Of a DNA stretch of 64,000 nt, positions 1 to 64,000 are shown piece after piece; position 1 is the stretch's first letter; the number at the start of each line of letters is the position of its first letter. The stretch covers positions 62,001 to 126,000 of the forward strand of contig JAJDZX010000025.1 of assembly GCA_022824395.1 (NCBI GenBank), given 5' to 3'. Source of the DNA: Alphaproteobacteria bacterium. Lineage in GTDB: Bacteria > Pseudomonadota > Alphaproteobacteria > TMED109. A model generated the notes under the pieces. The model was not told the DNA's origin. It saw only the letters and a program-made list of their open reading frames with translations, and searched no databases. The translations under genes were made by a program, and so were the position numbers.

Positions 1-376
1 GACGAGTACCGTGCTGCAGGCCTTCGGCGAGATCCTGACGGGGCGCCGCAGCACGGACGAACTGGGCGGTCCGGTGATGATCGCGCAGGTGTCGGGAAAC
101 TTCGCCGAGCAGGGGCTGCTCCCGCTGCTCGGTTTCATCGCATTCCTCTCCGTCAATCTCGGGATCATCAACCTGTTCCCGATCCCGATGCTGGATGGCG
201 GGCAAATCGTCGTCGCGGTAGCCGAACTGGCTCGCGGGCGGCGGCTCAGTCAGCGCTTCATGTACTGGTTTCAGATGACGGGCCTCGTGACGGTCGGGGG
301 CCTCATGTTGTTCGTCATCGCCAATGACCTGAGCCGTCCCAGCGTGCTGAATTTCGTAGGTGGACTGTTCCAATGA
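1..376 (+). CDS. rseP: RIP metalloprotease RseP (site-2 protease), C-terminal part
   Basis: This is the 3' end of an intramembrane zinc metalloprotease of the S2P/M50 family; the open frame runs in from the left edge. The family cleaves anti-sigma factors or signal-peptide remnants in the inner membrane. Visible here is the conserved C-terminal motif N-L-F-P-I-P-M-L-D-G-G (about nt 170-200), whose Asp is the third zinc ligand, followed by a last hydrophobic segment and a short tail. The N-terminal HExxH and the PDZ domains lie outside the window. The stop codon overlaps the bamA start (ATGA), the usual rseP-bamA arrangement of proteobacteria. Confidence 0.93.
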   Translation, partial: TSTVLQAFGEILTGRRSTDELGGPVMIAQVSGNFAEQGLLPLLGFIAFLSVNLGIINLFPIPMLDGGQIVVAVAELARGRRLSQRFMYWFQMTGLVTVGGLMLFVIANDLSRPSVLNFVGGLFQ

Positions 377-2682
377 CGGGATGTCGTCTCGCCCCGTCCG
401 CCGGGTTCCTTCTCATTGCCGGTTTCGTCCTACTGCTCGGCTGGTCGGGTGCTGCAGATGCGCAGGACAGCCCGATCAGCGACATCCGGATCGAGGGCAA
501 CCAGCGAATCGAGGACTCGACAATCCTGTCGAACCTCACCGTGCGTGCCGGCCAGCAGATCGAACCGGGGAGCCCGTTTGATCCGCTGCTCCTCGACACC
601 GCCCTGAAGTCGCTCTTCGAAACCGGGCTTTTCGCCGACGTCACGCTGTCTCGCGAGGGCACCATCCTCATCGTGCGGGTGGTGGAGAACCCGATCGTCA
701 ACCGCGTGGTGTTCGAAGGCAATCAGAGGGTTGAAGACGAAGACCTGGCCAGCGAAATCACGCTGCGTCAGCGCACCGTTTTCACGCGCAGTCGTGTCCG
801 GACCGATCAGGAACGCCTCCTGACCGTGTACCGCCGGAGCGGCCGGTTCGGGGCATCAGTGGTGCCGAAGGTGATTCTCCTGGATCAGAACCGGGTCAAC
901 GTGATCTTTGAAATCGACGAAGGGCCGCTCACGGGAATCGAGAGCATCAATTTTGTCGGCAACCGCCGCTTCAGCGATGGTGACCTGCGGGACGTGATGC
1001 GCACGCGCGAAAGCCGCTGGTGGCGGTTCCTGTCCTCGAGTGACCGGTACGACCCCGATCAACTGGCCTTCGACGAAGAGCTGCTCCGCCGTCACTACTT
1101 CGACCGGGGGTACCTCCGCTTCAGGATTCTGTCCTCGGCCGCCGAGCTGCTGCCTGACGGGGACGCCTTCCTGATCACGATCGCCGTCGACGAGGGCGAG
1201 CGCTACACCATCAGCGAGACTTCCGCCACCTCGGAGCTGCCCGAGGTGGATGTCGAGCCCTTGCAGGATCTCATCGAGACCGAGGTCGGGGACGACTACA
1301 GCCGCAGCGCCATCCAGGACACGATCGGAATCCTGTCGGACGCCGTGGTGACGGCGGGATTTCCGTTCGTCCAGGTCGATGTGCAACCGGAGGTGGACGA
1401 GGAAGCGAAGACGATCGCGCTGCACTACCGGCTCAGCGAGGGGGAGCGGATCTACGTTGACCGCATCGAGATCAAGGGGAACGTCCGCACGCTCGACCAC
1501 GTGGTCCGCCGGTACCTTCGCCTGTCCGAAGGGGATCCCCTGAACCGGGGTCTGCTCGCCCGCTCGCGGACGCTGGTCGGAAACCTCGGCTTCTTCTCCG
1601 ACGTGCAGTTCCAGGAAGTACCCGGTAGCGCCCCCGATCAGCGGACCGTTGAGCTGACCGTGGCGGAACGCTCCACCGGCGAAATCAGCTTTGGTCTGGG
1701 GTACTCGACCAGCCGCGGCGCGATCGGGAACATCTCGCTTCGCGAGCGCAACCTTCTGGGCACCGGCAGCAGCCTGACGGTGGCCCTAGAGAACGCGCGC
1801 ACCGGAGGCTTGTACAGCATCGCCTATTCCGAGCCGTACTTCCGGCAGCGCGACGTGTCCCTCAGCACCAGTGTCTTTTCGTCCAACACGGACCGGATCG
1901 GCACCGCGTACGCATCGGATGAGCAGGGTGCCCGAATCGGTTTCGGCTTCAGCCTCGGTGAGTACCTTCGTCAGCGCCTGACGTACGGCATCACGTGGGT
2001 GCGGGTGACGGGCCGGGAGGAAGTGCAGGTCGATCTCGGCCGACGGGTGATTTCCTCGATCACGTCGTCCTGGTCGTACGATCGTCGCGACAGCGCGCTG
2101 TTCCCGACCGAGGGCTACAATTTCGATCTCTCGACGACCGTTGCCGGCCTCGGTGGCGACGACCGCTACGTCCGCCTGACCACGAGCGGCGGCTACTACA
2201 CCGATTTCTTTCGCGACGAGTGGGTCCTGGGACTGCTGGCCAGTGCCGGGATGATTGACGGCATCGACCAGGACGTCAGCATCTACGACCGTTTTCTGCT
2301 GGGTGACCGGAGCTTCCGCGGGTTCGAGTACGCGGGCATCGGACCCCGCTACCTGGGGTCCAACCGCTCGAGCGGCCTCGGCGGAAACATGTTCGCGACG
2401 CTGACCGCGGAACTGAAGGTCGATCTCGGGCTGCCGCAGGAACTCGGCATGCACGGACGGGTGTTCGCTATCGTCGGCACCTTGACGGGCATTGACCGCG
2501 AGACGGTGGTCACCGATGGCGGCACCGTGGTGGACTCCGGTTCGGCACGGGCTTCGGCTGGCGTGGGGCTGTCATGGAGTTCGCCCGTCGGACCGATCCG
2601 TATCGACTGGACGTCAGCGTTCGCCAAGGAGGAATACGACCGGACGGAAACCATCCTCTTCAGCCTCGGCAGCACCTTCTGA
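373..2682 (+). CDS. bamA: Outer membrane protein assembly factor BamA
   Basis: This 769-residue protein is the core of the BAM complex, which folds and inserts beta-barrel proteins into the outer membrane. A signal peptide of about 30 residues ends in A-D-A before Q-D-S. It is followed by five POTRA repeats (about residues 33-430, each with an x-G-N-x-R or E-G-N-Q-R type motif) and a 16-strand barrel. The barrel carries the conserved loop-6 R-G-F motif near residue 645 (S-F-R-G-F-E-Y) and ends in a terminal Phe, as outer-membrane proteins do. The length is normal for the family. The start ATG overlaps the rseP stop by 4 bp, so translation is probably coupled. skp follows, as is typical. Confidence 0.97.
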   Translation: MTGCRLAPSAGFLLIAGFVLLLGWSGAADAQDSPISDIRIEGNQRIEDSTILSNLTVRAGQQIEPGSPFDPLLLDTALKSLFETGLFADVTLSREGTILIVRVVENPIVNRVVFEGNQRVEDEDLASEITLRQRTVFTRSRVRTDQERLLTVYRRSGRFGASVVPKVILLDQNRVNVIFEIDEGPLTGIESINFVGNRRFSDGDLRDVMRTRESRWWRFLSSSDRYDPDQLAFDEELLRRHYFDRGYLRFRILSSAAELLPDGDAFLITIAVDEGERYTISETSATSELPEVDVEPLQDLIETEVGDDYSRSAIQDTIGILSDAVVTAGFPFVQVDVQPEVDEEAKTIALHYRLSEGERIYVDRIEIKGNVRTLDHVVRRYLRLSEGDPLNRGLLARSRTLVGNLGFFSDVQFQEVPGSAPDQRTVELTVAERSTGEISFGLGYSTSRGAIGNISLRERNLLGTGSSLTVALENARTGGLYSIAYSEPYFRQRDVSLSTSVFSSNTDRIGTAYASDEQGARIGFGFSLGEYLRQRLTYGITWVRVTGREEVQVDLGRRVISSITSSWSYDRRDSALFPTEGYNFDLSTTVAGLGGDDRYVRLTTSGGYYTDFFRDEWVLGLLASAGMIDGIDQDVSIYDRFLLGDRSFRGFEYAGIGPRYLGSNRSSGLGGNMFATLTAELKVDLGLPQELGMHGRVFAIVGTLTGIDRETVVTDGGTVVDSGSARASAGVGLSWSSPVGPIRIDWTSAFAKEEYDRTETILFSLGSTF

Positions 2683-2719
2683 CGTCGCCCCTGCAATTTT
2701 CCTCGAAGGATCCCCCATC

Positions 2720-3328
2720 ATGCACCACGGCCTACGGCTTCTCACCGCAGTTGCACTGGTCGCCTACGCCTCGACAGCGCACGCCCAGGAGGACAACGGC
2801 GCCGAGCCGCCCACCATTGCCGTACCCGAGAATTTCGCAATCGGTCTCATCGATATCAACCGGATTTTTCGTCTCTCGACGGCCCTGAACGGCGTCCGGG
2901 AGGAAGTCGGTGCGCGTGAGCAGCGCTACCGCGAGGAAATCACGGCTGCCGAGGAGCGCCTGCGCCAGCAGCAAGAGGAACTATCGCAGAAGCGCGGCGT
3001 CCTCTCCCCCCAGGAGTACGCCGTCGAGGAAGCCAGTTTTCGGGGCGAGGTCGAGAATCTGCAGAAGCGGGTGAACGAGCGGAATCAGGAACTCCAGGAA
3101 ATCATGGCCCAGAGTCAGCAGCAGGTGCAGGAAGAAACGGTTCGCATTGTGGCCGAGATCGCACTGGAACGGAATTTCGCGCTCGTCTTCGATGCCTCGC
3201 AACTGGTGATCGCCGCCGAACAGATCAACATCTCGGACGAGGTCGTCGAACGGCTCAACGAGCGGTTTCCAAGCCTCGAGATTCCTGAAGCCGGTTCCAT
3301 GGAGGAGGCTGGGGACCAGGACGGTTGA
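2720..3328 (+). CDS. skp: Periplasmic chaperone Skp/OmpH
   Basis: This 202-residue protein resembles the OmpH/Skp chaperones that hold unfolded outer-membrane proteins in the periplasm. A signal peptide ends at A-H-A before Q-E-D. After a short acidic linker comes the family start I-G-L-I-D-I-N-R-I-F and a long charged, Glu/Gln-rich coiled-coil region (about residues 60-140), which forms the tentacles. The C-terminal beta element reads N-F-A-L-V-F-D-A-S. The frame is open further upstream, but that extension lies inside bamA in another frame. The ATG at 2720, next to the signal peptide and 37 bp after bamA, is therefore chosen. Confidence 0.92.
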   Translation: MHHGLRLLTAVALVAYASTAHAQEDNGAEPPTIAVPENFAIGLIDINRIFRLSTALNGVREEVGAREQRYREEITAAEERLRQQQEELSQKRGVLSPQEYAVEEASFRGEVENLQKRVNERNQELQEIMAQSQQQVQEETVRIVAEIALERNFALVFDASQLVIAAEQINISDEVVERLNERFPSLEIPEAGSMEEAGDQDG

Positions 3329-3334
3329 GGGACG

Positions 3335-4381
3335 ATGCCGGACCCACGTTTCTTTTCTTCCAGGGGACCGCTCTCACTGGCAGTGCTCGCGGAGCTGGGA
3401 GATGCGCGGCTGGTGCGGCCTGATGACGGCGGCCGGCTGATCGCCACCGTTGCGCGTGGGGCCGACGCGGCTGCCGGCGCATTGAGCTATGGCGTCTCGA
3501 GGACGGAACTCCGGCGCTTGGCGCCAAGTGCGGGAGCCTGCATCACGACCGACGCACTGGTGGCGGAGGTCCCGCCCGGAATCCCCTGTCTGGCAGCGGT
3601 CAATCCGCGTCTTGCGTTTGCCCGCATGGCCAACGCTCTGTACCCGGATCCGCCGCCCGCCCCCGCGGTCAGCGACCGGGCGACCGTCGATCCTGCCGCG
3701 GTGCTGCATCCCGAGTGCCGGATTGAGGCCGGGGCGGTGATCGGCGCGCGCGTCGAGATCGGCGCAGGTGCGTGGGTGGGATGTAACACGACGATCGGCC
3801 CGGGGGTGGTGATCGGAGCGCGGACGCGCATCGACGCGAACGTGACGGTCGTTTGTGCGCTGGTCGGGGCTGACGTCCGGATCCACGCCGGGGTGCGCAT
3901 CGGACAGGCCGGGTTCGGACTGGTGATGGACGGATCCGCTCCGGGACACGAGCGCGTGCCGCAGCTCGGCCGCGTCCGGATTGAGGACCGGGCCGATATT
4001 GGTGCAAACACGTGCATCGACCGGGGTGCGCTCGGTGACACGGTGATCGGGGAAGGGGCCTTCCTCGACAACCTGGTCCATGTCGCCCACAACGTGCACG
4101 TCGGTTCGCATGCCGTGCTGGCCGGGCAGACCGGCATCGGCGGCAGCAGCACCGTCGGCGCGTTTACTGCGACGGGCGGGCAGGCGGGAATCTCGGACCA
4201 CGTCGCGGTCGGGGCTCGGTGCGAGATTGGCGCTCAGGCAGGAGTCACGCGCGATCTCGATGACGGCGCCAGGGTTGCCGGCACGCCGGCCGTCCCGATC
4301 GCTCGCTATCTTCGTCAAGCGGTTGTGCTCGGGCGCCTGGCAACGCGCCGGGGGCAGGCAGCTGGGGATGCTGGATCATGA
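3335..4381 (+). CDS. lpxD: UDP-3-O-(3-hydroxyacyl)glucosamine N-acyltransferase LpxD
   Basis: LpxD adds the second acyl chain in lipid A synthesis, transferring a hydroxyacyl group from ACP to UDP-3-O-acyl-glucosamine in the cytoplasm. The 348 residues begin with the uridine-binding N-terminal domain. From about residue 110 they pass into many hexapeptide repeats ([LIV]-G-x(4)) that form the left-handed beta helix. The catalytic region H-V-A-H-N-V-H (from about residue 249) is intact and is followed by G-G-Q-A-G-I. It lies 6 bp after skp and overlaps fabZ by 4 bp, so it belongs to the outer-membrane biogenesis operon. Confidence 0.96.
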   Translation: MPDPRFFSSRGPLSLAVLAELGDARLVRPDDGGRLIATVARGADAAAGALSYGVSRTELRRLAPSAGACITTDALVAEVPPGIPCLAAVNPRLAFARMANALYPDPPPAPAVSDRATVDPAAVLHPECRIEAGAVIGARVEIGAGAWVGCNTTIGPGVVIGARTRIDANVTVVCALVGADVRIHAGVRIGQAGFGLVMDGSAPGHERVPQLGRVRIEDRADIGANTCIDRGALGDTVIGEGAFLDNLVHVAHNVHVGSHAVLAGQTGIGGSSTVGAFTATGGQAGISDHVAVGARCEIGAQAGVTRDLDDGARVAGTPAVPIARYLRQAVVLGRLATRRGQAAGDAGS

Positions 4382-4860
4382 ACAAGTCGGACGATCGCGA
4401 CGGCAGCGCCGCCCTTTCAACAATCCTGGAGGCGATCCCGCATCGCTACCCCTTTCTGCTGATCGATCGGATCACCGAGTACGTCGCGTACGAACACGCG
4501 GTGATGTTGAAGAACGTGACGATCAACGAAGGGTTCTTCCAGGGACATTTTCCGGAGCACCCGGTCATGCCAGGTGTGCTGGTCGTCGAGGCGATGGCGC
4601 AGGCGGCTGGCGTGTTTGCCATTCGCTCGATCGGCAAGGAGGGACAGGATCACATTGTCTATCTGATGGGCCTCGACAACGTCCGGTTCCGTCGACCCGT
4701 GGTGCCGGGAGACCAGCTGTGGATTCGTGTCGAGAAGCAGCGAATCCGCGAGAACGTCTGGCGTGTCGGTGCGACTGCCGAAGTTGACGGCGAGCGGGCG
4801 GCCGAGGCAGTACTCACCGCCATGATCCGTCACCGAAACCAGTTGGCCGACAGCGGATGA
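4378..4860 (+). CDS. fabZ: (3R)-hydroxyacyl-ACP dehydratase FabZ
   Basis: FabZ is a hot-dog fold enzyme that dehydrates 3-hydroxyacyl-ACP in fatty-acid elongation, so it competes with LpxA and LpxD for the same hydroxyacyl-ACP pool. The 160 residues contain H-R-Y-P-F-L-L-I-D-R near the start. The active-site helix reads G-H-F-P-E-H-P-V-M-P-G-V-L, with catalytic His57 and Glu71. It overlaps lpxD and lpxA by 4 bp on each side (ATGA), the classic lpxD-fabZ-lpxA arrangement. Confidence 0.97.
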   Translation: MNKSDDRDGSAALSTILEAIPHRYPFLLIDRITEYVAYEHAVMLKNVTINEGFFQGHFPEHPVMPGVLVVEAMAQAAGVFAIRSIGKEGQDHIVYLMGLDNVRFRRPVVPGDQLWIRVEKQRIRENVWRVGATAEVDGERAAEAVLTAMIRHRNQLADSG

Positions 4861-5672
4861 GCCGCTGGCACCCCACCGCGGTCGTGGACGAACGGGCGGA
4901 CATTGCCGACGGCGTGGAGATCGGGCCGTACTGCACGATCGGGCCGAGCGTCAGGATCGGCTCCGGCACCCGCCTCATCTCGCATGTCGCGATCGAAGGC
5001 GAGGCGACGCTCGGCGTCAATAATCTGATTTATCCCTTCGTTGCCATCGGGTACCCACCGCAGGTGCGGCCGGCAGTCGATGGCGTGACCCGGATCGAGG
5101 TCGGCTCCAACAACGTGATCCGCGAGCATGTCACGCTGCATACCGGGACGCCCAAGGGCGAACGGGTAACCCGCGTGGGCAGCAACGTACTTTTCATGGT
5201 CGGCACGCACGTTGCGCATGACTGTTCGATCGGCGATCACGTCATTCTCGCAAACGGAGCCCAGGTCGGCGGCCACGCGGTGATCGGTGACTTTGCCCAA
5301 GTCGGCGCGTTGACGGGTGTGCACCAGTTCGTGCGTATCGGCGCCTACGCGTTCATCGGCGGATGTTCGGCCGTCGAAAAGCACGTCATCCCGTACGTGC
5401 TGGCGACCGGCAACCGGGCTTGGCTGCGCGGTCTCAACATCATCGGTCTGCAACGGGCGGGTTTCAGCAAGGCGGAAATCGATGACCTGCGGAAGGCGTA
5501 CGGCTTCCTGTTTTCCGGAGACGAGCTGTTCCGGCTGCAGGTGGCCAATCTCCAGGCCGAGCTCGAGGGATCCGAACGGGTAGCAGAGATCGTGCGTTTC
5601 TGCGGTGAAATCGAAGATTCGCCGGGACTCGCCAGGCGGGGGATGTGCCTGCCTCGAGACGGCCGCCTCTGA
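4857..5672 (+). CDS. lpxA: Acyl-ACP:UDP-N-acetylglucosamine O-acyltransferase LpxA
   Basis: LpxA carries out the first step of lipid A synthesis, acylating UDP-GlcNAc at the 3-O position in the cytoplasm. The 271 residues start with hexapeptide repeats (I-G-P-Y-C-T-I-G-P-S-V-R-I-G) that form a left-handed beta helix. They include H-V-A-H-D with the catalytic His at residue 121, and G-V-H-Q-F with His156. The helical C-terminal part starts around R-G-L-N-I-I-G-L-Q-R-A-G-F-S. Length and motifs are standard. It overlaps fabZ by 4 bp, and lpxI follows directly. Confidence 0.97.
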   Translation: MSRWHPTAVVDERADIADGVEIGPYCTIGPSVRIGSGTRLISHVAIEGEATLGVNNLIYPFVAIGYPPQVRPAVDGVTRIEVGSNNVIREHVTLHTGTPKGERVTRVGSNVLFMVGTHVAHDCSIGDHVILANGAQVGGHAVIGDFAQVGALTGVHQFVRIGAYAFIGGCSAVEKHVIPYVLATGNRAWLRGLNIIGLQRAGFSKAEIDDLRKAYGFLFSGDELFRLQVANLQAELEGSERVAEIVRFCGEIEDSPGLARRGMCLPRDGRL

Positions 5673-5677
5673 GGCCC

Positions 5678-6523
5678 GTGCCCAATTCCGGCACCGAAGT
5701 GTCCGGAACCCCGGTCGGGATCGTTGCCGGCGGCGGCCTGCTGCCCGGACTCGTGGCAGAGGCCTGCCGGTCGGTCGGCCGCCGGTATTTCGTGCTGGGA
5801 TTGGCGGGGCAGGCAGATCAGTCCGCTTGCGGACTTGCACCCGATGCATGGGTCCGGATGGGGGCTTCCGAGGAGCTGCTCGGGATTCTTCGCGAGGCGG
5901 CTGTCGAGACGGTGGTATTGGCGGGGCACGTTCGACGGCCCTCGCTCGCCGAACTCCGCCCGGATGCACGAGCGCTCCGCGTGCTCGCCCGGGCCGCCCG
6001 TTTCGCACTCGGCGACGACGGACTGCTGCGCGCCATCGTCGATGAATTCGAACGCGAGGGCTTCCGGATCGTGGGCGCTGAATCTCTTGTTGAGGAGCTC
6101 CTGGCCCCACCCGGCCTCTGGTCGAAGAAAAAGCCGGATGAGCAGGATGACATCGACATCGGCCGGGGAGTTGTGGTGGCGCGCGCGCTGGGAGCTGTCG
6201 ATGTCGGCCAGGCGGCGGTGATTCAGGGCGGCCACGTTCTGGCCGTGGAAGCCGCGGAAGGCACGGCCGAGATGGTGCAGCGGGCCGGCAAGCAGCGTCG
6301 GGCCGGAAGCGGTGGTGTGCTTGTGAAGGTGGCAAAGCCCGATCAGGAGCGGCGCGTCGACCTTCCGACCATCGGGCCGGATACCGTGACCGAGGTCGCC
6401 GCCGCCGGGCTCGCGGGCATTGCCGTGGAAGCAGGCTCCGTGCTGGTGATCCGGCGCGAAGAGGTGATCGAGCGCGCGGATGCACACGGGCTCTTCGTGC
6501 TCGGCCGCCGCATCGACGACTGA
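5678..6523 (+). CDS. lpxI: UDP-2,3-diacylglucosamine pyrophosphatase LpxI (DUF1009)
   Basis: LpxI hydrolyses UDP-2,3-diacylglucosamine to lipid X plus UMP, replacing LpxH in alphaproteobacteria and some other groups. The protein starts with V-G-I-V-A-G-G-G-L-L-P. The middle contains F-A-L-G-D-D-G-L-L-R-A-I-V-D-E-F-E, and the C-terminal half has D-I-G-x-G, V-K-V-A-K-P-x-Q-E-R-R-V-D-L-P-T-I-G-P-x-T-V and a terminal G-L-F-V-L-G. The frame is open back into lpxA. I chose the GTG at 5678, just after the lpxA stop (281 aa); GTG codons at 5645 and 5699 are alternatives. Its place between lpxA and lpxB supports the call. Confidence 0.93.
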   Translation: MPNSGTEVSGTPVGIVAGGGLLPGLVAEACRSVGRRYFVLGLAGQADQSACGLAPDAWVRMGASEELLGILREAAVETVVLAGHVRRPSLAELRPDARALRVLARAARFALGDDGLLRAIVDEFEREGFRIVGAESLVEELLAPPGLWSKKKPDEQDDIDIGRGVVVARALGAVDVGQAAVIQGGHVLAVEAAEGTAEMVQRAGKQRRAGSGGVLVKVAKPDQERRVDLPTIGPDTVTEVAAAGLAGIAVEAGSVLVIRREEVIERADAHGLFVLGRRIDD

Positions 6524-6527
6524 CCCG

Positions 6528-7694
6528 GTGCCGCACCTGTTCCTGGTGGCGGGCGAGGCGTCGGGAGACGAACTTGGTGCGCGGCTGATCCGTGCCCTGG
6601 CGGCGGAAACCGGGGAGAGGCTCCGCCTGGACGGTGTGGGTGGCCCAAGGATGCAGGACGCCGGCCTAACGCCACTATTTCCGGCCGACGACATCGCCCT
6701 GATGGGCTTTGCCGAAGTCGTACCGCGCATCCCCCGCGTGCTCCGTCGGCTGCGCACGGCGGAAACGGCCGTGCGCCGGTTGCGCCCGGATGCGGTGGTC
6801 ACCATCGATGCACCCGGTTTCAACTTCCGGCTGGGAGCGCGTCTCCGTGGCGCCGGCATCCCGCTGATCCATTACGTGGCACCGACGGTGTGGGCCTGGA
6901 AACCGGGCCGTGCCCGCAGGGTCGCCCGTTTCCTGGACCGGATGCTGACCCTGTTCCCGTTTGAACCACCCTACTTCGAGCAGGAGGGTCTGCCGGCTAC
7001 GTTCGTCGGCCACCCCGTCACCGAAGCACCCTTACCAAAGCCGTCCGAGGACCTCCGCCGGAAGTGCGGCATCGACGCGGACGCGCCGGTTCTCCTGATC
7101 CTGCCTGGCAGCCGGGCAGGGGAGGTGCAGCGGCTGGCCCCGCCGTTCGCAGCATGTGCGCGAATGCTCCTCCAGCGCCGGGAGGCGCTCCGGATCGTCA
7201 TCGGCGTGGCCCCCGGACGCTCGCGCCAAATCGAGGCGGCCTTCGCAGGCCTGCCAGTGGTGCTGGTCGCGAACGAAGCCGAGAAACAGGAGTGGTACGC
7301 GGCAGCCGATGTCGCACTCGTGGCGTCGGGAAGCGTGACCCTCGAACTGGCCCGTTGCCGCACCGCCATGGTGGTGGCCTATCGCATGGCCCCGCTTTCC
7401 TGGGCGATCGTCCGACGGATGGTGACGATCGACTACGCGTGTCTCATCAATGTCATGCGTGGAGTCGAAGTGATACCGGAATTTCTCCAGCAGGCCTGCC
7501 GCCCGGATCGGCTGGCCGAGGCAGTCGACGCGCTCCTCCGCGATCCCGAGACGCGTGCCAGTCAGGTCGCCGTCACTTCGGCCGTCATCGGGGAACTCCG
7601 GAGCGGTGATCTCCCGCCGAGCCGGCACGCAGCCCGGGCAATCCTTGCTACGCTGGCGTCCTCGCGCGACCCGCTGAAGGAGAGTGAGCGTTGA
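6528..7694 (+). CDS. lpxB: Lipid-A-disaccharide synthase LpxB
   Basis: LpxB is a GT19 glycosyltransferase that condenses UDP-2,3-diacylglucosamine with lipid X to form the lipid A disaccharide on the inner face of the inner membrane. The start motif L-F-L-V-A-G-E-A-S-G-D is present. So are V-A-P-T-V-W-A-W-K-P-G-R, F-V-G-H-P-V, L-P-G-S-R-A-G-E-V and the nucleotide-site motif S-G-S-V-T-L-E. The GTG at 6528, 4 bp after the lpxI stop, is the likely start (388 aa). The preceding in-frame codons lie inside lpxI and are not conserved in character. Confidence 0.95.
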   Translation: MPHLFLVAGEASGDELGARLIRALAAETGERLRLDGVGGPRMQDAGLTPLFPADDIALMGFAEVVPRIPRVLRRLRTAETAVRRLRPDAVVTIDAPGFNFRLGARLRGAGIPLIHYVAPTVWAWKPGRARRVARFLDRMLTLFPFEPPYFEQEGLPATFVGHPVTEAPLPKPSEDLRRKCGIDADAPVLLILPGSRAGEVQRLAPPFAACARMLLQRREALRIVIGVAPGRSRQIEAAFAGLPVVLVANEAEKQEWYAAADVALVASGSVTLELARCRTAMVVAYRMAPLSWAIVRRMVTIDYACLINVMRGVEVIPEFLQQACRPDRLAEAVDALLRDPETRASQVAVTSAVIGELRSGDLPPSRHAARAILATLASSRDPLKESER

Positions 7695-8098
7695 CTGCAA
7701 ACGGTGCCAATCAGTTCCGCATGCTTCATACGATGATTCGGGTCCGCGACCTCGAGCGCTCGCTGGCCTTCTACACCGGCAGGCTCGGTATGGAGGTCCT
7801 GCGCAGACAGGACTATCCGAGCGGCCGTTTCACCTTGGCGTTCGTCGGCTATGGCCCCGAGGAGAATCACACGGTCCTGGAGCTCACGCACAACTGGGAT
7901 CAGGACGAAGATTACGCGCAGGGCGATGCCTGGGGACACATCGCGCTCGGAGTCCCGGACATCTACGGAACCTGCGCGCGGCTTGAGGCGGACGGTGTAC
8001 GCATCCCGCGACCGCCCGGACCCATGCAGCACGGAAAGACCGTGATCGCATTCATCGAGGATCCAGACGGTTACAAGATCGAATTGATCCAGCGCTGA
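7691..8098 (+). CDS. gloA: Lactoylglutathione lyase (glyoxalase I)
   Basis: Glyoxalase I converts the hemithioacetal of methylglyoxal and glutathione to S-lactoylglutathione. The 135-residue protein has the family pattern M-L-H-T-M-I-R-V-R-D-L-E-R-S-L-A-F-Y, with the first metal His. The other likely metal ligands are the Glu in V-L-E-L-T, the His in G-H-I-A-L-G-V, and the Glu in the C-terminal Y-K-I-E-L-I. The start is a TTG that overlaps the end of lpxB and has a strong AAGGAG site just upstream. It is the last gene before the transposon, whose left target duplication starts 16 bp after its stop. Confidence 0.93.
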   Translation: MTANGANQFRMLHTMIRVRDLERSLAFYTGRLGMEVLRRQDYPSGRFTLAFVGYGPEENHTVLELTHNWDQDEDYAQGDAWGHIALGVPDIYGTCARLEADGVRIPRPPGPMQHGKTVIAFIEDPDGYKIELIQR

Positions 8099-8113
8099 AT
8101 GTCCGGAGGGGGG

Positions 8114-8121
8114 TTCATTTG
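8114..8121. repeat. Left target site duplication
   Basis: TTCATTTG directly precedes the left terminal repeat and is repeated exactly after the right one. Eight base pairs is the usual IS1595-family duplication length. Confidence 0.93.
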
Positions 8122-8147
8122 GGGGATTATATACGGTAGTGCCCAAA
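8122..8147 (+). repeat. Left terminal inverted repeat
   Basis: This 26-bp repeat reads inward GGGG-ATTATATACGG-TAGTGCCCAAA and matches the right end over its full length in inverted orientation. Read outward it contains TATATA preceded 17 bp earlier by TTCAGT, a weak outward promoter pattern aimed at the 3' end of gloA (antisense). Confidence 0.95.
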
Positions 8148-8163
8148 GAGACTGAACGCCCCG

Positions 8164-8331
8164 TTACTCGGGACGGTCAACAAACCGCACGTTCACGTCA
8201 CGCATGATCGCTTTGGCAACATCGTCCGGCGTGGTTCCCTCGGGAAACTCCAGCGGCTCTTCCATCTCTGCCTTGGTCGGCTGGTAGCGGCTGTTAACCA
8301 GCGTCACTTCGTCTTTGCTTCGTTCGGTCAT
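8164..8331 (-). CDS. Hypothetical 55-aa protein, transposon passenger
   Basis: This is the last gene of the transposon's minus-strand run, 22 bp after the small membrane protein. It has a good ribosome site (GGGAG) about 8 bp before the ATG at 8331. The protein is hydrophilic and acidic, with V-N-S-R-Y-Q-P-T-K-A-E-M-E-E-P and G-T-T-P-D-D-V-A-K-A-I-M, and no membrane segment. I do not recognise the family. An upstream in-frame start would add 16 residues but lacks a better ribosome site. Confidence 0.6.
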   Translation of the reverse strand: MTERSKDEVTLVNSRYQPTKAEMEEPLEFPEGTTPDDVAKAIMRDVNVRFVDRPE

Positions 8332-8353
8332 GATTAGTCTCCCAGATTGACAG

Positions 8354-8497
8354 TTAGCGGCGGCGCCCGCGTCGGCCACCGCCGCCGCTCGTGAATACCC
8401 AATGCGTCACGGCAATCGCAGCCACGATCAGCACGCCCACGATTATCACGCCCGACGCAATGTCGAGGATCTGAATCAGCGCCGGAGTCATGTTCAT
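8354..8497 (-). CDS. Small single-pass membrane protein, 47 aa, transposon passenger
   Basis: The start ATG at 8497 overlaps the stop of the methyltransferase-HNH gene (ATGA), so it is probably made by translational coupling. The peptide has a short N-terminal amphipathic stretch (M-N-M-T-P-A-L-I-Q-I-L-D), one strongly hydrophobic segment of about 20 residues (G-V-I-I-V-G-V-L-I-V-A-A-I-A-V), and a Gly/Arg-rich tail (G-G-G-G-R-R-G-R-R-R). The topology is probably N-out/C-in with the basic tail in the cytoplasm. Function is unknown. The tight coupling to a nuclease-bearing gene suggests it is not spurious. Confidence 0.6.
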   Translation of the reverse strand: MNMTPALIQILDIASGVIIVGVLIVAAIAVTHWVFTSGGGGRRGRRR

Positions 8498-9699
8498 TGC
8501 GCGGCCCTCCATTCGGCCATGGTCTTTGCGCCCTTGCTGCGATTGCAGCCCGAGCACAGCAGTTGCAGGTTGTCGGGATGGTCGGTGCCGCCCTTGGCAC
8601 GGGGCAGGATGTGATCAACGTCCATGACGCGGAACGGGAAGTGCGTATCGCAGCCCGCGCAGACGCCTTCCTGCTCGCCATAGAGCCGGTGCCGGTGCGT
8701 CCGGTAGTTCGGCAGATCACCCAGATCATCGCGCTTGGGCGGCCCGTCAGGCGTGATTGCGCCGCCCCACGGCAGTTGTCCGCGGTCTGTCGCGATCCGC
8801 GCGTCTACCAGCTTCACGGCCAGCGGTGACAGGTCCACGCCTGCCCACTTGCGTTTGAGCCGGTCGGCGGCAACGAGGGCGGTAGCGCATCCACAGAACG
8901 GGTCGAATACCCAATCGCCCTCGTTGGAGCTGGCGCGGATGATGCGATCCAGCAGCGCAAGCGGCTTCTGGGTCGGGTAGCCGGTGCGCTCCTTGGCCGA
9001 TCCGGGAATAACGGGCATCTCCCACACATCTCGCCAAGGCATGCCCTTGGTCGGTTTGTCGACAACCAGCTTGCGGGATTTGGTCTCCGGATCGAGAACC
9101 TGCGTCTTGCCCTTGAAGCGCTTCAAGTAGCTTTCAGACGGCGGCTCGTAATGGACGTTGAACTGCTTCTGTCGGTGGCCGTAGAACAGCAACACGTCGT
9201 GCATTCGCTGAAAGCGGGGTTGTTTGGACGGCCACCGCCGATACGACCAAATGATTTCGTTCTGGAAACTTCTCGTCCCGAAAATGCCATCCATCAGCAA
9301 CTTGAGATAGTGGCTGGCGGTCGGGTCGCAGTGCAAGTAGATGGATCCGCTCGGCTTGAGAATACGCTGCATTTCGGTCAGCCGCACGGCCATGAAGATC
9401 AAATACGACTGCATCCCCTTGCCGTGCGCCTGTCGCGCCGCTTCGATCACCGAATACGCGGCGGGGTTCCGGTCGGCCAGTTCGCCATGCTCATGCACGT
9501 CAACATCGTCTAGCGTCCAGGCATCCTTGAAGGATGCGCCCGCCGCCTGGCTCCCGATCGGGGCCTCGTACGTGCGGTTCGAGTTGAAGGGCGGGTCCAG
9601 GTAGATCAGATCAATGCACGCGCTGTTCATGCCCCGCAGCACGTTCAGGCAGTCGCCGGTCCAGACCGTCTCGTTGGCGAAGTTGGGGCGGGAAGCCAT
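8494..9699 (-). CDS. DNA methyltransferase (DPPF type) fused to C-terminal HNH nuclease domain
   Basis: This 401-residue passenger has an N-terminal amino-methyltransferase of the beta order. The catalytic motif D-P-P-F (residues 35-38) comes before the SAM-binding motif F-D-P-F-C-G-C-A-T (from residue 265), and Y-P-T-Q-K-P lies ahead of the latter. From about residue 340 a second domain begins with a zinc pair C347-x2-C350 and D-V-D-H (His363). It continues with N377 in D-N-L-Q-L-L, then C382-x2-C385-N-R, a complete HNH endonuclease signature. So modification and potential cleavage sit in one chain. It starts with ATG in a TAATG overlap with the gene upstream. The target base (N6-adenine or N4-cytosine) cannot be read from sequence alone. 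Confidence 0.9.
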   Translation of the reverse strand: MASRPNFANETVWTGDCLNVLRGMNSACIDLIYLDPPFNSNRTYEAPIGSQAAGASFKDAWTLDDVDVHEHGELADRNPAAYSVIEAARQAHGKGMQSYLIFMAVRLTEMQRILKPSGSIYLHCDPTASHYLKLLMDGIFGTRSFQNEIIWSYRRWPSKQPRFQRMHDVLLFYGHRQKQFNVHYEPPSESYLKRFKGKTQVLDPETKSRKLVVDKPTKGMPWRDVWEMPVIPGSAKERTGYPTQKPLALLDRIIRASSNEGDWVFDPFCGCATALVAADRLKRKWAGVDLSPLAVKLVDARIATDRGQLPWGGAITPDGPPKRDDLGDLPNYRTHRHRLYGEQEGVCAGCDTHFPFRVMDVDHILPRAKGGTDHPDNLQLLCSGCNRSKGAKTMAEWRAAQ

Positions 9700-9962
9700 T
9701 ATCCGTCAGCAAGCCGCTCGATTTCCCGGTGCCCGGCGGCCGTTATGCGGACTATCCCCACGATCGTCCCTTCCGGCGCGTCAATAAGCGGCTTAGTCTT
9801 GCTCAACACGACAAAGCCATCTTCCTCGCAAAGCCGGAGATGATATTCCACTACTTCCGGATCGAAGTTGTTGAAATGAGGGACCGGTAGCAGTTCCCGG
9901 CAATTCGCGTTGTCGCGGACGAAGATCAGCAGCTTACGTATCAGGTTCCAATCCAGCCTCAT
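9699..9962 (-). CDS. DUF2513-like winged-helix protein, transposon passenger
   Basis: The 87-residue protein begins M-R-L-D-W-N-L-I-R-K-L-L-I-F-V-R, which resembles the start of DUF2513 proteins found in phages and mobile elements. It continues with Y-H-L-R-L-C-E-E-D-G-F-V and ends I-T-A-A-G-H-R-E-I-E-R-L, the pattern of a small winged-helix DNA-binding fold. It is coupled at both ends: its ATG overlaps the transposase stop (ATGA), and its stop overlaps the methyltransferase start (TAATG). A regulatory or accessory role within the element is inferred from position only. Confidence 0.72.
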   Translation of the reverse strand: MRLDWNLIRKLLIFVRDNANCRELLPVPHFNNFDPEVVEYHLRLCEEDGFVVLSKTKPLIDAPEGTIVGIVRITAAGHREIERLADG

Positions 9963-10948
9963 GACCGCGCCCCCGAGGAAAGCCCGTTGTCGGCGATCAG
10001 GTCACGGTAGCGGAGCCGCTTACCGGCCATGTCCGCTGCGATCCCGGCCATTTGGTCGGGGGTGTCCGCTTCACGGATGTTGTGCTTGCCGGCAAACTCA
10101 TCAACGTAGCGTTGCAGGTGCTTCTCACTGATCTTGTGGAACGTGCCGATGCAACCCCGCTTGAACATGCTCCAGAAGGACTCGATCCCGTTGGTGTGCG
10201 CCATGCCGTTCACGTACTCACTGACCGAGTGCTTGACCGATTCGCGGTCGTACCAAGGCTCCAGCGCGTCGTACACGCTCGCTTCGTCGGTGTAGACCTT
10301 GGAACCCGGTTTCGTGTTCTCTGCCACGAAACCGGCGACGTGCACGGTGTCCGTAGCTGCAACGTGACGGGCGCGAACTTCATTGGTCTCCCGGTCCTTC
10401 ACGCCAACGACCGCAGCCTTGCCAACCGCGCCGCGTCCAGTGTCCTTCAACTCCCGACGCTTGGCGTTGCTCATGTTCTTGCGGCGGCCACCAACGTAGG
10501 TTTCGTCCGCCTCTACCGGCCCACCGAACAGCCCGCCCTCGCGCTCGAACGCGGTGCGGATACGGTGCGACAGGTGCCAAGCTGACTTCTGCGTGATCCC
10601 GAGGTCACGGTGCAGCTTCATGCTGGAAACGGACTTCAACGAGGTCAGCGCGAGATAGATGGCTATTGCCCAAGTCTGGTAGCCGAGGTTCGACGCTTCC
10701 ATCACGGTTCCGGTCTTGACCGAGAAACGCTTCCGGCATTCCTTCTCACGGCACCGGTAGGGCATCGTCTTGTGGGATGCGCCGGACAGAACGTTGGTTG
10801 ATCCGCAATGCGGACAATGCGGCTTGCCGTCCTGCCAGCGGTTCTCTGCGAACCATGCTTCGGCGGTCGCGTCGTCCGGGAACCTCCGCATGATCTCAAC
10901 CAGTGAGAGTCCTTTGCGGTGGGATTTACCGGGAGCGTTCTGTGTCAT
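9959..10948 (-). CDS. tnpA: IS1595-family transposase
   Basis: The 329-residue transposase has an N-terminal zinc ribbon (C45-P-H-C48 with C66 and C71), a helical region, and a DDE-type catalytic domain. Likely catalytic residues are D148 in V-E-A-D-E-T-Y-V-G-G, D221 in V-Y-T-D-E-A, and E256 in T-N-G-I-E-S-F-W-S. The frame is intact. It is the first gene of the element's minus-strand operon, downstream of a near-consensus promoter at 10986-11014. The stop overlaps the next gene by 4 bp, so passenger expression depends on transposase translation. Confidence 0.95.
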   Translation of the reverse strand: MTQNAPGKSHRKGLSLVEIMRRFPDDATAEAWFAENRWQDGKPHCPHCGSTNVLSGASHKTMPYRCREKECRKRFSVKTGTVMEASNLGYQTWAIAIYLALTSLKSVSSMKLHRDLGITQKSAWHLSHRIRTAFEREGGLFGGPVEADETYVGGRRKNMSNAKRRELKDTGRGAVGKAAVVGVKDRETNEVRARHVAATDTVHVAGFVAENTKPGSKVYTDEASVYDALEPWYDRESVKHSVSEYVNGMAHTNGIESFWSMFKRGCIGTFHKISEKHLQRYVDEFAGKHNIREADTPDQMAGIAADMAGKRLRYRDLIADNGLSSGARS

Positions 10949-10977
10949 TGCCCTGTCTTTCAGCGGTCCGTCTAACT

Positions 10978-11014
10978 GGCGTTACTATACAATAGTGCCC
11001 AAGGGGAGTCAACG
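10978..11014 (+). repeat. Internal divergent copy of the terminal repeat
   Basis: The segment aligns with the left end (8122-8158) in the same orientation, with 27 of 37 positions identical. The core TATAC-nn-TAGTGCCCAA is fully conserved apart from the two central bases. It lies 30 bp upstream of the transposase start and overlaps its promoter. It could be a transposase-binding site for autoregulation, or the left end of a smaller nested element running to 11445. Confidence 0.8.
10986..11014 (-). promoter_or_regulatory. Predicted sigma-70 promoter of the transposase operon
   Basis: On the minus strand, TTGACT (11009-11014) is followed by a 17-bp spacer and TATAGT (10986-10991), close to the TTGACA/TATAAT consensus. 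The transposase ATG lies 37 bp beyond the -10 box. The spacer and -10 box coincide with the internal terminal-repeat copy. Confidence 0.7.
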
Positions 11015-11049
11015 GTTCGGTGCTGTATGATGGGGCCTAGAACGCACGA

Positions 11050-11112
11050 AAGCCGGGAGTTGGTAGCTCCCGGCTTCCGCGCCCAGCAGTCCTTGTCGAG
11101 GCCGCTGCTGGG
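11050..11112. other. Two consecutive perfect hairpins inside the transposon
   Basis: The first stem is 10 bp (AAGCCGGGAG at 11050-11059 with its complement at 11067-11076, 7-nt loop). The second is 8 bp (CCCAGCAG at 11082-11089 with 11105-11112, 15-nt loop). They sit between the divergent transposase and 75-aa gene. Neither is followed by a clear T-run, so a structured leader or small RNA is as likely as a terminator. Confidence 0.55.
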
Positions 11113-11185
11113 AAAGTGCTAGCGCGACTAACCTAGTCCGTGCGGCATTTTCGGTCAATCGGCCTCTTGCTTCAAGAGAGGTCGC

Positions 11186-11413
11186 ATGACCCCAGAAACT
11201 CTGCTGAATCGCATCGCTGACAAACTGACACGTGGCCCCGTTGACGCTGGCGAGTTGGTCGCGTCGTACTACCCCCATGACATGGAAGCGGGTGCGCTAG
11301 TCGAGCGCGTCTTTCGTGCCGGACTGGTCCGCGGATCACTGCGGTACACGCATTTTGACTGCGAAGGGACGATCACCGGCATTGCCGACAACACCCGCCC
11401 GGTCTGGCACTAA
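11186..11413 (+). CDS. Hypothetical 75-aa protein at the right end of the transposon
   Basis: It is divergent from the transposase and ends 6 bp before the right terminal repeat. A ribosome site (AGAGAGG) lies about 6 bp before the ATG. The predicted protein is mostly helical, then has a short beta-rich end: A-L-V-E-R-V-F-R-A-G-L-V-R-G-S-L-R-Y-T-H, then G-T-I-T-G-I. That could be a compact winged helix, though this is a guess from composition. No family is recognised. A longer opposite-strand frame overlaps it but looks like a shadow. Confidence 0.55.
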   Translation: MTPETLLNRIADKLTRGPVDAGELVASYYPHDMEAGALVERVFRAGLVRGSLRYTHFDCEGTITGIADNTRPVWH

Positions 11414-11419
11414 CGCGGG

Positions 11420-11445
11420 TTTGGGCACTACCGTATATAATCCCC
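11420..11445 (-). repeat. Right terminal inverted repeat
   Basis: Exact 26-bp inverted copy of the left end. Reading toward gltA it contains TATAAT at 11436-11441, a perfect -10 box, but no good -35 box lies 17 bp upstream in the element. Confidence 0.95.
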
Positions 11446-11453
11446 TTCATTTG
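11446..11453. repeat. Right target site duplication
   Basis: TTCATTTG, identical to 8114-8121. Removing the transposon and one copy would leave about 113 bp between gloA and gltA. Confidence 0.93.
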
Positions 11454-11527
11454 CCCCTGTCAGGGGGGCTAGGTACCGTACCGGCGCATTCTGGTTTGCT
11501 GATCGCTCGGACCCGAGAGAGAGACTC

Positions 11528-12835
11528 ATGGCCATGGATACAGAACGACGGATAGCGCAACTGACGCTTAGTGACGGCCGGACTTTTCAGATGCCGGAGT
11601 TATCGGGCACGATCGGCCCCGACGTGGTTGACGTGCGTGCGCTCTACCGGGATGCCGGCGTATTTACGTACGACCCTGGCTACACCTCGACCGGATCGTG
11701 TGAATCGCGAATCACGTATATCGACGGCGAGCAGGGCATCCTGCTGCACCGGGGCTACCGCATCGAGGATCTGGCCCAGAACTGTGATTTCCTGGAGGTC
11801 GCATACCTGCTGTTGCGCGGTGAATTGCCGGACGCAGAAAGCAACCAGGAGTTCGCTTACACCATCAGCCGGCACACGATGCTGCACGAGCAGTTGAGCT
11901 ATCTCTTCCGGGGATTCAGGCGCGATGCCCATGCCATGGCGATCTTGTGCGGCGTGGTCGGAGCGCTGTCGGCTTTCTATCACGACAGCACGGACATCAC
12001 CGATCCGCACCAGCGGATGGTCGCGTCCCATCGTCTGATCGCGAAGATCCCGACGATCGCGACGATGGCCTACAAGTATTCGATTGGGCAGCCGTTCATC
12101 TATCCGCGCAACGATCTCGATTACGCGGAGAATTTCCTGCACATGATGTTTGCCGTACCGGCCGAAGAGTACGTAATCAGTGACGTGCTGGCGCGGGCGA
12201 TGAACCGCATCCTGATCCTGCATGCCGACCACGAACAGAACGCCTCGACGTCGACCGTCCGGCTGGCGGGATCGTCAGGCGCGAATCCGTTCGCCTGCGT
12301 GGCGGCTGGGATCGCGTCACTGTGGGGGCCGGCGCACGGGGGCGCCAACGAGGCGGTGATCAACATGCTTCAGGAAATCGGGGACGTATCACGGGTGAAG
12401 TCGTTCATCGACCGCGCCCGCGACCCGGCCGATCCGTTTCGCCTGATGGGCTTCGGACACCGTGTCTACAAGAACTACGATCCCCGCGCCCGCGTCATGC
12501 AGTCGACCGCCCACGAAGTGCTCGGGGCGCTGGGGAAGGAGAACGAACCCATGTTCCGGCTGGCCAGGGAGCTGGAGCGCATCGCCCTGGAAGATGACTA
12601 TTTCATCGAGAAGAAGTTGTATCCCAATGTTGACTTCTATTCGGGCATTACGCTACAAGCTATTGGATTTCCAGCCAATTTGTTCACAGTTCTGTTTGCG
12701 GTCGCGCGGACGGTCGGCTGGGTCGCGCAGTGGAATGAAATGATCGAAGATCCCGCCCAGCGGATCGGGCGTCCGCGCCAGCTGTACACCGGCGTGGGCG
12801 AGCGCCCGTTTGTCTCCATCGAGGACCGCGCCTGA
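11528..12835 (+). CDS. gltA: Citrate synthase
   Basis: The 435-residue hexameric-type (type II) citrate synthase condenses acetyl-CoA and oxaloacetate at the entry to the TCA cycle. Catalytic residues are in place: His270 in G-P-A-H-G-G-A-N, His311 in G-F-G-H-R-V-Y-K, and Asp369 in N-V-D-F-Y-S-G. The N-terminal beta domain reads [18 protein letters not shown] stretch precedes the ATG. The transposon right end lies 82 bp upstream, so the original promoter may have been altered. Confidence 0.97.
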
Positions 12836-12843
12836 CGCGGACG

Positions 12844-12863
12844 ACGGGCCCGAAAAGGGCCGT
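12844..12863 (+). terminator. Possible terminator hairpin after gltA
   Basis: ACGGGCCC, loop GAAAA, GGGCCGT form a 7-bp stem with one bulge, 8 bp after the gltA stop. There is no T-run, so this is only a candidate. A perfect palindrome GCAAGCTTGC follows directly at 12864-12873. Confidence 0.35.
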
Positions 12864-12993
12864 GCAAGCTTGCTGAATCGGGCGTCGGCAACTACAATGA
12901 ACGAAACCGGGGCCTGTCGTTGCGCGTTTGCCGGTTCGCTGTCTGAGCGAACCGCATCGCCGGCGGTCCCCTTTGAATTCCTGAGGAGGGATT

Positions 12994-13455
12994 ATGGCTG
13001 TTCTTAACATCAACGGCGTGTCGCACGTCGTCGATGCACCGGGGGACACCAAACTGCTGTGGGTGATTCGCGAGGGTTTGCGTCTCACCGGCACGAAGTT
13101 TGGATGCGGCATTGGCCTCTGTGGGGCCTGTACGGTTCACCTGAATGGTGAAGCCGTGCGGTCCTGCCAGCTGCAGTTGTCGGACGCCGAAGGTGCCACG
13201 ATCACTACGATTGAAGGCCTCGACCCGAAGGGTCAGCATCCGGTGCAGAAGGCGTGGCTGGAGTTGCAGATTCCCCAGTGCGGGTACTGCCAGTCCGGGC
13301 AGATGATGAATGCCGCTGCGTTCCTTGAGTCCAACTCGAGCCCGAGTGACGCAGAGATTCTCGACGCCATGCAAGGCAACATCTGCCGCTGCTCAACGTA
13401 CGCTCGGATCAAGCAGGGTGTCCGTCGGGCTGCCCAGATGATGCAGGAGGCGTGA
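12994..13455 (+). CDS. iorA: 2Fe-2S subunit of an isoquinoline 1-oxidoreductase-type molybdoenzyme
   Basis: This small subunit of the xanthine-oxidase family has 153 residues and two [2Fe-2S] domains. The ferredoxin-like cluster is C-G-I-G-L-C-G-A-C plus a distal Cys in R-S-C-Q-L. The all-helical domain has C-G-Y-C-Q-S-G-Q-M and N-I-C-R-C. It passes electrons from the molybdenum subunit encoded next. A GAGGAGG site lies 6 bp before the ATG. The natural substrate is unknown: this family also contains aldehyde and N-heterocycle oxidoreductases. Confidence 0.92.
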   Translation: MAVLNINGVSHVVDAPGDTKLLWVIREGLRLTGTKFGCGIGLCGACTVHLNGEAVRSCQLQLSDAEGATITTIEGLDPKGQHPVQKAWLELQIPQCGYCQSGQMMNAAAFLESNSSPSDAEILDAMQGNICRCSTYARIKQGVRRAAQMMQEA

Positions 13456-13457
13456 CC

Positions 13458-15749
13458 ATGACCAAGCACATGAAAGACTTGGGTGGCGCAACGCGCCGAG
13501 ACGTTCTGGTTGGCTCCGCTGTAGCCGGCACCGGATTGGTGGTCGGATACTCCGTCCTGCCGCACGTAACGGGTGGCGCCCGTGAGGCGCTGGCGGCCGG
13601 CAATTTCGAGCCGAGCCTGTTCCTCACGATGGAGCCGAGCGGGATCGCGACTGTCCACATCACGAAGACCGAGATGGGGCAGCACGTTGGCACCGCCCTG
13701 GCACAGGCCGTTGCCGAAGAGCTTGAAATCGACTGGAACGACGTCCGCATCGATTATCCAGACAGCCACGAGAAGTGGGGCCTGATGATCACTGGCGGAT
13801 CGTGGTCGGTGAACTGGACCTTCGACCGCAACTCCCGGATCGGTGCGGCTGCCCGCATGGCTCTGGTGGAAGCGGGCGCCAACATGCTCGGCGTTCCGGC
13901 CAGCGAGTGCTCCGCTGCCAACAGCACGGTCACCCACACCGGCACCGGACAGTCGGCGACGTATTCGGAAATCATCAGCGCAGGCCCGATCGACCGGACC
14001 TTCAGCGAAGATGAAATGAAGGCGATCGAGCTGAAGAAGTTCGGCGAGTACAAGCTCGTCGGCACCTCGGTTCCCGCCCTCGACATCCCGGCGAAGATCA
14101 ACGGGACCGCACGATACGGGATCGACGTCTTCGTTCCGAACATGGCGTACGGGCGGATCGTCACCTGGCCCACCCGTTGGGGTGCGATGCCGAAGTCGGT
14201 CGACGACTCGGCTGCCAGTGGCATCGACGGCTACATCGGGACCGAGATCATCGAGGACCCGACCGGCGTGCAGCGCGGTTACGCGATCGTGCTCGCCGAG
14301 AGCATCTGGGCGGCCGAGAAGGCTGCGGATGCTGTCTCGGTCGATTGGGACCTGGGCCCGAACGCCAGCGTCAGCACTGCTGACATTCTTGCCTACGCCA
14401 AGAAGGCAACTGCCGACGGCGAAGGTTTCGCCTGGGTGATCGACGGTGACACGGATGCCGGCATGAGCGGCGCCGCGACCGTGGTCGAGGCTGAGTACGA
14501 AACCAGCATCGGCTACCACGGCATGATGGAACCGATGAACTGCGTTGCCATGGAGCAGGACGGGGTCTGGCATCTCTTCACTGCGTGCCAGTGGTCCACG
14601 CGTTGCACGGCGATGACGGCTGAGGCGCTCGGCGTCGAGCCCGCCAATGTCGTTCACCACCAGCAGTACGCGGGTACCGGATTCGGCCGACGGCTCGAAC
14701 CGGACGCAATGATTCCTGCAGCGCTGGCGGCGAAAGCAGCCGGCCGTCCTGTCAAGCTCGTGTTCACGCGTGAACAGGACGTGATGTTCGACTTCCACCA
14801 GTCACTGACCTACCAGACCGTTAAGGGTGGGATCAACGTGGCCGGTGACCTCGACACCATGGTTCACACGGTGTGCTCGGCTTGGGCAACCAAGCGGCAG
14901 GCTCCGGGATTCCTGGCGGAATCCGTCGACAAGAAGGGCAAGATCGACCCGTTCTCGACGAACGGTTCGGACCACTGGTACAACATTCCGAATCAGTACG
15001 TCCGGTCCATTGAAAACGTGGTCGGCCAAAGTGCCACGCCTCCGGGACAGCTGCGCGCAGTTGCGCCGACCTGGACGATGTGGGCTGTGGAGTCGTTCCT
15101 CGACGAGGCTGCACATGCAGTCGGACGTGACCCGCTCGAATTCCGGACGTCGCTGCTGAAGGCAGTCGGCAAGAACGCGGGGACCCCGCCGAACACGGTC
15201 GGTGGTTCAGAGCGTCTGCGGAATGCCCTGTTGGTTGCGGCCGGACGCGCTGGCTACGGCGTGAAGCCGCTGCCCGCGAACACCGCGCAGGGCATTGCCA
15301 GTGTCACGTCGCAGGAACGTGGTTCCCCGACGTGGACGGCCTGTGTCGCAGAAGTGCATGTCGACCCCGAATCCGGGGAGCCGACTGTCAGGAAGCTCTC
15401 CATCGCGATGGATGTGGGCACGGCAGTCAACCCTGACGGCGTCATTGCGCAGATCCAGGGTTCGGCCATCTACGGCACCTCGCGAGTTCTCTACGAGAAC
15501 ATCACGATGAAGGACGGCTCGATTGAGCAGTCGAACCTCGACACCTGGACCCCGATGCGGATCAACCAGGCACCGGAAATCGACGTCAACATCATCCAGA
15601 ACGGCCACTACCCGGCCGGGACGGGCGAGCCCGTCGTGACGGTTGTCGGACCTGCCATCGCCAACGCCATTCATGCAGCAGTGGGTGCACGCGTACGTTC
15701 GTGGCCGATTACTGCAGAGAAGGTGAAGGCGGCCATGACCGAAGCCTGA
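13458..15749 (+). CDS. iorB: Molybdopterin-binding subunit of an isoquinoline 1-oxidoreductase-type enzyme
   Basis: This large subunit (763 aa) of the xanthine-oxidase family starts with a twin-arginine signal (T-R-R-D-V-L-V-G-S-A-V-A-G), so the enzyme is probably exported folded with its cofactor. Two repeated molybdopterin-binding halves follow, with motifs such as T-K-T-E-M-G-Q-H-V-G-T, G-Y-H-G-M-M-E-P and V-A-P-T-W-T-M-W-A-V-E-S-F-L-D-E. The ATG at 13458 is chosen because the AGGAGG site at 13444-13450 is spaced for it; a GTG at 13452 is too close. A strong terminator follows. Confidence 0.92.
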   Translation: MTKHMKDLGGATRRDVLVGSAVAGTGLVVGYSVLPHVTGGAREALAAGNFEPSLFLTMEPSGIATVHITKTEMGQHVGTALAQAVAEELEIDWNDVRIDYPDSHEKWGLMITGGSWSVNWTFDRNSRIGAAARMALVEAGANMLGVPASECSAANSTVTHTGTGQSATYSEIISAGPIDRTFSEDEMKAIELKKFGEYKLVGTSVPALDIPAKINGTARYGIDVFVPNMAYGRIVTWPTRWGAMPKSVDDSAASGIDGYIGTEIIEDPTGVQRGYAIVLAESIWAAEKAADAVSVDWDLGPNASVSTADILAYAKKATADGEGFAWVIDGDTDAGMSGAATVVEAEYETSIGYHGMMEPMNCVAMEQDGVWHLFTACQWSTRCTAMTAEALGVEPANVVHHQQYAGTGFGRRLEPDAMIPAALAAKAAGRPVKLVFTREQDVMFDFHQSLTYQTVKGGINVAGDLDTMVHTVCSAWATKRQAPGFLAESVDKKGKIDPFSTNGSDHWYNIPNQYVRSIENVVGQSATPPGQLRAVAPTWTMWAVESFLDEAAHAVGRDPLEFRTSLLKAVGKNAGTPPNTVGGSERLRNALLVAAGRAGYGVKPLPANTAQGIASVTSQERGSPTWTACVAEVHVDPESGEPTVRKLSIAMDVGTAVNPDGVIAQIQGSAIYGTSRVLYENITMKDGSIEQSNLDTWTPMRINQAPEIDVNIIQNGHYPAGTGEPVVTVVGPAIANAIHAAVGARVRSWPITAEKVKAAMTEA

Positions 15750-15771
15750 TCCCGCTTCTCTAGACACTCAC

Positions 15772-15806
15772 GGGGCGGCGGTCGCCTGACCGCCGCCCCT
15801 TTTTTT
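15772..15806 (+). terminator. Rho-independent terminator after iorB
   Basis: A 12-bp perfect stem (GGGGCGGCGGTC at 15772-15783 paired with 15788-15799) with loop GCCT is followed by seven T residues (15800-15806). It is the clearest intrinsic terminator in the window. Confidence 0.92.
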
Positions 15807-16290
15807 GCGCACGAAGAGGGCCGGCGCACATCGCTTGCCCAAAATCAGGCCGGCGAGCTCTGCACGTTAGCTGTCCGATTCCTGACCGACGTGTGCGATC
15901 CCGTTCCGCCCGGCTGCGGTCGTTGTCACGGCACATGCTGTCCCGCGTGCGCAGTCTGGGCCCATGGCACCGCCCAGAAATGCCCCTCCCGACATCGAAG
16001 CCCGGGTGTACGCGGGCGATGGCGCTCATACTCGACGGATCCCGGAGGGCACTTGCATCGATCGCTGTCGCGTCAGCAAATACTCACAGATTTAATCACT
16101 TACCCAACCAGTTCAGACGCCGTTGTAGCCATTTGGCACCGGGTTCCTCCTGGATGCCAGTCTGCCCAGAGGTTCATCGCTCGGGCTTCCCGGTATTTCG
16201 CCATTTCGGCGACTCGCCGTTCCTGAAAACAGCCGCGCAATTGCGGGTTGGTACGGCTATGCTTCTCTGGTGGTAACGAAGGAGGAGCGT
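15807..16290. other. Intergenic region upstream of the formate dehydrogenase operon
   Basis: No convincing gene is seen. A 43-codon frame at 15964-16095 (+) has no clear ribosome site and no recognisable product. The stretch 16076-16110 is AT-richer than its surroundings and may hold promoter elements for the formate dehydrogenase operon, but no clean -35/-10 pair stands out. Confidence 0.4.
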
Positions 16291-16512
16291 ATGCCACTGC
16301 AATCGACCGATTCTGAGCAAAAGGCTCGTCGGCGGCGCGGCCTCAGTCGCCGCACGCTGTTTGCCGCAGCCGGTGCCACCGGTGCCGCCGGTGCCGCCGG
16401 GTTGGCCGTTCGCCCCTCGGCCGCGGTCACGTCGCCAAAACGCTCCAAACCACGTGCCGGTTACCGCGAGACTGAGCACGTCCGCACGGTATACCGGCTG
16501 GCGCGCTTCTAA
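16291..16512 (+). CDS. Formate dehydrogenase region Tat-target small protein
   Basis: This 73-residue protein has a basic start, then a twin-arginine signal (R-R-T-L-F-A-A-A-G-A-T-G-A-A-G) and a short tail that ends E-H-V-R-T-V-Y-R-L-A-R-F. That matches the small Tat-signal protein commonly found just before the catalytic subunit in proteobacterial formate dehydrogenase operons (TIGR02811 type). Its role is not established; a chaperone-like or assembly function is often suggested. A strong GAAGGAGGAG ribosome site decides the ATG at 16291 over the upstream in-frame start. Confidence 0.85.
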   Translation: MPLQSTDSEQKARRRRGLSRRTLFAAAGATGAAGAAGLAVRPSAAVTSPKRSKPRAGYRETEHVRTVYRLARF

Positions 16513-16544
16513 CGCTTCTCCTCGGGCTAACTGCAGGTGTCCTG

Positions 16545-19367
16545 ATGTCTTCTCGACCATCCATCGCTGGCACCGCGCTTGACCGCCGGGCCTTTCTTCG
16601 CAACTCGGGCATAGTTGCCGCTGGTTCCGCTCTGGCCGGGCTTGTACCGGGAGGACGGATCGAAGCGGCTGATGCCGCCCCCGCCGGCGGCGGTGACATC
16701 CAAAATGTCCTGTCCGTGTGTACGCACTGTTCCGTGGGCTGCGCGGTCACGGCGGAAGTACAGGACGGGGTGTGGATCGGTCAGGAACCCAGCTTCGATA
16801 GCCCCTTCAATTTAGGCGCGCATTGCGCCAAGGGCGCGTCGGTGCGGGAGCACGCGCACGGGGAGCGTCGACTCCGGTACCCGATGAAATTGGTGGGCGG
16901 CCGCTGGGAGCGCCTGAGTTGGGACCAGGCGATCGATGAGGTCGGCGCCGAGCTGGAACGTATCCGGACGACGGCAGGGCCCGACTCCGTGTATTGGCTG
17001 GGTTCCGCCAAGCACAACAATGAACAGGCCTATCTCTTCAGGAAATTCGCCGCATTCTGGGGTACCAACAACGTCGATCACCAGGCGCGGATTTGTCATT
17101 CCACCACGGTTGCAGGTGTAGCCAACACCTGGGGCTACGGTGCGATGACCAACAGCTACAACGATATCCACAACTCCAAATCGATTTTCCTGATTGGCGG
17201 GAACCCTGCCGAAGCCCATCCCGTCTCCATGGTGCACCTGCTGAAGGCCAAGGAACAGGGCGCCCCGTTTATTGTCGTCGACCCGCGCTTCACGCGCACG
17301 GCGGCGCACGCTGACGAGTACGTGCGTATTCGTCCCGGGTCTGACGTGGCGCTGGTCTGGGGGATGCTCTGGCACCTGTTCGAGAACGGCTGGGAAGATC
17401 AGGCGTTCATCCAGTCACGCGTGTGGGGGCTCGATCAGATTCGTGAGGAGGTGGCGCGCTGGACTCCCACGGAAACTGAGCGCGTAACCGGTGTACCGGG
17501 CGAGCAGGTCCGAAAAATCACCAAGATGATGGCCGACAACCGACCGGGAACGGTCATTTGGTGCATGGGCGGGACACAGCACACAACCGGGAATAACAAC
17601 ACCCGTGCCTACTGCATCCTGCAGCTGGCCCTTGGCAACATGGGCAAGGCCGGAGGCGGCACCAACATCTTCCGCGGCCATGACAATGTCCAGGGGGCAA
17701 CGGACCTCGGAGTGCTGAGCCACACGCTACCCGGCTACTACGGTCTCTCCGAGGGAGCATGGAAGCATTGGGCCCGGGTCTGGGGAGTCTCGTACGAGAC
17801 GCTTGCAGCGCGGTTCTCTTCTTCGAAGCTGATGCAGTCGAAGGGAATCCCTGTGTCCCGCTGGGTGGACGGCGTTCTTGAGGACAAGGACAACCTGGAT
17901 CAGCCGGAAGGACTCAAGGCCATGATTTTCTGGGGCCACGCGCCGAATTCTCAGACGCGGCTCCCGGACATGCGCAAGGCGATGAACCAGCTTGACCTGC
18001 TGGTGGTGGTGGACCCGTACCCGACGCTGACCGCCGTTCTGCACGAACGTCAGGACGGCGTCTACCTGCTGCCCGCGGCGACGCAGTTCGAGACCTACGG
18101 CTCGGTGACCGCCTCCAACCGGTCACTGCAATGGCGTGAACGTGTCGTCGAGCCGCTGTTCGAGGCGAAACCCGATCACGAGATCCTGTACCGCCTCGCC
18201 GACCGGCTGGAGATTGCCGGGCCGCTATTCCACAACATCGAGGTGCGGGACAACGAGCCGGTGATCGAGGACATCACACGGGAATTCAACCGCGGCATGT
18301 GGACGATCGGGTACACCGGCCAGACGCCGGAGCGGCTGCGCAAGCACATGGCGAACATGGCCACGTTTGACCGCACGACACTCAAGGCGGAAGGCGGCCC
18401 ATGCGACGGTGAGTACTTCGGCCTGCCATGGCCCTGTTGGGGAGATGAGAAGCTTGCTCACCCGGGGACACCCATCCTCTACGACACCTCACAGGCGGTC
18501 GCTGACGGCGGGTTGACCTTCAGGGCTCGCTTCGGGGTTCTCAGGGAGGGGGAGAATCTGCTTGCTGATCGCTCTTTCAGCAAGGATTCGGAGATCGAGG
18601 ACGGTTATCCCGAATTCACGATGGCGATGCTCAAGAGGCTTGGCTGGGACAGCGACCTGAGCGAGCAGGAGCGGTCCGCAATCGAGTCAATCGCTGGCGA
18701 CAAGACGAACTGGAAAACCGATCTCTCCGGCGGGATCCAGCGGGTGGCGATCATGCACGGGTGCGCGCCGTTCGGAAATGCAAAGGCCCGGGCTGTCGTC
18801 TGGAATTTCCCGGACCCTGTCCCCCTGCATCGAGAACCGCTCTATACGACCCGCCGCGATCTCGTGTCCGACTATCCGACCTATGAGGATACCCGCGGAT
18901 ACCGGGTGCCGGTCCTGTATCGCTCCATCCAGGAGCGCGATTACTCGAAGGACTTCCCGATCATTCTGACGACGGGACGTCTCGTGGAGTACGAGGGCGG
19001 CGGCGATGAGAGCCGGTCAAATCCATGGCTCGCGGAGCTTCAGCAGGAAATGTTCTGCGAGGTGCATCCGCGAGATGCAAACAATGCCGGCTTCCAGGAC
19101 GGCGATGACATCTGGGTCGAAGGGCCGGAGGGCGGGCGCGTACTCGTCAAGGCGCTGGTGACCCGCCGGGTCGACCCGGGGGTGGCGTTCATGCCATTCC
19201 ACTTCGGTGGCCGGTTCATGGGGCAGGATCTCCGTGACCGCTACCCGGAAGGGGCCGACCCGTACGTCCTCGGCGAATCATCAAATACCGTGGGTACTTA
19301 CGGCTATGATTCCGTGACCCAGATGCAGGAGAGCAAAGTCACGCTCTGCCGCATCTCAGCGGCCTGA
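16545..19367 (+). CDS. fdhA: Formate dehydrogenase catalytic (alpha) subunit, Cys type, Tat-exported
   Basis: The 940-residue molybdo/tungsto-bis-MGD oxidoreductase oxidises formate to CO2 on the periplasmic side. A twin-arginine signal (D-R-R-A-F-L-R-N-S) is followed by a [4Fe-4S] motif with C59, C62, C66 and C94. The active-site segment R-I-C-H-S has Cys184-His185, where many formate dehydrogenases have selenocysteine-His. A C-terminal molydopterin-dinucleotide domain (from about residue 800) follows, with I-L-T-T-G-R. There is no in-frame TGA, so no selenocysteine is needed. It is followed by its iron-sulfur and cytochrome b subunits. Confidence 0.95.
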   Translation: MSSRPSIAGTALDRRAFLRNSGIVAAGSALAGLVPGGRIEAADAAPAGGGDIQNVLSVCTHCSVGCAVTAEVQDGVWIGQEPSFDSPFNLGAHCAKGASVREHAHGERRLRYPMKLVGGRWERLSWDQAIDEVGAELERIRTTAGPDSVYWLGSAKHNNEQAYLFRKFAAFWGTNNVDHQARICHSTTVAGVANTWGYGAMTNSYNDIHNSKSIFLIGGNPAEAHPVSMVHLLKAKEQGAPFIVVDPRFTRTAAHADEYVRIRPGSDVALVWGMLWHLFENGWEDQAFIQSRVWGLDQIREEVARWTPTETERVTGVPGEQVRKITKMMADNRPGTVIWCMGGTQHTTGNNNTRAYCILQLALGNMGKAGGGTNIFRGHDNVQGATDLGVLSHTLPGYYGLSEGAWKHWARVWGVSYETLAARFSSSKLMQSKGIPVSRWVDGVLEDKDNLDQPEGLKAMIFWGHAPNSQTRLPDMRKAMNQLDLLVVVDPYPTLTAVLHERQDGVYLLPAATQFETYGSVTASNRSLQWRERVVEPLFEAKPDHEILYRLADRLEIAGPLFHNIEVRDNEPVIEDITREFNRGMWTIGYTGQTPERLRKHMANMATFDRTTLKAEGGPCDGEYFGLPWPCWGDEKLAHPGTPILYDTSQAVADGGLTFRARFGVLREGENLLADRSFSKDSEIEDGYPEFTMAMLKRLGWDSDLSEQERSAIESIAGDKTNWKTDLSGGIQRVAIMHGCAPFGNAKARAVVWNFPDPVPLHREPLYTTRRDLVSDYPTYEDTRGYRVPVLYRSIQERDYSKDFPIILTTGRLVEYEGGGDESRSNPWLAELQQEMFCEVHPRDANNAGFQDGDDIWVEGPEGGRVLVKALVTRRVDPGVAFMPFHFGGRFMGQDLRDRYPEGADPYVLGESSNTVGTYGYDSVTQMQESKVTLCRISAA

Positions 19368-19381
19368 GGAGGACCGTCACA

Positions 19382-19972
19382 ATGGCCCGCATGAAGTTCC
19401 TTTGTGACGCGGACCGTTGCATTGAATGCAACGCTTGTGTCACGGCGTGCAAGAACGAGCATGAAGTACCTTGGGGTGTCAATCGGCGGCGCGTCGTCAC
19501 GATAAATGACGGGCAACCAGGTGAACGCTCCATCTCCACCGCCTGCATGCACTGCTCCGACGCTCCTTGCATGGCCGTATGTCCGGTGGACTGCTTCTAC
19601 CAGACCGATGAGGGCGTCGTACTGCACGACAAGGACCTCTGCATCGGCTGCGGGTACTGCTTCTACGCATGCCCGTTCGGAGCCCCCCAGTATCCGCAGG
19701 CTGGCAACTTCGGCGGACGGGGCAAGATGGACAAGTGCACGTTTTGCGCCGGCGGCCCGAAGGAAGACGGTTCCGAGGAAGAGTTTGCCCTTTACGGCAG
19801 AAACCGCCTCGCAGAGGGAAAACTCCCCCTGTGCGCGGAGATGTGCTCGACCAAGGCGCTGCTGGCCGGAGACGCGGACACCGTGTCGGACATTTATCGG
19901 GAACGTGTAACGGCACGCGGTTTTGGTGGCGGAGTCTGGGGATGGAACACGGCATACGGTTCCGATACCTGA
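19382..19972 (+). CDS. fdhB: Formate dehydrogenase iron-sulfur (beta) subunit
   Basis: This 196-residue ferredoxin-type subunit has four Cys groups for up to four [4Fe-4S] clusters: C-I-E-C-N-A-C-V-T-A-C, C-M-H-C-S-D-A-P-C, C-I-G-C-G-Y-C-F-Y-A-C, and C-T-F-C with C-A-E-M-C. It carries electrons from the catalytic subunit to the membrane cytochrome. It lacks a signal peptide, so it is probably exported together with the Tat-bearing alpha subunit. It starts 14 bp after fdhA, with GAGGAGG upstream. Confidence 0.95.
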   Translation: MARMKFLCDADRCIECNACVTACKNEHEVPWGVNRRRVVTINDGQPGERSISTACMHCSDAPCMAVCPVDCFYQTDEGVVLHDKDLCIGCGYCFYACPFGAPQYPQAGNFGGRGKMDKCTFCAGGPKEDGSEEEFALYGRNRLAEGKLPLCAEMCSTKALLAGDADTVSDIYRERVTARGFGGGVWGWNTAYGSDT

Positions 19973-20139
19973 GCACGGTCTGCGTCGTCGCGGTGGTGGC
20001 TCTCGGCGGCTGCCGCGAAAGCGAGCAGGGGCGCCGGCTCGACACTGGCAAAGGTGCCTACGCGGGCGCACCTGACCAGCAGTTGAGTGCGGAAACCCGT
20101 GACGCGCTGGCGCTCCGCGCCGAATACCAGCGGTTCTGA
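19942..20139 (+). CDS. Small lipoprotein in the formate dehydrogenase operon
   Basis: This 65-residue gene overlaps the last 31 bp of fdhB in another frame and has a GGAG site ahead of its ATG. The product has a signal sequence with a lipobox (V-V-A-L-G-G-C) and a short hydrophilic mature part ending A-L-R-A-E-Y-Q-R-F. It is probably anchored in the outer leaflet of the inner membrane or in the outer membrane. No family is recognised. Its place between beta and gamma subunits suggests a link to the complex. Confidence 0.65.
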   Translation: MEHGIRFRYLSTVCVVAVVALGGCRESEQGRRLDTGKGAYAGAPDQQLSAETRDALALRAEYQRF

Positions 20140-20145
20140 TCGGCC

Positions 20146-21234
20146 ATGTCGCAGCAGCTACGTTCCTTCCTGGCAGCGGTGGGGTTGATCGCGGCGCTGG
20201 CCGCTGCGGGCTACGTTGCCGTCATCGTGGGTGCAGCGACCGTGATCGGCCAATCGGAAACCGGCATTGAGGAGAGCGCCAAGTCCGATGGATGGCGCGG
20301 GGTGCGAAGCGGCACCGCCGGTCGGGTCTCGATTCCCGATCCGCAAGCAGGCGTCCTGATCCAGTCCGAGGGAGAGATCTGGCGCTCGATTCGAAACGGA
20401 CCCGTGACGGCGGCAGGCGCGTGGAGCATGTTTGTCATGCTGATCCTGCTGGCTGTCTTCTACGCATGGCGGGGGCGCATTCCGCTGGCAGGTAAGCCGA
20501 CCCGCCGGGAAGTGGTGCGCTTCAATGGCATTGAGCGCTTTGCCCACTGGATGACGGCCGCCAGTTTCATCGTGCTTGCCCTGTCCGGACTGAACCTTCT
20601 GTACGGGCGATATCTCTTCATTCCTGTTGTCGGCAAGGAAGCATTTGCGGTCGTCACCGAGGCCGGAAAGTTCCTGCACAACTTTGTGGCCTTCCCGTTC
20701 ATGGCAGGCCTGGTGCTCATGTTCGTGCTTTGGGTACGCCACAACGTGCCCACGCGGGTCGACCTGCAGTGGCTCCGGCTGGGAGGTGGATTGCTCTCCG
20801 ATCGCCATCACCCGGCAGCAGAACGCTTCAATGCTGGCCAGAAGGCGATCTTCTGGATCGTCATACTTGGAGGGGTGTCGGTCAGTCTTTCCGGGGTGGC
20901 GCTGCTCATGCCGTTTGCGTTTCCGATCTTCGGAAAGACCTTCGCTTTTCTCAACCTGTTTGGCTTCGGCCTCCCGGACGTGTTGACACCGATGCAGGAA
21001 ATGCAGCTCGCCCAGGTGTGGCATGCCGTGGTGTCGCTGGGGCTGATCGTCGTGATGTTTGCGCACATTTACATCGGAACGATCGGTATGGAAGGAGCGT
21101 TCCAGGCGATGGGGAGCGGCAAGGTCGACACTGCGTGGGCGGAACAGCATCACAGTCTCTGGGCAGCAAACGCCGAAGAATCGGTGGCGGATGACGACGC
21201 GGTACCGGCGGCTGCCCGGGAGGGCCAGGGCTAG
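20146..21234 (+). CDS. fdhC: Formate dehydrogenase cytochrome b556 (gamma) subunit
   Basis: The 362-residue membrane subunit binds haem b and passes electrons from formate to quinone. An N-terminal transmembrane segment and a periplasmic loop are followed by a second segment near residue 90. Then comes the four-helix cytochrome core. Likely haem ligands are the His residues in R-F-A-H-W-M-T-A, F-L-H-N-F-V-A, V-W-H-A-V-V-S and F-A-H-I-Y-I-G. The tail is acidic and soluble. It lies 6 bp after the lipoprotein gene and ends the operon. Confidence 0.93.
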   Translation: MSQQLRSFLAAVGLIAALAAAGYVAVIVGAATVIGQSETGIEESAKSDGWRGVRSGTAGRVSIPDPQAGVLIQSEGEIWRSIRNGPVTAAGAWSMFVMLILLAVFYAWRGRIPLAGKPTRREVVRFNGIERFAHWMTAASFIVLALSGLNLLYGRYLFIPVVGKEAFAVVTEAGKFLHNFVAFPFMAGLVLMFVLWVRHNVPTRVDLQWLRLGGGLLSDRHHPAAERFNAGQKAIFWIVILGGVSVSLSGVALLMPFAFPIFGKTFAFLNLFGFGLPDVLTPMQEMQLAQVWHAVVSLGLIVVMFAHIYIGTIGMEGAFQAMGSGKVDTAWAEQHHSLWAANAEESVADDDAVPAAAREGQG

Positions 21235-21466
21235 TCGCCGAAGAATCCGCCGGTCGTCCTCCCTGAAGTCCTGCTACACGTCAGCGGAAACCCGCTCGAT
21301 TTCCCGGGCCAGCATTCAGCGTACCGCCCAACGCGGTGGCCAGTTCGTCTGGCGAAATGCATGATGAAGGACGGCGCACGACGCCACGTGGTTGAACAGG
21401 TCCGGGTGTGACGCAGCTCGGTCCGCGGCTTGGAGTGCTGTCTTGAAATTCCAGAACTTATCGGGT

Positions 21467-22372
21467 GTGTCGCAGTGGCTGCGACGCCGTGAGCATACCG
21501 ATGCGGCCGTTTCTCCGCGCCCCCACGGGAGCGCGGGAACGGGAGCTGTCCGGGACAACCCAGCTGCTGGAATACGCGACAAGCTTCGCCGACTGGTCGA
21601 CGCACCCGTCTTTCACGCGACGACGATGACTGTCATCGTGCTCAATGCAATTGCGCTCGGGCTCGAGACGTCTCCGACGGTGACGGCTGCGATCGGCCCC
21701 CAACTCCATCTCTTCGATCAGATCGTGATCACGATCTTTTGCGTCGAGATCGGGCTCCGAATCGTCGCGAGAGGGCTGCGGTTCTTTCGCGATCCATGGG
21801 GGATATTCGACTTCGCCGTCGTTGCGATCACTCTGGCTCCTGCCAGTGACTCGCTGTTGATTCTTCGTGCATTACGCGTGTTGCGCGTACTGCGCGTGGT
21901 ATCGGCGATTCCCCGCCTGCGCCGGGTGGTCGGGGCGCTGCTGCACGCAGTCCCCGGAGTCGCCGCAATTGCGGTGCTGCTGTTGCTCATCTTCTATGTC
22001 TACGCCGTGATCACGACCAATTTGTTCGGCGCGGCTTATCCGGACTGGTTCGGAACCATCGGCGACTCGATGTTCTCCCTGTTCCAGATCATGACGCTGG
22101 AAAGCTGGTCCATGGGTATCGTCCGTCCCATTCTTGAGCAGTTTCCGTGGGCATGGACCGTCTTCGTGTCCTTCATCATCGTTTCCAGTTTTACCGTGCT
22201 CAATCTCTTCATCGCAATTGTGATCGATTCAATGCAGACGATTCACGCGGGCGAGCAGGGTGCTTCCGCATCCAGATCGGCTGGGAATCCGGCAGATTCC
22301 GAACCGGTACTCGAAGAACTCCGGGCATTGCGACGGGAGTTTGCCGAATTTCGTGCGAGGCACCCCGGCTAG
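21467..22372 (+). CDS. Bacterial voltage-gated sodium channel (NaChBac/NavAb type)
   Basis: The protein is a one-domain, six-helix ion channel. A voltage sensor with Arg at every third position appears in S4 (L-R-A-L-R-V-L-R-V-L-R). The pore loop carries the selectivity filter T-L-E-S-W-S (nt 22094-22111), which matches the sodium-selective T-L-E-S-W of NaChBac and NavAb. S6 follows (F-I-I-V-S-S-F-T-V-L-N-L-F-I-A-I-V) and then a short C-terminal coil (E-E-L-R-A-L-R-R-E-F-A-E-F). The N-terminus is uncertain: the frame is open from 21392, and I chose the GTG at 21467 (301 aa). S1 begins near R-R-L-V-D-A-P-V-F. Confidence 0.93.
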   Translation: MSQWLRRREHTDAAVSPRPHGSAGTGAVRDNPAAGIRDKLRRLVDAPVFHATTMTVIVLNAIALGLETSPTVTAAIGPQLHLFDQIVITIFCVEIGLRIVARGLRFFRDPWGIFDFAVVAITLAPASDSLLILRALRVLRVLRVVSAIPRLRRVVGALLHAVPGVAAIAVLLLLIFYVYAVITTNLFGAAYPDWFGTIGDSMFSLFQIMTLESWSMGIVRPILEQFPWAWTVFVSFIIVSSFTVLNLFIAIVIDSMQTIHAGEQGASASRSAGNPADSEPVLEELRALRREFAEFRARHPG

Positions 22373-22451
22373 CAGGCATGCCCGGGGCACGGTGAGGGAA
22401 CTTGCTGGCGACGCGGCCGGTTCGGACTTCCGTCCTGGTCGCTAAAGTGGC

Positions 22452-22577
22452 CTACAATCGTACGTGCGTACCCACCCGCGTGTCCTGACCGTAGCAGTCT
22501 GCCCAGCCGGGCAGCGTGATCGCAGTGAGCACGGCAATGCCGCCCGTGGCCAGTAACGCTGCCAGAAATGCCTTCAT
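22452..22577 (-). CDS. Small secreted peptide, 41 aa
   Basis: A short gene on the minus strand with a good ribosome site (AGGAGA, 6 bp from the ATG). The product is almost all signal peptide (M-K-A-F-L-A-A-L-L-A-T-G-G-I-A-V-L) with a likely cut at G-W-A-D. The mature peptide is about 18 residues and contains D-C-Y-G-Q-D-T-R. Function is unknown. It is divergent from the DUF6494 gene. Confidence 0.5.
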   Translation of the reverse strand: MKAFLAALLATGGIAVLTAITLPGWADCYGQDTRVGTHVRL

Positions 22578-22668
22578 GGGTGGTCTCCTGCCGAACATGG
22601 CCATACGAACTAAATGTATCTTGCACGGGTAGGGCGGATTCCGCCACCATCGCCTAAGGAGATCGTCG

Positions 22669-22872
22669 ATGGACGAAGAGATCCTCAACCGTAGCCTCCG
22701 CCGATTCCTGAAGACATTGGGTGTCAACGCGCAGCGTGAAATCGAGACAGCCGTACGTTCGGCCGCTGCCGACAGGAGGCTGCCAGACAAGCCGCTGCAG
22801 GCAACGGCCGAGATCCGTATTCGGGAAATTGATTTTCACTTCGAACTCGATGCCGTCATTCAATCCTCGTAA
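22669..22872 (+). CDS. DUF6494 family protein
   Basis: This 67-residue cytosolic protein starts M-D-E-E-I-L-N-R-S-L-R-R-F-L-K-T-L-G-V and continues Q-R-E-I-E-T-A-V-R. It ends with a beta-rich half (A-E-I-R-I-R-E-I-D-F-H-F-E-L-D). This is the pattern I associate with DUF6494 proteins found beside formate dehydrogenase genes. It has a GGAGATCG site before the ATG and is 5 bp upstream of fdhD, so they are probably co-transcribed. Function unknown. Confidence 0.75.
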   Translation: MDEEILNRSLRRFLKTLGVNAQREIETAVRSAAADRRLPDKPLQATAEIRIREIDFHFELDAVIQSS

Positions 22873-22877
22873 GTCAT

Positions 22878-23804
22878 ATGAATGAGCGGCGCGCAGCGGC
22901 CGGTTTGCCGGACAATGGCGACGAAATCTCGTCGGGAGAATTTCTGATCGCGCCCAGTCCCGACGATCCGGAACTCACCCGCCGGGTTTCGGGAATTGAC
23001 CATAAAGGCCGGAGCAAGACTGCCTACGTCGTTGCAGAGCGGCCACTGGCGATCTTCCTGAACGATCAGGAAATCGTAACGGCCATGACCGTGGGCGATC
23101 ATCCGAAGCTGCTTGCGGTGGGCTACCTCGTCAACCAGGCCATGCTTCAGCGTGACGATACGCTGAGCGGGGTGGAGTACGATGAAGAGAGCGAAGTCGT
23201 CGTTGTAAGAACGGAGCGTGCGACCGACTACGAAGAAACGATGCGCCATCGTATTCGTACTTCCGGATGCGCGGTGGGCACAGTCTTCGGACAGGTGATG
23301 GAGAGTTTCGAGGACGTCACGCTGGACCCGGATGTTCGGATCCGGACGTCTACCCTCTATACCCTCAGCCGCAAGATCACCCTGCAACCCTCGCTCTATC
23401 TCAAGTCCGGAGCGATCCACGGATGCGCCCTCTGCGACGGGGACCGGGTACTCCTGTACGTCGAAGACGTCGGTCGGCACAACGCGGCGGACAAGATCGC
23501 CGGGTGGCTATGGCTCAATCGTGTCGACGCGTCACGAATGCTTCTCTATACCACCGGCCGCCTGACCAGCGAGATGGTGATCAAGACGGTGCAAATGAGA
23601 ATCCCGGCCCTGGTGTCAAGGTCGGGATTCACGGCGCAGGGCGTGGAGCTCGCGGAGCAGGCCAACTTGACGTTGGTCGGTCGGGTACGCGGCCGGCGAT
23701 TCCTGGCACTTGCGGGAACGGAGCGCCTGATCCTGGATGTCGATCCATCGGCGGTTCCCGACGATCCGCCAGCCAGTATTCGAAAGGGCGCGGCACCTCG
23801 ATAA
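22878..23804 (+). CDS. fdhD: Formate dehydrogenase accessory sulfurtransferase FdhD
   Basis: FdhD moves sulfur from IscS to the bis-MGD cofactor of formate dehydrogenase, which is required for activity. The 308 residues carry the family signatures E-D-V-G-R-H-N-A-A-D-K, L-L-Y-T-T-G-R-L-T-S-E-M-V and G-V-E-L-A-E-Q-A-N-L-T-L-V-G. The loop that holds C-x-x-C in the E. coli protein reads S-G-C-A-V-G here, with a single Cys. Another pair, C-A-L-C, occurs at the substrate region (H-G-C-A-L-C-D). It overlaps mobA by 1 bp (TAATG). Confidence 0.92.
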   Translation: MNERRAAAGLPDNGDEISSGEFLIAPSPDDPELTRRVSGIDHKGRSKTAYVVAERPLAIFLNDQEIVTAMTVGDHPKLLAVGYLVNQAMLQRDDTLSGVEYDEESEVVVVRTERATDYEETMRHRIRTSGCAVGTVFGQVMESFEDVTLDPDVRIRTSTLYTLSRKITLQPSLYLKSGAIHGCALCDGDRVLLYVEDVGRHNAADKIAGWLWLNRVDASRMLLYTTGRLTSEMVIKTVQMRIPALVSRSGFTAQGVELAEQANLTLVGRVRGRRFLALAGTERLILDVDPSAVPDDPPASIRKGAAPR

Positions 23805-24439
23805 TGTCGGGCGGGATCCGGGTCGGCGCGCTGCTCGCTGGCGGTCGGGGGACGCGCCTGCGACGGGGCGACAAGGGGCTGGTCGAAGTTGCCGGCCGGC
23901 CCATGATTGCGCACGTCCATTGTCGCCTGGCATCTCAGGCCGATCGAATCGTGATCAATGCCAACGGCGATCCTGTCCGATTTCAGTTCCTCGGCGCGCC
24001 AGTCATTCCTGACAGCTTTGTGGATACCGGAGGCGCAGGTCCGCTAGCCGGTATTCATTCGGTGCTCACGTGGGCAAGGCACGAAGCCGGCCCATCCGCA
24101 TTGGTCGTAACGGTTCCGGTCGACGCGCCGTTCCTGCCGATGAATCTTGTTTCCAGGCTTGAGGAGTCACGCCAGCGTACGGAAGCGGACATCTCGGTGG
24201 CAAGTTCCGGCGGACGCCGACACCCGGTCGTCGCGTGCTGGCCCGTCACGCTTCTTGCCGAACTCCGGCAAGCGTTAGATGACGGTGTCCGCAAGATCGA
24301 CGCGTTCACTTCCACGTACCGCGTATCCGTAGTTGAGTGGCAGGTAGGCACTGTCGATCCGTTCTTTAATGTCAACACCGAAGAAGATCTCTCCCGGGCG
24401 GACAGTCTCGCGGCCGATCCACTGCTTCAACTGGACTGA
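23804..24439 (+). CDS. mobA: Molybdenum cofactor guanylyltransferase MobA
   Basis: MobA attaches GMP to molybdopterin to form the MGD cofactor, as needed by the formate dehydrogenase in this window. The 211 residues start with the nucleotide-binding motif A-L-L-A-G-G-R-G-T-R-L-R-R-G-D-K and include V-P-V-D-A-P-F-L-P for the metal site, then R-H-P-V-V-A-C-W. The frame is open well upstream inside fdhD, but the ATG at 23804 sits at the fdhD stop and begins the homologous region. Confidence 0.93.
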   Translation: MSGGIRVGALLAGGRGTRLRRGDKGLVEVAGRPMIAHVHCRLASQADRIVINANGDPVRFQFLGAPVIPDSFVDTGGAGPLAGIHSVLTWARHEAGPSALVVTVPVDAPFLPMNLVSRLEESRQRTEADISVASSGGRRHPVVACWPVTLLAELRQALDDGVRKIDAFTSTYRVSVVEWQVGTVDPFFNVNTEEDLSRADSLAADPLLQLD

Positions 24440-24809
24440 GAACCAACCAGGCGCAGTGGTGCCGCTTTTCAGGTTCTTCGCTGCTTCCGCTGGTGGGCCG
24501 CTGTGCGTCAGTTCCCGACACCGGCCGGTCCGACGTTCTGTGAGGTTGCCGACAGCCTTGCGGCGCGAGGCCGACGTGCCAGGAATTCCATGGCATCTGG
24601 GTAGGGGACGATACCCGGACTGACCCAAATGTGGCATTGGCTTGGTGTCGGACGGAGGCCATCGAAACGTCCTTCAGCTGACTGCCGTTGGCTCGGTCAA
24701 CCGCCGTGCATGAGGTCCCCAGCCTGCATCGTCGGTTCGTCGGTGAAACCGGGTTCTCCACCTATACTGCCGGCCATTCTGCTGTCGATGGCACCGGGGG
24801 AACGCGCAC
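24440..24809. other. Intergenic region between mobA and the aminotransferase gene
   Basis: About 370 bp with no convincing gene on either strand, no T-run terminator and no tRNA-like fold that I can see. The last 60 bp probably carry the promoter of the following gene, but no clear box pair is visible. Confidence 0.35.
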
Positions 24810-26003
24810 GTGTCGAATCTCGCACTTGTGGAGGGAATGAACCGGCTCGGTACCGAGAGCGCGTTTGTTGTGCTTGCCCGCGCGGCCGAGCTTGAGCGTC
24901 AGGGCCATGACGTGATCAACCTGGGCATTGGGCAGCCTGATTTCCGCACTCCCGGCCACATCGTCGAGGCTGCTGTGAAAGCCTTGCGAGATGGCCACCA
25001 CGGCTACACGCCTGCCAACGGGATTCTCCCGCTCCGGGAGGCAGTAGCCGCTGATATCTCTGCACGTCGCGGTGTCGAGGTGAACCCCGACCATGTGGTG
25101 GTGGTTCCGGGCGGCAAAGTCACCATGTGGCACGCAATTCTGATGTTTGGCGCGCCCGGGCGCGAAATCATGTATCCCAACCCAGGGTTTCCCATCTACG
25201 AATCGGCAATTCGATTTACCGGCGCCACACCTGTACCGATTGCGCTTGCCGAGACCAACGGATTCGCATTCGATCCCGACGACGTGCTCGCGCAGGTAAC
25301 AGAAAAGACGCGTTTGATCATCGTCAATAGTCCGGCGAATCCCACTGGAGGGGTGATTCCGGTTGCGGTGCTGGACCGGCTCGCAGAGGGCCTTGCCGAT
25401 TTTCCGCACGTGGCCATTCTGTCGGACGAAATCTATTCGAGGATCGTGTACGCAGGGTCTGAATTCGGGTCGATGCTGCGCCACTCGCATCTGCGCGATC
25501 GTCTCATCATGCTTGACGGATGGTCCAAGACCTATGCCATGACAGGCTGGCGGATCGGTTACGCGGTCTGGCCGGAATCGCTGGTCGAGCATGCGGCGCG
25601 GCTGAATATCAATTCGATCAGCTGCACGAATGCCGCAACCCAGCATGCGGCTATTGCCGCGCTCGAGGGTCCCCAGGAAGACGTCGAAACGATGGTCAAC
25701 GCGTTCGCTGAACGTCGGGAGGCGTTGATTGAGGAAGTGGCGACCCTGCCGGGCTTCCGGATGATCCGCCCTGAAGGCGCCTTCTACGCCATGCCCAACG
25801 TCGAAGGTACTGGCATCCCGGCCCTGGAACTGCAGGACCGCCTGCTCGAGGAACTGCACATCGCAACCGTTGCCGGCACGAGCTTCGGGGCGTTGGGCGA
25901 GGGTTACATCCGCCTGAGCTATGCGGCGGGCATCGATGAGATCCGCACGGCCATGGGACGGATCCGCGAATTGGCCAAAGCCGAGGGTTGGGGCTTGCAA
26001 TAG
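24810..26003 (+). CDS. Class I/II pyridoxal-phosphate aminotransferase
   Basis: This 397-residue fold-type I aminotransferase resembles the aspartate/aromatic group. Visible motifs are [28 protein letters not shown], and the PLP-lysine segment [14 protein letters not shown]. The C-terminal R-L-S-Y-A Arg binds substrate carboxylate. The exact amino donor cannot be fixed from sequence. It starts with GTG and overlaps the uvrB start by one base. Confidence 0.9.
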
Positions 26004-28114
26004 TGAACCAGGTAGTCGAACTGACGCCAGAGCACGTCACGAAGATCACCAACGAGTTCAAGCTGGTAGCAGAAATCGACCCGGCGGGAGATCAGCCGAA
26101 GGCAATCAACGAGCTGGTCGATGGGCTGGAACAGGGTCGGCGTGAACAGGTGCTCCTGGGAGTCACCGGTTCAGGCAAGACATTCACGATGGCGCACGTG
26201 ATTCAGCGCCTGCAGCGTACATCGTTGATTCTTGCCCATAACAAGACTCTCGCGGCGCAACTCTATGGCGAGATGAAATCGTTGTTTCCGGAGAACGCCG
26301 TCGAGTACTTCGTCTCCTACTACGACTACTACCAGCCTGAAGCCTACGTGCCCCGGACTGACACTTACATCGAGAAGGATGCCTCGATCAACGAGCACAT
26401 CGATCGCATGCGCCATGCGGCAACCCGCGCCCTGTTCGAGCAAAGCCACGTGATCATCGTGGCCAGCGTCTCCTGCATCTACGGGATCGGGCCGCTCGAA
26501 ACCTATACCCGAATGATCATCGAACTAAAGATGGGCAGCAGGATCGAACGGAACACGCTCCTCTCTCGCCTTGTCGAACTACATTATCGTCGCAACGACA
26601 TGAACCTGGTCCGTGGGACCTTCCGGGCCCGGGGAGACACTGTCGAGGTTTTTCCGGCCCATCTCGAGGATCGCGCGTGGCGAATTGATCTTTTTGGCGA
26701 CACGGTGGACCGCCTTGCTGAGTTCGACCCGCTGACTGGTGAGCGCACCGGCACGATGGAGGAAGTTCGCATCTACGCGAATAGCCATTACGTCACGCCA
26801 AAACCCACCTTGACTCAGGCAATTGAGCGGATTCGCGTCGAACTCGCCGAGCGGCTTGGTGAACTCGAGGCATCGGGAAAATTGCTGGAACGTCAGCGTC
26901 TCGAAGAACGGACGAATTTCGATCTGGAAATGATGAGTGCAACGGGAAGCTGCGCGGGCATCGAGAATTACTCCCGGTATCTCACCGGGCGCCAGCCGGG
27001 AGAACCGCCTCCGACGCTGTTCGAGTACCTGCCGGAGAACTCACTCTTGTTCGTTGACGAGAGTCACGTCACGGTTCCTCAGGTTCGTGGGATGTTTCGT
27101 GGGGATTTCAACCGCAAGACGACGCTTGCACAGCACGGGTTCCGGCTCCCGTCGTGCGTCGACAACCGACCCCTGAAGTTTGAGGAATGGGACGCCATGC
27201 GGCCTGCCACGGTTCTGGTGTCGGCGACGCCCGGACCGTGGGAACTCGAACACACGGGCGGTAGGGCGGTCGAACAGGTGATCAGACCAACCGGCCTGGT
27301 GGATCCTGAATGCGAAGTTCGGCCCGCAGGCAACCAGGTGGATGATCTGTTGGGAGAAGCGCGGGCTGTGGCCGAAGGAGGCGGCAGGGTGCTCGTGACG
27401 ACCCTGACGAAGCGGATGGCCGAGAATCTGACCGAGTACCTCGAGGAATCAGGGCTCCGTGTTCGTTACCTGCACTCCGATGTCGACACTCTGGAACGAA
27501 TTGAGATCATCCGCGACCTACGGCGCGGAGTTTTCGACATTCTGGTGGGCATCAACCTCCTGCGGGAAGGGCTGGACATTCCCGAATGCGCGTTGGTCGC
27601 CATTCTGGATGCGGACAAGGAGGGATTTCTCCGCTCTCGCACGTCGCTCATTCAGACGATTGGCCGGGCGGCACGGAACGTGGATGGACGCGTCATCCTG
27701 TACGCCGACCAGGAAACCGAATCGCTCAGGGGCGCTCTGGAGGAAACCCGTCGGCGCCGAGATCTCCAGATGAAGTGGAATCACACGCATGGAATTCAGG
27801 CCGAATCAGTGCGCAAGGGGATTGCGGATGTACTAGGGAGCATTCATGAACAGGATCACGTGACGGTTGAGATTGATCCCGAGATTCCGCATCGTATCGG
27901 ACACAATCGGGAAGCCTACGAAGCTGAGTTGGAGGAGCGCATGCACCGTCATGCCGCTGCACTTGAGTTCGAGGAGGCCGCACAGGTGCGTGACGAATTG
28001 AAAGCGCTCCGCGACAACGATCTCGGCATCCCTTCGAGACCCGGGCCGAATTCGCCGCCGCGGCGTCGACGAACCGTGAGGAACTCGGGCCGCACCCGTT
28101 CAAGGCATCGCTGA
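26003..28114 (+). CDS. uvrB: Excinuclease ABC subunit B
   Basis: UvrB is the damage-verifying helicase-like subunit of nucleotide excision repair. The 703 residues contain Walker A G-V-T-G-S-G-K-T (from about residue 54), and the beta-hairpin region [11 protein letters not shown]. They also contain D-E-S-H, motif [11 protein letters not shown], and a C-terminal UvrC-binding coil ([14 protein letters not shown]). The GTG at 26003 overlaps the aminotransferase stop and is preferred to the TTG at 25988. uvrC lies 1.4 kb downstream in the same direction. Confidence 0.96.
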
Positions 28115-28115
28115 G

Positions 28116-28889
28116 GTGAGGGACAACTCAGCGAAAGGCACGGCGCTGGTCACTGGGGGCGCCCGCCGCATTGGCGCCGCCCTCGTAAGGTCGCTTGCAG
28201 GCCTGGGGCATCCCGTCGCCATACATTACAAGCAGTCCGGAGAAGCGGCCTCAAAACTCGCGAACGGAATCGAGGCCGCAGGGGGCACGGCTCGAACGTT
28301 CGCAGCCGATCTGCGATCGGAGGACGCGGCCCGGCAGCTGTTGCAGGCAGCGACGGAACAGCTAGGCCCCTGTACGATCCTGGTCAACAACGCTTCGTAC
28401 TTCGCGCACGATACGTTGCGTACCGGAACCCGGGCATCTTGGGACGACCACCTTGAACTGAATCTCCGGGCCCCGCTGGTGCTTAGTCGCACCTTCGCCG
28501 AGCTGCTTCCCGCTTCTATGCCCGGCCTGATCGTAAACCTGCTTGATCCCAGGGTTTGGACCGTGACGCCGCACTATCTGTCGTACAGCGTCAGCCGGGC
28601 AGGACTATGGGCGGCCACCCGCATTCTCGCATTGGAGCTGGCCCCGCAGATTCGGGTCAATGCAATTGGTCCTGGACCAACGCTGTCCAGCCAGTCCGAG
28701 GGAGAGGCCGGCTTCCGTGCGACACGGGGACGCCTTCCGTTGTCGCCCGGTCCGTCTCCCGACGACATCTCTGAGGCGCTCGTCTACTTGGTACATGCCA
28801 AATCGGTCACGGGGCAGATGATCGCGCCTGACGGTGGTCAGCACCTTGGCTGGCTGCACCCAGCTCCGGACGAACCGGTTCGTGGTTGA
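28116..28889 (+). CDS. Pteridine-reductase-like short-chain dehydrogenase (FolM type)
   Basis: The 257-residue SDR has the NADP site T-G-G-A-R-R-I-G-A-A and N-N-A-S-Y-F. Its active site follows the pteridine-reductase pattern Asp-(13)-Tyr: D144 in L-L-D-P-R-V-W and Y157 in S-Y-S-V-S. The usual catalytic Lys four residues later is Arg161 (Y-S-V-S-R). It overlaps folB, which acts on dihydroneopterin, so a role in reducing a pterin or dihydrofolate is likely. It starts with GTG 2 bp after uvrB. Confidence 0.82.
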   Translation: MRDNSAKGTALVTGGARRIGAALVRSLAGLGHPVAIHYKQSGEAASKLANGIEAAGGTARTFAADLRSEDAARQLLQAATEQLGPCTILVNNASYFAHDTLRTGTRASWDDHLELNLRAPLVLSRTFAELLPASMPGLIVNLLDPRVWTVTPHYLSYSVSRAGLWAATRILALELAPQIRVNAIGPGPTLSSQSEGEAGFRATRGRLPLSPGPSPDDISEALVYLVHAKSVTGQMIAPDGGQHLGWLHPAPDEPVRG

Positions 28890-29235
28890 ATCTCGTACGC
28901 TCCTCGTCAAAGGCCTTGAACTGGAGTGCCTCATCGGCGTCCATCAGCACGAGCGCAGCAGCGTGCAGCGCGTCATCGTCGACGTCGAACTGGAGGTGAA
29001 ACCCATTCGGCACGGAGATGATCTCAATTGTGTCGTCAGCTATGAAGACGTGGTGGCTGTCGTCCGACGGCTGGCTGATGACGGCCACATTCAACTGGTG
29101 GAAACCCTGGCCGAACGTGTGGCCGCCTGTTGCTTGAATTTTGACAGTGCGATCAGGGTCAGCGTCACGATCCTCAAGCCCGACGTCCTCCCCGGCGCGG
29201 CAGCATTGGGAGTACGGGTACAGCAAACCCGCTGA
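28882..29235 (+). CDS. folB: Dihydroneopterin aldolase
   Basis: FolB cleaves 7,8-dihydroneopterin to 6-hydroxymethyl-dihydropterin in folate synthesis. The 117 residues include G-L-E-L-E-C-L-I-G-V-H-x-H-E-R, V-S-Y-E-D-V-V (substrate-binding Tyr/Glu region), and V-E-T-L-A-E-R-V-A with the conserved Glu-Thr-Leu-Ala. The GTG at 28882 overlaps the SDR gene by 8 bp and is chosen. An earlier in-frame start at 28834 would put 16 extra residues before the conserved beta strand. Confidence 0.9.
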   Translation: MVESRTLLVKGLELECLIGVHQHERSSVQRVIVDVELEVKPIRHGDDLNCVVSYEDVVAVVRRLADDGHIQLVETLAERVAACCLNFDSAIRVSVTILKPDVLPGAAALGVRVQQTR

Positions 29236-29543
29236 ATTCCTGCCAATTCAGGGCTGTATCTGCTACCAACCTGTAGTTGCAGGCGTTTTATTCACAGGAA
29301 GTGTGTGCGGCGACAAGAACACCGACCGGAGGCCGGCCGGGAAGGGGACATATGCCGTTCTCTGATCGGCGATGATGTAAATAACGTAAAATCAACAGGT
29401 TAATATCCTGTAATGAAAACCGGCAAAGACGCTTTCCAATCTGTTTCCCCATTAGACACAAGAAATTGAGCGGACCACGGCAATGTTTTCCACAGTGTTT
29501 TCCACAATTGCGACTGAGGTGGGGCTTTGAGCGTGACGGTTGA
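29236..29543. promoter_or_regulatory. Intergenic region with DnaA-box-like sites upstream of uvrC
   Basis: The 308-bp gap holds no gene. It contains a consensus DnaA box TTATTCACA (29288-29296) and two tandem near-boxes TTTTCCACA (29486-29494 and 29498-29506), all on the + strand. Between them is an AT-rich stretch (about 29368-29420). A weak dyad ACAGG...CCTGT (29395-29411) lies in that stretch. This may be a DnaA-responsive control region; whether it is a replication origin cannot be told here. Confidence 0.45.
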
Positions 29544-31499
29544 ATGCGCTCCTTAAGCAGGCCAAAGTCAGGCATGGAACGCCGAACGAAAGCCCCCTCC
29601 AAACCTCCCGACGCGCCGGGTTGCTCGGTCGCCATCTCAGGTCAAACCGATCAGAGCGACCTGGAAATCGGCGCGGACGTCGTGCGGGATGCAGCCCGCT
29701 CACTTCCCGCCCGGCCGGGGGTCTACCAGATGGAAACCGCAAAGCGGGAAGTGCTCTACGTCGGAAAGGCGCGGGTACTTCGAAACCGGGTCGCCTCGTA
29801 CGGCGCTGTCCAACGCCTTCCGATCCGCCTTCGGCGGATGATCGCCCAAGTACGGCATGTCGAGTTCACGGTCACCGAACATGAAGCCGAAGCGTTGCTA
29901 TTGGAAGCCAACCGGATCAAGAAGCTTCGGCCTCGGTACAATATTCTTTTGCGGGACGACAAGTCCTATCCCTACATCCGCCTCCGCACCGACCACGCCT
30001 GGCCGCAGCTCCTCAAGCATCGAGGACGCAGGCGGCGAGACGGACACTATTTCGGGCCGTTTGCTTCGGTTCGAGCCGTGAATGTGACCTTGAACGCCCT
30101 TCAGCGTGCGTTTCCCCTGCGTACCTGCTCTGATCGGGAGTTTGAGCTTCGCGACCAACCATGCCTCCAGTATCAGATCCGTCGCTGTTCGGCGCCCTGT
30201 GTCGGGAAGGTCAACGATTCCGAGTACGCCGGATTCGTTGAGCAGGCACGGCGTTTTCTGGACGGCGGAGGAAGGGAAGTCCAAGCGGTACTTCGCTCAG
30301 CCATGGATCGTGCCAGCGCGGATCTCGAATTCGAGCGCGCGGCGGTGCTGCGCGATAGAATTCAGGCGCTAAATGCGATTCAGACCGCGCGCGGTGGCGA
30401 CCTGCAGCACGTGGGCGATGCAGACGTCTTCGCCGTCGCTGAACAGGGCGGCCAGATTGCGGTTCAGGTCTTCTTCTTCCGCGGCGGCAGCAACTTCGGC
30501 AACCGCACGCATTTCCCGATGCACGGCAAGGACGTACCGCCTGCCACGGTGCTTGGTGCGTTCATTTCGCAGTTTTACGACACGCAGGCGCCGCCGCCGT
30601 CGTTGCTGCTGAACGAGAGTGTTCCCGACATGGCGCTGCTGGCCGAAGCGCTCTCCATAAAGGTTGGACGGCGTGTTGCGATCCTCATTCCCCAGCGTGG
30701 CGAAAAACGGCAGGCAGTGCGTGCCGGAGAGGACAACGCAAAGGCCGCATTGGCTCGCCGGATTTCTGAACGCGCGAATCAGCTGGAAATGCTTGACGGC
30801 TTGGCGAAGGTCTTCGGACTTTCGCAGGCGCCGCGGCGAATCGAAATCTATGACAACAGTCACCTGCAGGGGACCCTTCCGGTCGGCGCGCTCGTTGTCG
30901 CCGGGCCGGATGGCTTCATGAAGTCGTCGTATCGTCGGTTCAATGTCCGAACGGCAAACCCGGGCGATGACTATGCAATGATGAGAGAAGTTCTGACAAG
31001 GCGCTTCAAGCGACTTCAGCGCGAAGATCCAGACCGAAGCAAGGGCCACTGGCCCGATCTCCTGTTGATCGACGGAGGGGCAGGGCACCGCAGTACCGCG
31101 CTCGCAACGCTTGAAGAACTCGAAATTCTGGGACCTGCGGTTGTCGGAGTGGCCAAGGGTCCCGACCGGAACGCTGGCAGGGAACTCTTTCATGCCGGTT
31201 TCGATCGTCCTGTTTCCCTGACTGTCGACGATCCCGTCTTGTATTTCCTCCAGCGGTTACGGGACGAAGCGCATCGGTTTGCGATTGAAGGGCACCGGGC
31301 TCGCCGGCTTCGCACCGGCATTCAATCGGAGCTCGATCAATTGCCGGGTATCGGACCTCGCCGCAAACGGGCACTCATCCTGCATTTCGGGTCGCTTCAG
31401 GCGATTCGAGATGCAACCTTCTCGGAGCTGCTGCAGGTTGACGGCATCAGCGCAGCGGTGGCCCGTACGCTCCACAATCATTTCTCCAGCGATGCCTGA
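29544..31499 (+). CDS. uvrC: Excinuclease ABC subunit C
   Basis: UvrC makes both incisions in nucleotide excision repair. The N-terminal GIY-YIG domain has P-G-V-Y-Q-M with V-L-Y-V-G-K-A and E-A-N-R-I-K-K. A central UvrB-interacting motif (D-L-E-F-E-R-A-A-V-L-R-D) follows. The RNase-H-like domain shows Y-D-N-S-H and L-L-I-D-G-G-A-G, and two helix-hairpin-helix units end the protein (L-P-G-I-G-P-R-R-K-R). The length of 651 is normal with a slightly long N-terminus; ATG at 29574 is an alternative start. Confidence 0.96.
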   Translation: MRSLSRPKSGMERRTKAPSKPPDAPGCSVAISGQTDQSDLEIGADVVRDAARSLPARPGVYQMETAKREVLYVGKARVLRNRVASYGAVQRLPIRLRRMIAQVRHVEFTVTEHEAEALLLEANRIKKLRPRYNILLRDDKSYPYIRLRTDHAWPQLLKHRGRRRRDGHYFGPFASVRAVNVTLNALQRAFPLRTCSDREFELRDQPCLQYQIRRCSAPCVGKVNDSEYAGFVEQARRFLDGGGREVQAVLRSAMDRASADLEFERAAVLRDRIQALNAIQTARGGDLQHVGDADVFAVAEQGGQIAVQVFFFRGGSNFGNRTHFPMHGKDVPPATVLGAFISQFYDTQAPPPSLLLNESVPDMALLAEALSIKVGRRVAILIPQRGEKRQAVRAGEDNAKAALARRISERANQLEMLDGLAKVFGLSQAPRRIEIYDNSHLQGTLPVGALVVAGPDGFMKSSYRRFNVRTANPGDDYAMMREVLTRRFKRLQREDPDRSKGHWPDLLLIDGGAGHRSTALATLEELEILGPAVVGVAKGPDRNAGRELFHAGFDRPVSLTVDDPVLYFLQRLRDEAHRFAIEGHRARRLRTGIQSELDQLPGIGPRRKRALILHFGSLQAIRDATFSELLQVDGISAAVARTLHNHFSSDA

Positions 31500-32055
31500 A
31501 TCAGACAGATTCAATCCGGCCTTGTTCGTGACTTGCGGACGGATTGCGCTGGTGGTCCCGTTTGTGGCCTGCTTCTATCTGCCCGACCCCTGGCGCATCT
31601 GGGGAGCCGGCAGTTTGTTCGTCGCGGCAGGCCTCAGCGATGCCCTCGATGGCTGGCTGGCCCGCCGGCTGGACATCGTGACCGAACTCGGAAGCATCCT
31701 TGACCCGGTGGCAGACAAGGTGATGCATGCGGCGGCACTGATCATGCTGACTGCTGACGGCCGGGTTCCGGCGGTGGCCGCGGCGATCTTGCTTGTTCGC
31801 GACTTCCTCGTGGGCGGTTTGCGGCAAACGGAGCGGGGCAGGGGGGCCCTGGCGGTCTCCTCCGTCGCCAAGGTCAAGACCGCACTGCAGTTCCTGGCCT
31901 TGAGCGTAATTTTGTTCGCACCGGGGATGCCGGGGACGGAATGGCCGGTCACGACAGGGCTGACCCTTCTGTGGGTCAGCGTCGCGCTCAGTCTTTGGAG
32001 CGGTAGTCTGTACACCCTGCGAGCAGTTGCCGCACTGTCATCGAAGCAGGAATAG
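31492..32055 (+). CDS. pgsA: CDP-diacylglycerol-glycerol-3-phosphate 3-phosphatidyltransferase
   Basis: PgsA makes phosphatidylglycerol phosphate in the inner membrane. The 187-residue protein has the CDP-alcohol phosphotransferase signature D-x2-D-G-x2-A-R-x8-G-x3-D-x3-D (D-A-L-D-G-W-L-A-R-R, then L-G-S-I-L-D-P-V-A-D-K) and several hydrophobic helices. The ATG at 31492 overlaps the uvrC stop by 8 bp. The uvrC-pgsA pair, here followed a little further on by moaD-moaE, is a familiar proteobacterial order. Confidence 0.93.
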   Translation: MPESDRFNPALFVTCGRIALVVPFVACFYLPDPWRIWGAGSLFVAAGLSDALDGWLARRLDIVTELGSILDPVADKVMHAAALIMLTADGRVPAVAAAILLVRDFLVGGLRQTERGRGALAVSSVAKVKTALQFLALSVILFAPGMPGTEWPVTTGLTLLWVSVALSLWSGSLYTLRAVAALSSKQE

Positions 32056-32214
32056 GTCCCGTTGCGTCACGGCCGCTGCATCGCGAGGAAGCCAGCTGTC
32101 CTTCCGCGGAATTCCACGAAATTGGCTGGATCGATTCACTGAAACCGGACGGAGTACAGGACGAATACGATCCCGGGCGACGGCGGTATCAAGTCTGTCA
32201 TCTGATGAGGAACC

Positions 32215-33087
32215 ATGTTTGAAGCTCCCAAGACCCACTACCGGGTACCGCGTACCATCTATTCTGGCCAGGACGAAACTGAAGGTGACGGGATTCAAGT
32301 TCGACGCCTGATCGGTGTTCCGACACTCGACATGGTCGATCCCTTCCTGCTGCTCGATGTGTTTTCCGTGAGCAGCAACCAAGACCGACGGACGGGCTTC
32401 CCGTCCCATCCACATCGCGGCTTTGAAACCGTGACATATCTCCTCTCCGGACAGGTACGTCACAAAGACAGCGCCGGGCACTCAGGCCTGCTGAAGGCCG
32501 GAGGAGTGCAATGGATGACCGCGGGACGGGGAATCGTGCACTCAGAAATGCCCGAAGATGCCAATGGCCCGGTGGCAGGGTTTCAACTTTGGGTCAATTT
32601 GCCGAAATCACACAAGATGACTCCCGCCAGATATCAGGAGTTCGATGCGAACGAAATCCCGCTGGAACGAAGGGGCGCTCAAGTGACTGTGAAGGCAATT
32701 GCCGGCACAACCGGGCGAGGCACTACCGGCCCCGTGCGGCAGCCACTGACCGAGCCGAGGTATTTTGATATTCAGCTTGGAGCCGGAGCCGCCGTGGTTG
32801 AGCCGATACCGGAACATCACAATGCGTTCATCTACGTAATCGATGGGGCGATCGAGTTTCCGGGCGACGACCTCAGCATTCACCCACTCGCAAAAGAAAC
32901 GATTGCAGTGCTCGCGAACGGGACGGAATTGCGCGTTTCTGCAGGAACCGACGGAGCGCGATTCCTTCTCGTTTCCGGTCGACCGCTTCGTGAAGCGGTT
33001 GCACGCAGCGGAGGGTTTGTTATGAACACGCTGACGGAAGTCGAAGCTGCGCAAGAAGACTTCCGCCTCGGTCGATTGACAGGCTAG
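32215..33087 (+). CDS. Pirin family protein
   Basis: The 290-residue bicupin protein has the metal-site motif H-P-H-R-G-F-E-T-V-T-Y and G-R-G-I-V-H-S-E-M. It also has the pirin motif G-F-Q-L-W-V-N-L-P and a C-terminal cupin half (P-E-H-H-N-A-F-I-Y-V). Some members act as quercetinases or redox-linked regulators; which applies here is not known. It is placed between pgsA and moaD on the same strand. Confidence 0.92.
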   Translation: MFEAPKTHYRVPRTIYSGQDETEGDGIQVRRLIGVPTLDMVDPFLLLDVFSVSSNQDRRTGFPSHPHRGFETVTYLLSGQVRHKDSAGHSGLLKAGGVQWMTAGRGIVHSEMPEDANGPVAGFQLWVNLPKSHKMTPARYQEFDANEIPLERRGAQVTVKAIAGTTGRGTTGPVRQPLTEPRYFDIQLGAGAAVVEPIPEHHNAFIYVIDGAIEFPGDDLSIHPLAKETIAVLANGTELRVSAGTDGARFLLVSGRPLREAVARSGGFVMNTLTEVEAAQEDFRLGRLTG

Positions 33088-33097
33088 AGCACATCCG

Positions 33098-33349
33098 GTG
33101 GAAGTACTCTATTTCGCGTGGGTGCGGGACCGCGTCGGTACGGCGCGCGAGCAAGTCGACCCGCCCGAATCGGTGAGCACGGTCGGCGAACTCGCGCGTT
33201 GGCTTGCCTCACGGAGCAACGGACACGCTGCAGCATTCCGTGATTGCGAGCTGCTTCGGGCCGCGGTGAATCAAGAGCACGTTCCGTTTGGGCATCCCGT
33301 AGCGGCTGGCGACGAGGTGGCCTTCTTCCCGCCCATGACCGGAGGCTGA
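33098..33349 (+). CDS. moaD: Molybdopterin synthase sulfur carrier subunit MoaD
   Basis: This 83-residue ubiquitin-like protein ends in the required Gly-Gly (P-P-M-T-G-G), the site of thiocarboxylate formation. It starts with V-L-Y-F-A-W-V-R-D and contains L-R-A-A-V-N-Q-E-H-V and G-D-E-V-A-F-F-P-P. It starts with GTG and lies 4 bp before moaE, with which it forms molybdopterin synthase. Confidence 0.94.
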   Translation: MEVLYFAWVRDRVGTAREQVDPPESVSTVGELARWLASRSNGHAAAFRDCELLRAAVNQEHVPFGHPVAAGDEVAFFPPMTGG

Positions 33350-33353
33350 GCTC

Positions 33354-33818
33354 GTGATTCGGGTGCAAGGCGTTGATTTTGAACCGGGTGCTGAGATCGA
33401 CAGGCTCTTGCGTGGGCGCACTGCCGTCGGTGGGGTGGCAAGCTTTATCGGAATAGTTCGAGACGACCTCCATGGGCCTGCGCTTCGGGCGATGACCCTC
33501 GAGCACTACCCGGGGATGACCGAGCGTATGCTGGCTGCCATTGAGCAGGAAGCGAATCGGCGATGGAGGCTGTCCGCGAGCCTCATCATCCATCGTTACG
33601 GGCGCATGGTGCCGGGGGACCGCATTGTCCTAGTGGTAACGGCCGCCCCCCATCGCCAGGAGGCTCTCGAGAGCTGTCAGTTTCTTATCGACTGGTTGAA
33701 GACCAAGGCCCCGTTCTGGAAGCGCGAAGAGACCGAAGAAGGGGAGCACTGGGTCGAGGCTCAAGTACGTGATGATGTCGCAGCGGCGAAATGGCAAACC
33801 GAACCCTCCGCGAACTGA
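33354..33818 (+). CDS. moaE: Molybdopterin synthase catalytic subunit MoaE
   Basis: MoaE converts cPMP to molybdopterin with two sulfurs from MoaD. The 154 residues show G-G-V-A-S-F-I-G-I-V-R, L-E-H-Y-P-G-M-T, the pocket motif H-R-Y-G-R-M-V-P-G-D, and the catalytic C-terminal segment L-K-T-K-A-P-F-W-K-R-E. It starts with GTG. With fdhD and mobA upstream, it supports the molybdoenzymes in this window. Confidence 0.95.
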   Translation: MIRVQGVDFEPGAEIDRLLRGRTAVGGVASFIGIVRDDLHGPALRAMTLEHYPGMTERMLAAIEQEANRRWRLSASLIIHRYGRMVPGDRIVLVVTAAPHRQEALESCQFLIDWLKTKAPFWKREETEEGEHWVEAQVRDDVAAAKWQTEPSAN

Positions 33819-33962
33819 TCCCTGTCATCCGACTTTGAATCTCTGTCACCCAGAGGGCAGATGAACCGCTCGGTCAGGAATGCGCAGGAGGCATGCAGGC
33901 GTTCGCCATAACGCTCCGGAAGATTCGAAGCAGGCAGCAAGTCAGGTCGTACGCGTCTGGGG

Positions 33963-34832
33963 TCAGCTGCAGGTCAGCTTGGCATATTCCTCGATCATGA
34001 GCCGGCAAACCTTGCCGGGCGTAAAGGCATGTTCGCCGATGACCGACACCGGTGTGACTTCTGCCGCCGTACCCGTCACGAAGACCTCCTCCGCCAGACC
34101 GATGTCTTCGGGCATGATCACTTCCTCGACCACTTCGATTCCCTTTGCCTTGGCGATGCCGATGGCAGTACGGCGGGTAATTCCGTCCAGGAAGCAGTCC
34201 GGTACGGGCGTGTGAATGACGCCGTCCCGCACGAAGAAGATGTTGGCACCCGTGGTTTCCGCCACCCGTCCACGGTGATCGAGCATGAGTGCGTCGTCGT
34301 AGCCCTTGCTTTCGGCGGCGTGCTTGGCAAGCGTGCACGTCATGTAGAGGCCGGCAGCCTTCGTATTGACCGGTGCGGTCTCGGGCGACGGGCGCCGCCA
34401 ATCGGCAAGTGCCAGCCTGATCCCCTTCAGTCGAGCCTCCGGCGAAAAATAGGATGGCCACTCCCAAGCTGCGATGGCGATATGAATGGTGTTCCGCTGG
34501 GCAGAAATACCCATCATCTCACTACCGCGCCAGACTACCGGTCGGACGTAGCCATCCACGATGCCATTGGCTTCGAGCACGGCTCGGCGAGCCTTGCTGA
34601 GTTCCTCTCCGGAACAGGGGAATTCCATCCCCAGTGTGGTGGCAGAATGAATCAGACGATCCGTGTGTTCTTGTTCCTTGAAGATCTTTCCGCCGTAAGC
34701 CCGTTCGCCCTCGAATACAGAACTAGCGTAGTGCAGTGCATGACTCAGTACGTGCAACTGCGCCTCCTGCCAAGGCAGTAATTCGCCGTCTAGCCAGAGC
34801 TGCCCGGGCAGTCGGCCGTAATCTTCAATCAT
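33963..34832 (-). CDS. ilvE: Branched-chain amino acid aminotransferase
   Basis: The 289-residue fold-type IV PLP enzyme interconverts Val, Leu and Ile with their 2-oxo acids. It has the PLP lysine K158 in A-P-V-N-T-K-A-A-G-L-Y, F-E-G-E-R-A-Y near the start, and the phosphate-loop motif T-G-T-A-A-E-V-T-P-V. The frame is open further upstream but the ATG at 34832 begins the conserved region. It is divergent from the marR gene, an arrangement common in alphaproteobacteria. Confidence 0.93.
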   Translation of the reverse strand: MIEDYGRLPGQLWLDGELLPWQEAQLHVLSHALHYASSVFEGERAYGGKIFKEQEHTDRLIHSATTLGMEFPCSGEELSKARRAVLEANGIVDGYVRPVVWRGSEMMGISAQRNTIHIAIAAWEWPSYFSPEARLKGIRLALADWRRPSPETAPVNTKAAGLYMTCTLAKHAAESKGYDDALMLDHRGRVAETTGANIFFVRDGVIHTPVPDCFLDGITRRTAIGIAKAKGIEVVEEVIMPEDIGLAEEVFVTGTAAEVTPVSVIGEHAFTPGKVCRLMIEEYAKLTCS

Positions 34833-34910
34833 GGGAGATGTCCCACAGGAAACACTGGTAGCGTTCCGGAAAGGAGCGCATCGTAGTACCTTACCTCTAG
34901 AAACGTCAAC

Positions 34911-35375
34911 ATGGCTGACGCAGTTATGTCGGATTTTGCAGCACGTGCCATAGCGGAACGTCTTTTCTTCGGTTATCGCGCCTTTACAGGCGATGCCGAC
35001 CGTGTCCTGGCGAGTCGCGGGCTCGGCCGCGCGCATCACAGGGCGCTGTATTTCATCGAACGAGCCGGGAGCATTCCCGTGCACGAACTGCTGGCCACAC
35101 TGGGCATTACGAAACAGGCTTTGACCCGCGTGCTGCGTGAACTGATGGACGCGCAGTTGGTTGAACGCCGACAGGATCCGGCGGACGGACGTCGCGGAAT
35201 TCTGACCCTGACCGAAACAGGTCGGGCGCTCGAACTATCCTTGCTTCACGCCCAGCGGGCCCGGATTGAGTTAGCCCTCGCCCAGGCCGGACCGAACGGT
35301 CGGGAGGCCATTCACACGTTTCTCGAAGCCCTGATGGAGCCGGAAGACCGCGCCCGTATTGGACTCGCGCTGTGA
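34911..35375 (+). CDS. MarR-family transcriptional regulator (PetP-like)
   Basis: The 154-residue protein has the winged helix-turn-helix of MarR regulators: I-P-V-H-E-L-L-A-T-L-G-I-T-K-Q-A-L-T-R-V-L-R-E, then the wing D-P-A-D-G-R-R-G-I-L-T-L-T. It is the first gene of a three-gene signalling operon and overlaps the response regulator. A MarR protein next to an OmpR-type regulator and beside ilvE recalls the PetP/PetR pair of Rhodobacter; that relation is inferred from layout. Confidence 0.88.
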   Translation: MADAVMSDFAARAIAERLFFGYRAFTGDADRVLASRGLGRAHHRALYFIERAGSIPVHELLATLGITKQALTRVLRELMDAQLVERRQDPADGRRGILTLTETGRALELSLLHAQRARIELALAQAGPNGREAIHTFLEALMEPEDRARIGLAL

Positions 35376-36073
35376 ACAGGGCGCCCGGTGCAACGCCGCA
35401 GCCGCTTGATTCCAGGCTGCTGGTCGTTGACGACGACGCACGGCTGAGGAATCTCCTGCAACGATATCTGTCCGGGCAGGGATACCTTGTGGACGTCGCG
35501 CAGGACGCAAGCGCGGCAAGAGAACGCCTCGCGGGAATTGCTTATGACCTGATCGTGCTCGATGTCAGCATGCCCGGGGAAGACGGCTTGGCACTCGCAC
35601 GATCATTGCGGGCAACGGGCAACGTGCCGATCCTTTTCTTGACCGCGCGGAAGGAGACACGGCACCGCATCGAAGGACTGGAAGCAGGGGCAGACGACTA
35701 CATGGGGAAGCCGTTCGATCCGCATGAGCTCTCGTTGCGCGTAGCAGGTCTGCTGCGTCGCGTGAACCCGGTTCCCTCGCCTGGCTGGGTGCATTTCGGC
35801 GAGTACCGTTTTGATCTTGAACGGCGTCGTCTCTGGAATCGCTCGGGGTCGGTTCAGCTAACCGCCCGCGAGGGAGAGGTGCTGGTTCGATTGGCCAGGG
35901 CGTCCGGCAAGCCAGTGGCGCGCGACGTGCTAGGGCAGGGGAGCGCGCTCGGGGAGCGGAGCGTTGACGTCTGCATCAATCGGCTTCGACGGAAGCTTGG
36001 TGAAAGCGCCCGTTCCGCTAGGCACATCGTCTCTATTCGCGGGACGGGATACGCGCTTCGCGCGAGCCCTTGA
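35372..36073 (+). CDS. OmpR-family response regulator (PetR-like)
   Basis: The 233 residues contain a receiver domain with the acidic pair V-V-D-D-D, phosphoacceptor Asp64 in I-V-L-D-V-S-M-P-G, and the Lys switch in Y-M-G-K-P-F-D-P-H-E-L. A winged-helix DNA-binding domain follows (from about residue 140) with S-V-D-V-C-I-N-R-L-R-R-K and I-R-G-T-G-Y. It starts with GTG, overlapping the marR stop, and is itself overlapped by the kinase gene. Confidence 0.93.
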   Translation: MNRAPGATPQPLDSRLLVVDDDARLRNLLQRYLSGQGYLVDVAQDASAARERLAGIAYDLIVLDVSMPGEDGLALARSLRATGNVPILFLTARKETRHRIEGLEAGADDYMGKPFDPHELSLRVAGLLRRVNPVPSPGWVHFGEYRFDLERRRLWNRSGSVQLTAREGEVLVRLARASGKPVARDVLGQGSALGERSVDVCINRLRRKLGESARSARHIVSIRGTGYALRASP

Positions 36074-37401
36074 TGAAGCTCTTTCCGTTTGAACGTTCCA
36101 GTTTAGAAGTCCGGCGAGTACTGCCTCGAGGGTTTTTCGGCCGAGCCCTCGTCATCGTCGCCGTACCCCTCGTTTTACTGCAATTGATTCTTGCCGCGAT
36201 CTTCTACGAAGAGCACTGGGAGGAAGTCGGGCGCCAGCTTGCATTCCAGTTTGCCAACCAGATCAGCTCGATCGGCAAACAAATCGTTGTCGCTCCTCAA
36301 GCGGCTGATGCGATCATCAGCCAAAGTGAGGCCGCATTCAACGTGCAATTGCGCTACGAGCCCGGAGCGGCCTTGGATGGGGCGTTTGCGCACCCTGCGA
36401 GCAGTTACCTGGACTATGCACTGGAACGCATGCTCGGTCGAAGGTTGGACTATCCGTACCGGTACGACACCCGTTCACGTGACGATTCGGTGGAAGTGCA
36501 GGTAGGGCTGCCTACCGGTGTCCTTTACGTCATTGCGCCGATTGAGCACGTATCGAGTTCCACAACCAATATCTTCATTTCTTTGATGATCATGAGTTCG
36601 GTTCTCGCGTTCGTGCTGGCCGTGTATTTCCTGCGGCAGCAGGTTCTTCCGCTTCGCGCTGTCGCCCGGGCTGCCGAACGTTTCGGTCGCGGTGACACTC
36701 ACGCCCCACTCGTCGTCCGGGGCGCTACGGAAGTCCGGAGGGTGGCACAGGAATTCCTGACGATGCGAGACCGGATCCGGGGCCAAATCGAGCAGCGGAC
36801 CGAGTTTCTGGCCGGGGTGAGCCACGACTTACGCACTCTTGTGACTCGTCTTCGCCTGCAGCTTGAACTGCTCGGGGACAATGAGGATCGGAACAGCATG
36901 AAAGCTGATCTCGATGAAATGGAGCACATGATCGAGTCGTATCTCGCATTCGCACAGGGAGAAGGGGAGGAAGCCCCCGACAATGTCGATTTGGTTGAGC
37001 TCCTGGGCGACTTGGTTGACCGGTTTGACGACGGTTCTGGCCGAATTGACTTCAGACGGAGCGAGCCCGTGTATGCCCGTGTACGCGCGGGAGCTGTGCG
37101 ACGTGCCATCTCGAATCTCCTGGAGAATTCGCTACGGCAAGGACATCGACTGGAAGTCAGCCTGACGCAGGACAAGGATGGGGCTCACATCGTGATTGAT
37201 GATGATGGTCCCGGAATTCTCCCGGAACGACGCGAGGAAGCGTTCAAACCGTTCCGGCAACTCGGCGATGGCACAAGGTCAGGAGGAACCGGACTCGGAC
37301 TGACCATTGCACGCGATATTGCTCGCAGCCACGGTGGCGAGATCGAGTTAGAGGATTCGCCCGCAGGCGGCCTGCGCGCTCTGTTCCGCATACCACTGTG
37401 A
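36073..37401 (+). CDS. EnvZ-like sensor histidine kinase
   Basis: The protein (442 aa from this ATG) has two membrane helices (about residues 20-45 and 160-185), a periplasmic sensor loop between them, and a HAMP domain. The H-box is G-V-S-H-D-L-R-T-L with phosphoacceptor His251. The ATPase boxes are N-L-L-E-N-S-L, D-D-D-G-P-G-I and G-G-T-G-L-G-L-T-I-A. The Pro that normally follows H-E/D-L-R-T in this family is Leu here. The start overlaps the response regulator stop. Confidence 0.92.
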   Translation: MKLFPFERSSLEVRRVLPRGFFGRALVIVAVPLVLLQLILAAIFYEEHWEEVGRQLAFQFANQISSIGKQIVVAPQAADAIISQSEAAFNVQLRYEPGAALDGAFAHPASSYLDYALERMLGRRLDYPYRYDTRSRDDSVEVQVGLPTGVLYVIAPIEHVSSSTTNIFISLMIMSSVLAFVLAVYFLRQQVLPLRAVARAAERFGRGDTHAPLVVRGATEVRRVAQEFLTMRDRIRGQIEQRTEFLAGVSHDLRTLVTRLRLQLELLGDNEDRNSMKADLDEMEHMIESYLAFAQGEGEEAPDNVDLVELLGDLVDRFDDGSGRIDFRRSEPVYARVRAGAVRRAISNLLENSLRQGHRLEVSLTQDKDGAHIVIDDDGPGILPERREEAFKPFRQLGDGTRSGGTGLGLTIARDIARSHGGEIELEDSPAGGLRALFRIPL

Positions 37402-37435
37402 GCACCGCAACGCTGGTGACTTCGGTTATGAAGCG

Positions 37436-38011
37436 ATGAATACGCCGGCGCATCTGCTCATGGGAGTTGCCGCCTGCGGGCTCCCGGGTGGAAAGGCGAG
37501 GAATGCCGCGGCACTGGCCGGAGCCCTGATACCCGATGCTACGATCATCGCGATGGTGGCCTGGCAAGGGTGGGTAGTCGGGCGAACCGGGGGCCAGATC
37601 TTTGGCATCGATTATTTCACGGCATTCTGGCAGGAAATTTTTGCGGTCTCGAACTCAGTTCCTCTGTTTCTGGCATGTGCGGCCCTGGGCCTCTTCGCAC
37701 GCCTTCGCTGGGCCGTCGCCTTCGGCATTGCTGCCATTCTCCACATCATCACGGATATCCCGCTGCATGCCGGGGATGGACATCCACCTTTCTGGCCGTT
37801 CTCGGACTGGACCTATGTGAGTTCGTTTTCGTACTGGGACGTGCGGCACGGGGCCAACATCCTGGCCCCGGCGGAATTCATACTATGCCTCATACTGGCA
37901 GCGTGGCTCTGGGTGAAGTTCCGTGGCCTCCCGGCTCGATTGATCATCGCTCTTGGTGTGCTCGTCGAAGCAACTTTCGTTTTCGGAGGGGAGGTCATCT
38001 ACGGCGCCTAG
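37436..38011 (+). CDS. DUF457-like membrane protein
   Basis: The 191-residue protein has four or five hydrophobic segments and the pattern of the YdjM/DUF457 group of predicted membrane-bound metal-dependent hydrolases. It starts M-N-T-P-A-H-L-L-M-G, has A-L-I-P-D-A, then H-I-I-T-D-I-P-L-H-A-G-D-G-H-P-P-F-W-P-F. The repeated His and Asp could bind metal near the membrane. The substrate is unknown. It follows the kinase gene by 34 bp on the same strand. Confidence 0.75.
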   Translation: MNTPAHLLMGVAACGLPGGKARNAAALAGALIPDATIIAMVAWQGWVVGRTGGQIFGIDYFTAFWQEIFAVSNSVPLFLACAALGLFARLRWAVAFGIAAILHIITDIPLHAGDGHPPFWPFSDWTYVSSFSYWDVRHGANILAPAEFILCLILAAWLWVKFRGLPARLIIALGVLVEATFVFGGEVIYGA

Positions 38012-38781
38012 TTCTGCCGGCCAGCACGTACGCGGAAAGTCGCTCGGAGAAGGGACGGTGAAGTGAACGCGGGCACGGGAAGACCGCCAGGCAGGCACAT
38101 CATACGCGCATAATGATGATTATGGAAATTCCTAATGAGTCTCATCATTCTCACCAAAGCACTTGTAATAACAGCAGTAGTGGACTTTGCAGTCCCATCG
38201 GGAAAATCACCATGAAGTATGTCAGCGGGTTCCGATACAGTGTGGCGCACGCTATCACGCAGGCCCATCGCCCTGCTGGGTCCTACAGTAGGTTTCCAAG
38301 TTGGGCCTGACGCGGTTGATCTTGCTTATCCCCCAATGCGATAGCACGTCTTCGCACGAGTTTAGTTCTTGCTAGCGGTAGACCAGTCACTACGGGCAGA
38401 GGGAAACCCACTGGCGGTTACGGCGGCCAATGCAAGGTTCGTCGTGTTTAGGACCTGTTGCAGCCATCCCGACGGCAATATCGCCAGGCTCCGTCCGCCT
38501 GCGCCGTCGCCCGTCTGATGAAACTGCCAACAGACTAAGATCACACAAGGCGAGCGACCTCCGGCACAGAAGCTGTACGCACCTGCATAAGCTGCTCGGA
38601 TCGTCAAGTTTGGAGACTCGGGTTGTCGTGGCGGTAGTGCCGCGATATTGTCGTACGGTGTCACCTTTACGTGGAGTGAATATCCGGCCGCACCCACACA
38701 GCTAACGATACTTCACGTCCCCCGTTCGATGGCAATGGAGCCTGATTCCCGGGCATTCCGATCAACAAGGCGTTTGACGAC
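38012..38781. other. 770-bp region without a clear gene
   Basis: Open frames here on both strands look non-coding. A cluster of dyads lies at 38109-38149: CATAAT-GATG-ATTATG, then AATGAG...CTCAT, with AATGATGA (38112-38119) matched by TCATCATT (38142-38149). It vaguely resembles Fur-type sites. A 32-codon frame (38212-38310) starting M-K-Y-V-S-G-F has no recognisable product. The area may hold a decayed gene or an unrecognised RNA. Confidence 0.35.
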
Positions 38782-39966
38782 ATGCAGAAACTGATGCGAA
38801 ACGCAATACCACCAATCGGGATCATCGCGCTAGGTCTCGCCCTTCTCCTGATACCGACCGTTTACCCAACGGCCCAAGACAGTCCTGTCGGCGTCGGCGG
38901 CGCGCTGGGCGTGAATTGGGTGTATGGCGATTACGACGGCCGCCGAGGCGAGAGCCCTGGGGACGTAGACCTAGAAATGTTCCGCCTCAACGCCGACCTC
39001 AACCACAATAGCCTCATCGGCAGGGTTGAGTACCGGTGGTACGACGGTTACAGCATGATGCATACGGCATGGCTGGGGTATCAGTCGGACGAATTTGGCA
39101 CTGTGCAGGCCGGGATTGTCCGTGTGCCCTTTGGCCCCGGCGACTATGGCGTGTCGTCGAGCTGGTACTTCGACCAGCACTTTTACGTCGGTCTCATCGA
39201 CGACATGGACTTGGGAGTCAGGTGGACAACATCCGTCGGTGCCCTCAACATCGACCTCGCCTATTTCTTCGAAGACGAGGGACACTGGGACGGAGATAGC
39301 TTGGACAGTGCGCGATACAGCTACGATCCTGTGATCTGGGGAACGACTTGTAACGACGGCGATGACAGGTGCGGCTTTACTGAAAACGGGCAGATCAACC
39401 TGCGGGCCGTCTATCCGATAGAGGGTGTGGGAGATGTGGGTGCGTCCATCCAGTACGGGCAGCTGGAAGGAACGAACGTTGACGACAGTGGTGCCACTCA
39501 CTTCGCGGCTTCCGCGCACGGGACAGCCTCCCTTGGCGATGTAAAGGTCGTCTCTCAGCTGTCCTACTACAATTACGACATCACCGACGACACCCCCTGG
39601 GAAGCCGGTCTCATCCCCATGGGCGCCTATGACTATCCCGCGCTCGTCGCCACTGAGGGCTGGATCCCCGCCGTATCACTGCGCTACGAGGGAGTCGATA
39701 CGTCCGAGCTAGCCTGGCTTGATAGCGTTACGCCATACGTGGAGTGGAGTTCGATCCTGAGGGAAAGCGACGACTTCAACGACGGCTCCTTGTGGACCAT
39801 TGGCGCTTCTTGGTTCTGGGGCGGAGTGTACGTGTACACCGACATTGGATTTTCGGACGGGAACTTCTTCGTTGGGCCCGGTGGCGATTTTGGCGCCAAT
39901 TCAAACAACGAATGGGAGAAACGGTTCAACGTCAACGTCCGCTACTACTTCAACCTGTTCAACTGA
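38782..39966 (+). CDS. Outer-membrane porin-like beta-barrel protein
   Basis: The 394-residue protein has a signal peptide ending near T-A-Q-D, then a long series of alternating-polarity strands rich in Tyr, Trp, Gly and Asp, for example L-I-G-R-V-E-Y-R-W-Y-D-G-Y and F-N-V-N-V-R-Y-Y-F-N-L-F at the C-terminus. That is the look of a 16-strand porin. A Cys pair in T-C-N-D-G-D-D-R-C may staple an extracellular loop. It has no close family that I can name; phosphate-selective or sugar porins are candidates. It stands alone, convergent with rlpA. Confidence 0.78.
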   Translation: MQKLMRNAIPPIGIIALGLALLLIPTVYPTAQDSPVGVGGALGVNWVYGDYDGRRGESPGDVDLEMFRLNADLNHNSLIGRVEYRWYDGYSMMHTAWLGYQSDEFGTVQAGIVRVPFGPGDYGVSSSWYFDQHFYVGLIDDMDLGVRWTTSVGALNIDLAYFFEDEGHWDGDSLDSARYSYDPVIWGTTCNDGDDRCGFTENGQINLRAVYPIEGVGDVGASIQYGQLEGTNVDDSGATHFAASAHGTASLGDVKVVSQLSYYNYDITDDTPWEAGLIPMGAYDYPALVATEGWIPAVSLRYEGVDTSELAWLDSVTPYVEWSSILRESDDFNDGSLWTIGASWFWGGVYVYTDIGFSDGNFFVGPGGDFGANSNNEWEKRFNVNVRYYFNLFN

Positions 39967-40359
39967 CCGGCCGAAATCCCCCCGGAGTCCGGGGCTGACA
40001 GGAGCCAAGTGGGCACTGTTGAACGTCTCGCTTATGCGCCGACGTGAACCGCTCTTGAGTTCCCGCTCGGCATCCTCCGGAATTGGTCGGGAAATGGGAG
40101 TTACATGCCTACGGGCTCCGGAGGCAGCCTATGCGTTGCGGTAGTCTCGGATTTATGTCTGATATTACCACTGGTAGCCCAGGCCAGCTTGAAGGCTATG
40201 GCCGTCTATGTTGAATCGTCGGAACCAACTGAACGGAAACAATCTCCTCAGTGAGTGCGGGCCAGCAGGAGGTTTGACACGTCGCACACGCCCGTTGAGC
40301 TGCGCCGTCCCTTATGTGGTCAAGTCGTGGGCTAGTCATCGAGGCACAGACACAAGCCG
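39967..40359. other. Convergent intergenic region with a GC hairpin
   Basis: CCCCGG-AGT-CCGGGG (39980-39994) lies 13 bp after the porin stop and may end transcription, but it has no T-run. The rest of the 393 bp, up to the end of rlpA on the other strand, shows no gene. Confidence 0.4.
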
Positions 40360-41145
40360 CTAGCGGATCTGAACCACCACATTCGGAAGGTACCCTGCCC
40401 GCTCCAATCTCTGGACGAACGTGTCCGCTTCCAGGGCAGACGCGAACGGTCCGAAGCGCACCCGATGCCACCGGTGATTCCTGCTCACCTGGATGCTTGG
40501 ATCACCAAACCTCGATAATTTCCAGGCAAGCCGCTGGGCATTGTCGGGGAGTCGGAAGGCACCGACCTGGACATAGACGTTCCCTGCCCTCACCGGCGTC
40601 ACTCGCTCCTGCGCTACTTGCTCCTGCTGCAGCGGCTCAGTCAGGAGATGTGGGCCACTATCCAACAGTTCGAGGCGTACCGGTGCGACCCCCGCCTTTT
40701 CAACGCCGAGTAACTGGGCTGACCGGCGCGAAAGATCGATGATGCGGTCTCCAACGAACGGCCCTCGGTCATTGACCCTCACCACGAGTTGGCGACCGTT
40801 GTCAAGGTTGGTGACCCTTACCTTGCTGGGCAGCGGCAGCGTCTTATGCGCGGCGGTCAGCGCGTACTGATCAAAAATCTCGCCATTGGCCGTCGGTTTC
40901 CCGTGAAATTTCGGTCCGTACCACGAGGCAAGCCCCTCTGCCCGGTAGTTTGGCTGAACTCTTGGCGTGTACCTGCGACCGGCAACGGTATAGGGCGCTC
41001 CGACCTTGTAGATTCCGCCGCTCCCAGAGACTTGCGGCGCGTCCTGCGGCACTTCCAGCGGTGCCACCACTGGCGCGGGCTTGCCGCACGCAGACATCAA
41101 CAGCATCGCGCAAGCAAACATCATGAAAACCGCTGCCAGCTGCAT
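40360..41145 (-). CDS. rlpA: Septal ring lytic transglycosylase / rare lipoprotein A
   Basis: The 261-residue lipoprotein has a lipobox with Cys20 (L-L-M-S-A-C). A double-psi beta barrel follows (G-L-A-S-W-Y-G-P-K-F-H-G-K-P-T-A-N-G-E, then R-V-N-D-R-G-P-F). A C-terminal SPOR domain (V-Y-V-Q-V-G-A-F) binds denuded glycan at the septum. Family members cleave glycan strands that lack stem peptides. The ATG at 41145 gives a good lipoprotein signal; a start at 41163 would overlap mltB further. It is the last of three coupled minus-strand genes. Confidence 0.92.
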   Translation of the reverse strand: MQLAAVFMMFACAMLLMSACGKPAPVVAPLEVPQDAPQVSGSGGIYKVGAPYTVAGRRYTPRVQPNYRAEGLASWYGPKFHGKPTANGEIFDQYALTAAHKTLPLPSKVRVTNLDNGRQLVVRVNDRGPFVGDRIIDLSRRSAQLLGVEKAGVAPVRLELLDSGPHLLTEPLQQEQVAQERVTPVRAGNVYVQVGAFRLPDNAQRLAWKLSRFGDPSIQVSRNHRWHRVRFGPFASALEADTFVQRLERAGYLPNVVVQIR

Positions 41146-41146
41146 G

Positions 41147-42112
41147 TCAGAGCCCCCGAGCAATTCGGTCCGAGAGAATCCCCACGGCGGTCGCGTAGAA
41201 GCTCGACCGGTTGTACGTCAGCGTAACCCGGAAGTTCTCGTAGACGAGGAAGGCGTCCCCGTCCGGGTAATCCGGGGCCACTACCGACGCGACCAGGGCA
41301 CGTGCAGGAAGGTCGGTCCCGTCGACTCGCCGTAAACCCAGCGCCTGCCATTCGGGAATCGTGCGCGTGACGTCGAGGCCAATCAGATCAGGATCAAAGT
41401 CTGAGGGAAGCTTGACCCCCCTGCCCCAGGTGATGTCATCCCGCCACCCATGAAGCTTGAGGTAATGCGCAATGGAAGCGAAAACATCGGCTTCCGTAGT
41501 CCAGATGTCCCGACGCCCGTCACCGTCGTAGTCCTGGGCAAAGTTGCTGAAGCTCGTCGGCATGAACTGGCTTTGTCCCATGGCGCCGGCCCATGAACCG
41601 AGCATGGATGCAGGTTCCATGCGTTCGCGCTCCATGATTCTGAGTGCTTCAAGGAGCTCGCCCCGAAAGAAATCCTGACGTCGGCCATCGAAGGCAAGTG
41701 TTGCCAGAGCGCCCAATACCGGGAACCCGCCGGTGATTTTCCCGTAATGGGTCTCGATACCCCAAATTGCCAAAATGAATCGCGGCTGAACCCCGTATTT
41801 TTCGCCGACCTGCGTCAGGAGACTTCGGTAGCGCCGGCCCATTTCCCGCCCTCTGTCGACACGCTCGTCACTGATTACTTGATTCAGATACCAGTCAAGG
41901 GTTACGTCCCTTTTCCATTGCTTGCGGTCGAGCTCCAGCACGCGTGGGAGTGGGCCATCCAGATCTCGGAGGGCAGCGTCCAAGGTCGACTGCCCTACCC
42001 CGTTGGCCAGTGCTTCGGCTCGCACACCGTCGAGCCAGTCCGCAAAGGGCTCCGCAACGGCAGGGCCCGTCAACAGGAGTGCTGTGGCGGCGGCGGACAG
42101 CGCTAACTTCAT
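41147..42112 (-). CDS. mltB: Lytic murein transglycosylase, MltB family
   Basis: The 321-residue enzyme cleaves the MurNAc-GlcNAc bond to give 1,6-anhydro ends. A signal peptide ends at A-V-A-E-P. The catalytic Glu120 lies in A-I-W-G-I-E-T-H-Y-G, and the substrate cleft shows A-G-A-M-G-Q-S-Q-F-M-P-T-S-F and D-G-D-G-R-R-D-I-W. There is no lipobox, so it is soluble in the periplasm. The ATG overlaps the stop of the upstream flavoprotein gene. Confidence 0.93.
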   Translation of the reverse strand: MKLALSAAATALLLTGPAVAEPFADWLDGVRAEALANGVGQSTLDAALRDLDGPLPRVLELDRKQWKRDVTLDWYLNQVISDERVDRGREMGRRYRSLLTQVGEKYGVQPRFILAIWGIETHYGKITGGFPVLGALATLAFDGRRQDFFRGELLEALRIMERERMEPASMLGSWAGAMGQSQFMPTSFSNFAQDYDGDGRRDIWTTEADVFASIAHYLKLHGWRDDITWGRGVKLPSDFDPDLIGLDVTRTIPEWQALGLRRVDGTDLPARALVASVVAPDYPDGDAFLVYENFRVTLTYNRSSFYATAVGILSDRIARGL

Positions 42113-43710
42113 GAGTCGTGCCCGATCAACACACCGGGATTGAGAATTCCGGCAGGGTCCAGTTCCTTCTTCGCTGCCGCGAGTGCGCATCCGAAGAGGG
42201 CTGGTCGCTGCTTCGTGTACCACGGCATGTGATCGCGCCCCACCGCATGATGATGCGTGATTGTTCCGCCCGCAGCCAGCAATGCCTCGCTGGCCGCTGC
42301 CTTGATCGCGCGCCAAGCCTGGATTGCTCCGCCCTTGGGCGCTTTCGCATGAAACGTGAAGTACGGTGCGGGACCATCGGTGTAGACATGCGTGAATCGG
42401 CACGTGACATGTCCCGGCACACCGGTAACTCGAAGAATCGCGTCTCCAATGCTGTCTCTGACCGCACGGTGAAATTCTGGAAACCGTTCCCATGTAATCG
42501 CCGTCTCGACCGCGTCCACGATAAAGCCGTAGGCAATCAACGTCTCTCGAACGTAGGGCGCGCCCATGAAGGCATCTCGCCATGTACCTGCCGCACCACT
42601 TCGGTTGGGGGTGTCGCCGCTGCTCTCGTCGGAGATTCCACCGAAGTCGGCGGTGCACTGGAGTGCCTCTTCCATCCATGCATCAACCTGATGGTTCGCA
42701 CTCTCAAAACCCAGGACCAGCAGATGACGGCCGCCATCACCGACGCCTGTGAGCCGGGCCTCCTCCGCGTCGATCACACGGCAGTTCGCGGGCCACAAAC
42801 CGGCCTGAACCACGCCCCGCGCGGCATTGGCCGCATCCAGGAACTGTTCAAACCACACGGCGGCGCTTCGTCGAAAGATCGGCCGGGGGACCACGCGCAT
42901 CCACGCAGATGTAATGATGCCAAGTGCCCCCTCCGATCCGGCGAAGAGACGATCGGGGCTAGGACCTGCTCCTGATCCTGGCAGGCGACGGGTTTCCAAC
43001 GTTCCGCGCGGGGATACGACCCGAAGTGATTCAATGGAATCCTCGATATGGGTCTGCAGCGTCGCAAAATGGCCACCGGATCTGGTCGCGATCCATCCTC
43101 CCAGAGTCGAGAATTCGAACGACTGCGGAAAATGCCGAAGGGTCAGGTCATGCGGTTTGAGCTGTCGCTCCAGCGCGGGCCCGAGAGCGCCTGCTTCGAT
43201 ACGGGCAGCACGATCCGCGACATTCACGTCGGTCACGCGTTTGAGCTTCCGCAAATCCAAGCTGACAGTACCGGCAAAGCCTTCGCCCACGCTAGGCTCC
43301 ACGCCACCGACCACACTTGAACCTCCGCCAAAGGGAATGATCGCCACGTTGGCATCGGAGGCCCAGTCCAGGACGGCAACCACATCGCGCTCATTTCCCG
43401 GCCACATGACGAGATCCGGAGCGCATTTGAAATCGTGGTCAAACGCCCGGACATAGTCGGGGAACGATTTTCCGTACGTGTGCGCGGCGCGATCATGCGC
43501 GCCTGTGGACGCGATTCCGGCTAGAACAGAAGGCGGCTGAATTCGCGGGTCGGGCATTGCCACGCGATCAAGCGAGGGCCATCGCATCGCTGCCCGGGGA
43601 CGGACCTTGGTGATCTCGGACACCCTTGCCACCGTGGCCTCGGCTTCTCCGGACTCTGGAATTTGATCCTCGTACCCCCAGCCCCAGAACTTGTAGCGGC
43701 GCTCAGACAT
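42109..43710 (-). CDS. FAD-binding oxidase resembling alkyldihydroxyacetonephosphate synthase
   Basis: This 533-residue flavoprotein of the vanillyl-alcohol-oxidase fold has the FAD motif P-F-G-G-G-S-S-V-V-G-G and the C-terminal H-H-H-A-V-G-R-D-H that marks AGPS-type enzymes. The N-terminus M-S-E-R-R-Y-K-F-W-G-W-G is also like bacterial AGPS homologues. Eukaryotic AGPS forms the ether bond of plasmalogens from acyl-DHAP and fatty alcohol. In bacteria the function is less sure. The ATG at 43710 has a GGGAG site. It heads the operon with mltB and rlpA. Confidence 0.85.
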   Translation of the reverse strand: MSERRYKFWGWGYEDQIPESGEAEATVARVSEITKVRPRAAMRWPSLDRVAMPDPRIQPPSVLAGIASTGAHDRAAHTYGKSFPDYVRAFDHDFKCAPDLVMWPGNERDVVAVLDWASDANVAIIPFGGGSSVVGGVEPSVGEGFAGTVSLDLRKLKRVTDVNVADRAARIEAGALGPALERQLKPHDLTLRHFPQSFEFSTLGGWIATRSGGHFATLQTHIEDSIESLRVVSPRGTLETRRLPGSGAGPSPDRLFAGSEGALGIITSAWMRVVPRPIFRRSAAVWFEQFLDAANAARGVVQAGLWPANCRVIDAEEARLTGVGDGGRHLLVLGFESANHQVDAWMEEALQCTADFGGISDESSGDTPNRSGAAGTWRDAFMGAPYVRETLIAYGFIVDAVETAITWERFPEFHRAVRDSIGDAILRVTGVPGHVTCRFTHVYTDGPAPYFTFHAKAPKGGAIQAWRAIKAAASEALLAAGGTITHHHAVGRDHMPWYTKQRPALFGCALAAAKKELDPAGILNPGVLIGHDS

Positions 43711-43904
43711 CCTGTTGCTCCCAAACTCCGAAAGCGGATCGGACACGCCCGAGAAACGCGTTCCCTCAACGTCTTGGCGCAGCGAATGGCCCCTCTAGTA
43801 TGGAAATCGCCGTCGGCAAGTGAAGACATGCAGCTGGCAGTTTCCAGTCCAGCGCAGTGGCCCGCAAGACTGCAGGTCACCGGACGATAGCGGAGAGAAT
43901 CGCG

Positions 43905-44774
43905 ATGAAAACCACTTGGCATACCTTGACGCTGCAGGAGCGTGAAGCTCATTTCAATCCTCGTATTGCGGTCCCCTCCGCGGACATTTACCTCGAAAAT
44001 GCGGCAAAGGACGCAGCCATGGCCCGTGAGCAGCTTGCGGGCAATTCACACTTCGACGTGCGATACGGCTCCGGGGCAAAGCAGACCGTTGACATCCTCA
44101 AGGACCCGTCCAATGTCCAAGCCGCCCCAGTGGTGCTGTTTATTCACGGAGGTTATTGGCGCGCCCTCGACAAGGACGACCACACGCATCTAGCGCTTCC
44201 CTTCATCGATGCCGGTGCGGTATTTCTCAACATCAACTACGACCTTTGCCCGGATGTGACCGTGAGCACAATCGCGAGCGAAATTCGTGCGGGTCTGGTC
44301 TGGGCGGCTCAGCATGCCGAGGGCTACGGCGGTGACCCAGACCGCATCTTCCTGTACGGCCATTCCGCAGGCGCCCATCTAGCCGGCATGATGATGACGG
44401 AAACATTTTCACCGGACGCAGTGCGCCCAGAACAGGTCCGGGGCGTGTTCGCGATTTCCGGGATTTACGAGCCTGAAATTGCGCGCACGCTAGCGGTCAA
44501 CGACGAAATCGGCCTGGATGCCGCCGAAGCCGCTCGGAACAACGTGCTGCAGCGCACTCCGCATCACGCCTGGCCCACGCTGGTCGCGGCCGGCGGAGCC
44601 GAACCCACCGGCTGGGTGGAACAATCACGCGCTTTCGAGGCGCTTCTCCGCGACCACGATATCCCTGTCGAATTCGTCACCGCAGAGAACTGCAACCATT
44701 TCAGCTTTCTTGAAATTCTCTCCGATTCAAGCCATCCCCTGGTTACCAGAATGCTGCAAAGACTCGACGCCTAG
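43905..44774 (+). CDS. Alpha/beta hydrolase, kynurenine-formamidase-like
   Basis: The 289-residue protein has the oxyanion motif H-G-G-Y-W-R-A, the nucleophile elbow G-H-S-A-G-A-H, and a C-terminal His in N-H-F-S-F, together a Ser-Asp-His triad. The H-G-G-Y-W motif and size fit arylformamidase-like esterases, which open N-formylkynurenine, but other esterase roles are possible. A GGAGAG site lies 7 bp before the ATG. It is divergent from the AGPS-like gene and stands alone. Confidence 0.85.
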   Translation: MKTTWHTLTLQEREAHFNPRIAVPSADIYLENAAKDAAMAREQLAGNSHFDVRYGSGAKQTVDILKDPSNVQAAPVVLFIHGGYWRALDKDDHTHLALPFIDAGAVFLNINYDLCPDVTVSTIASEIRAGLVWAAQHAEGYGGDPDRIFLYGHSAGAHLAGMMMTETFSPDAVRPEQVRGVFAISGIYEPEIARTLAVNDEIGLDAAEAARNNVLQRTPHHAWPTLVAAGGAEPTGWVEQSRAFEALLRDHDIPVEFVTAENCNHFSFLEILSDSSHPLVTRMLQRLDA

Positions 44775-45184
44775 CGGCAAGCGTTTCGACCCGAGCACGT
44801 GACCAGAGTTCATGCGCAACCAAAGCGCAAGGCACTCATCGCTCAACCGACCCTTCCTCGTCCGGCGAATAGAACGAACCACCGGCCGTCGAAATCGGTT
44901 GCCAGGTAACCCCGTCAGGCAGGTTTGATGCGTGCCCTGTAGCCGGAGGCACTGAACAGCCACGCGGCGCAAGCCGCCACGGTGTCCCGGGAAGCCCCGC
45001 GCCAGCACCTGCGGGATGTATTGCAACGGGATGTGCCGCCGGGTCCTGCGGTCGTGTTCCAGGGCTGGCGGCGATTCACAAGAAAGTGAACTTTTTGCAC
45101 CCTAGATTCTAAAGTTAGCCATAATGGGACGTACGCCAATTGGCTTGCGGATAGTCCCGCGCACTACTGCAAGGAATTCCTACC
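44775..45184. other. Intergenic region upstream of the 17 kDa-antigen gene
   Basis: No clear gene. A short frame ending near 45089 (L-R-D-V-L-Q-R-D-V-P-P-G-P) could be a remnant but lacks a start and support. The last 100 bp are AT-richer, with CATAAT at 45119-45124 as a possible -10 box for the lipoprotein gene. Confidence 0.35.
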
Positions 45185-45667
45185 ATGAATACCAAGCTTT
45201 TCTCATGTAGCTCCCTTTTGCTGCTGGCATTCGCAGTCGGCTTGACGGGTTGCCAATCGGGTGGTCCGAAGCAGCAATTCGGAACGCTGGCGGGCGCCAT
45301 CGCCGGCGGAGTGGCAGGGTCACAGTTTGGCAAGGGCGACGGAAAGCTGGTCGCCGTAGGAGTCGGCACGCTCATCGGTGCCGCCCTGGGCAATGAAATC
45401 GGTGCCAGCCTTGACAAGGCTGACCAACTCTACGCCGCGCAAGCGGCCCAGAGCGCGCTCGAGAACACCCCGAGCGGAACGGCTGTGGCCTGGTCCAACC
45501 CAGATTCCGGAAATTCCGGCACGGTGGTCCCGAGGCCGGCAGTGCTGGTCGGCGACACCTACTGCCGTGAATTCGTCCAGGAAATCGTCATCGGCGGTGA
45601 GATGCACACTGGGGTCGGCCGAGCCTGTCGCAACCCCGACGGTACTTGGCAAATTCAGCCGATGTAG
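45185..45667 (+). CDS. Glycine-zipper surface-antigen lipoprotein (17 kDa antigen-like)
   Basis: The 160-residue protein has a lipobox ending at Cys23 (G-L-T-G-C). A glycine-zipper region follows (L-A-G-A-I-A-G-G-V-A-G-S-Q-F-G-K-G), then V-G-T-L-I-G-A-A-L-G-N-E-I-G. The C-terminal domain has Y-C-R-E-F and G-R-A-C-R-N-P-D-G-T-W and matches the Rickettsia 17 kDa surface-antigen family of outer-membrane lipoproteins. The two late Cys could form a disulfide. Confidence 0.9.
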   Translation: MNTKLFSCSSLLLLAFAVGLTGCQSGGPKQQFGTLAGAIAGGVAGSQFGKGDGKLVAVGVGTLIGAALGNEIGASLDKADQLYAAQAAQSALENTPSGTAVAWSNPDSGNSGTVVPRPAVLVGDTYCREFVQEIVIGGEMHTGVGRACRNPDGTWQIQPM

Positions 45668-46112
45668 CCCGCAAGCGCGCGTGTCGGAACCCAGTTCCGG
45701 CACGCGCGCACGAGCGCTACTGATGGAATGCTGTTCGCCGGACGAGCACTCCAATGGTGTCGGGCGGCATTGGAAGCCGGGCTCCGGCGATACTCGGCCG
45801 GGCGTAGCAGCAGAGCCGCTGCTTCGGGAAAGTCTCTGGATTCCGTCCCCCTGGCTGTTCCTTGGCCGCCTCTGCGCAGCAACTCACCGACTGACCGCAT
45901 CTTCAGAATGAACCGAACCATACACTGCAATACATTCTAATATTTGCAGATATGTCTGGGCTCCATTGACGGCTTCGGGCTTCGGGACGACTGGTCATAA
46001 CCGACGCGTGACACTGCCTTTTCCTGGTCACCCATTCGGACACCTGGTTGTCGTGTCGGTAACAGTGGCCCCGCCCCGGCAGAGCCGCCGTTCCGTGCCA
46101 TGCGGACGCCCC
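45668..46112. other. Convergent intergenic region with a long hairpin
   Basis: A 15-bp stem with one G-T pair (arms 45675-45689 and 45695-45709, loop CCCAG) lies 7 bp after the lipoprotein stop and is a likely transcript end, though no T-run follows. Nothing else is recognised up to 46112; the zone around 45930-45955 is AT-rich. Confidence 0.5.
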
Positions 46113-46916
46113 TCAGTCCGGTGACCGAGCCAGACATCGCCTGATGAAACCTGCCGCCCGTTCCCGGACGATCTCCGGCTGGTCGCGGTGCGGGGAATGG
46201 CGGCAATTCGGAAGCATGAGGGTCTCGACGGGACCCGAGCAACGTTCCGCGACGCTGTCGACCTGCAGCATGGTGCCGTACTCGTCATCCTCTCCCTGGA
46301 CGACCAGTACCGGACAGGCAATCGCCGGCAGGCATTCCTCGATGTTCCAGCGCCGAAAGTCCGGGTCCAGCCAGATGCGGTTCCAGCCCAGGAATGTCTT
46401 GGCGCCGTCGAGATGATGCTTGGCCATCCGTGCCGCCAGCGTCGAGTCCACGTACGCCCTCGCAGCCTTCGCGATGCTGGCGATCGTGAGGTCCTCCACA
46501 AAGACATGCGGGGCCTCTAGGATCAGGGAGCGCACCGGCCAGCGCCCCGCCGCCGCGTGGATGAGCGCGATTGACGCTCCATCGCTGTGTCCCACCAGGA
46601 TCACGTCGTCGAGACCCAACTTCTCCCGCAATTCAGGGAGACTGTGGAGCGCTTCCTCATGCATGTATGTGACAGCACGCTCGCCCGTCAGAACAGCCGA
46701 GCCGCCATAGCCGTACCGCGAATACACCAGCCCCGGAAGCCTGCTCGCTCCGCTCAATCGCGCCGGGAAGTCCCGCCAAAGCCCAGCAGAACCGAGCCCT
46801 TCGTGCAGAAAGATCAGGACTGGTTCCCGATCGCTTCGTTCGCGTGTCCAGAAGTACTCAAGACGATGTCCGGCCGCTACCACACTCTGCAAATCTTGAT
46901 GAAATTGACCGGACAC
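46113..46916 (-). CDS. Alpha/beta hydrolase beside the benzoyl-CoA genes
   Basis: The 267-residue hydrolase has the oxyanion motif H-E-G-L-G-S, the nucleophile elbow G-H-S-D-G-A-S, an acid residue near Q-G-E-D-D-E-Y, and a His in C-R-H-S-P-H. It starts with GTG and is divergent from boxC with about 100 bp between them. Alpha/beta hydrolases often sit in box clusters and may act as thioesterases or lactone hydrolases; the substrate here is inferred only from position. Confidence 0.82.
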   Translation of the reverse strand: MSGQFHQDLQSVVAAGHRLEYFWTRERSDREPVLIFLHEGLGSAGLWRDFPARLSGASRLPGLVYSRYGYGGSAVLTGERAVTYMHEEALHSLPELREKLGLDDVILVGHSDGASIALIHAAAGRWPVRSLILEAPHVFVEDLTIASIAKAARAYVDSTLAARMAKHHLDGAKTFLGWNRIWLDPDFRRWNIEECLPAIACPVLVVQGEDDEYGTMLQVDSVAERCSGPVETLMLPNCRHSPHRDQPEIVRERAAGFIRRCLARSPD

Positions 46917-47018
46917 GACGCAAGGGGCCCCAGAAACGTGCTATCTGGCATCGCATGAGCATACTGCGGGCCGGTCAATGACACCGAACCACTTCCGTAA
47001 GCCGGATATGGAGCATCG

Positions 47019-48704
47019 ATGAACTCGCAGCCCCCGACGGCGTCCTCCCACCCGATCATAACGTTTGATACCCACCCTGATCGCTACCGGCACTGGCGGT
47101 TAACAGTTGAAGATCGAATTGCCACGCTGACCCTCGATGTCGACGAGAACGGGGGCATCCGGCCTGGGTACGATCTGAAGCTCAATTCCTACGATCTCGG
47201 GGTCGACATCGAGCTCTACGATGCCGTGCAGAGGCTTCGCTTTGAGTATCCGGCAGTCGGGGCTGTTGTGATCACGTCCGCGAAGGAACGGGTGTTCTCC
47301 GCGGGAGCCAACATCCCGATGCTGGCAGGCGCCACCCATGCCGACAAGGTGAACTTTTGTAAGTTCACCAACGAGACCAGAAACGCGATCGAGGAAGCAA
47401 CATCGGAATCGGGCCAGACGTACCTCTGCATGATCAACGGCACCGCTGCCGGTGGTGGCTACGAGCTGGCATTGGCGTGCGAGGAAATCGTGCTCGTCGA
47501 TGACGGATCGACCGCGGTATCCCTGCCCGAAGTGCCCCTGCTCGCCGTCCTGCCGGGCACCGGCGGACTGACCCGCGTGGTTGACAAGCGACGCGTCCGT
47601 CGTGACCGCGCGGATTTTTTCTGTACCACCGGCGAAGGAGTGCGAGGGCAGCGCGCGCTCGATTGGAAACTTGTCGATTCCCTGGCGCCGCGCTCGCAAC
47701 TCGCCGAGACCGTTGCGAAGCGGGCGACCGCCCTGGCCGACGCGTCCGACCGCCCCACCGGCGCAACAGGCATTCGGTTGGCCCCGCTGGACCGCGCGAT
47801 CTCGTCGGAGGGACTCAGGTATCCCAACGTCACAGTCGCCATCGATCGGGGGGCACGGACGGCCACGTTCGTGCTCCAGGGGCCCGACGACGCGCCACCG
47901 GAGGATCCTTCCGGGGTCCTTGCGCGCGGCGATCGTTTCTGGCCCCTAGCGATCGCGCGTGAACTTGACGACGCGGCACTTCATCTGCGCTTCAATGAAC
48001 CGCACATCGGGACCTGGATCTTCCGAAGCCTGGGTGATATCGCCCGCGTTGCCGCCTACGACGACTTCTTGCTCGAGCACGCCAAACATTGGCTTGCACG
48101 TGAAATTTCACTGTATCTGCGAAGGACGCTCAAGCGCATCGACGTGTCGTCACGCTCTCTGATCGCGTTGGTTGAGCCTGGCTCCTGTTTCGCCGGGACG
48201 TTTCTTGAAGTGGCGCTCGCAGCTGATCGCTCCTTTATGCTGGAGGGGAATTTTGACCGCTCCAATCTGCCGCCTGCCATGATCCGCCCGACCGCCATGA
48301 ATTTCGGGCCGCTCCCGATGTGCAACGGCCTGACGCGGCTTGAGACGCGTTTCCTCGGGGATGCTGCCGCAATGGATGCCATTCAGGCGCGCACCGGCCA
48401 GGATCTCGAGGCAGCCGACGCAGAGGCTTTGGGCCTGGTGACGTTTGCCCCGGACGATATCGACTGGGAGGATGAGGTCCGGCTTGCCATCGAGGAGCGG
48501 GCTGCGTTCTCCCCCGATGCGCTCACCGGCATGGAGGCCAGCCTGCGTTTTCCAGGCCCGGAGACCATGGAGAGCAAGATCTTTGCGCGTTTGAGCGCCT
48601 GGCAGAACTGGATCTTTCAACGTCCCAATGCCGTGGGCGGCGGCGGGGCCCTGGAACTGTACGGATCGGGCAGACAGCCCGAGTTTGACCGCGGGCGGGT
48701 TTAG
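47019..48704 (+). CDS. boxC: 2,3-epoxybenzoyl-CoA dihydrolase BoxC
   Basis: BoxC opens the ring of 2,3-epoxybenzoyl-CoA with two waters to give 3,4-didehydroadipyl-CoA semialdehyde plus formate. The 561 residues form a double crotonase-like protein: an N-terminal half with S-A-G-A-N-I-P-M-L and G-T-A-A-G-G-G-Y-E-L-A-L, and a C-terminal half with G-S-C-F-A-G-T-F-L-E. Length and halves match BoxC. It is the first gene of a + strand operon with boxB and the ligase. Confidence 0.95.
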   Translation: MNSQPPTASSHPIITFDTHPDRYRHWRLTVEDRIATLTLDVDENGGIRPGYDLKLNSYDLGVDIELYDAVQRLRFEYPAVGAVVITSAKERVFSAGANIPMLAGATHADKVNFCKFTNETRNAIEEATSESGQTYLCMINGTAAGGGYELALACEEIVLVDDGSTAVSLPEVPLLAVLPGTGGLTRVVDKRRVRRDRADFFCTTGEGVRGQRALDWKLVDSLAPRSQLAETVAKRATALADASDRPTGATGIRLAPLDRAISSEGLRYPNVTVAIDRGARTATFVLQGPDDAPPEDPSGVLARGDRFWPLAIARELDDAALHLRFNEPHIGTWIFRSLGDIARVAAYDDFLLEHAKHWLAREISLYLRRTLKRIDVSSRSLIALVEPGSCFAGTFLEVALAADRSFMLEGNFDRSNLPPAMIRPTAMNFGPLPMCNGLTRLETRFLGDAAAMDAIQARTGQDLEAADAEALGLVTFAPDDIDWEDEVRLAIEERAAFSPDALTGMEASLRFPGPETMESKIFARLSAWQNWIFQRPNAVGGGGALELYGSGRQPEFDRGRV

Positions 48705-48708
48705 GAAC

Positions 48709-50124
48709 ATGCAAGCGAACTACAACGAGATCATTCCGAACAACGTCGATCTGGGCGACGACCGCAGGCTGCTGCGCGCGCTTGAACGATGGCAGCCCGC
48801 CTATCTGCGCTGGTGGCATGAAATGGGGCCGGCCGAATCAAGCGACTTTCAGGTGTACTTGCGAACGGCAATCAGTGTCGATTCGGACGGCTGGGCTCAT
48901 TTCGGCCATGTCCGCATGCCGGACTACCGCTGGGGCATCTTTCTGGCGCGGCCCGAAGCGGACCGGACGATCGGGTTCGGGGATCACCGGGGATCGCCGG
49001 TCTGGACCGAGATTCCGGGCGAGTACCGCGGGGAACTGCGCCGCCTGATCGTGACGCAGGGCGATACCGAGCCAGCCTCCGTCGAACAACAGCGAAGACT
49101 CGGTGCAACGCCCCCCTCGCTCTACGACCTCCGGAATCTCTACCAGGTCAACGTCGAGGAGGGCCGGCATCTATGGGCGATGGTGTATCTGCTCCACGCC
49201 CATTTTGGCCGTGATGGGCGAGAAGAGGCCGAATCGCTTCTTGAGCGCCACGCCGGGGACCCCGACCGGCCCCGCATCCTGCAGGCGTTCAATGAACAGA
49301 CGGATGACTGGCTCTCCTTCTTCATGTTCACGTACTTCCAGGATCGGGACGGCAAGTTTCAACTGGCCGCGCTATCGGAGTCAGGCTTCGACCCGCTCTC
49401 ACGAACCTGCCGTTTCATGCTGACCGAAGAGGCGCATCACATGTTCGTCGGTGAGACCGGCCTCATGCGGATCGTGCAGCGGACCTGCGAGCTCGTACGT
49501 GAACACGACACACTGGATGTGCGTGCAGCCGGTGGTGTGCCCCTGCCGATGGTCCAAAAATGGGTCAATTTCCACTACTCGATCTGCCTGGACCTGTTCG
49601 GCTCCGAACGGTCGACCAACGCGGCAAACTACTTCGCGATGGGCCTGAAGGGCCGCTATCACGAGGGCAAGCGAAGCGACGACCACACGCTCGCTGACGA
49701 GCAGATCGAGATCCCGAAGGTGACGGCAGACGGGATCGAAACCCAGGTAATCGCAGCCCGGGCCGGCATGAACCTCCTGCTCCGGCGGGACTTCACCCTC
49801 GACAGTCAGCGCGGGCTCGATCGCTTCAACAAGATCATCAAGGCGCATGACATCGATTTCGAGCTCACTTTGCCGGACGAGAAATTCAACCGCGCGATCG
49901 GCATCTTCGCGGAAATCCACGCCACGCCCGACGGTACGCTGGTGGACGAAAGGCGTTGGGAACGGGACAAGGATGCATGGCTGCCGACGGCCGACGACCG
50001 GGCGTTCGTGCGCTCGCTGATGATCCCGGTCACGGATCCCGGCAAGGTGGCAGAATGGATCGCGCCGCCCAAACGCGGAATCCACGGCAAGCCCTTCGAC
50101 TACGACTACGTCCGCTTCCACTGA
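48709..50124 (+). CDS. boxB: Benzoyl-CoA 2,3-epoxidase oxygenase component BoxB
   Basis: BoxB is a diiron oxygenase that epoxidises benzoyl-CoA. The 471 residues hold the helical diiron ligands in E-E-G-R-H-L-W-A-M and T-E-E-A-H-H-M-F-V-G-E. The N-terminus N-Y-N-E-I-I-P-N-N-V-D-L is also typical. The ATG at 48709, 4 bp after the boxC stop, is preferred over the upstream in-frame start inside boxC. Its reductase partner BoxA is not in the window. Confidence 0.95.
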   Translation: MQANYNEIIPNNVDLGDDRRLLRALERWQPAYLRWWHEMGPAESSDFQVYLRTAISVDSDGWAHFGHVRMPDYRWGIFLARPEADRTIGFGDHRGSPVWTEIPGEYRGELRRLIVTQGDTEPASVEQQRRLGATPPSLYDLRNLYQVNVEEGRHLWAMVYLLHAHFGRDGREEAESLLERHAGDPDRPRILQAFNEQTDDWLSFFMFTYFQDRDGKFQLAALSESGFDPLSRTCRFMLTEEAHHMFVGETGLMRIVQRTCELVREHDTLDVRAAGGVPLPMVQKWVNFHYSICLDLFGSERSTNAANYFAMGLKGRYHEGKRSDDHTLADEQIEIPKVTADGIETQVIAARAGMNLLLRRDFTLDSQRGLDRFNKIIKAHDIDFELTLPDEKFNRAIGIFAEIHATPDGTLVDERRWERDKDAWLPTADDRAFVRSLMIPVTDPGKVAEWIAPPKRGIHGKPFDYDYVRFH

Positions 50125-50127
50125 GCC

Positions 50128-51705
50128 ATGGATCACAACACTGTCCGCGTTGACACCTCGACGCGGCCGGCAACCCTCACATTTGCGGATTCCTTCAATG
50201 CCGCCGTCGCGTTCGTCGACCGGCACCTGGCGGAAGGCCGTGGCGCGCGCGTCGCGATCCGCAGTGACGAGGGCGATACCACGTACGCGGAACTGGCTGA
50301 ACAGGTCAACCGCGCCGGCAACACGCTGACGGGCCTCGGGCTCGGACGCGGCGACCGGGTCATCATGGCGATCAAGGACTGCCCTGCGTTCTTCTTCGTC
50401 TTCTGGGGCGCCATCAAGGCCGGTTTGGTGCCGGTTCCGGTCAACACGCTGCTGCGGGCGCATGACTTCCGGCACATGATCGAGGATTCAGGGGCGGCGT
50501 GCGTGGTCTGGTCTCCCGAGTTCGCAGCCGAAATGGAGGCCGCGCTGGCCGATGCCGTGCCGGCACCTGCGCACCAGCTCCCCGTGGACGGACCGGGGAG
50601 AACGCTATCCGCCCTCATGGCTGCAGCAAGCTCCGAGCTGCGCGCCGTGACCGCGACCGCGGCTTCCGACTGCTTCTGGCTGTACACGTCCGGCTCGACA
50701 GGCCCCCCGAAAGGCGTGGTTCATGCCCACCGGGACATGGTCGTCACCAGCCAGCACTACGGCGTCGACGTGCTCGGCATCACTGCCGCCGACGTACATT
50801 TTTCCGCCGCGAAGCTCTTCTTTGCGTACGGCCTCGGGAACGGCATGACCTTCCCGTTGTGGACGGGGGGGCAATCAGTGCTGTTCGCCGGACGTCCCAC
50901 GCCGATGGACATGTTCGATCACATCGAGCGTTTCCGGCCCACCCTCTACTACGCGGTTCCAACCCTGTTCGCCGCACAACTCAGTGCGCTGGACGGGGTT
51001 TCTCCAGACCTGTCCAGCCTGCGGGCGTGCATCTCTGCCGGGGAGCCGCTCCCGGCCAGGATCTTTGAACGGTGGCGGGAGCAAACCGGGCTCACGATCC
51101 TGGACGGCATCGGGACGACCGAAATCCTTCATATCTTTATCGCGAACGGGGCCTCGGATGCCAACGCCGGTGTCAGCGGCAAACTGGTTCCAGGCTATGA
51201 AGCGCGCATCCTTGATGACCAGGATGCCGAGGTCGGCCAGGGCGAGGTCGGCCACCTCTGGGTCCGCGGCGCCTCGGTGATGTCGCGGTACTGGAATCAG
51301 CCCGAGCGCACGGCGGCTGCCTTGTCCGACGGCTGGATTCGTACCGGGGACTCCTACAGCCGGGACGCCGCTGGGTACTTCACCTGCCACGGACGGAGCG
51401 ACGACATGCTCAAGGTCGGCGGGATCTGGGTATCGCCCGTGGAAATCGAAGCCCGCCTGATCGCCCACCCTGCCGTGCTCGAGGCCGCGGTCGTGGGCCG
51501 CTCCGACGACGACGGTCTCACCAAGCCTGAGGCCTACGTGGTGCTCAAGCACCGGGAGGACTCGCGAGATCAGCTGGCCGACGAGCTACGGGCCTTCTGT
51601 CAGGAAGGACTCGCCCGGTACAAGTACCCGCGCTGGGTACAATTCGTGGACGACCTGCCCAAGACCGCGACCGGAAAGATCCAGCGCTTCAAGCTGCGGG
51701 CCTAA
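50128..51705 (+). CDS. bclA: Benzoate-CoA ligase family protein
   Basis: The 525-residue AMP-forming ligase activates benzoate (or a related aromatic acid) with ATP and CoA. It has the P-loop Y-T-S-G-S-T-G-P-P-K-G, the motif L-D-G-I-G-T-T-E, W-I-R-T-G-D-S-Y, and the C-terminal catalytic Lys in K-T-A-T-G-K-I-Q-R. It is 3 bp after boxB and supplies the benzoyl-CoA substrate. Its stop overlaps the convergent livF stop by 4 bp. Confidence 0.94.
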   Translation: MDHNTVRVDTSTRPATLTFADSFNAAVAFVDRHLAEGRGARVAIRSDEGDTTYAELAEQVNRAGNTLTGLGLGRGDRVIMAIKDCPAFFFVFWGAIKAGLVPVPVNTLLRAHDFRHMIEDSGAACVVWSPEFAAEMEAALADAVPAPAHQLPVDGPGRTLSALMAAASSELRAVTATAASDCFWLYTSGSTGPPKGVVHAHRDMVVTSQHYGVDVLGITAADVHFSAAKLFFAYGLGNGMTFPLWTGGQSVLFAGRPTPMDMFDHIERFRPTLYYAVPTLFAAQLSALDGVSPDLSSLRACISAGEPLPARIFERWREQTGLTILDGIGTTEILHIFIANGASDANAGVSGKLVPGYEARILDDQDAEVGQGEVGHLWVRGASVMSRYWNQPERTAAALSDGWIRTGDSYSRDAAGYFTCHGRSDDMLKVGGIWVSPVEIEARLIAHPAVLEAAVVGRSDDDGLTKPEAYVVLKHREDSRDQLADELRAFCQEGLARYKYPRWVQFVDDLPKTATGKIQRFKLRA

Positions 51706-52403
51706 ACCCCGAGGTAGCGGAGCTGGAGGGAGCGGTCCGCGCGCAGTTCCGCGCTGGTCCCCTTCCACACCACACTGCCCTTTTCGACAATGTGATGCAG
51801 ATCAGCCAACCCGATCAGCATCTCCAGGTTCTTGTCGATCACCAACACTGCCTGCCTCGCTTCCTTGAGGCTGCTGAGGCATGCCCAAATCTCCCGACGC
51901 ACCAGCGGTGCCAAGCCTTCCGTCGCCTCGTCCAGGATCATCAGTTGCGGGTTGGTGAGAAGTGCGCGTCCGATTGCCAGCATCTGCTGTTCGCCGCCCG
52001 ACAGCTGATTACCGGCGCTCGCCAACCGGGCGCCCAAGGCCGGAAACAACTCGATCACCCGCTCGAACGTCCACGCGGGCACACCGTGTCTCGGGACGCG
52101 CGCCGTGGCAATCAGGTTTTCGCGAACCGACAGGTTCGGAAAGATCTGACGTCCTTCGGGTACCAGGCCGATTCCTGCCCGGGCAATGGCGTGCGAGGGC
52201 AGCTGGTCGATACGGGTGCCGTTCAACGTGATCGTGCCGGAACGCGTCCTGACAATCCCCATAATCGTGCGCACCGTGGTGGTCTTCCCCATTCCGTTGC
52301 GCCCAAGCAGCGTCACGACCTCGCCGCTGCTCACGGCGAGGTTCATGTCAAACAGGACCTGGCTGTCGCCGTAGAACGCATCCACACCCCGCATCTCAAG
52401 CAT
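51702..52403 (-). CDS. livF: Branched-chain-type ABC transporter ATPase LivF
   Basis: The 233-residue ATPase has Walker A G-R-N-G-M-G-K-T-T, the signature L-S-G-G-E-Q-Q-M and Walker B L-M-I-L-D-E-A-T-E-G-L. It is the last gene of a five-gene importer operon, overlapping livG by 1 bp. Because it faces the benzoate genes end to end, the importer probably carries an aromatic acid rather than an amino acid. Confidence 0.93.
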   Translation of the reverse strand: MLEMRGVDAFYGDSQVLFDMNLAVSSGEVVTLLGRNGMGKTTTVRTIMGIVRTRSGTITLNGTRIDQLPSHAIARAGIGLVPEGRQIFPNLSVRENLIATARVPRHGVPAWTFERVIELFPALGARLASAGNQLSGGEQQMLAIGRALLTNPQLMILDEATEGLAPLVRREIWACLSSLKEARQAVLVIDKNLEMLIGLADLHHIVEKGSVVWKGTSAELRADRSLQLRYLGV

Positions 52404-53167
52404 CAGACGTGCGCCTCGCCGAGATACGCCGCACGCACCTGGCTGTTCTGGCGGATCGCGTCCGGCCGGCCCGACGCGATTGCTCGTCCGTAGACGAGCA
52501 CGGTGATGCGATCGGCCAACGCAAACACGGCATCGAGATCGTGCTCGATCAACAGCATGCCGTGCGTCTCCTTCAGGCCCCCCAGGAAATCGATCAAGTC
52601 ACGATTTTCCTCGGGCCCCATGCCCGCCATGGGTTCGTCGAGCAGGAGGAAGGAAGGGTGCGTGGCCAGGGCGATCGCAATCTCCAACTGGCGCTGCTCG
52701 CCGTGCGCGAGATGTCCGGCCGGGGTCGCCGCCCGGTCACCCAATCCGACCTTTTCGAGCAGAACGCGGGCAGGTTCTGTCAGGGCCGGATCACGCATGG
52801 CCGAGCGCCAGAACCTGAAGCTGTGACCCTGCCGGGCCTGTACCGGCAGGACCACGTTTTCCAGCACAGTGAATTCACGAAACACGCTGGTGATCTGGAA
52901 CGACCGTGCCAGCCCGCGCTGCACCCGGCCGGGCGCTGGCAGCCCGGTAATGTCGTCCCCTCCGAACACGATCGACCCGCTGTCGGGCTGCAGAAAGCCG
53001 GACAGCATGTGCACCAGCGTCGTCTTGCCCGCGCCATTGGGTCCGATGACGGCATGAATCTCACCGTGCTGCGCGCGCATTGACAGATCGGCCGCCGCCT
53101 GGAGGCCGCCGAAACGCTTGTGGAGCCCCCGCGCTTCGAGATGCAACGCCCGCGGACCGTCAGTCAC
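52403..53167 (-). CDS. livG: Branched-chain-type ABC transporter ATPase LivG
   Basis: The 254-residue ATPase has Walker A G-P-N-G-A-G-K-T-T, the signature region L-A-H-G-E-Q-R-Q-L, and Walker B L-L-L-D-E-P-M-A-G-M-G-P. It begins with GTG, overlapping livM by 8 bp. With LivF it forms the ATPase pair of the importer. Confidence 0.93.
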   Translation of the reverse strand: MTDGPRALHLEARGLHKRFGGLQAAADLSMRAQHGEIHAVIGPNGAGKTTLVHMLSGFLQPDSGSIVFGGDDITGLPAPGRVQRGLARSFQITSVFREFTVLENVVLPVQARQGHSFRFWRSAMRDPALTEPARVLLEKVGLGDRAATPAGHLAHGEQRQLEIAIALATHPSFLLLDEPMAGMGPEENRDLIDFLGGLKETHGMLLIEHDLDAVFALADRITVLVYGRAIASGRPDAIRQNSQVRAAYLGEAHV

Positions 53168-54113
53168 GCGCCGCTCTCGATCCCAGGAGGCCCATCACCC
53201 CACCACGGGCAAACAGCACCACCAGGATGAGGAACGGGCCGAACACGAGATGCCAGTGAATCGTGATGGTTGACAGGATCTCGGACAGGAGGAGGAAGAC
53301 GACGGCACCGACCAGAGGTCCGAAGAGGGTTGCGGTACCGCCGAGGACCGTCATGAGGATCAACTCTCCCGACCGATGCCAGTTCATCATGTCCGGTGAA
53401 ACGAAACGCTCCAGGTTGGCCTGCAGAAACCCCGCCAGTCCGCACATCACGCCAGCGATGACAAACGCCGCGAGCCGGTAGCGGTACGTGGGAATCCCGA
53501 CGGCCTGAACGCGCGTGTCATTGGATTGCGATGCCCGCAGCACCATGCCGAACCGTGAGACGACTATGCGCCACTGAAGGAGCAGGCAGCCCAGAAGCGC
53601 GGCGAAGATCGTGTAGTACATGACCGCGCCGTCTTCCAGATCGATGATTCCGGATCCGAATTCGCTGCGCCAGAGGATGTTCAGCCCGTCGTCACTGCCG
53701 TAGCGCTCGGCACTCACGCTCAGAAAGAACACCATTTGCGCAAGTGCCAGGGTGATCATGATGAAGTAGATGCCCCGGGTGCGCAGGCAGATGACCCCGA
53801 ATACCAGTGCCACGACTGCGCAAAGTCCCATCGCTACAGGCAACTGTATCCACGCGCTGGTGATGTCATGGAATGCCAGGATTCCCACGGCGTAACCGCC
53901 GATGCCGAGGTACACCGCATGGCCAAAGCTGATCATGCCACCGAATCCCATGATCAGATTCAAGCTGATGGCAGCGATCGCCCAGACCATGATGCGGGCA
54001 AACACGATGACGTAGAACGGCTCATCCAGCGCGGAAGCCAGATACGGAACCGCCGCGCAAAGCGAGATCAGCAACGCGGAAACAGCGTGCGCCGGGGTCA
54101 GCTGAGATCTCAC
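53160..54113 (-). CDS. livM: Branched-chain-type ABC transporter permease LivM
   Basis: The 317-residue permease has about nine hydrophobic segments and the family pattern N-L-I-M-G-F-G-G-M-I-S-F-G-H-A-V-Y-L-G-I-G-G-Y near the start and L-G-G-T-A-T-L-F-G-P-L-V-G-A near the end. The start overlaps the livH stop by 4 bp. Confidence 0.92.
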   Translation of the reverse strand: MRSQLTPAHAVSALLISLCAAVPYLASALDEPFYVIVFARIMVWAIAAISLNLIMGFGGMISFGHAVYLGIGGYAVGILAFHDITSAWIQLPVAMGLCAVVALVFGVICLRTRGIYFIMITLALAQMVFFLSVSAERYGSDDGLNILWRSEFGSGIIDLEDGAVMYYTIFAALLGCLLLQWRIVVSRFGMVLRASQSNDTRVQAVGIPTYRYRLAAFVIAGVMCGLAGFLQANLERFVSPDMMNWHRSGELILMTVLGGTATLFGPLVGAVVFLLLSEILSTITIHWHLVFGPFLILVVLFARGGVMGLLGSRAARD

Positions 54114-55045
54114 GGGGCCGCCGTCGCGCTCCGCGGGGGGAACAGGCCCTGAGGTCGAAAAAACAGGATTCCCGCCATCAGGATGTAGATCAGCATCGAA
54201 GACAGGGCGGGGCCGGCCGACTCGGCAGCATTGGGCGACAGGAACAGCAACAGGATCACGTCGAGAAAGGACCGGCCCATCGTGTCGATGATGCCCGTCA
54301 GGAGGGCGGCGACGAAGGCACCACGGACGGATCCGATGCCGCCGATCACGATGACGACGAAGGCGAGAATCAGCACGTCCTCCCCCATTCCGATCGCGGC
54401 TTGGGTAATCGGCGTGATGATCAGGCCGGCCAGGCCTGCAAGGACCGCGCCGATCCCGAACACGAGGGAGAACAGGACGGGGATGTTGACCCCAAGGGCC
54501 CCCGCCATGACCCGATTGGAGGCACCGGCCCGGACCAGCATCCCAAAGCGGGTCCGCGCGACCAGCAGGTACAGGCCGAGCGCCACCAGAATCCCGATCA
54601 CGATGATGACGACGCGATAGAGCGGATAGGTGATGCCAGCCCCGAGCGCCACGGTTCCCTCCAGAAAATCCGGGAGCGGAACCGCGAGGCCTTCCGGCCC
54701 CCAGATCAATCGCGTTGCCTCGTTGAAGAACAGGATGAGCCCGAAGGTCGCCAGGACCTGGTCCAGATGGCTCCGGCGATAGAGGGTCCGCAGTGCAATG
54801 GTTTCAACCAGCACGCCGATGGCAAACATCGCCGGCACCATGAGCACGGCACCGAGCATCAGGGAACCAGTTGCAAGCGTCAACGTGCCGCCAACGAATG
54901 CACCGATCATGAACAGGGAACCGTGCGCGAGGTTCACCAGGTCCATGATTCCGAACACGAGGGTGAGCCCTGCGGCCATGAGGAACAGGATGATTCCAAG
55001 CTGGAACCCGTTCAGCAGCTGTTCAATCAGCAGGACGTAGTCCAT
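54110..55045 (-). CDS. livH: Branched-chain-type ABC transporter permease LivH
   Basis: The 311-residue permease starts with Q-L-L-N-G-F-Q-L-G-I-I-L-F-L-M-A-A-G-L-T-L, then F-G-I-M-D-L-V-N-L-A-H-G-S, the common LivH pattern. It later has G-G-I-G-S-V-R-G-A-F-V-A-A-L-L-T-G. Its start is 90 bp after the binding-protein gene. Confidence 0.93.
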   Translation of the reverse strand: MDYVLLIEQLLNGFQLGIILFLMAAGLTLVFGIMDLVNLAHGSLFMIGAFVGGTLTLATGSLMLGAVLMVPAMFAIGVLVETIALRTLYRRSHLDQVLATFGLILFFNEATRLIWGPEGLAVPLPDFLEGTVALGAGITYPLYRVVIIVIGILVALGLYLLVARTRFGMLVRAGASNRVMAGALGVNIPVLFSLVFGIGAVLAGLAGLIITPITQAAIGMGEDVLILAFVVIVIGGIGSVRGAFVAALLTGIIDTMGRSFLDVILLLFLSPNAAESAGPALSSMLIYILMAGILFFRPQGLFPPRSATAAP

Positions 55046-55135
55046 TACCTATCCTGCTCCCGGTACGGGCGACGAAGCACTCGCCTGTCGACGTATCTTG
55101 ACGCCACAAGGCGCCGGGGACGCTGGCGATGCGGC

Positions 55136-56314
55136 CTAGCCGCCCATCTCGCACTGACTGGCGTACGGATCCTGATGATCCTCCAGCACCACGGGGCCCA
55201 CCGACGTGGTCCAATTGCCGTCGGCGTCCTCCACCACCGTGCGCTCGTAGAAGTTCTGGACCGGAAAGTGGTTGGATCCCATCCGGAACTGGCCGCGCAC
55301 CGAAGGAAACTCGGCCTTCCTGAGGGCGGAACGCATCCCGTCAACGTCCTGGACGTCGCCGCCGACCGCCTCGACCGCGGACTTGATGAAGAACATCGAA
55401 TCATAGCTCTGGGCCGCATAGAACGAGGGGTAACGGCCATACTTCTTCCGGAACGCGGCCACGAACTTCTGGTTCTGGTCGTTCCGCAAATCCGGCGCCC
55501 AGAACTGGGTCATCTTGCTCCCGAGCACCGCATCGATCCCGGCCTCCTGAAACAGCGGCAAGCTGATGGAATCAAACGTGTATACGGAGAACAGGGGAAT
55601 GGCGTCGATCAAGCCCGCCTGTTCGTACTGCTTGACGAATGCCGGACCCGCCGGGCCTGGATAGAACATGAAGACGCCCTCGGGGCCGGCAGCCTTGATC
55701 TTCGATAGTTCCGCCGACCAATCCCGCTGCGACGGCCACACGGTCATGTCCTTCCCCACAACCTCGCCGGCAAACACGCGCTCGACACCCGCCACCATGT
55801 TCTGGCCAGCTACGTAGTTGGGAGCCACGATGTAGAGCGATCTGATTGCTTCCCGATTGAGCAACTCTCCCAGCGCCATCGGCGTCTGATCGTTCTGCCA
55901 CGAGATGTTGAAGAAGTTCTCGTGACACCGACGACCGGCCAATGGCGCCGGACCGGCGTTCGCGCTGATGAGGAGCTTGCCGGCACTCAGTACGACGGGG
56001 GCCGATGCGAGCAGGACGTTGGACCAGATGTAACCGGCGACCAGATCGACGTCATCCCGCAGGAGGAGCCGCTCGGTGGCCTGTTTGCCCTTTTGCGCGT
56101 TGAACTCGTCGTCGCCGTAGACGACCTCTACCGCCTCCGGGCCCATGCGCCCGCCGATGTGCTCGAGCGCGAGCTCCACCGCATCGCGCATGTCGCGCCC
56201 GACGACTGCCGCAGGCGTCGTGAGGGTTGTGACGAAGCCGATCTTGATGTCGGCCGACGCCGGAGAGGACACCGCCGCCGTGAGCGCCGCTGCTGCCACG
56301 ATTTTCTTGAGCAT
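55136..56314 (-). CDS. Liv-type periplasmic substrate-binding protein
   Basis: The 392-residue binding protein has a signal peptide cut after S-S-P-A-S-A, then I-K-I-G-F-V-T-T-L-T-T-P-A-A-V-V-G-R-D, the start of the type I periplasmic-binding fold. It is the first gene of the importer operon, with GGGAG 6 bp before the ATG at 56314. The ligand is probably benzoate or another aromatic acid, given its neighbours, but sequence alone does not show this. Confidence 0.9.
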   Translation of the reverse strand: MLKKIVAAAALTAAVSSPASADIKIGFVTTLTTPAAVVGRDMRDAVELALEHIGGRMGPEAVEVVYGDDEFNAQKGKQATERLLLRDDVDLVAGYIWSNVLLASAPVVLSAGKLLISANAGPAPLAGRRCHENFFNISWQNDQTPMALGELLNREAIRSLYIVAPNYVAGQNMVAGVERVFAGEVVGKDMTVWPSQRDWSAELSKIKAAGPEGVFMFYPGPAGPAFVKQYEQAGLIDAIPLFSVYTFDSISLPLFQEAGIDAVLGSKMTQFWAPDLRNDQNQKFVAAFRKKYGRYPSFYAAQSYDSMFFIKSAVEAVGGDVQDVDGMRSALRKAEFPSVRGQFRMGSNHFPVQNFYERTVVEDADGNWTTSVGPVVLEDHQDPYASQCEMGG

Positions 56315-56436
56315 GTTCAACTCCCAGTGACGGCCACGACGTGGTCGGGCCCGGCCTGCCTCGCCGTGCCTGGCAGCGTTGGCTCCCAGCACGGCCATAT
56401 CTAGCGGGTCCGGCAGCCCGGCCGGTCGACCTCCGG

Positions 56437-57429
56437 TCACGCTGCCGAAGCCAAGAACGGCTGGCTCTGCACCCGCAGGCCCTCCTTGGCCGCTTCATAC
56501 TCGCTGCGAAGCCGTTCCACGATCTCTGCGGTCGAGGCTACGTCCCCGATCATTCCCGAACTCTGTCCGGCGCTCCAGATGTCCCGCCAGGTGCGCCGGT
56601 CGATGCTGCCGCCGGATCGGAAATCCATTTTCGACTTGTCGGCTTCCGGCAAGTTCGCCGGGTCCAGACCGGCTTCCGCGATGCTGCCGGACAGGTAGTT
56701 CCCTTTCACTCCGGAAAACAGACTGGTGTAGACGATGTCCGAGGCGCGGCTGTCTACCACCATCTGCTTGTAGCGTTCCGGCGCGTTGGCCTCCTTGGAA
56801 GCGATGAAGCGCGTCCCGAAATATGCGAGGTCGGCCCCCATCGCTTGGGCAGCCAGGATCTGGCTGCCGGTAGCCATGGCGCCGGACAGAATGACGGGGC
56901 CATCGAAGAACTGCCGAACCTCGGCCACCAGGGCAAACGGACTCAGGGTCCCTGCATGACCGCCCGCTCCGGCGCACACGAGGATCAAACCGTCTGCGCC
57001 TTCACCCAGAGCCTTCTTGGCGTGTCGGATGTTGGTCACATCGTGAAAGATCCGTCCGCCGTAGGAATGGATCTGCTTTTCGATGGCGGTCGGCGCCTGC
57101 AGGCTGCTGATAATGAATGGCACCTCGTGCTTGACGCAGACGTCGACATCGTGCTCCAGCCGCTCATTCGAACGGTGCACGATCTGATTGACCGCGAACG
57201 GCGCGACCGGTGCGCCCGGATGGGCCTTGGCCCAGGCCCCAAGCTCCGATTTGATGCGCCCGATCCACCGATCCAGCATCTCCGGGGGCCTGGCATTGAG
57301 CGCCGGAAAGGCACCCATGACGCCTGCCTTGCACTGCTCGATGACGAGGTCGGGATTCGACACGATGAACAGAGGCGCTCCAATAAGCGGAAGCGAGAGA
57401 CGTCCCTCCAGGTACGACGGAAGCGGCAT
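56437..57429 (-). CDS. Nitronate monooxygenase family flavoprotein
   Basis: The 330-residue TIM-barrel FMN protein has the start L-P-L-I-G-A-P-L-F-I-V-S-N-P and the phosphate-site pattern C-A-G-A-G-G-H-A-G-T, with a conserved His. Members oxidise nitronates, but some act as quinone or enoyl reductases. It is upstream of the importer operon on the same strand, 122 bp from the binding protein, and may be part of the aromatic-acid cluster. Confidence 0.85.
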   Translation of the reverse strand: MPLPSYLEGRLSLPLIGAPLFIVSNPDLVIEQCKAGVMGAFPALNARPPEMLDRWIGRIKSELGAWAKAHPGAPVAPFAVNQIVHRSNERLEHDVDVCVKHEVPFIISSLQAPTAIEKQIHSYGGRIFHDVTNIRHAKKALGEGADGLILVCAGAGGHAGTLSPFALVAEVRQFFDGPVILSGAMATGSQILAAQAMGADLAYFGTRFIASKEANAPERYKQMVVDSRASDIVYTSLFSGVKGNYLSGSIAEAGLDPANLPEADKSKMDFRSGGSIDRRTWRDIWSAGQSSGMIGDVASTAEIVERLRSEYEAAKEGLRVQSQPFLASAA

Positions 57430-57703
57430 GGCGATCCTTTCGGCAGGGGCAGGCTAGCGAAATCTGATGGAAGCCGGGCAACCAGTTGGAGGTCCCGCCA
57501 AGGTGCCGTTTTAGCGGCCCGAAGCCGTCAGCGTAAGGCCCCGGCTGGCCGGCAGTATCCACGATCACAATTGAGCGGGCGGTAGAGTACTGTAGCGGCT
57601 TGCCCCTCGCGGATGGTATCGCCAACTGTACCATCGCACGCCCGGATATCCCGCCGGGCCCCGGTCACCTCCCACGACTTGCGATCGTATTCGGGAGCTA
57701 GGT

Positions 57704-60700
57704 TTGAAGCGCGTACTCATTGCCAATCGCGGCGAGATCGCCTTGCGCATTGCGCGGACGGCCTGCGAAAAGGGACTGGTACCCGTGCTGGTTCATCCAG
57801 AGGACGACCCTCCCTTCCACGCCGCCGCCGGCGCATGGCTGCGCCAGACGATCCCGGGTCGGGGCGTCGCCGCGTATCTCGACCACGAGCAAGTGCTGCA
57901 GGCGGCAGACGCCGCCGACTGCGACGCCATCCATCCGGGCTATGGCTTCCTGAGCGAGAATGCCGAATTCGCGCGGGCGGCAATCGCTTCGGGGCGCACC
58001 TTTGTCGGCCCTGCCCCGGAGACGCTCGAACTCTTCGGCGACAAGATACGCGCGCGCGAGTTTGCCCGCCGGTGCGGGATTCCCGTGCTTCCCGCGACGG
58101 CCGGCGACGGCGGTATTGAAGCGGCACGCGAGTTCTTCCGCACGCTCGCGGATGGCGAGGCGGTGATGATCAAGGCGGCGGGCGGCGGCGGCGGGCGCGG
58201 AATGCGGGCGGTACGCGGCCTGGAAGAGCTCGAAGGCGAATGGTCCCGATGTGAAGACGAGGCGGAGCGGGCATTCGGAAACAAGGCCCTGTACGCGGAG
58301 AAGCTGGTGCAGCAGCCGCGTCACCTCGAGGTCCAGATTGCCGGCGATGGCGCTGGCGCCGTCACTGCGTTCGGGGAGCGAGAATGCAGTCTGCAGCGCC
58401 GCCGGCAGAAACTGCTGGAAATTGCTCCGGCGCCCAATCTCTCAGTGGGCATCCGCGACCAAATCATCGAATGTGCCGTAACCATGGCGCAAGCGGCAGA
58501 GTTCGCGAACCTCGGTACTTTCGAGTTTCTTCTGGAGGAGTCCGGAAATTTTCACTTCATCGAAACCAATCCGAGACTTCAGGTGGAACATACGGTCACG
58601 GAAGAGGTTTTCGGTATCGATCTTGTCGGATTGCAGTTTGACCTCGCGGCCGGAGCACCCTTGTCCGATGTCGCCAACGGGAATGGTCCGCAGGGTTGCG
58701 CCATCCAGGCCCGGATCAACGCGGAGATCCTGCGACCGGACGGGCAGGTGCGACCCGCTGCCGGGACAGCCGAACTATTCCAGCCGCCCACAGGGCCGGG
58801 AATTCGCGTCGATACGCACGGGGGCGCCGGGTTCGCTCCCCATCCGAGCTTCGATTCCCTTCTGGCCAAAGTCATCGTCCGGGGAGATTCGTTCCCGACT
58901 GCCGCCGGCAAGCTTGCCCGGGCCCTCGGCGAGTTCCGAATTTCCGGCATTGCCACCAATCTCAAGTTCATGCGCCGGCTGCTGGAGCGCGAAGAGGTCA
59001 AGGCGGGACTCCTCCACACCGAGCTGGTGGAAGTCCTGCTCGACGAATTGGTGACCGAATCGGACAACTCCACGCACGACACCGCGGGCGGCCCTGTCAT
59101 CGTGGGGGCGCAGGTTGACTCCAGCGACCCCCTCGCGGTCCTGGCACACGGGAAGGGCCAAGATCGGGCTGACGCTCTAACGGCAGCGTCTGCTCCACCG
59201 GAAGCGGGCGCTGTGAAGGCCCCGCTTCAGGGCACAGTGGTTGAAATCCTGGTGTCCGAGGGGGATCCCGTGCGTGCCGGCGGCGACTTGCTGGTCATGG
59301 AAGCCATGAAGATGCAGCACGTGATCACCGCCGATCACGCGGGCTATGTGTCTCGAATTCCGGTTGCCCTGGGTGATACCGTTGCCGAGGGAAGCCCCGT
59401 GGCGGTCATCGATGCGGCCAGCCTGGAGGCCTCGGAAGCGGACGATTCGGCCGCCATCGACCTTGCACGCATCCGGCCCGATCTCGCGGAAGTACTTGAC
59501 CGACAAGCCCGGACGCAAGACGAACGCCGCCCGAAAGCCGTAGCTCGTCGACGCCGGACCGGTCAGCGCACCGCCCGCGAGAACGTCAATGACCTGGTCG
59601 ACCCGGGATCGTTCACCGAATACGGATCTCTCGTCATCGCGGCGCGGCGTCAGCGGTACCCCATGGAAGAACTGATCGATCGCACGCCGGCAGACGGTCT
59701 GATTGCGGGGATGGGCCGCGTCAACGGCGATCTATTCGATGACGAGCACGCCCGGTGCATGATCATGGCCTACGACTACACGGTATTGGCGGGCACGCAG
59801 GGCAAGTTTAATCATCACAAGAAGGACAGGATGTTCGCTCTCGCCGAGAACTGGCGCCTGCCCATGGTGTTCTTTACGGAAGGCGGCGGCGGACGGCCGG
59901 GTGACACGGATATCGTATTTGCCGCCGATCTGCACATTCCTGCCTTTCACCTGTTCGGCCGGCTTAGCGGCCTCGTCCCTATGGTCGGAATCGCTTCGGG
60001 ACGCTGTTTCGCCGGGAATGCCGTGATCCTGGGCTGCAGCGATGTCGTGATTGCAACCCGCAATACGAACATCGGCATGGGCGGGCCAGCCATGATCGAG
60101 GGCGGCGGCCTGGGGATCTTCAAGCCGGAGGAAGTCGGGCCGCTCGACGTTCAGGTGCCGAACGGGGTGGTCGATATCCAGGTGGAGGACGAGGCGGAAG
60201 CCGTGCAGGCTGCGAAGCAGTACCTGTCCTATTTCCAGGGACCAGTCGCGGACTGGTCCGCGGCGGACCAGCGGAAGCTTCGCCACGTCGTTCCCGAGAA
60301 CCGGCTCCGGACCTACGACGTCCGGAAGGTGATCGAACTCCTGGCCGACGAGGGCTCCGTGCTGGAGCTGCGGAAGGGCTTTGCCGCCGGCATGGTGACG
60401 GCACTCGTGCGCATCGAAGGCCGGCCGATCGGGCTGGTTGCCAACAACCCTCTCCACTTGGCCGGCGCTGTCGACAGCGATGGCGCCGACAAGGCGGCGC
60501 GTTTCATGCAGCTGTGCGACGCCTTCGATATCCCCATCCTCTGTCTCTGCGACACGCCGGGCAACATGGTCGGACCCGAAGCGGAGAAGACCGCGCTGGT
60601 ACGTCACTGCTGTCGCCTGTACGTCATCGGTTCCAGCGTCACGGTACCGATGTTCACGATCGTCTTGCGGAAGTCCTACGGACTCGGGGCGCAGGCCATG

Positions 60701-61027
60701 GCGGCCGGTAGTTTCCATGCCCCATTCTTCGCGATTTCGTGGCCCACCGGGGAATTCGGCGGCATGGGCCTAGAAGGAGCCGTCAAGCTGGGTTATCGCG
60801 ACGAACTGGCCGCGATCAAGGACCCGGAAGAGCGAAAGGCCCGTTACGAAGAACGGGTTGCCGGCATGTACGAGCAGGGCAAGGCGATCAACACGGCTTC
60901 CCTGTTCGAGATCGACGACGTCATCGACCCGGCCGACACCCGTCGCTGGATTGTCGAAGGCCTCCGGGCCTGTCCGCCGCCACCACCCCGCACCGGCAAG
61001 AAACGCCCTTGCGTCGACACTTGGTGA
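57704..61027 (+). CDS. Single-chain acyl-CoA carboxylase (biotin carboxylase-BCCP-carboxyltransferase)
   Basis: All parts of a biotin-dependent carboxylase lie in one 1,107-residue chain. Residues 1-450 are the biotin carboxylase (V-L-I-A-N-R-G-E-I-A-L-R-I, the Gly-rich K-A-A-G-G-G-G-G-R-G-M loop, and F-I-E-T-N-P-R-L-Q-V-E-H). A biotinyl domain follows, with Lys536 in E-A-M-K-M. From about residue 600 both carboxyltransferase halves are present (F-T-E-G-G-G-G-R-P-G-D, then L-C-D-T-P-G-N-M-V-G-P). This is the layout of the long-chain/multi-substrate LCC carboxylases. The acyl substrate cannot be named. The start is TTG at 57704. Confidence 0.93.
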   Translation: MKRVLIANRGEIALRIARTACEKGLVPVLVHPEDDPPFHAAAGAWLRQTIPGRGVAAYLDHEQVLQAADAADCDAIHPGYGFLSENAEFARAAIASGRTFVGPAPETLELFGDKIRAREFARRCGIPVLPATAGDGGIEAAREFFRTLADGEAVMIKAAGGGGGRGMRAVRGLEELEGEWSRCEDEAERAFGNKALYAEKLVQQPRHLEVQIAGDGAGAVTAFGERECSLQRRRQKLLEIAPAPNLSVGIRDQIIECAVTMAQAAEFANLGTFEFLLEESGNFHFIETNPRLQVEHTVTEEVFGIDLVGLQFDLAAGAPLSDVANGNGPQGCAIQARINAEILRPDGQVRPAAGTAELFQPPTGPGIRVDTHGGAGFAPHPSFDSLLAKVIVRGDSFPTAAGKLARALGEFRISGIATNLKFMRRLLEREEVKAGLLHTELVEVLLDELVTESDNSTHDTAGGPVIVGAQVDSSDPLAVLAHGKGQDRADALTAASAPPEAGAVKAPLQGTVVEILVSEGDPVRAGGDLLVMEAMKMQHVITADHAGYVSRIPVALGDTVAEGSPVAVIDAASLEASEADDSAAIDLARIRPDLAEVLDRQARTQDERRPKAVARRRRTGQRTARENVNDLVDPGSFTEYGSLVIAARRQRYPMEELIDRTPADGLIAGMGRVNGDLFDDEHARCMIMAYDYTVLAGTQGKFNHHKKDRMFALAENWRLPMVFFTEGGGGRPGDTDIVFAADLHIPAFHLFGRLSGLVPMVGIASGRCFAGNAVILGCSDVVIATRNTNIGMGGPAMIEGGGLGIFKPEEVGPLDVQVPNGVVDIQVEDEAEAVQAAKQYLSYFQGPVADWSAADQRKLRHVVPENRLRTYDVRKVIELLADEGSVLELRKGFAAGMVTALVRIEGRPIGLVANNPLHLAGAVDSDGADKAARFMQLCDAFDIPILCLCDTPGNMVGPEAEKTALVRHCCRLYVIGSSVTVPMFTIVLRKSYGLGAQAMAAGSFHAPFFAISWPTGEFGGMGLEGAVKLGYRDELAAIKDPEERKARYEERVAGMYEQGKAINTASLFEIDDVIDPADTRRWIVEGLRACPPPPPRTGKKRPCVDTW

Positions 61028-61319
61028 TCGTGCGCAAAACGATGCCCCGCTGTGCAGCTACGCGCCTTACCGCCGACGGTTCTCCGCCCCGGTAGAAGAG
61101 CAAGCCCGGTCGCCGCGGGCCACGCGCCTCGCGCTGCCATTTCGAAGACGCCACTGCCCCTTTGCCGGACCAAGTCCGTCGCGGCCCTCTTCCCCGGCCT
61201 CCCGACCCCTCCTGTTTCCGCGGCACCGGTCCAGCCGAATCGCAGCTGCGCCAACCTGTCCGCACTGGCCTATGCTCTGCGGCGAGCAGTTTCGGCCTTT
61301 TCTTCGCTAGGGGCACACA

Positions 61320-62402
61320 ATGCCAAACCCTCCGCTCGACCGACGGTCGTTTCTCGCCGGCGGCGCGACAGCAGCAGCGACCACCATCGCCGCACCCGCC
61401 TATGCACGTAATGAACGCCGGTGGAAGATGGTCACGTGCTGGCAAAAGAACTTCCCAGGTATCGGTACCGGCGCCCAGCGCGTTGTCGACCGGATCAACG
61501 AGCTTTCAGACGGCGAGCTGACGATCAAGCTGTTCGCTGCGGGGGAATTCGTTCCCGCGTTCGAAGTGTTTGATGCCGTGCGCGAAGGAAAGGCAGAAAT
61601 GGGGCATGATTCGCCCTACTACTGGATTTCCAAGAACCGCAGCATTGCATTCTTTGGCTCGGTCCCGGGCGGCCTGGCGCCGATCGAACAGATTGCCTGG
61701 ATCCGTTACGGCGGCGGGCAGGAGCTCTGGGATGAGCTGTACGCCGGGTATGGCCTGAAGGGTTTCATTGCCGGCAACGCGGGCATGCAGATGGTCGGCT
61801 GGTTTCGCAGGCGCCTCGAGAGCCTTGCAGATCTGCAGGGACTTCGTGTGCGGATGGCCGGCCTGCAATCAGAGGTGCTGGCGCGACTTGGGGCAACCAC
61901 GATCAATCTCCCGGGCGGCGAGGTCATGCCCTCCCTGCAATCAGGAGTGATTGACGCCGCGGAATGGGGCGGACCATGGATGGATCTCGCCCACGGGTTC
62001 TACAAGGTCGCCCCGTACTGCTACGGGCCGGGTGTCCACGAGCCCGGCACGACCCTTTCGCTCATGGTGAACCAGGAAGCGTTTGACGACCTTCCCAAAC
62101 GCCTGCAAAGGCTTATCCAGGTGGCCGCAGAAGCAGAAACCACGCAGATGCTGGCGGAGTTCACCTCCAACAATGCGCTGGCACTCGAGCGTCTCGTGCA
62201 GGAGTACGGCGCCAAGATCGAACAGCTGCCCGCTGACATCCTGAAGCGATGGTTCGAGGTGAGCGACGAAGTCGTAGCCGAAACCGCCGAGGACGGCGAG
62301 ATCAATCAGCGCATCTACGACAACTGGATGGATTTCCGGCGGCGCTCGATCGGGATAGCCGGGCTGGCGGAACTCGGCTTCATGAACTGGCGGGCCAGTT
62401 AG
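61320..62402 (+). CDS. TRAP transporter substrate-binding protein (DctP/TakP type), Tat signal
   Basis: The 360-residue protein has a twin-arginine signal (D-R-R-S-F-L-A-G-G-A) and a cut near A-Y-A. The TRAP-binding fold follows: W-K-M-V-T-C-W-Q-K-N, then L-R-V-R-M-A-G-L-Q-S-E-V-L with the conserved Arg for the carboxylate, and P-G-G-E-V-M-P-S-L-Q-S-G-V-I-D-A-A-E-W. It resembles the TakP group that binds 2-oxo acids. No dctQ or dctM membrane genes are in the window. Confidence 0.9.
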   Translation: MPNPPLDRRSFLAGGATAAATTIAAPAYARNERRWKMVTCWQKNFPGIGTGAQRVVDRINELSDGELTIKLFAAGEFVPAFEVFDAVREGKAEMGHDSPYYWISKNRSIAFFGSVPGGLAPIEQIAWIRYGGGQELWDELYAGYGLKGFIAGNAGMQMVGWFRRRLESLADLQGLRVRMAGLQSEVLARLGATTINLPGGEVMPSLQSGVIDAAEWGGPWMDLAHGFYKVAPYCYGPGVHEPGTTLSLMVNQEAFDDLPKRLQRLIQVAAEAETTQMLAEFTSNNALALERLVQEYGAKIEQLPADILKRWFEVSDEVVAETAEDGEINQRIYDNWMDFRRRSIGIAGLAELGFMNWRAS

Positions 62403-62426
62403 GGAGCAACATCACTGGATCAAGCG

Positions 62427-63785
62427 ATGCCCGACACAGGCGGGGAGGCCCCGCTGCGACAGTTCATGGATGGCCTCGTCATCCGCAACCCCGGCGAGAG
62501 TGAATTCCATCAGGCGGTGCACGAAGTTGCCAAGACCCTGCTCCCGTACATCGATCGGAATCCGGTCTACCGCGAGCTCCGGATCCTGGAGCGCATGACC
62601 GAACCCGACCGCATGGTGTCGTTCCGCGTGTCCTGGCAGAACGATGCTGGCGAGATCATCGTCAATCGCGGCTTTCGGGTGCAGATGAACAATGCCATCG
62701 GCCCCTACAAGGGGGGCCTCCGGTTCAGTCACACGGTCACGCCGAGCATTCTCAAATTCCTGGCCTTTGAGCAGACGTTCAAGAACAGTCTCACCGGACT
62801 TCCGATGGGCGCCGGTAAAGGTGGCGCGAATTTCAGTCCAAGAGGCAAGTCATCGGCGGAAGTCATGCGATTCTGCCAGTCGTTCATCAATGAGCTCTAT
62901 CGGCACATTGGCCCCAACGTTGATGTGCCCGCCGGAGATATTGGGGTCGGCGCACGTGAAATCGGGTACATGTTCGGGCAGTACAAACGGATTACCGGAT
63001 CGTTCGAGGGTGTCCTGACCGGCAAGGGACTGGAGTTCGGCGGCAGCCTGATCAGGACCGAGGCAACAGGGTACGGGGTGATCCTGTTTCTCGCCCACAT
63101 GCTGAAGGAGGCCGGACGCCACTTGGGCGGCCTCCGCGTCAGCATTTCGGGCTCCGGCAACGTGTCATTGTACGCTGCCGAGAAGGCGCACCAATTGGGC
63201 GCGACAGTTCAAACCCTCTCGGATTCCAGTGGGTTCATTCACGATCCGGACGGTATCGATACCGAGAAGCTGCACTGGGTGCGGGACCTGAAGGAAGTCC
63301 GGCGAGCCCGCATTTCCGAATATGCGGAGCAGTATCCGAAGGCCACCTTCCATCCCGGCGCGCGGCCGTGGAAGGTTCCTTGCGACGTGGCGCTTCCTTG
63401 CGCCACCCAGAACGAACTGGGCCTCGACGATGCCCGCTCCCTGATCGATGGGGGAACGACAGTTGTCTGCGAGGGCGCCAACATGCCGACCGGGCTCGAT
63501 GCCATCGAGTTGCTCACCGAGGCCGGCGTGCTCTTCGGTCCTGCAAAGGCTGCCAACGCAGGGGGCGTAGCGGTTTCCGGCCTGGAGATGAGCCAGAATT
63601 CTGCTCGCCTATCATGGACCCTCGCCGACATGGAGGATCAGCTCGAACAAATCATGACCGATATCCATCATCGGTGCGTCGAGTACGGACGCGAGGACAG
63701 CGACCAGATCGACTACGTCGCCGGTGCGAACATCGCCGGTTTCCGCAAGGTGGCGGAAGCGATGCTCGCCTTCGGGGTCGTATAG
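62427..63785 (+). CDS. gdhA: NADP-type glutamate dehydrogenase
   Basis: The 452-residue enzyme makes glutamate from 2-oxoglutarate and ammonia. It has G-P-Y-K-G-G-L-R-F, the catalytic Lys segment P-M-G-A-G-K-G-G, V-P-A-G-D-I-G-V-G, and the nucleotide site S-G-S-G-N-V-S. Its 450-residue length fits the hexameric anabolic class. It starts 24 bp after the TRAP gene, so they may share a transcript; a 2-oxo-acid binding protein beside it would fit. Confidence 0.95.
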   Translation: MPDTGGEAPLRQFMDGLVIRNPGESEFHQAVHEVAKTLLPYIDRNPVYRELRILERMTEPDRMVSFRVSWQNDAGEIIVNRGFRVQMNNAIGPYKGGLRFSHTVTPSILKFLAFEQTFKNSLTGLPMGAGKGGANFSPRGKSSAEVMRFCQSFINELYRHIGPNVDVPAGDIGVGAREIGYMFGQYKRITGSFEGVLTGKGLEFGGSLIRTEATGYGVILFLAHMLKEAGRHLGGLRVSISGSGNVSLYAAEKAHQLGATVQTLSDSSGFIHDPDGIDTEKLHWVRDLKEVRRARISEYAEQYPKATFHPGARPWKVPCDVALPCATQNELGLDDARSLIDGGTTVVCEGANMPTGLDAIELLTEAGVLFGPAKAANAGGVAVSGLEMSQNSARLSWTLADMEDQLEQIMTDIHHRCVEYGREDSDQIDYVAGANIAGFRKVAEAMLAFGVV

Positions 63786-63809
63786 AGGCGTCCGGTTCCC
63801 GGGGCTGCC

Positions 63810-64000
63810 ATGTCTGCAACGGATTCCCTCACCGAGCTTCTTGTCGAAGCGGCGCTCAGCGCCGCCGAGGCGGGTGAGTGGCGCGGGCTGACGGTCGCCC
63901 AATTGGCGGAGCGAGCGAACGTTGATCCGGATGCCGCCCAAGCACTGTTCAGCAGTGCGGACGACGTCCTCGACGCCTTTGCCCGACAGACCGACGAGCG
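63810..64000 (+). CDS. TetR-like regulator, N-terminal part
   Basis: The gene runs off the right edge. The 63 visible residues show a helix, then L-T-V-A-Q-L-A-E-R-A-N-V-D-P-D-A-A-Q-A-L-F, a helix-turn-helix in the TetR style, and D-D-V-L-D-A-F-A. The full protein and its effector domain are not visible, so a COQ9-like protein is also possible. Confidence 0.6.
   Translation, partial: MSATDSLTELLVEAALSAAEAGEWRGLTVAQLAERANVDPDAAQALFSSADDVLDAFARQTDE

Follow-up and report, generated by a model that had tools for sequence, protein, structure and literature searches.

Introduction

Insertion sequences (IS) of the IS1595 family typically carry terminal inverted repeats of the GGG type and are bounded by an 8-bp target duplication. 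Typical type IIG restriction-modification (R-M) enzymes combine a PD-(D/E)XK nuclease with a methyltransferase of the N6_Mtase (gamma) type. IS1595 elements with passenger genes have been termed 'transporter IS' (Siguier, Gagnevin and Chandler 2009, as cited in the available extract of PMC3129680), and R-M gene complexes have been described flanked by IS copies or within transposon-like structures, where R-M system and mobile element may aid each other (PMC3031569, available extract). Here we describe an element that lies in the window, the whole 64,000-nucleotide stretch of DNA that was analysed, and that is probably one copy of a widespread IS1595-type family for which R-M systems are a favoured cargo, represented in this copy by a putative single-chain methylase-nuclease.

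Results

The segment 8122–11445 is an intact IS1595-type transposon (Table 1). The perfect 26-bp ends and the perfect 8-bp duplication reported by an earlier, sequence-only reading of this DNA hold base for base (26/26 and 8/8), and the product of the first gene carries both DDE_Tnp_IS1595 (E 3.8e-40) and Zn_ribbon_IS1595 (E 3.5e-6), each above its curated cut-off. The empty sites which that reading proposed to look for in relatives were found in 6/6 congeneric genomes, where the flanks are contiguous and a single target copy is uninterrupted, with one base altered in one of the six. The full-length element gave one match in the window's own genome, which also holds two further transposase copies of 62% and 56% identity. 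The element is in other respects a normal IS whose ends enclose genes not related to transposition, which is the make-up of a transporter IS. A search of 8000–11600 against Rfam gave no match.

Table 1. Features of the transposon and its insertion site (positions in the window)
Feature	Position	Strand	Remarks
Target-site duplication, left	8114–8121		TTCATTTG; 8/8 identical to 11446–11453; single copy in congeners' empty site
Terminal inverted repeat, left	8122–8147		26/26 match with right end
Small protein SP55, 55 aa	8164–8331	-	Family found across the transposon family
47-aa peptide with hydrophobic stretch	8354–8497	-	Start overlaps methyltransferase stop (ATGA)
Methyltransferase-HNH, 401 aa	8494–9699	-	Pfam N6_N4_Mtase E 2.5e-43, HNH_5 E 2.4e-12
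HNH domain, residues 347–396	8512–8661	-	Pfam HNH_5
Putative target-recognition region, ~residues 142–235	8995–9276	-	Swapped between copies
DUF2513 protein, 87 aa	9699–9962	-	Pfam PF10711, E 4.2e-11
IS1595-family transposase, 329 aa	9959–10948	-	First gene of row; Pfam PF12762, PF12760
Internal copy of element end	10978–11003		19/26 matches to right end; shuffle maximum 16
Promoter-like site TTGACT-17-TATAGT	10984–11012	-	Upstream of transposase; weak
75-aa ORF	11186–11413	+	Opposite strand; no Pfam family
Terminal inverted repeat, right	11420–11445		26/26 match with left end
Target-site duplication, right	11446–11453		TTCATTTG; single copy in congeners' empty site

The stop-to-start joins of the gene row (ATGA, TAATG, ATGA), likewise noted before, are real and can be read directly from the sequence: the DUF2513 gene starts within the transposase stop (ATGA) and its own stop overlaps the start of the methyltransferase gene (TAATG). 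DUF2513-related genes in two other elements (L036 and L070) are divergent from the transposase. No reliable family was found in Pfam for the 47-aa peptide. Both the 55-aa gene near the far end and the opposite-strand ORF are absent from the sequence-only reading.

In the methyltransferase-HNH protein a DPPF motif precedes the SAM-binding motif and the HNH nuclease domain is C-terminal. Pfam (PF01555), PADLOC (MTase_II, E 1.6e-68) and the fold search, which matched CcrM, MboIIA, M.BceJIV and RsrI, all identify a DNA methyltransferase, as a type II R-M system requires; on the restriction side an HNH domain is present and conserved, and separate restriction enzymes occur only in sister elements. 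HNH domains are also found in enzymes other than restriction enzymes. The AlphaFold model is of moderate quality (mean pLDDT 71) and weak around the recognition region and the HNH domain. By sequence, the HNH part resembles not only the HNH domain of McrA but also those of a Cas9 and of a group II intron maturase, a likeness which would fit a homing-type or target-site nuclease that aids insertion rather than restriction. We regard this as very improbable, given that the target sites are diverse 8-mers, that the DDE transposase accounts for insertion, and that 8-bp duplications also surround elements without HNH.

Comparison with the nearest relative (L186) gave dN/dS of 0.09 and 0.05 on either side of the recognition region and, over 71 codons in the HNH part, 0 non-synonymous differences at a dS of 0.3; values against a more distant copy (L205) were 0.20, 0.32 and, in the HNH domain, 0.52, which indicates weaker selection. 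Judging from these substitution patterns, the methyltransferase-HNH protein is under purifying selection. The nucleotide match of the gene to L186 ends at base 423 and restarts at 706, and protein identity is 25–30% in residues 161–240 and 52% in residues 121–160, against 82–100% in the other bins. Between two copies in one genome (L205 and L207), dS is ~0.08 in the parts flanking the recognition region and above 1 inside it. The alignments thus indicate that the putative recognition region is exchanged between copies, both in the pair formed by the window element (L001) and L186 and in L205/L207. Passenger frames broken in most copies, which the sequence-only reading had named as evidence against its view, are not seen among the copies aligned; remnants of the methyltransferase left by deletions occur in one genome (L039–L042, L047).

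The element was then set against relatives of its transposase. The first sample comprised the best 80 of 224 relatives, all 80 titled MAG, a type of assembly in which mobile contigs can be mis-binned, and 49/83 loci of this sample passed the element search. The census rests on 64 non-redundant complete elements, 18 of them from a second sample; near-duplicates (L016, L041, L042, L178, L187) were excluded, and L068 and L039 were set aside by hand. L028 was not counted as an R-M element, its match being, on our reading, a shifted transposase frame hit through a model built from an over-long ORF of L074 (the methyltransferase of L074 itself is confirmed by Pfam); L059 was counted as a methyltransferase carrier (C5 methylase), and the single-linkage cluster C1, which mixes methyltransferases with another protein, was kept out of the counts.

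R-M genes occur in 30 of the 64 complete elements and a methyltransferase in 29. Pfam confirms R-M domains in 28 of the 30 (27 with a methyltransferase, L075 with HNH only); L022 and L076, unmatched in Pfam, were included by similarity to L034, whose cargo is recognised by N6_N4_Mtase and by a type II restriction model of PADLOC, and without them the counts become 27 methyltransferase and 28 R-M elements. The cargo takes many forms: MT-A70 with BglII, D12 with NotI, C5 with GIY-YIG or HindVP, type-I-like N6_Mtase, and methyltransferases fused to an HNH or Mrr-like nuclease. Nucleases of named families follow methyltransferases in L014 (BglII), L071 and L184 (NotI), L059 (HindVP) and L036, L080 and L203 (GIY-YIG); EcoO109I (L035), HNH (L198) and, adjoining a truncated transposase, SacI (L215) were found at loci without located ends. 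A single methyltransferase core is joined in different elements to HNH, to Mrr_cat (scoring above cut-off in L020 and L057 and under it in L067) or to T5orf172 (L061); N6_Mtase-type enzymes are present in L062, L208, L210 and L231. In L072 and L186 transposase and methyltransferase lie on opposite strands, and L019 has an Eco29kI-type gene opposite to its methyltransferase.

These forms bear on the idea that the window's protein is an orphan epigenetic enzyme which times transposition by methylating DNA such as that of the transposon ends or of the transposase promoter, its HNH part being vestigial or structural. A single chain without a separate restriction gene would suit such a role, Dam controls transposition in other IS families (PMC9296519, available extract), and the promoter-like site is overlapped by the internal copy of the element end. 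However, the HNH part shows no amino acid change relative to L186, the same core has its nuclease part exchanged for Mrr-like or GIY-YIG domains, and two-gene systems with named restriction enzymes fill the same slot in sister elements, so that we hold an orphan enzyme to be unlikely.

In the remaining 34 of the 64 complete elements no R-M gene was recognised, and some of those read carry lipoprotein-like, PIN-domain or unknown genes. Moreover, the neighbour with the nearest transposase has the same R-M class in only 4/30 R-M elements, by which cargo class is shown, in these sequences, to be independent of transposase kinship. Both observations would be expected if this IS1595 clade took up any gene at the transposase stop, R-M genes being common in it only as they are common among mobile genes. 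Against this stands the density of methyltransferase genes, 28 per 136 kb of cargo vs 1 per 470 kb of flank, which is ~100x higher in cargo, in a count whose models were built from the cargo itself and are not independent; PF01555, which does not derive from the cargo, matches 6 times across the 3.75 Mb of the host genome. The cargo class also recurs in a viral collection searched with the transposase, in which 4/5 loci have a Pfam methyltransferase behind it. We consider a general cargo capacity possible, although the less probable account, and R-M systems as a favoured cargo the better one.

Coupling of the next gene to the transposase stop was detected by script in 20/64 complete elements, in 14/30 with R-M genes vs 6/34 without (p = 0.016); an overlap visible in L208 was missed by the script. 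Transposase stops in ATGA or GTGA context lead into an ORF of at least 60 aa in 18/23 cases, vs 187/588 such sites elsewhere in the elements. As far as sequence comparison goes, this shows a tight gene row led by the transposase, with many unrelated R-M families behind it, often through a 4-base overlap. The sequence-only reading had taken the window's gene set, tied by coupling to transposase translation, for a functional module rather than chance cargo. Coupling proved common, not universal. The cargo does appear functional, being under purifying selection and with R-M genes recurring at the same place, but the particular set is not the module: its conservation as an exact set was ruled out by comparison between elements, and the unrelated genes beside the same transposase that were to count against a module are what the sequences contain.

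The small protein SP55 or its variant C3 is present in 52/64 complete elements irrespective of cargo (25/30 R-M elements, 27/34 others), and in 10/18 complete elements of the second sample, with models trained on the first and a weak L203 match uncounted. In the smallest complete element (L055, 1,267 bp), transposase and SP55 are all that is seen. We therefore rejected the notion that SP55 is itself cargo. The 8,418 small frames examined over 470 kb of flank gave 1 match, in L044, a flank with further transposase copies. The window's SP55 has no Pfam match above cut-off (TGS, 17.3 bits vs a cut-off of 22.2), NCBIfam gave no consistent family (among 40 members, each of four families hit a single one, with E 0.02 at best), a PDB fold search returned nothing meaningful (no match below E 4.4), and plasmids gave no SP55-like match. 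We think it most likely that the small protein assists transposition or its control.

Just upstream of the transposase, the internal copy of the element end overlaps the sole promoter-like site detected in 8050–11500. Shuffled sequence would yield 0.8 sites of this kind, so the promoter taken by itself lacks significance. Internal ends as general operators found no support, in that among 17 other long-leader elements only L032 exceeds the shuffle maximum near the transposase (18 vs 17); the internal end of L180 (19 vs 16) lies 346 bp away from the transposase, and L015, L025 and L036 have, by eye, the inner half of the element end only.

Discussion

The presence of other R-M systems in the same slot of many relatives suggests that the family spreads and is maintained by shipping R-M systems. 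In the window element, the methyltransferase-HNH protein would act as a single-chain R-M enzyme, methylating a short site chosen by its swappable recognition region and cutting the unmethylated site through HNH. As with other R-M systems, its carriage may make the transposon costly to lose and defend the cell, so that the element would persist better after insertion; a methyltransferase read from the transposase message could give protection from the moment a new cell expresses the element. Such addiction and defence seem more likely than protecting or marking the element itself, as had been suggested earlier.

A broader and more speculative scenario, which we put forward tentatively, is that these elements form a distinct lineage distributed among many bacterial phyla and also predicted viruses, with transposase and SP55/C3 as core and the transposase stop as the standard site where R-M or toxin-antitoxin modules are loaded. 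By binding element-end sequence at its own promoter, the transposase may control the whole row, so that methyltransferase, nuclease and transposase would be made in a burst when a new cell is entered and be repressed afterwards; R-M specificity would thus be carried and diversified by transposition.

Many of the relatives may, judging from their bin names, be sponge-derived. R-M systems are reportedly enriched in sponge metagenomes, those of type II being the largest group by number, and a high prevalence of transposases has been reported for sponge microbiomes (PMC5099237, available extract). If the relatives do come from sponges, a compact transposon that ships interchangeable R-M systems would connect these two reports and tie the success of transposons to genome methylation. 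The family also offers a natural series where a single methyltransferase core is combined with nucleases of three types and numerous recognition regions. It further brings to light a small protein family that accompanies these transposons and is missing from Pfam and NCBIfam.

Passenger genes in IS1595 are already known; the R-M cargo class and the small protein look new within the literature searched, in which, with Siguier 2009 and ISfinder outside its scope, we found no description of an association of R-M with IS1595. Like type IIG enzymes, the window's protein joins methyltransferase and nuclease in one polypeptide, but the order here is N6_N4_Mtase then HNH, which differs from the type IIG domain pattern; the enzymes of L062, L208, L210 and L231 are nearer to it. 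A methyltransferase-HNH protein of Marinitoga phage MPV1 matches in both parts (33.8% identity over 96% of the query, residues 6–390) and sits in a phage record, unlike the transposon-borne gene here. The element shares with IS1595 and transporter IS the transposase domain, zinc ribbon, GGG-ended inverted repeats, 8-bp duplication and passenger genes; in a comparison that leaves the 2009 passenger list aside, its family differs in that R-M genes occur in almost half of the complete elements, and the small protein absent from Pfam and NCBIfam in most. As in IS-flanked R-M complexes, R-M genes are tied to IS mobility; in contrast to the composite or co-integrated arrangements in the extract of PMC3031569, they lie here inside one IS with its own ends, behind the transposase, and belong to many unrelated R-M classes.

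Structure and insertion of the window element

The IS1595-type transposon described in the sequence-only reading is intact, with perfect inverted ends of 26 bp and an 8-bp target duplication (TTCATTTG). Its minus-strand row was also read correctly, running from transposase through DUF2513 protein and methyltransferase-HNH to a 47-aa peptide with junctions ATGA, TAATG and ATGA. As the flanks are contiguous across a single target copy in 6/6 congeneric genomes, one with 1 base changed, the insertion into this 3.75-Mb draft genome was precise. The internal element end and the right end enclose a 75-aa ORF in the manner of a small end-to-end unit, which gives the appearance of two fused units.

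Features of the window element
Feature	Position	Strand	Remark
IS1595-type transposon (L001)	8122-11445		
55-aa ORF (SP55)	8331-8164	minus	adjoins far (left) end; part of element
Methyltransferase-HNH (401 aa)	9699-8494	minus	
75-aa ORF	11186-11413	plus	part of element
Internal element end to right end	10978-11445		

Restriction-modification genes recur as cargo

Genome contigs were searched with the window transposase and the best 80 of 224 relatives were kept, all of them MAG by title, so that mobile contigs are possibly mis-binned. By title, these best 80 fall in Alpha- and Gammaproteobacteria, Burkholderiales, Acidobacteria, Nitrospinae, Chloroflexi, Bacteroidota, Truepera, Acidimicrobiia and Gemmatimonadetes, and many of the bin names presumably derive from marine-sponge studies. 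Together with three loci from the window's own genome they make up a first sample of 83, in which 49 have matching ends and a target duplication; a second sample of 40 regions, drawn from congeners and a spread of 289 same-class genomes, gave 20 further such elements. Removal of near-duplicates left 64 complete elements (1.27-4.87 kb, median 3.0 kb), most of whose ends appear as variants of GGGRATTATATAC. One element, met as L073 and L187, is shared by one congener contig and JAJDYI010000010.1 (Alphaproteobacteria bacterium isolate jk18x34bins.19).

Restriction-modification (R-M) genes were counted in 30 of the 64, and a Pfam check of all 30 found R-M domains in 28 (methyltransferase in 27, HNH only in L075); L022 and L076, with no Pfam R-M match, were called on similarity to L034. 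In L019, whose ends were not found, the nuclease-type gene lies opposite in strand to its methyltransferase. Methyltransferase genes number 28 per 136 kb of cargo vs 1 per 470 kb of flank, a control that is partly circular because the models were built from the cargo itself (463 flank ORFs of 100 aa or more were covered; a false L028 hit removed, L059 left out of the count). Independently of these models, PF01555 has six matches across the entire host genome.

Examples of R-M genes by transposase locus (MN, two genes in the order methyltransferase, nuclease)
Loci	R-M genes	Order	Ends	Basis
L014	MT-A70 + BglII	MN		Pfam
L071, L184	D12 methylase + NotI	MN		Pfam
L059	C5 methylase + HindVP	MN		Pfam
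L036, L080, L203	C5 methylase + GIY-YIG	MN		Pfam
L062, L208, L210	N6_Mtase + type I specificity or HSDR_N domains			Pfam
L001, L010, L023, L029, L051, L072, L078, L079, L186, L200, L205, L207	N6_N4 methylase-HNH fusion			Pfam
L020, L057 (L067 below cut-off)	N6_N4 methylase-Mrr_cat fusion			Pfam
L035	N6_N4 methylase + EcoO109I	MN	none found	
L019, L087	Eco29kI-type nucleases		none found	
L215 (adjoins truncated transposase)	D12 + SacI	MN	none found	
L198	N6_N4 methylase + HNH, separate genes	MN	none found	
L021	N6_N4 methylase + type II restriction enzyme	MN	none found	PADLOC
L061	N6_N4 methylase-T5orf172 fusion		none found	

Transposase kinship does not predict cargo: the nearest transposase neighbour is of the same R-M class for 4 of the 30 R-M elements, and L022 and L023 differ in cargo despite transposases 80% identical. 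Among predicted viral contigs (IMG/VR, transposase query), a Pfam-confirmed methyltransferase lies behind the transposase at four of five related loci (L230, L231, L232 and L234, the last with a gap in the transposase match), two of them complete elements with matching ends and duplications, while no R-M gene was found at the fifth, L233. Such viral contigs are possible vehicles of IS1595 elements with R-M cargo between hosts. In the window's genome, an N6_N4 methyltransferase gene is located ~1.4 kb away from a further IS1595 copy (L188/L218) whose ends were not found.

Among the cargo outside R-M are a PIN-domain gene and its partner in L041, a gene resembling the SocA/Panacea antitoxin in L033, and lipoprotein-like genes. 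By eye, the last recur in L025, L028, L037, L189, L194, L195 and L209, mostly on the strand opposite the transposase, and several have glycine-rich N-termini. Another small protein, of ~130-160 aa, also recurs as cargo (L020, L070, L072, L073, L079, L177, L180, L200, L205); it has a WVxxRAxC-like motif near its start and often adjoins the transposase or methyltransferase; its L180 member matched no Pfam family. The cargo theme extends to a named organism with L225, a distant IS1595 element with a perfect 8-bp duplication on Methylobacterium oryzae plasmid pMOC1 (693-4105), which carries a hypothetical gene, a VapC toxin gene and a 62-aa charged protein; three other plasmid loci examined lacked cargo of this kind. 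The gene preceding VapC resembles, by eye, the L041 partner gene.

The methyltransferase-HNH protein

A predicted model of moderate confidence matches CcrM, MboIIA, M.BceJIV and RsrI, with the order DPPF motif, recognition region, SAM-binding motif and HNH. In L186, a different element from a congener, methyltransferase-HNH and transposase are encoded on opposite strands. This copy is 25-30% identical to the window protein over residues 161-240 and 52% over 121-160, against 82-100% over the rest. The same pattern separates L205 and L207 of one genome, with dS ~0.08 on both sides of the recognition region and >1 inside it. On the two sides of this region, comparison with L186 gives dN/dS of 0.09 and 0.05, and none of 71 HNH codons has a non-synonymous change; values are 0.06-0.13 against L023, L045 and L051, where computable, and rise to 0.20-0.52 when the more distant L205 is compared. 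Most simply, the protein would be a single-chain R-M enzyme whose recognition and nuclease parts can be exchanged. In L039-L042 and L047, several copies in one genome, methyltransferase-HNH persists as remnants beside a retained transposase and SP55; the apparent insertion inside L039 and L047 we take to be IS66-type.

Coupling and control of the operon

Passenger translation had been proposed to be tied to that of the transposase. The junctions are real in the window, but across the family a start lies within -8 to +2 of the transposase stop in 20 of 64 elements, common but not universal (14/30 with R-M, 6/34 without; Fisher p = 0.016). The stop is in ATGA/GTGA context in 23 of 64, and such sites open an ORF of at least 60 aa in 18/23 cases at transposase stops vs 187/588 elsewhere in the elements. 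The coupled gene varies (DUF2513 in the window, a 141-aa protein in L200 and L205) and is not always a methyltransferase. A single promoter-like site was found in the window element, and it spans the internal element-end copy. The overlap suggests transposase control of the operon; this remains speculative, since the site is no more than expected by chance and a comparable end copy near the transposase occurs in only 1 of 17 other long-leader elements.

SP55, a small protein of the transposons

SP55 or its variant C3 is present in 52 of the 64 complete elements. In 50 it shares the strand of the transposase, and in 30 it ends at most 75 nt from the far end of the element. These counts rest on models trained with first-sample sequences, and presence in the second sample is 10/18. 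Among 289 same-class genomes, SP55 occurs in 9, the clade transposase (E <= 1e-60) in 11 and both in 8 (Fisher p = 1.3e-12); in the ninth SP55 genome, SP55 adjoins a truncated transposase. C3 occurs in three of the 289, all with the transposase. In the smallest complete element, L055, only transposase and SP55 are seen. We regard SP55 as belonging to the core of these transposons, probably as an accessory or in their control. Neither Pfam, searched with the window member, nor NCBIfam, searched with 40 members, has a curated family for it, and its AlphaFold model, a small strand-helix-strand shape (pLDDT 84), returned no PDB relatives.

Comparison with known systems

In the literature searched, which did not extend to the 2009 primary source, no description was found of R-M genes as recurrent IS1595 cargo, nor of SP55/C3. 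Passenger genes in IS1595 elements are known (2009 paper, as cited in PMC3129680), as are R-M genes linked to IS (PMC3031569), and sponge microbiomes are reported to be enriched in R-M systems and to show a high prevalence of transposases (PMC5099237).
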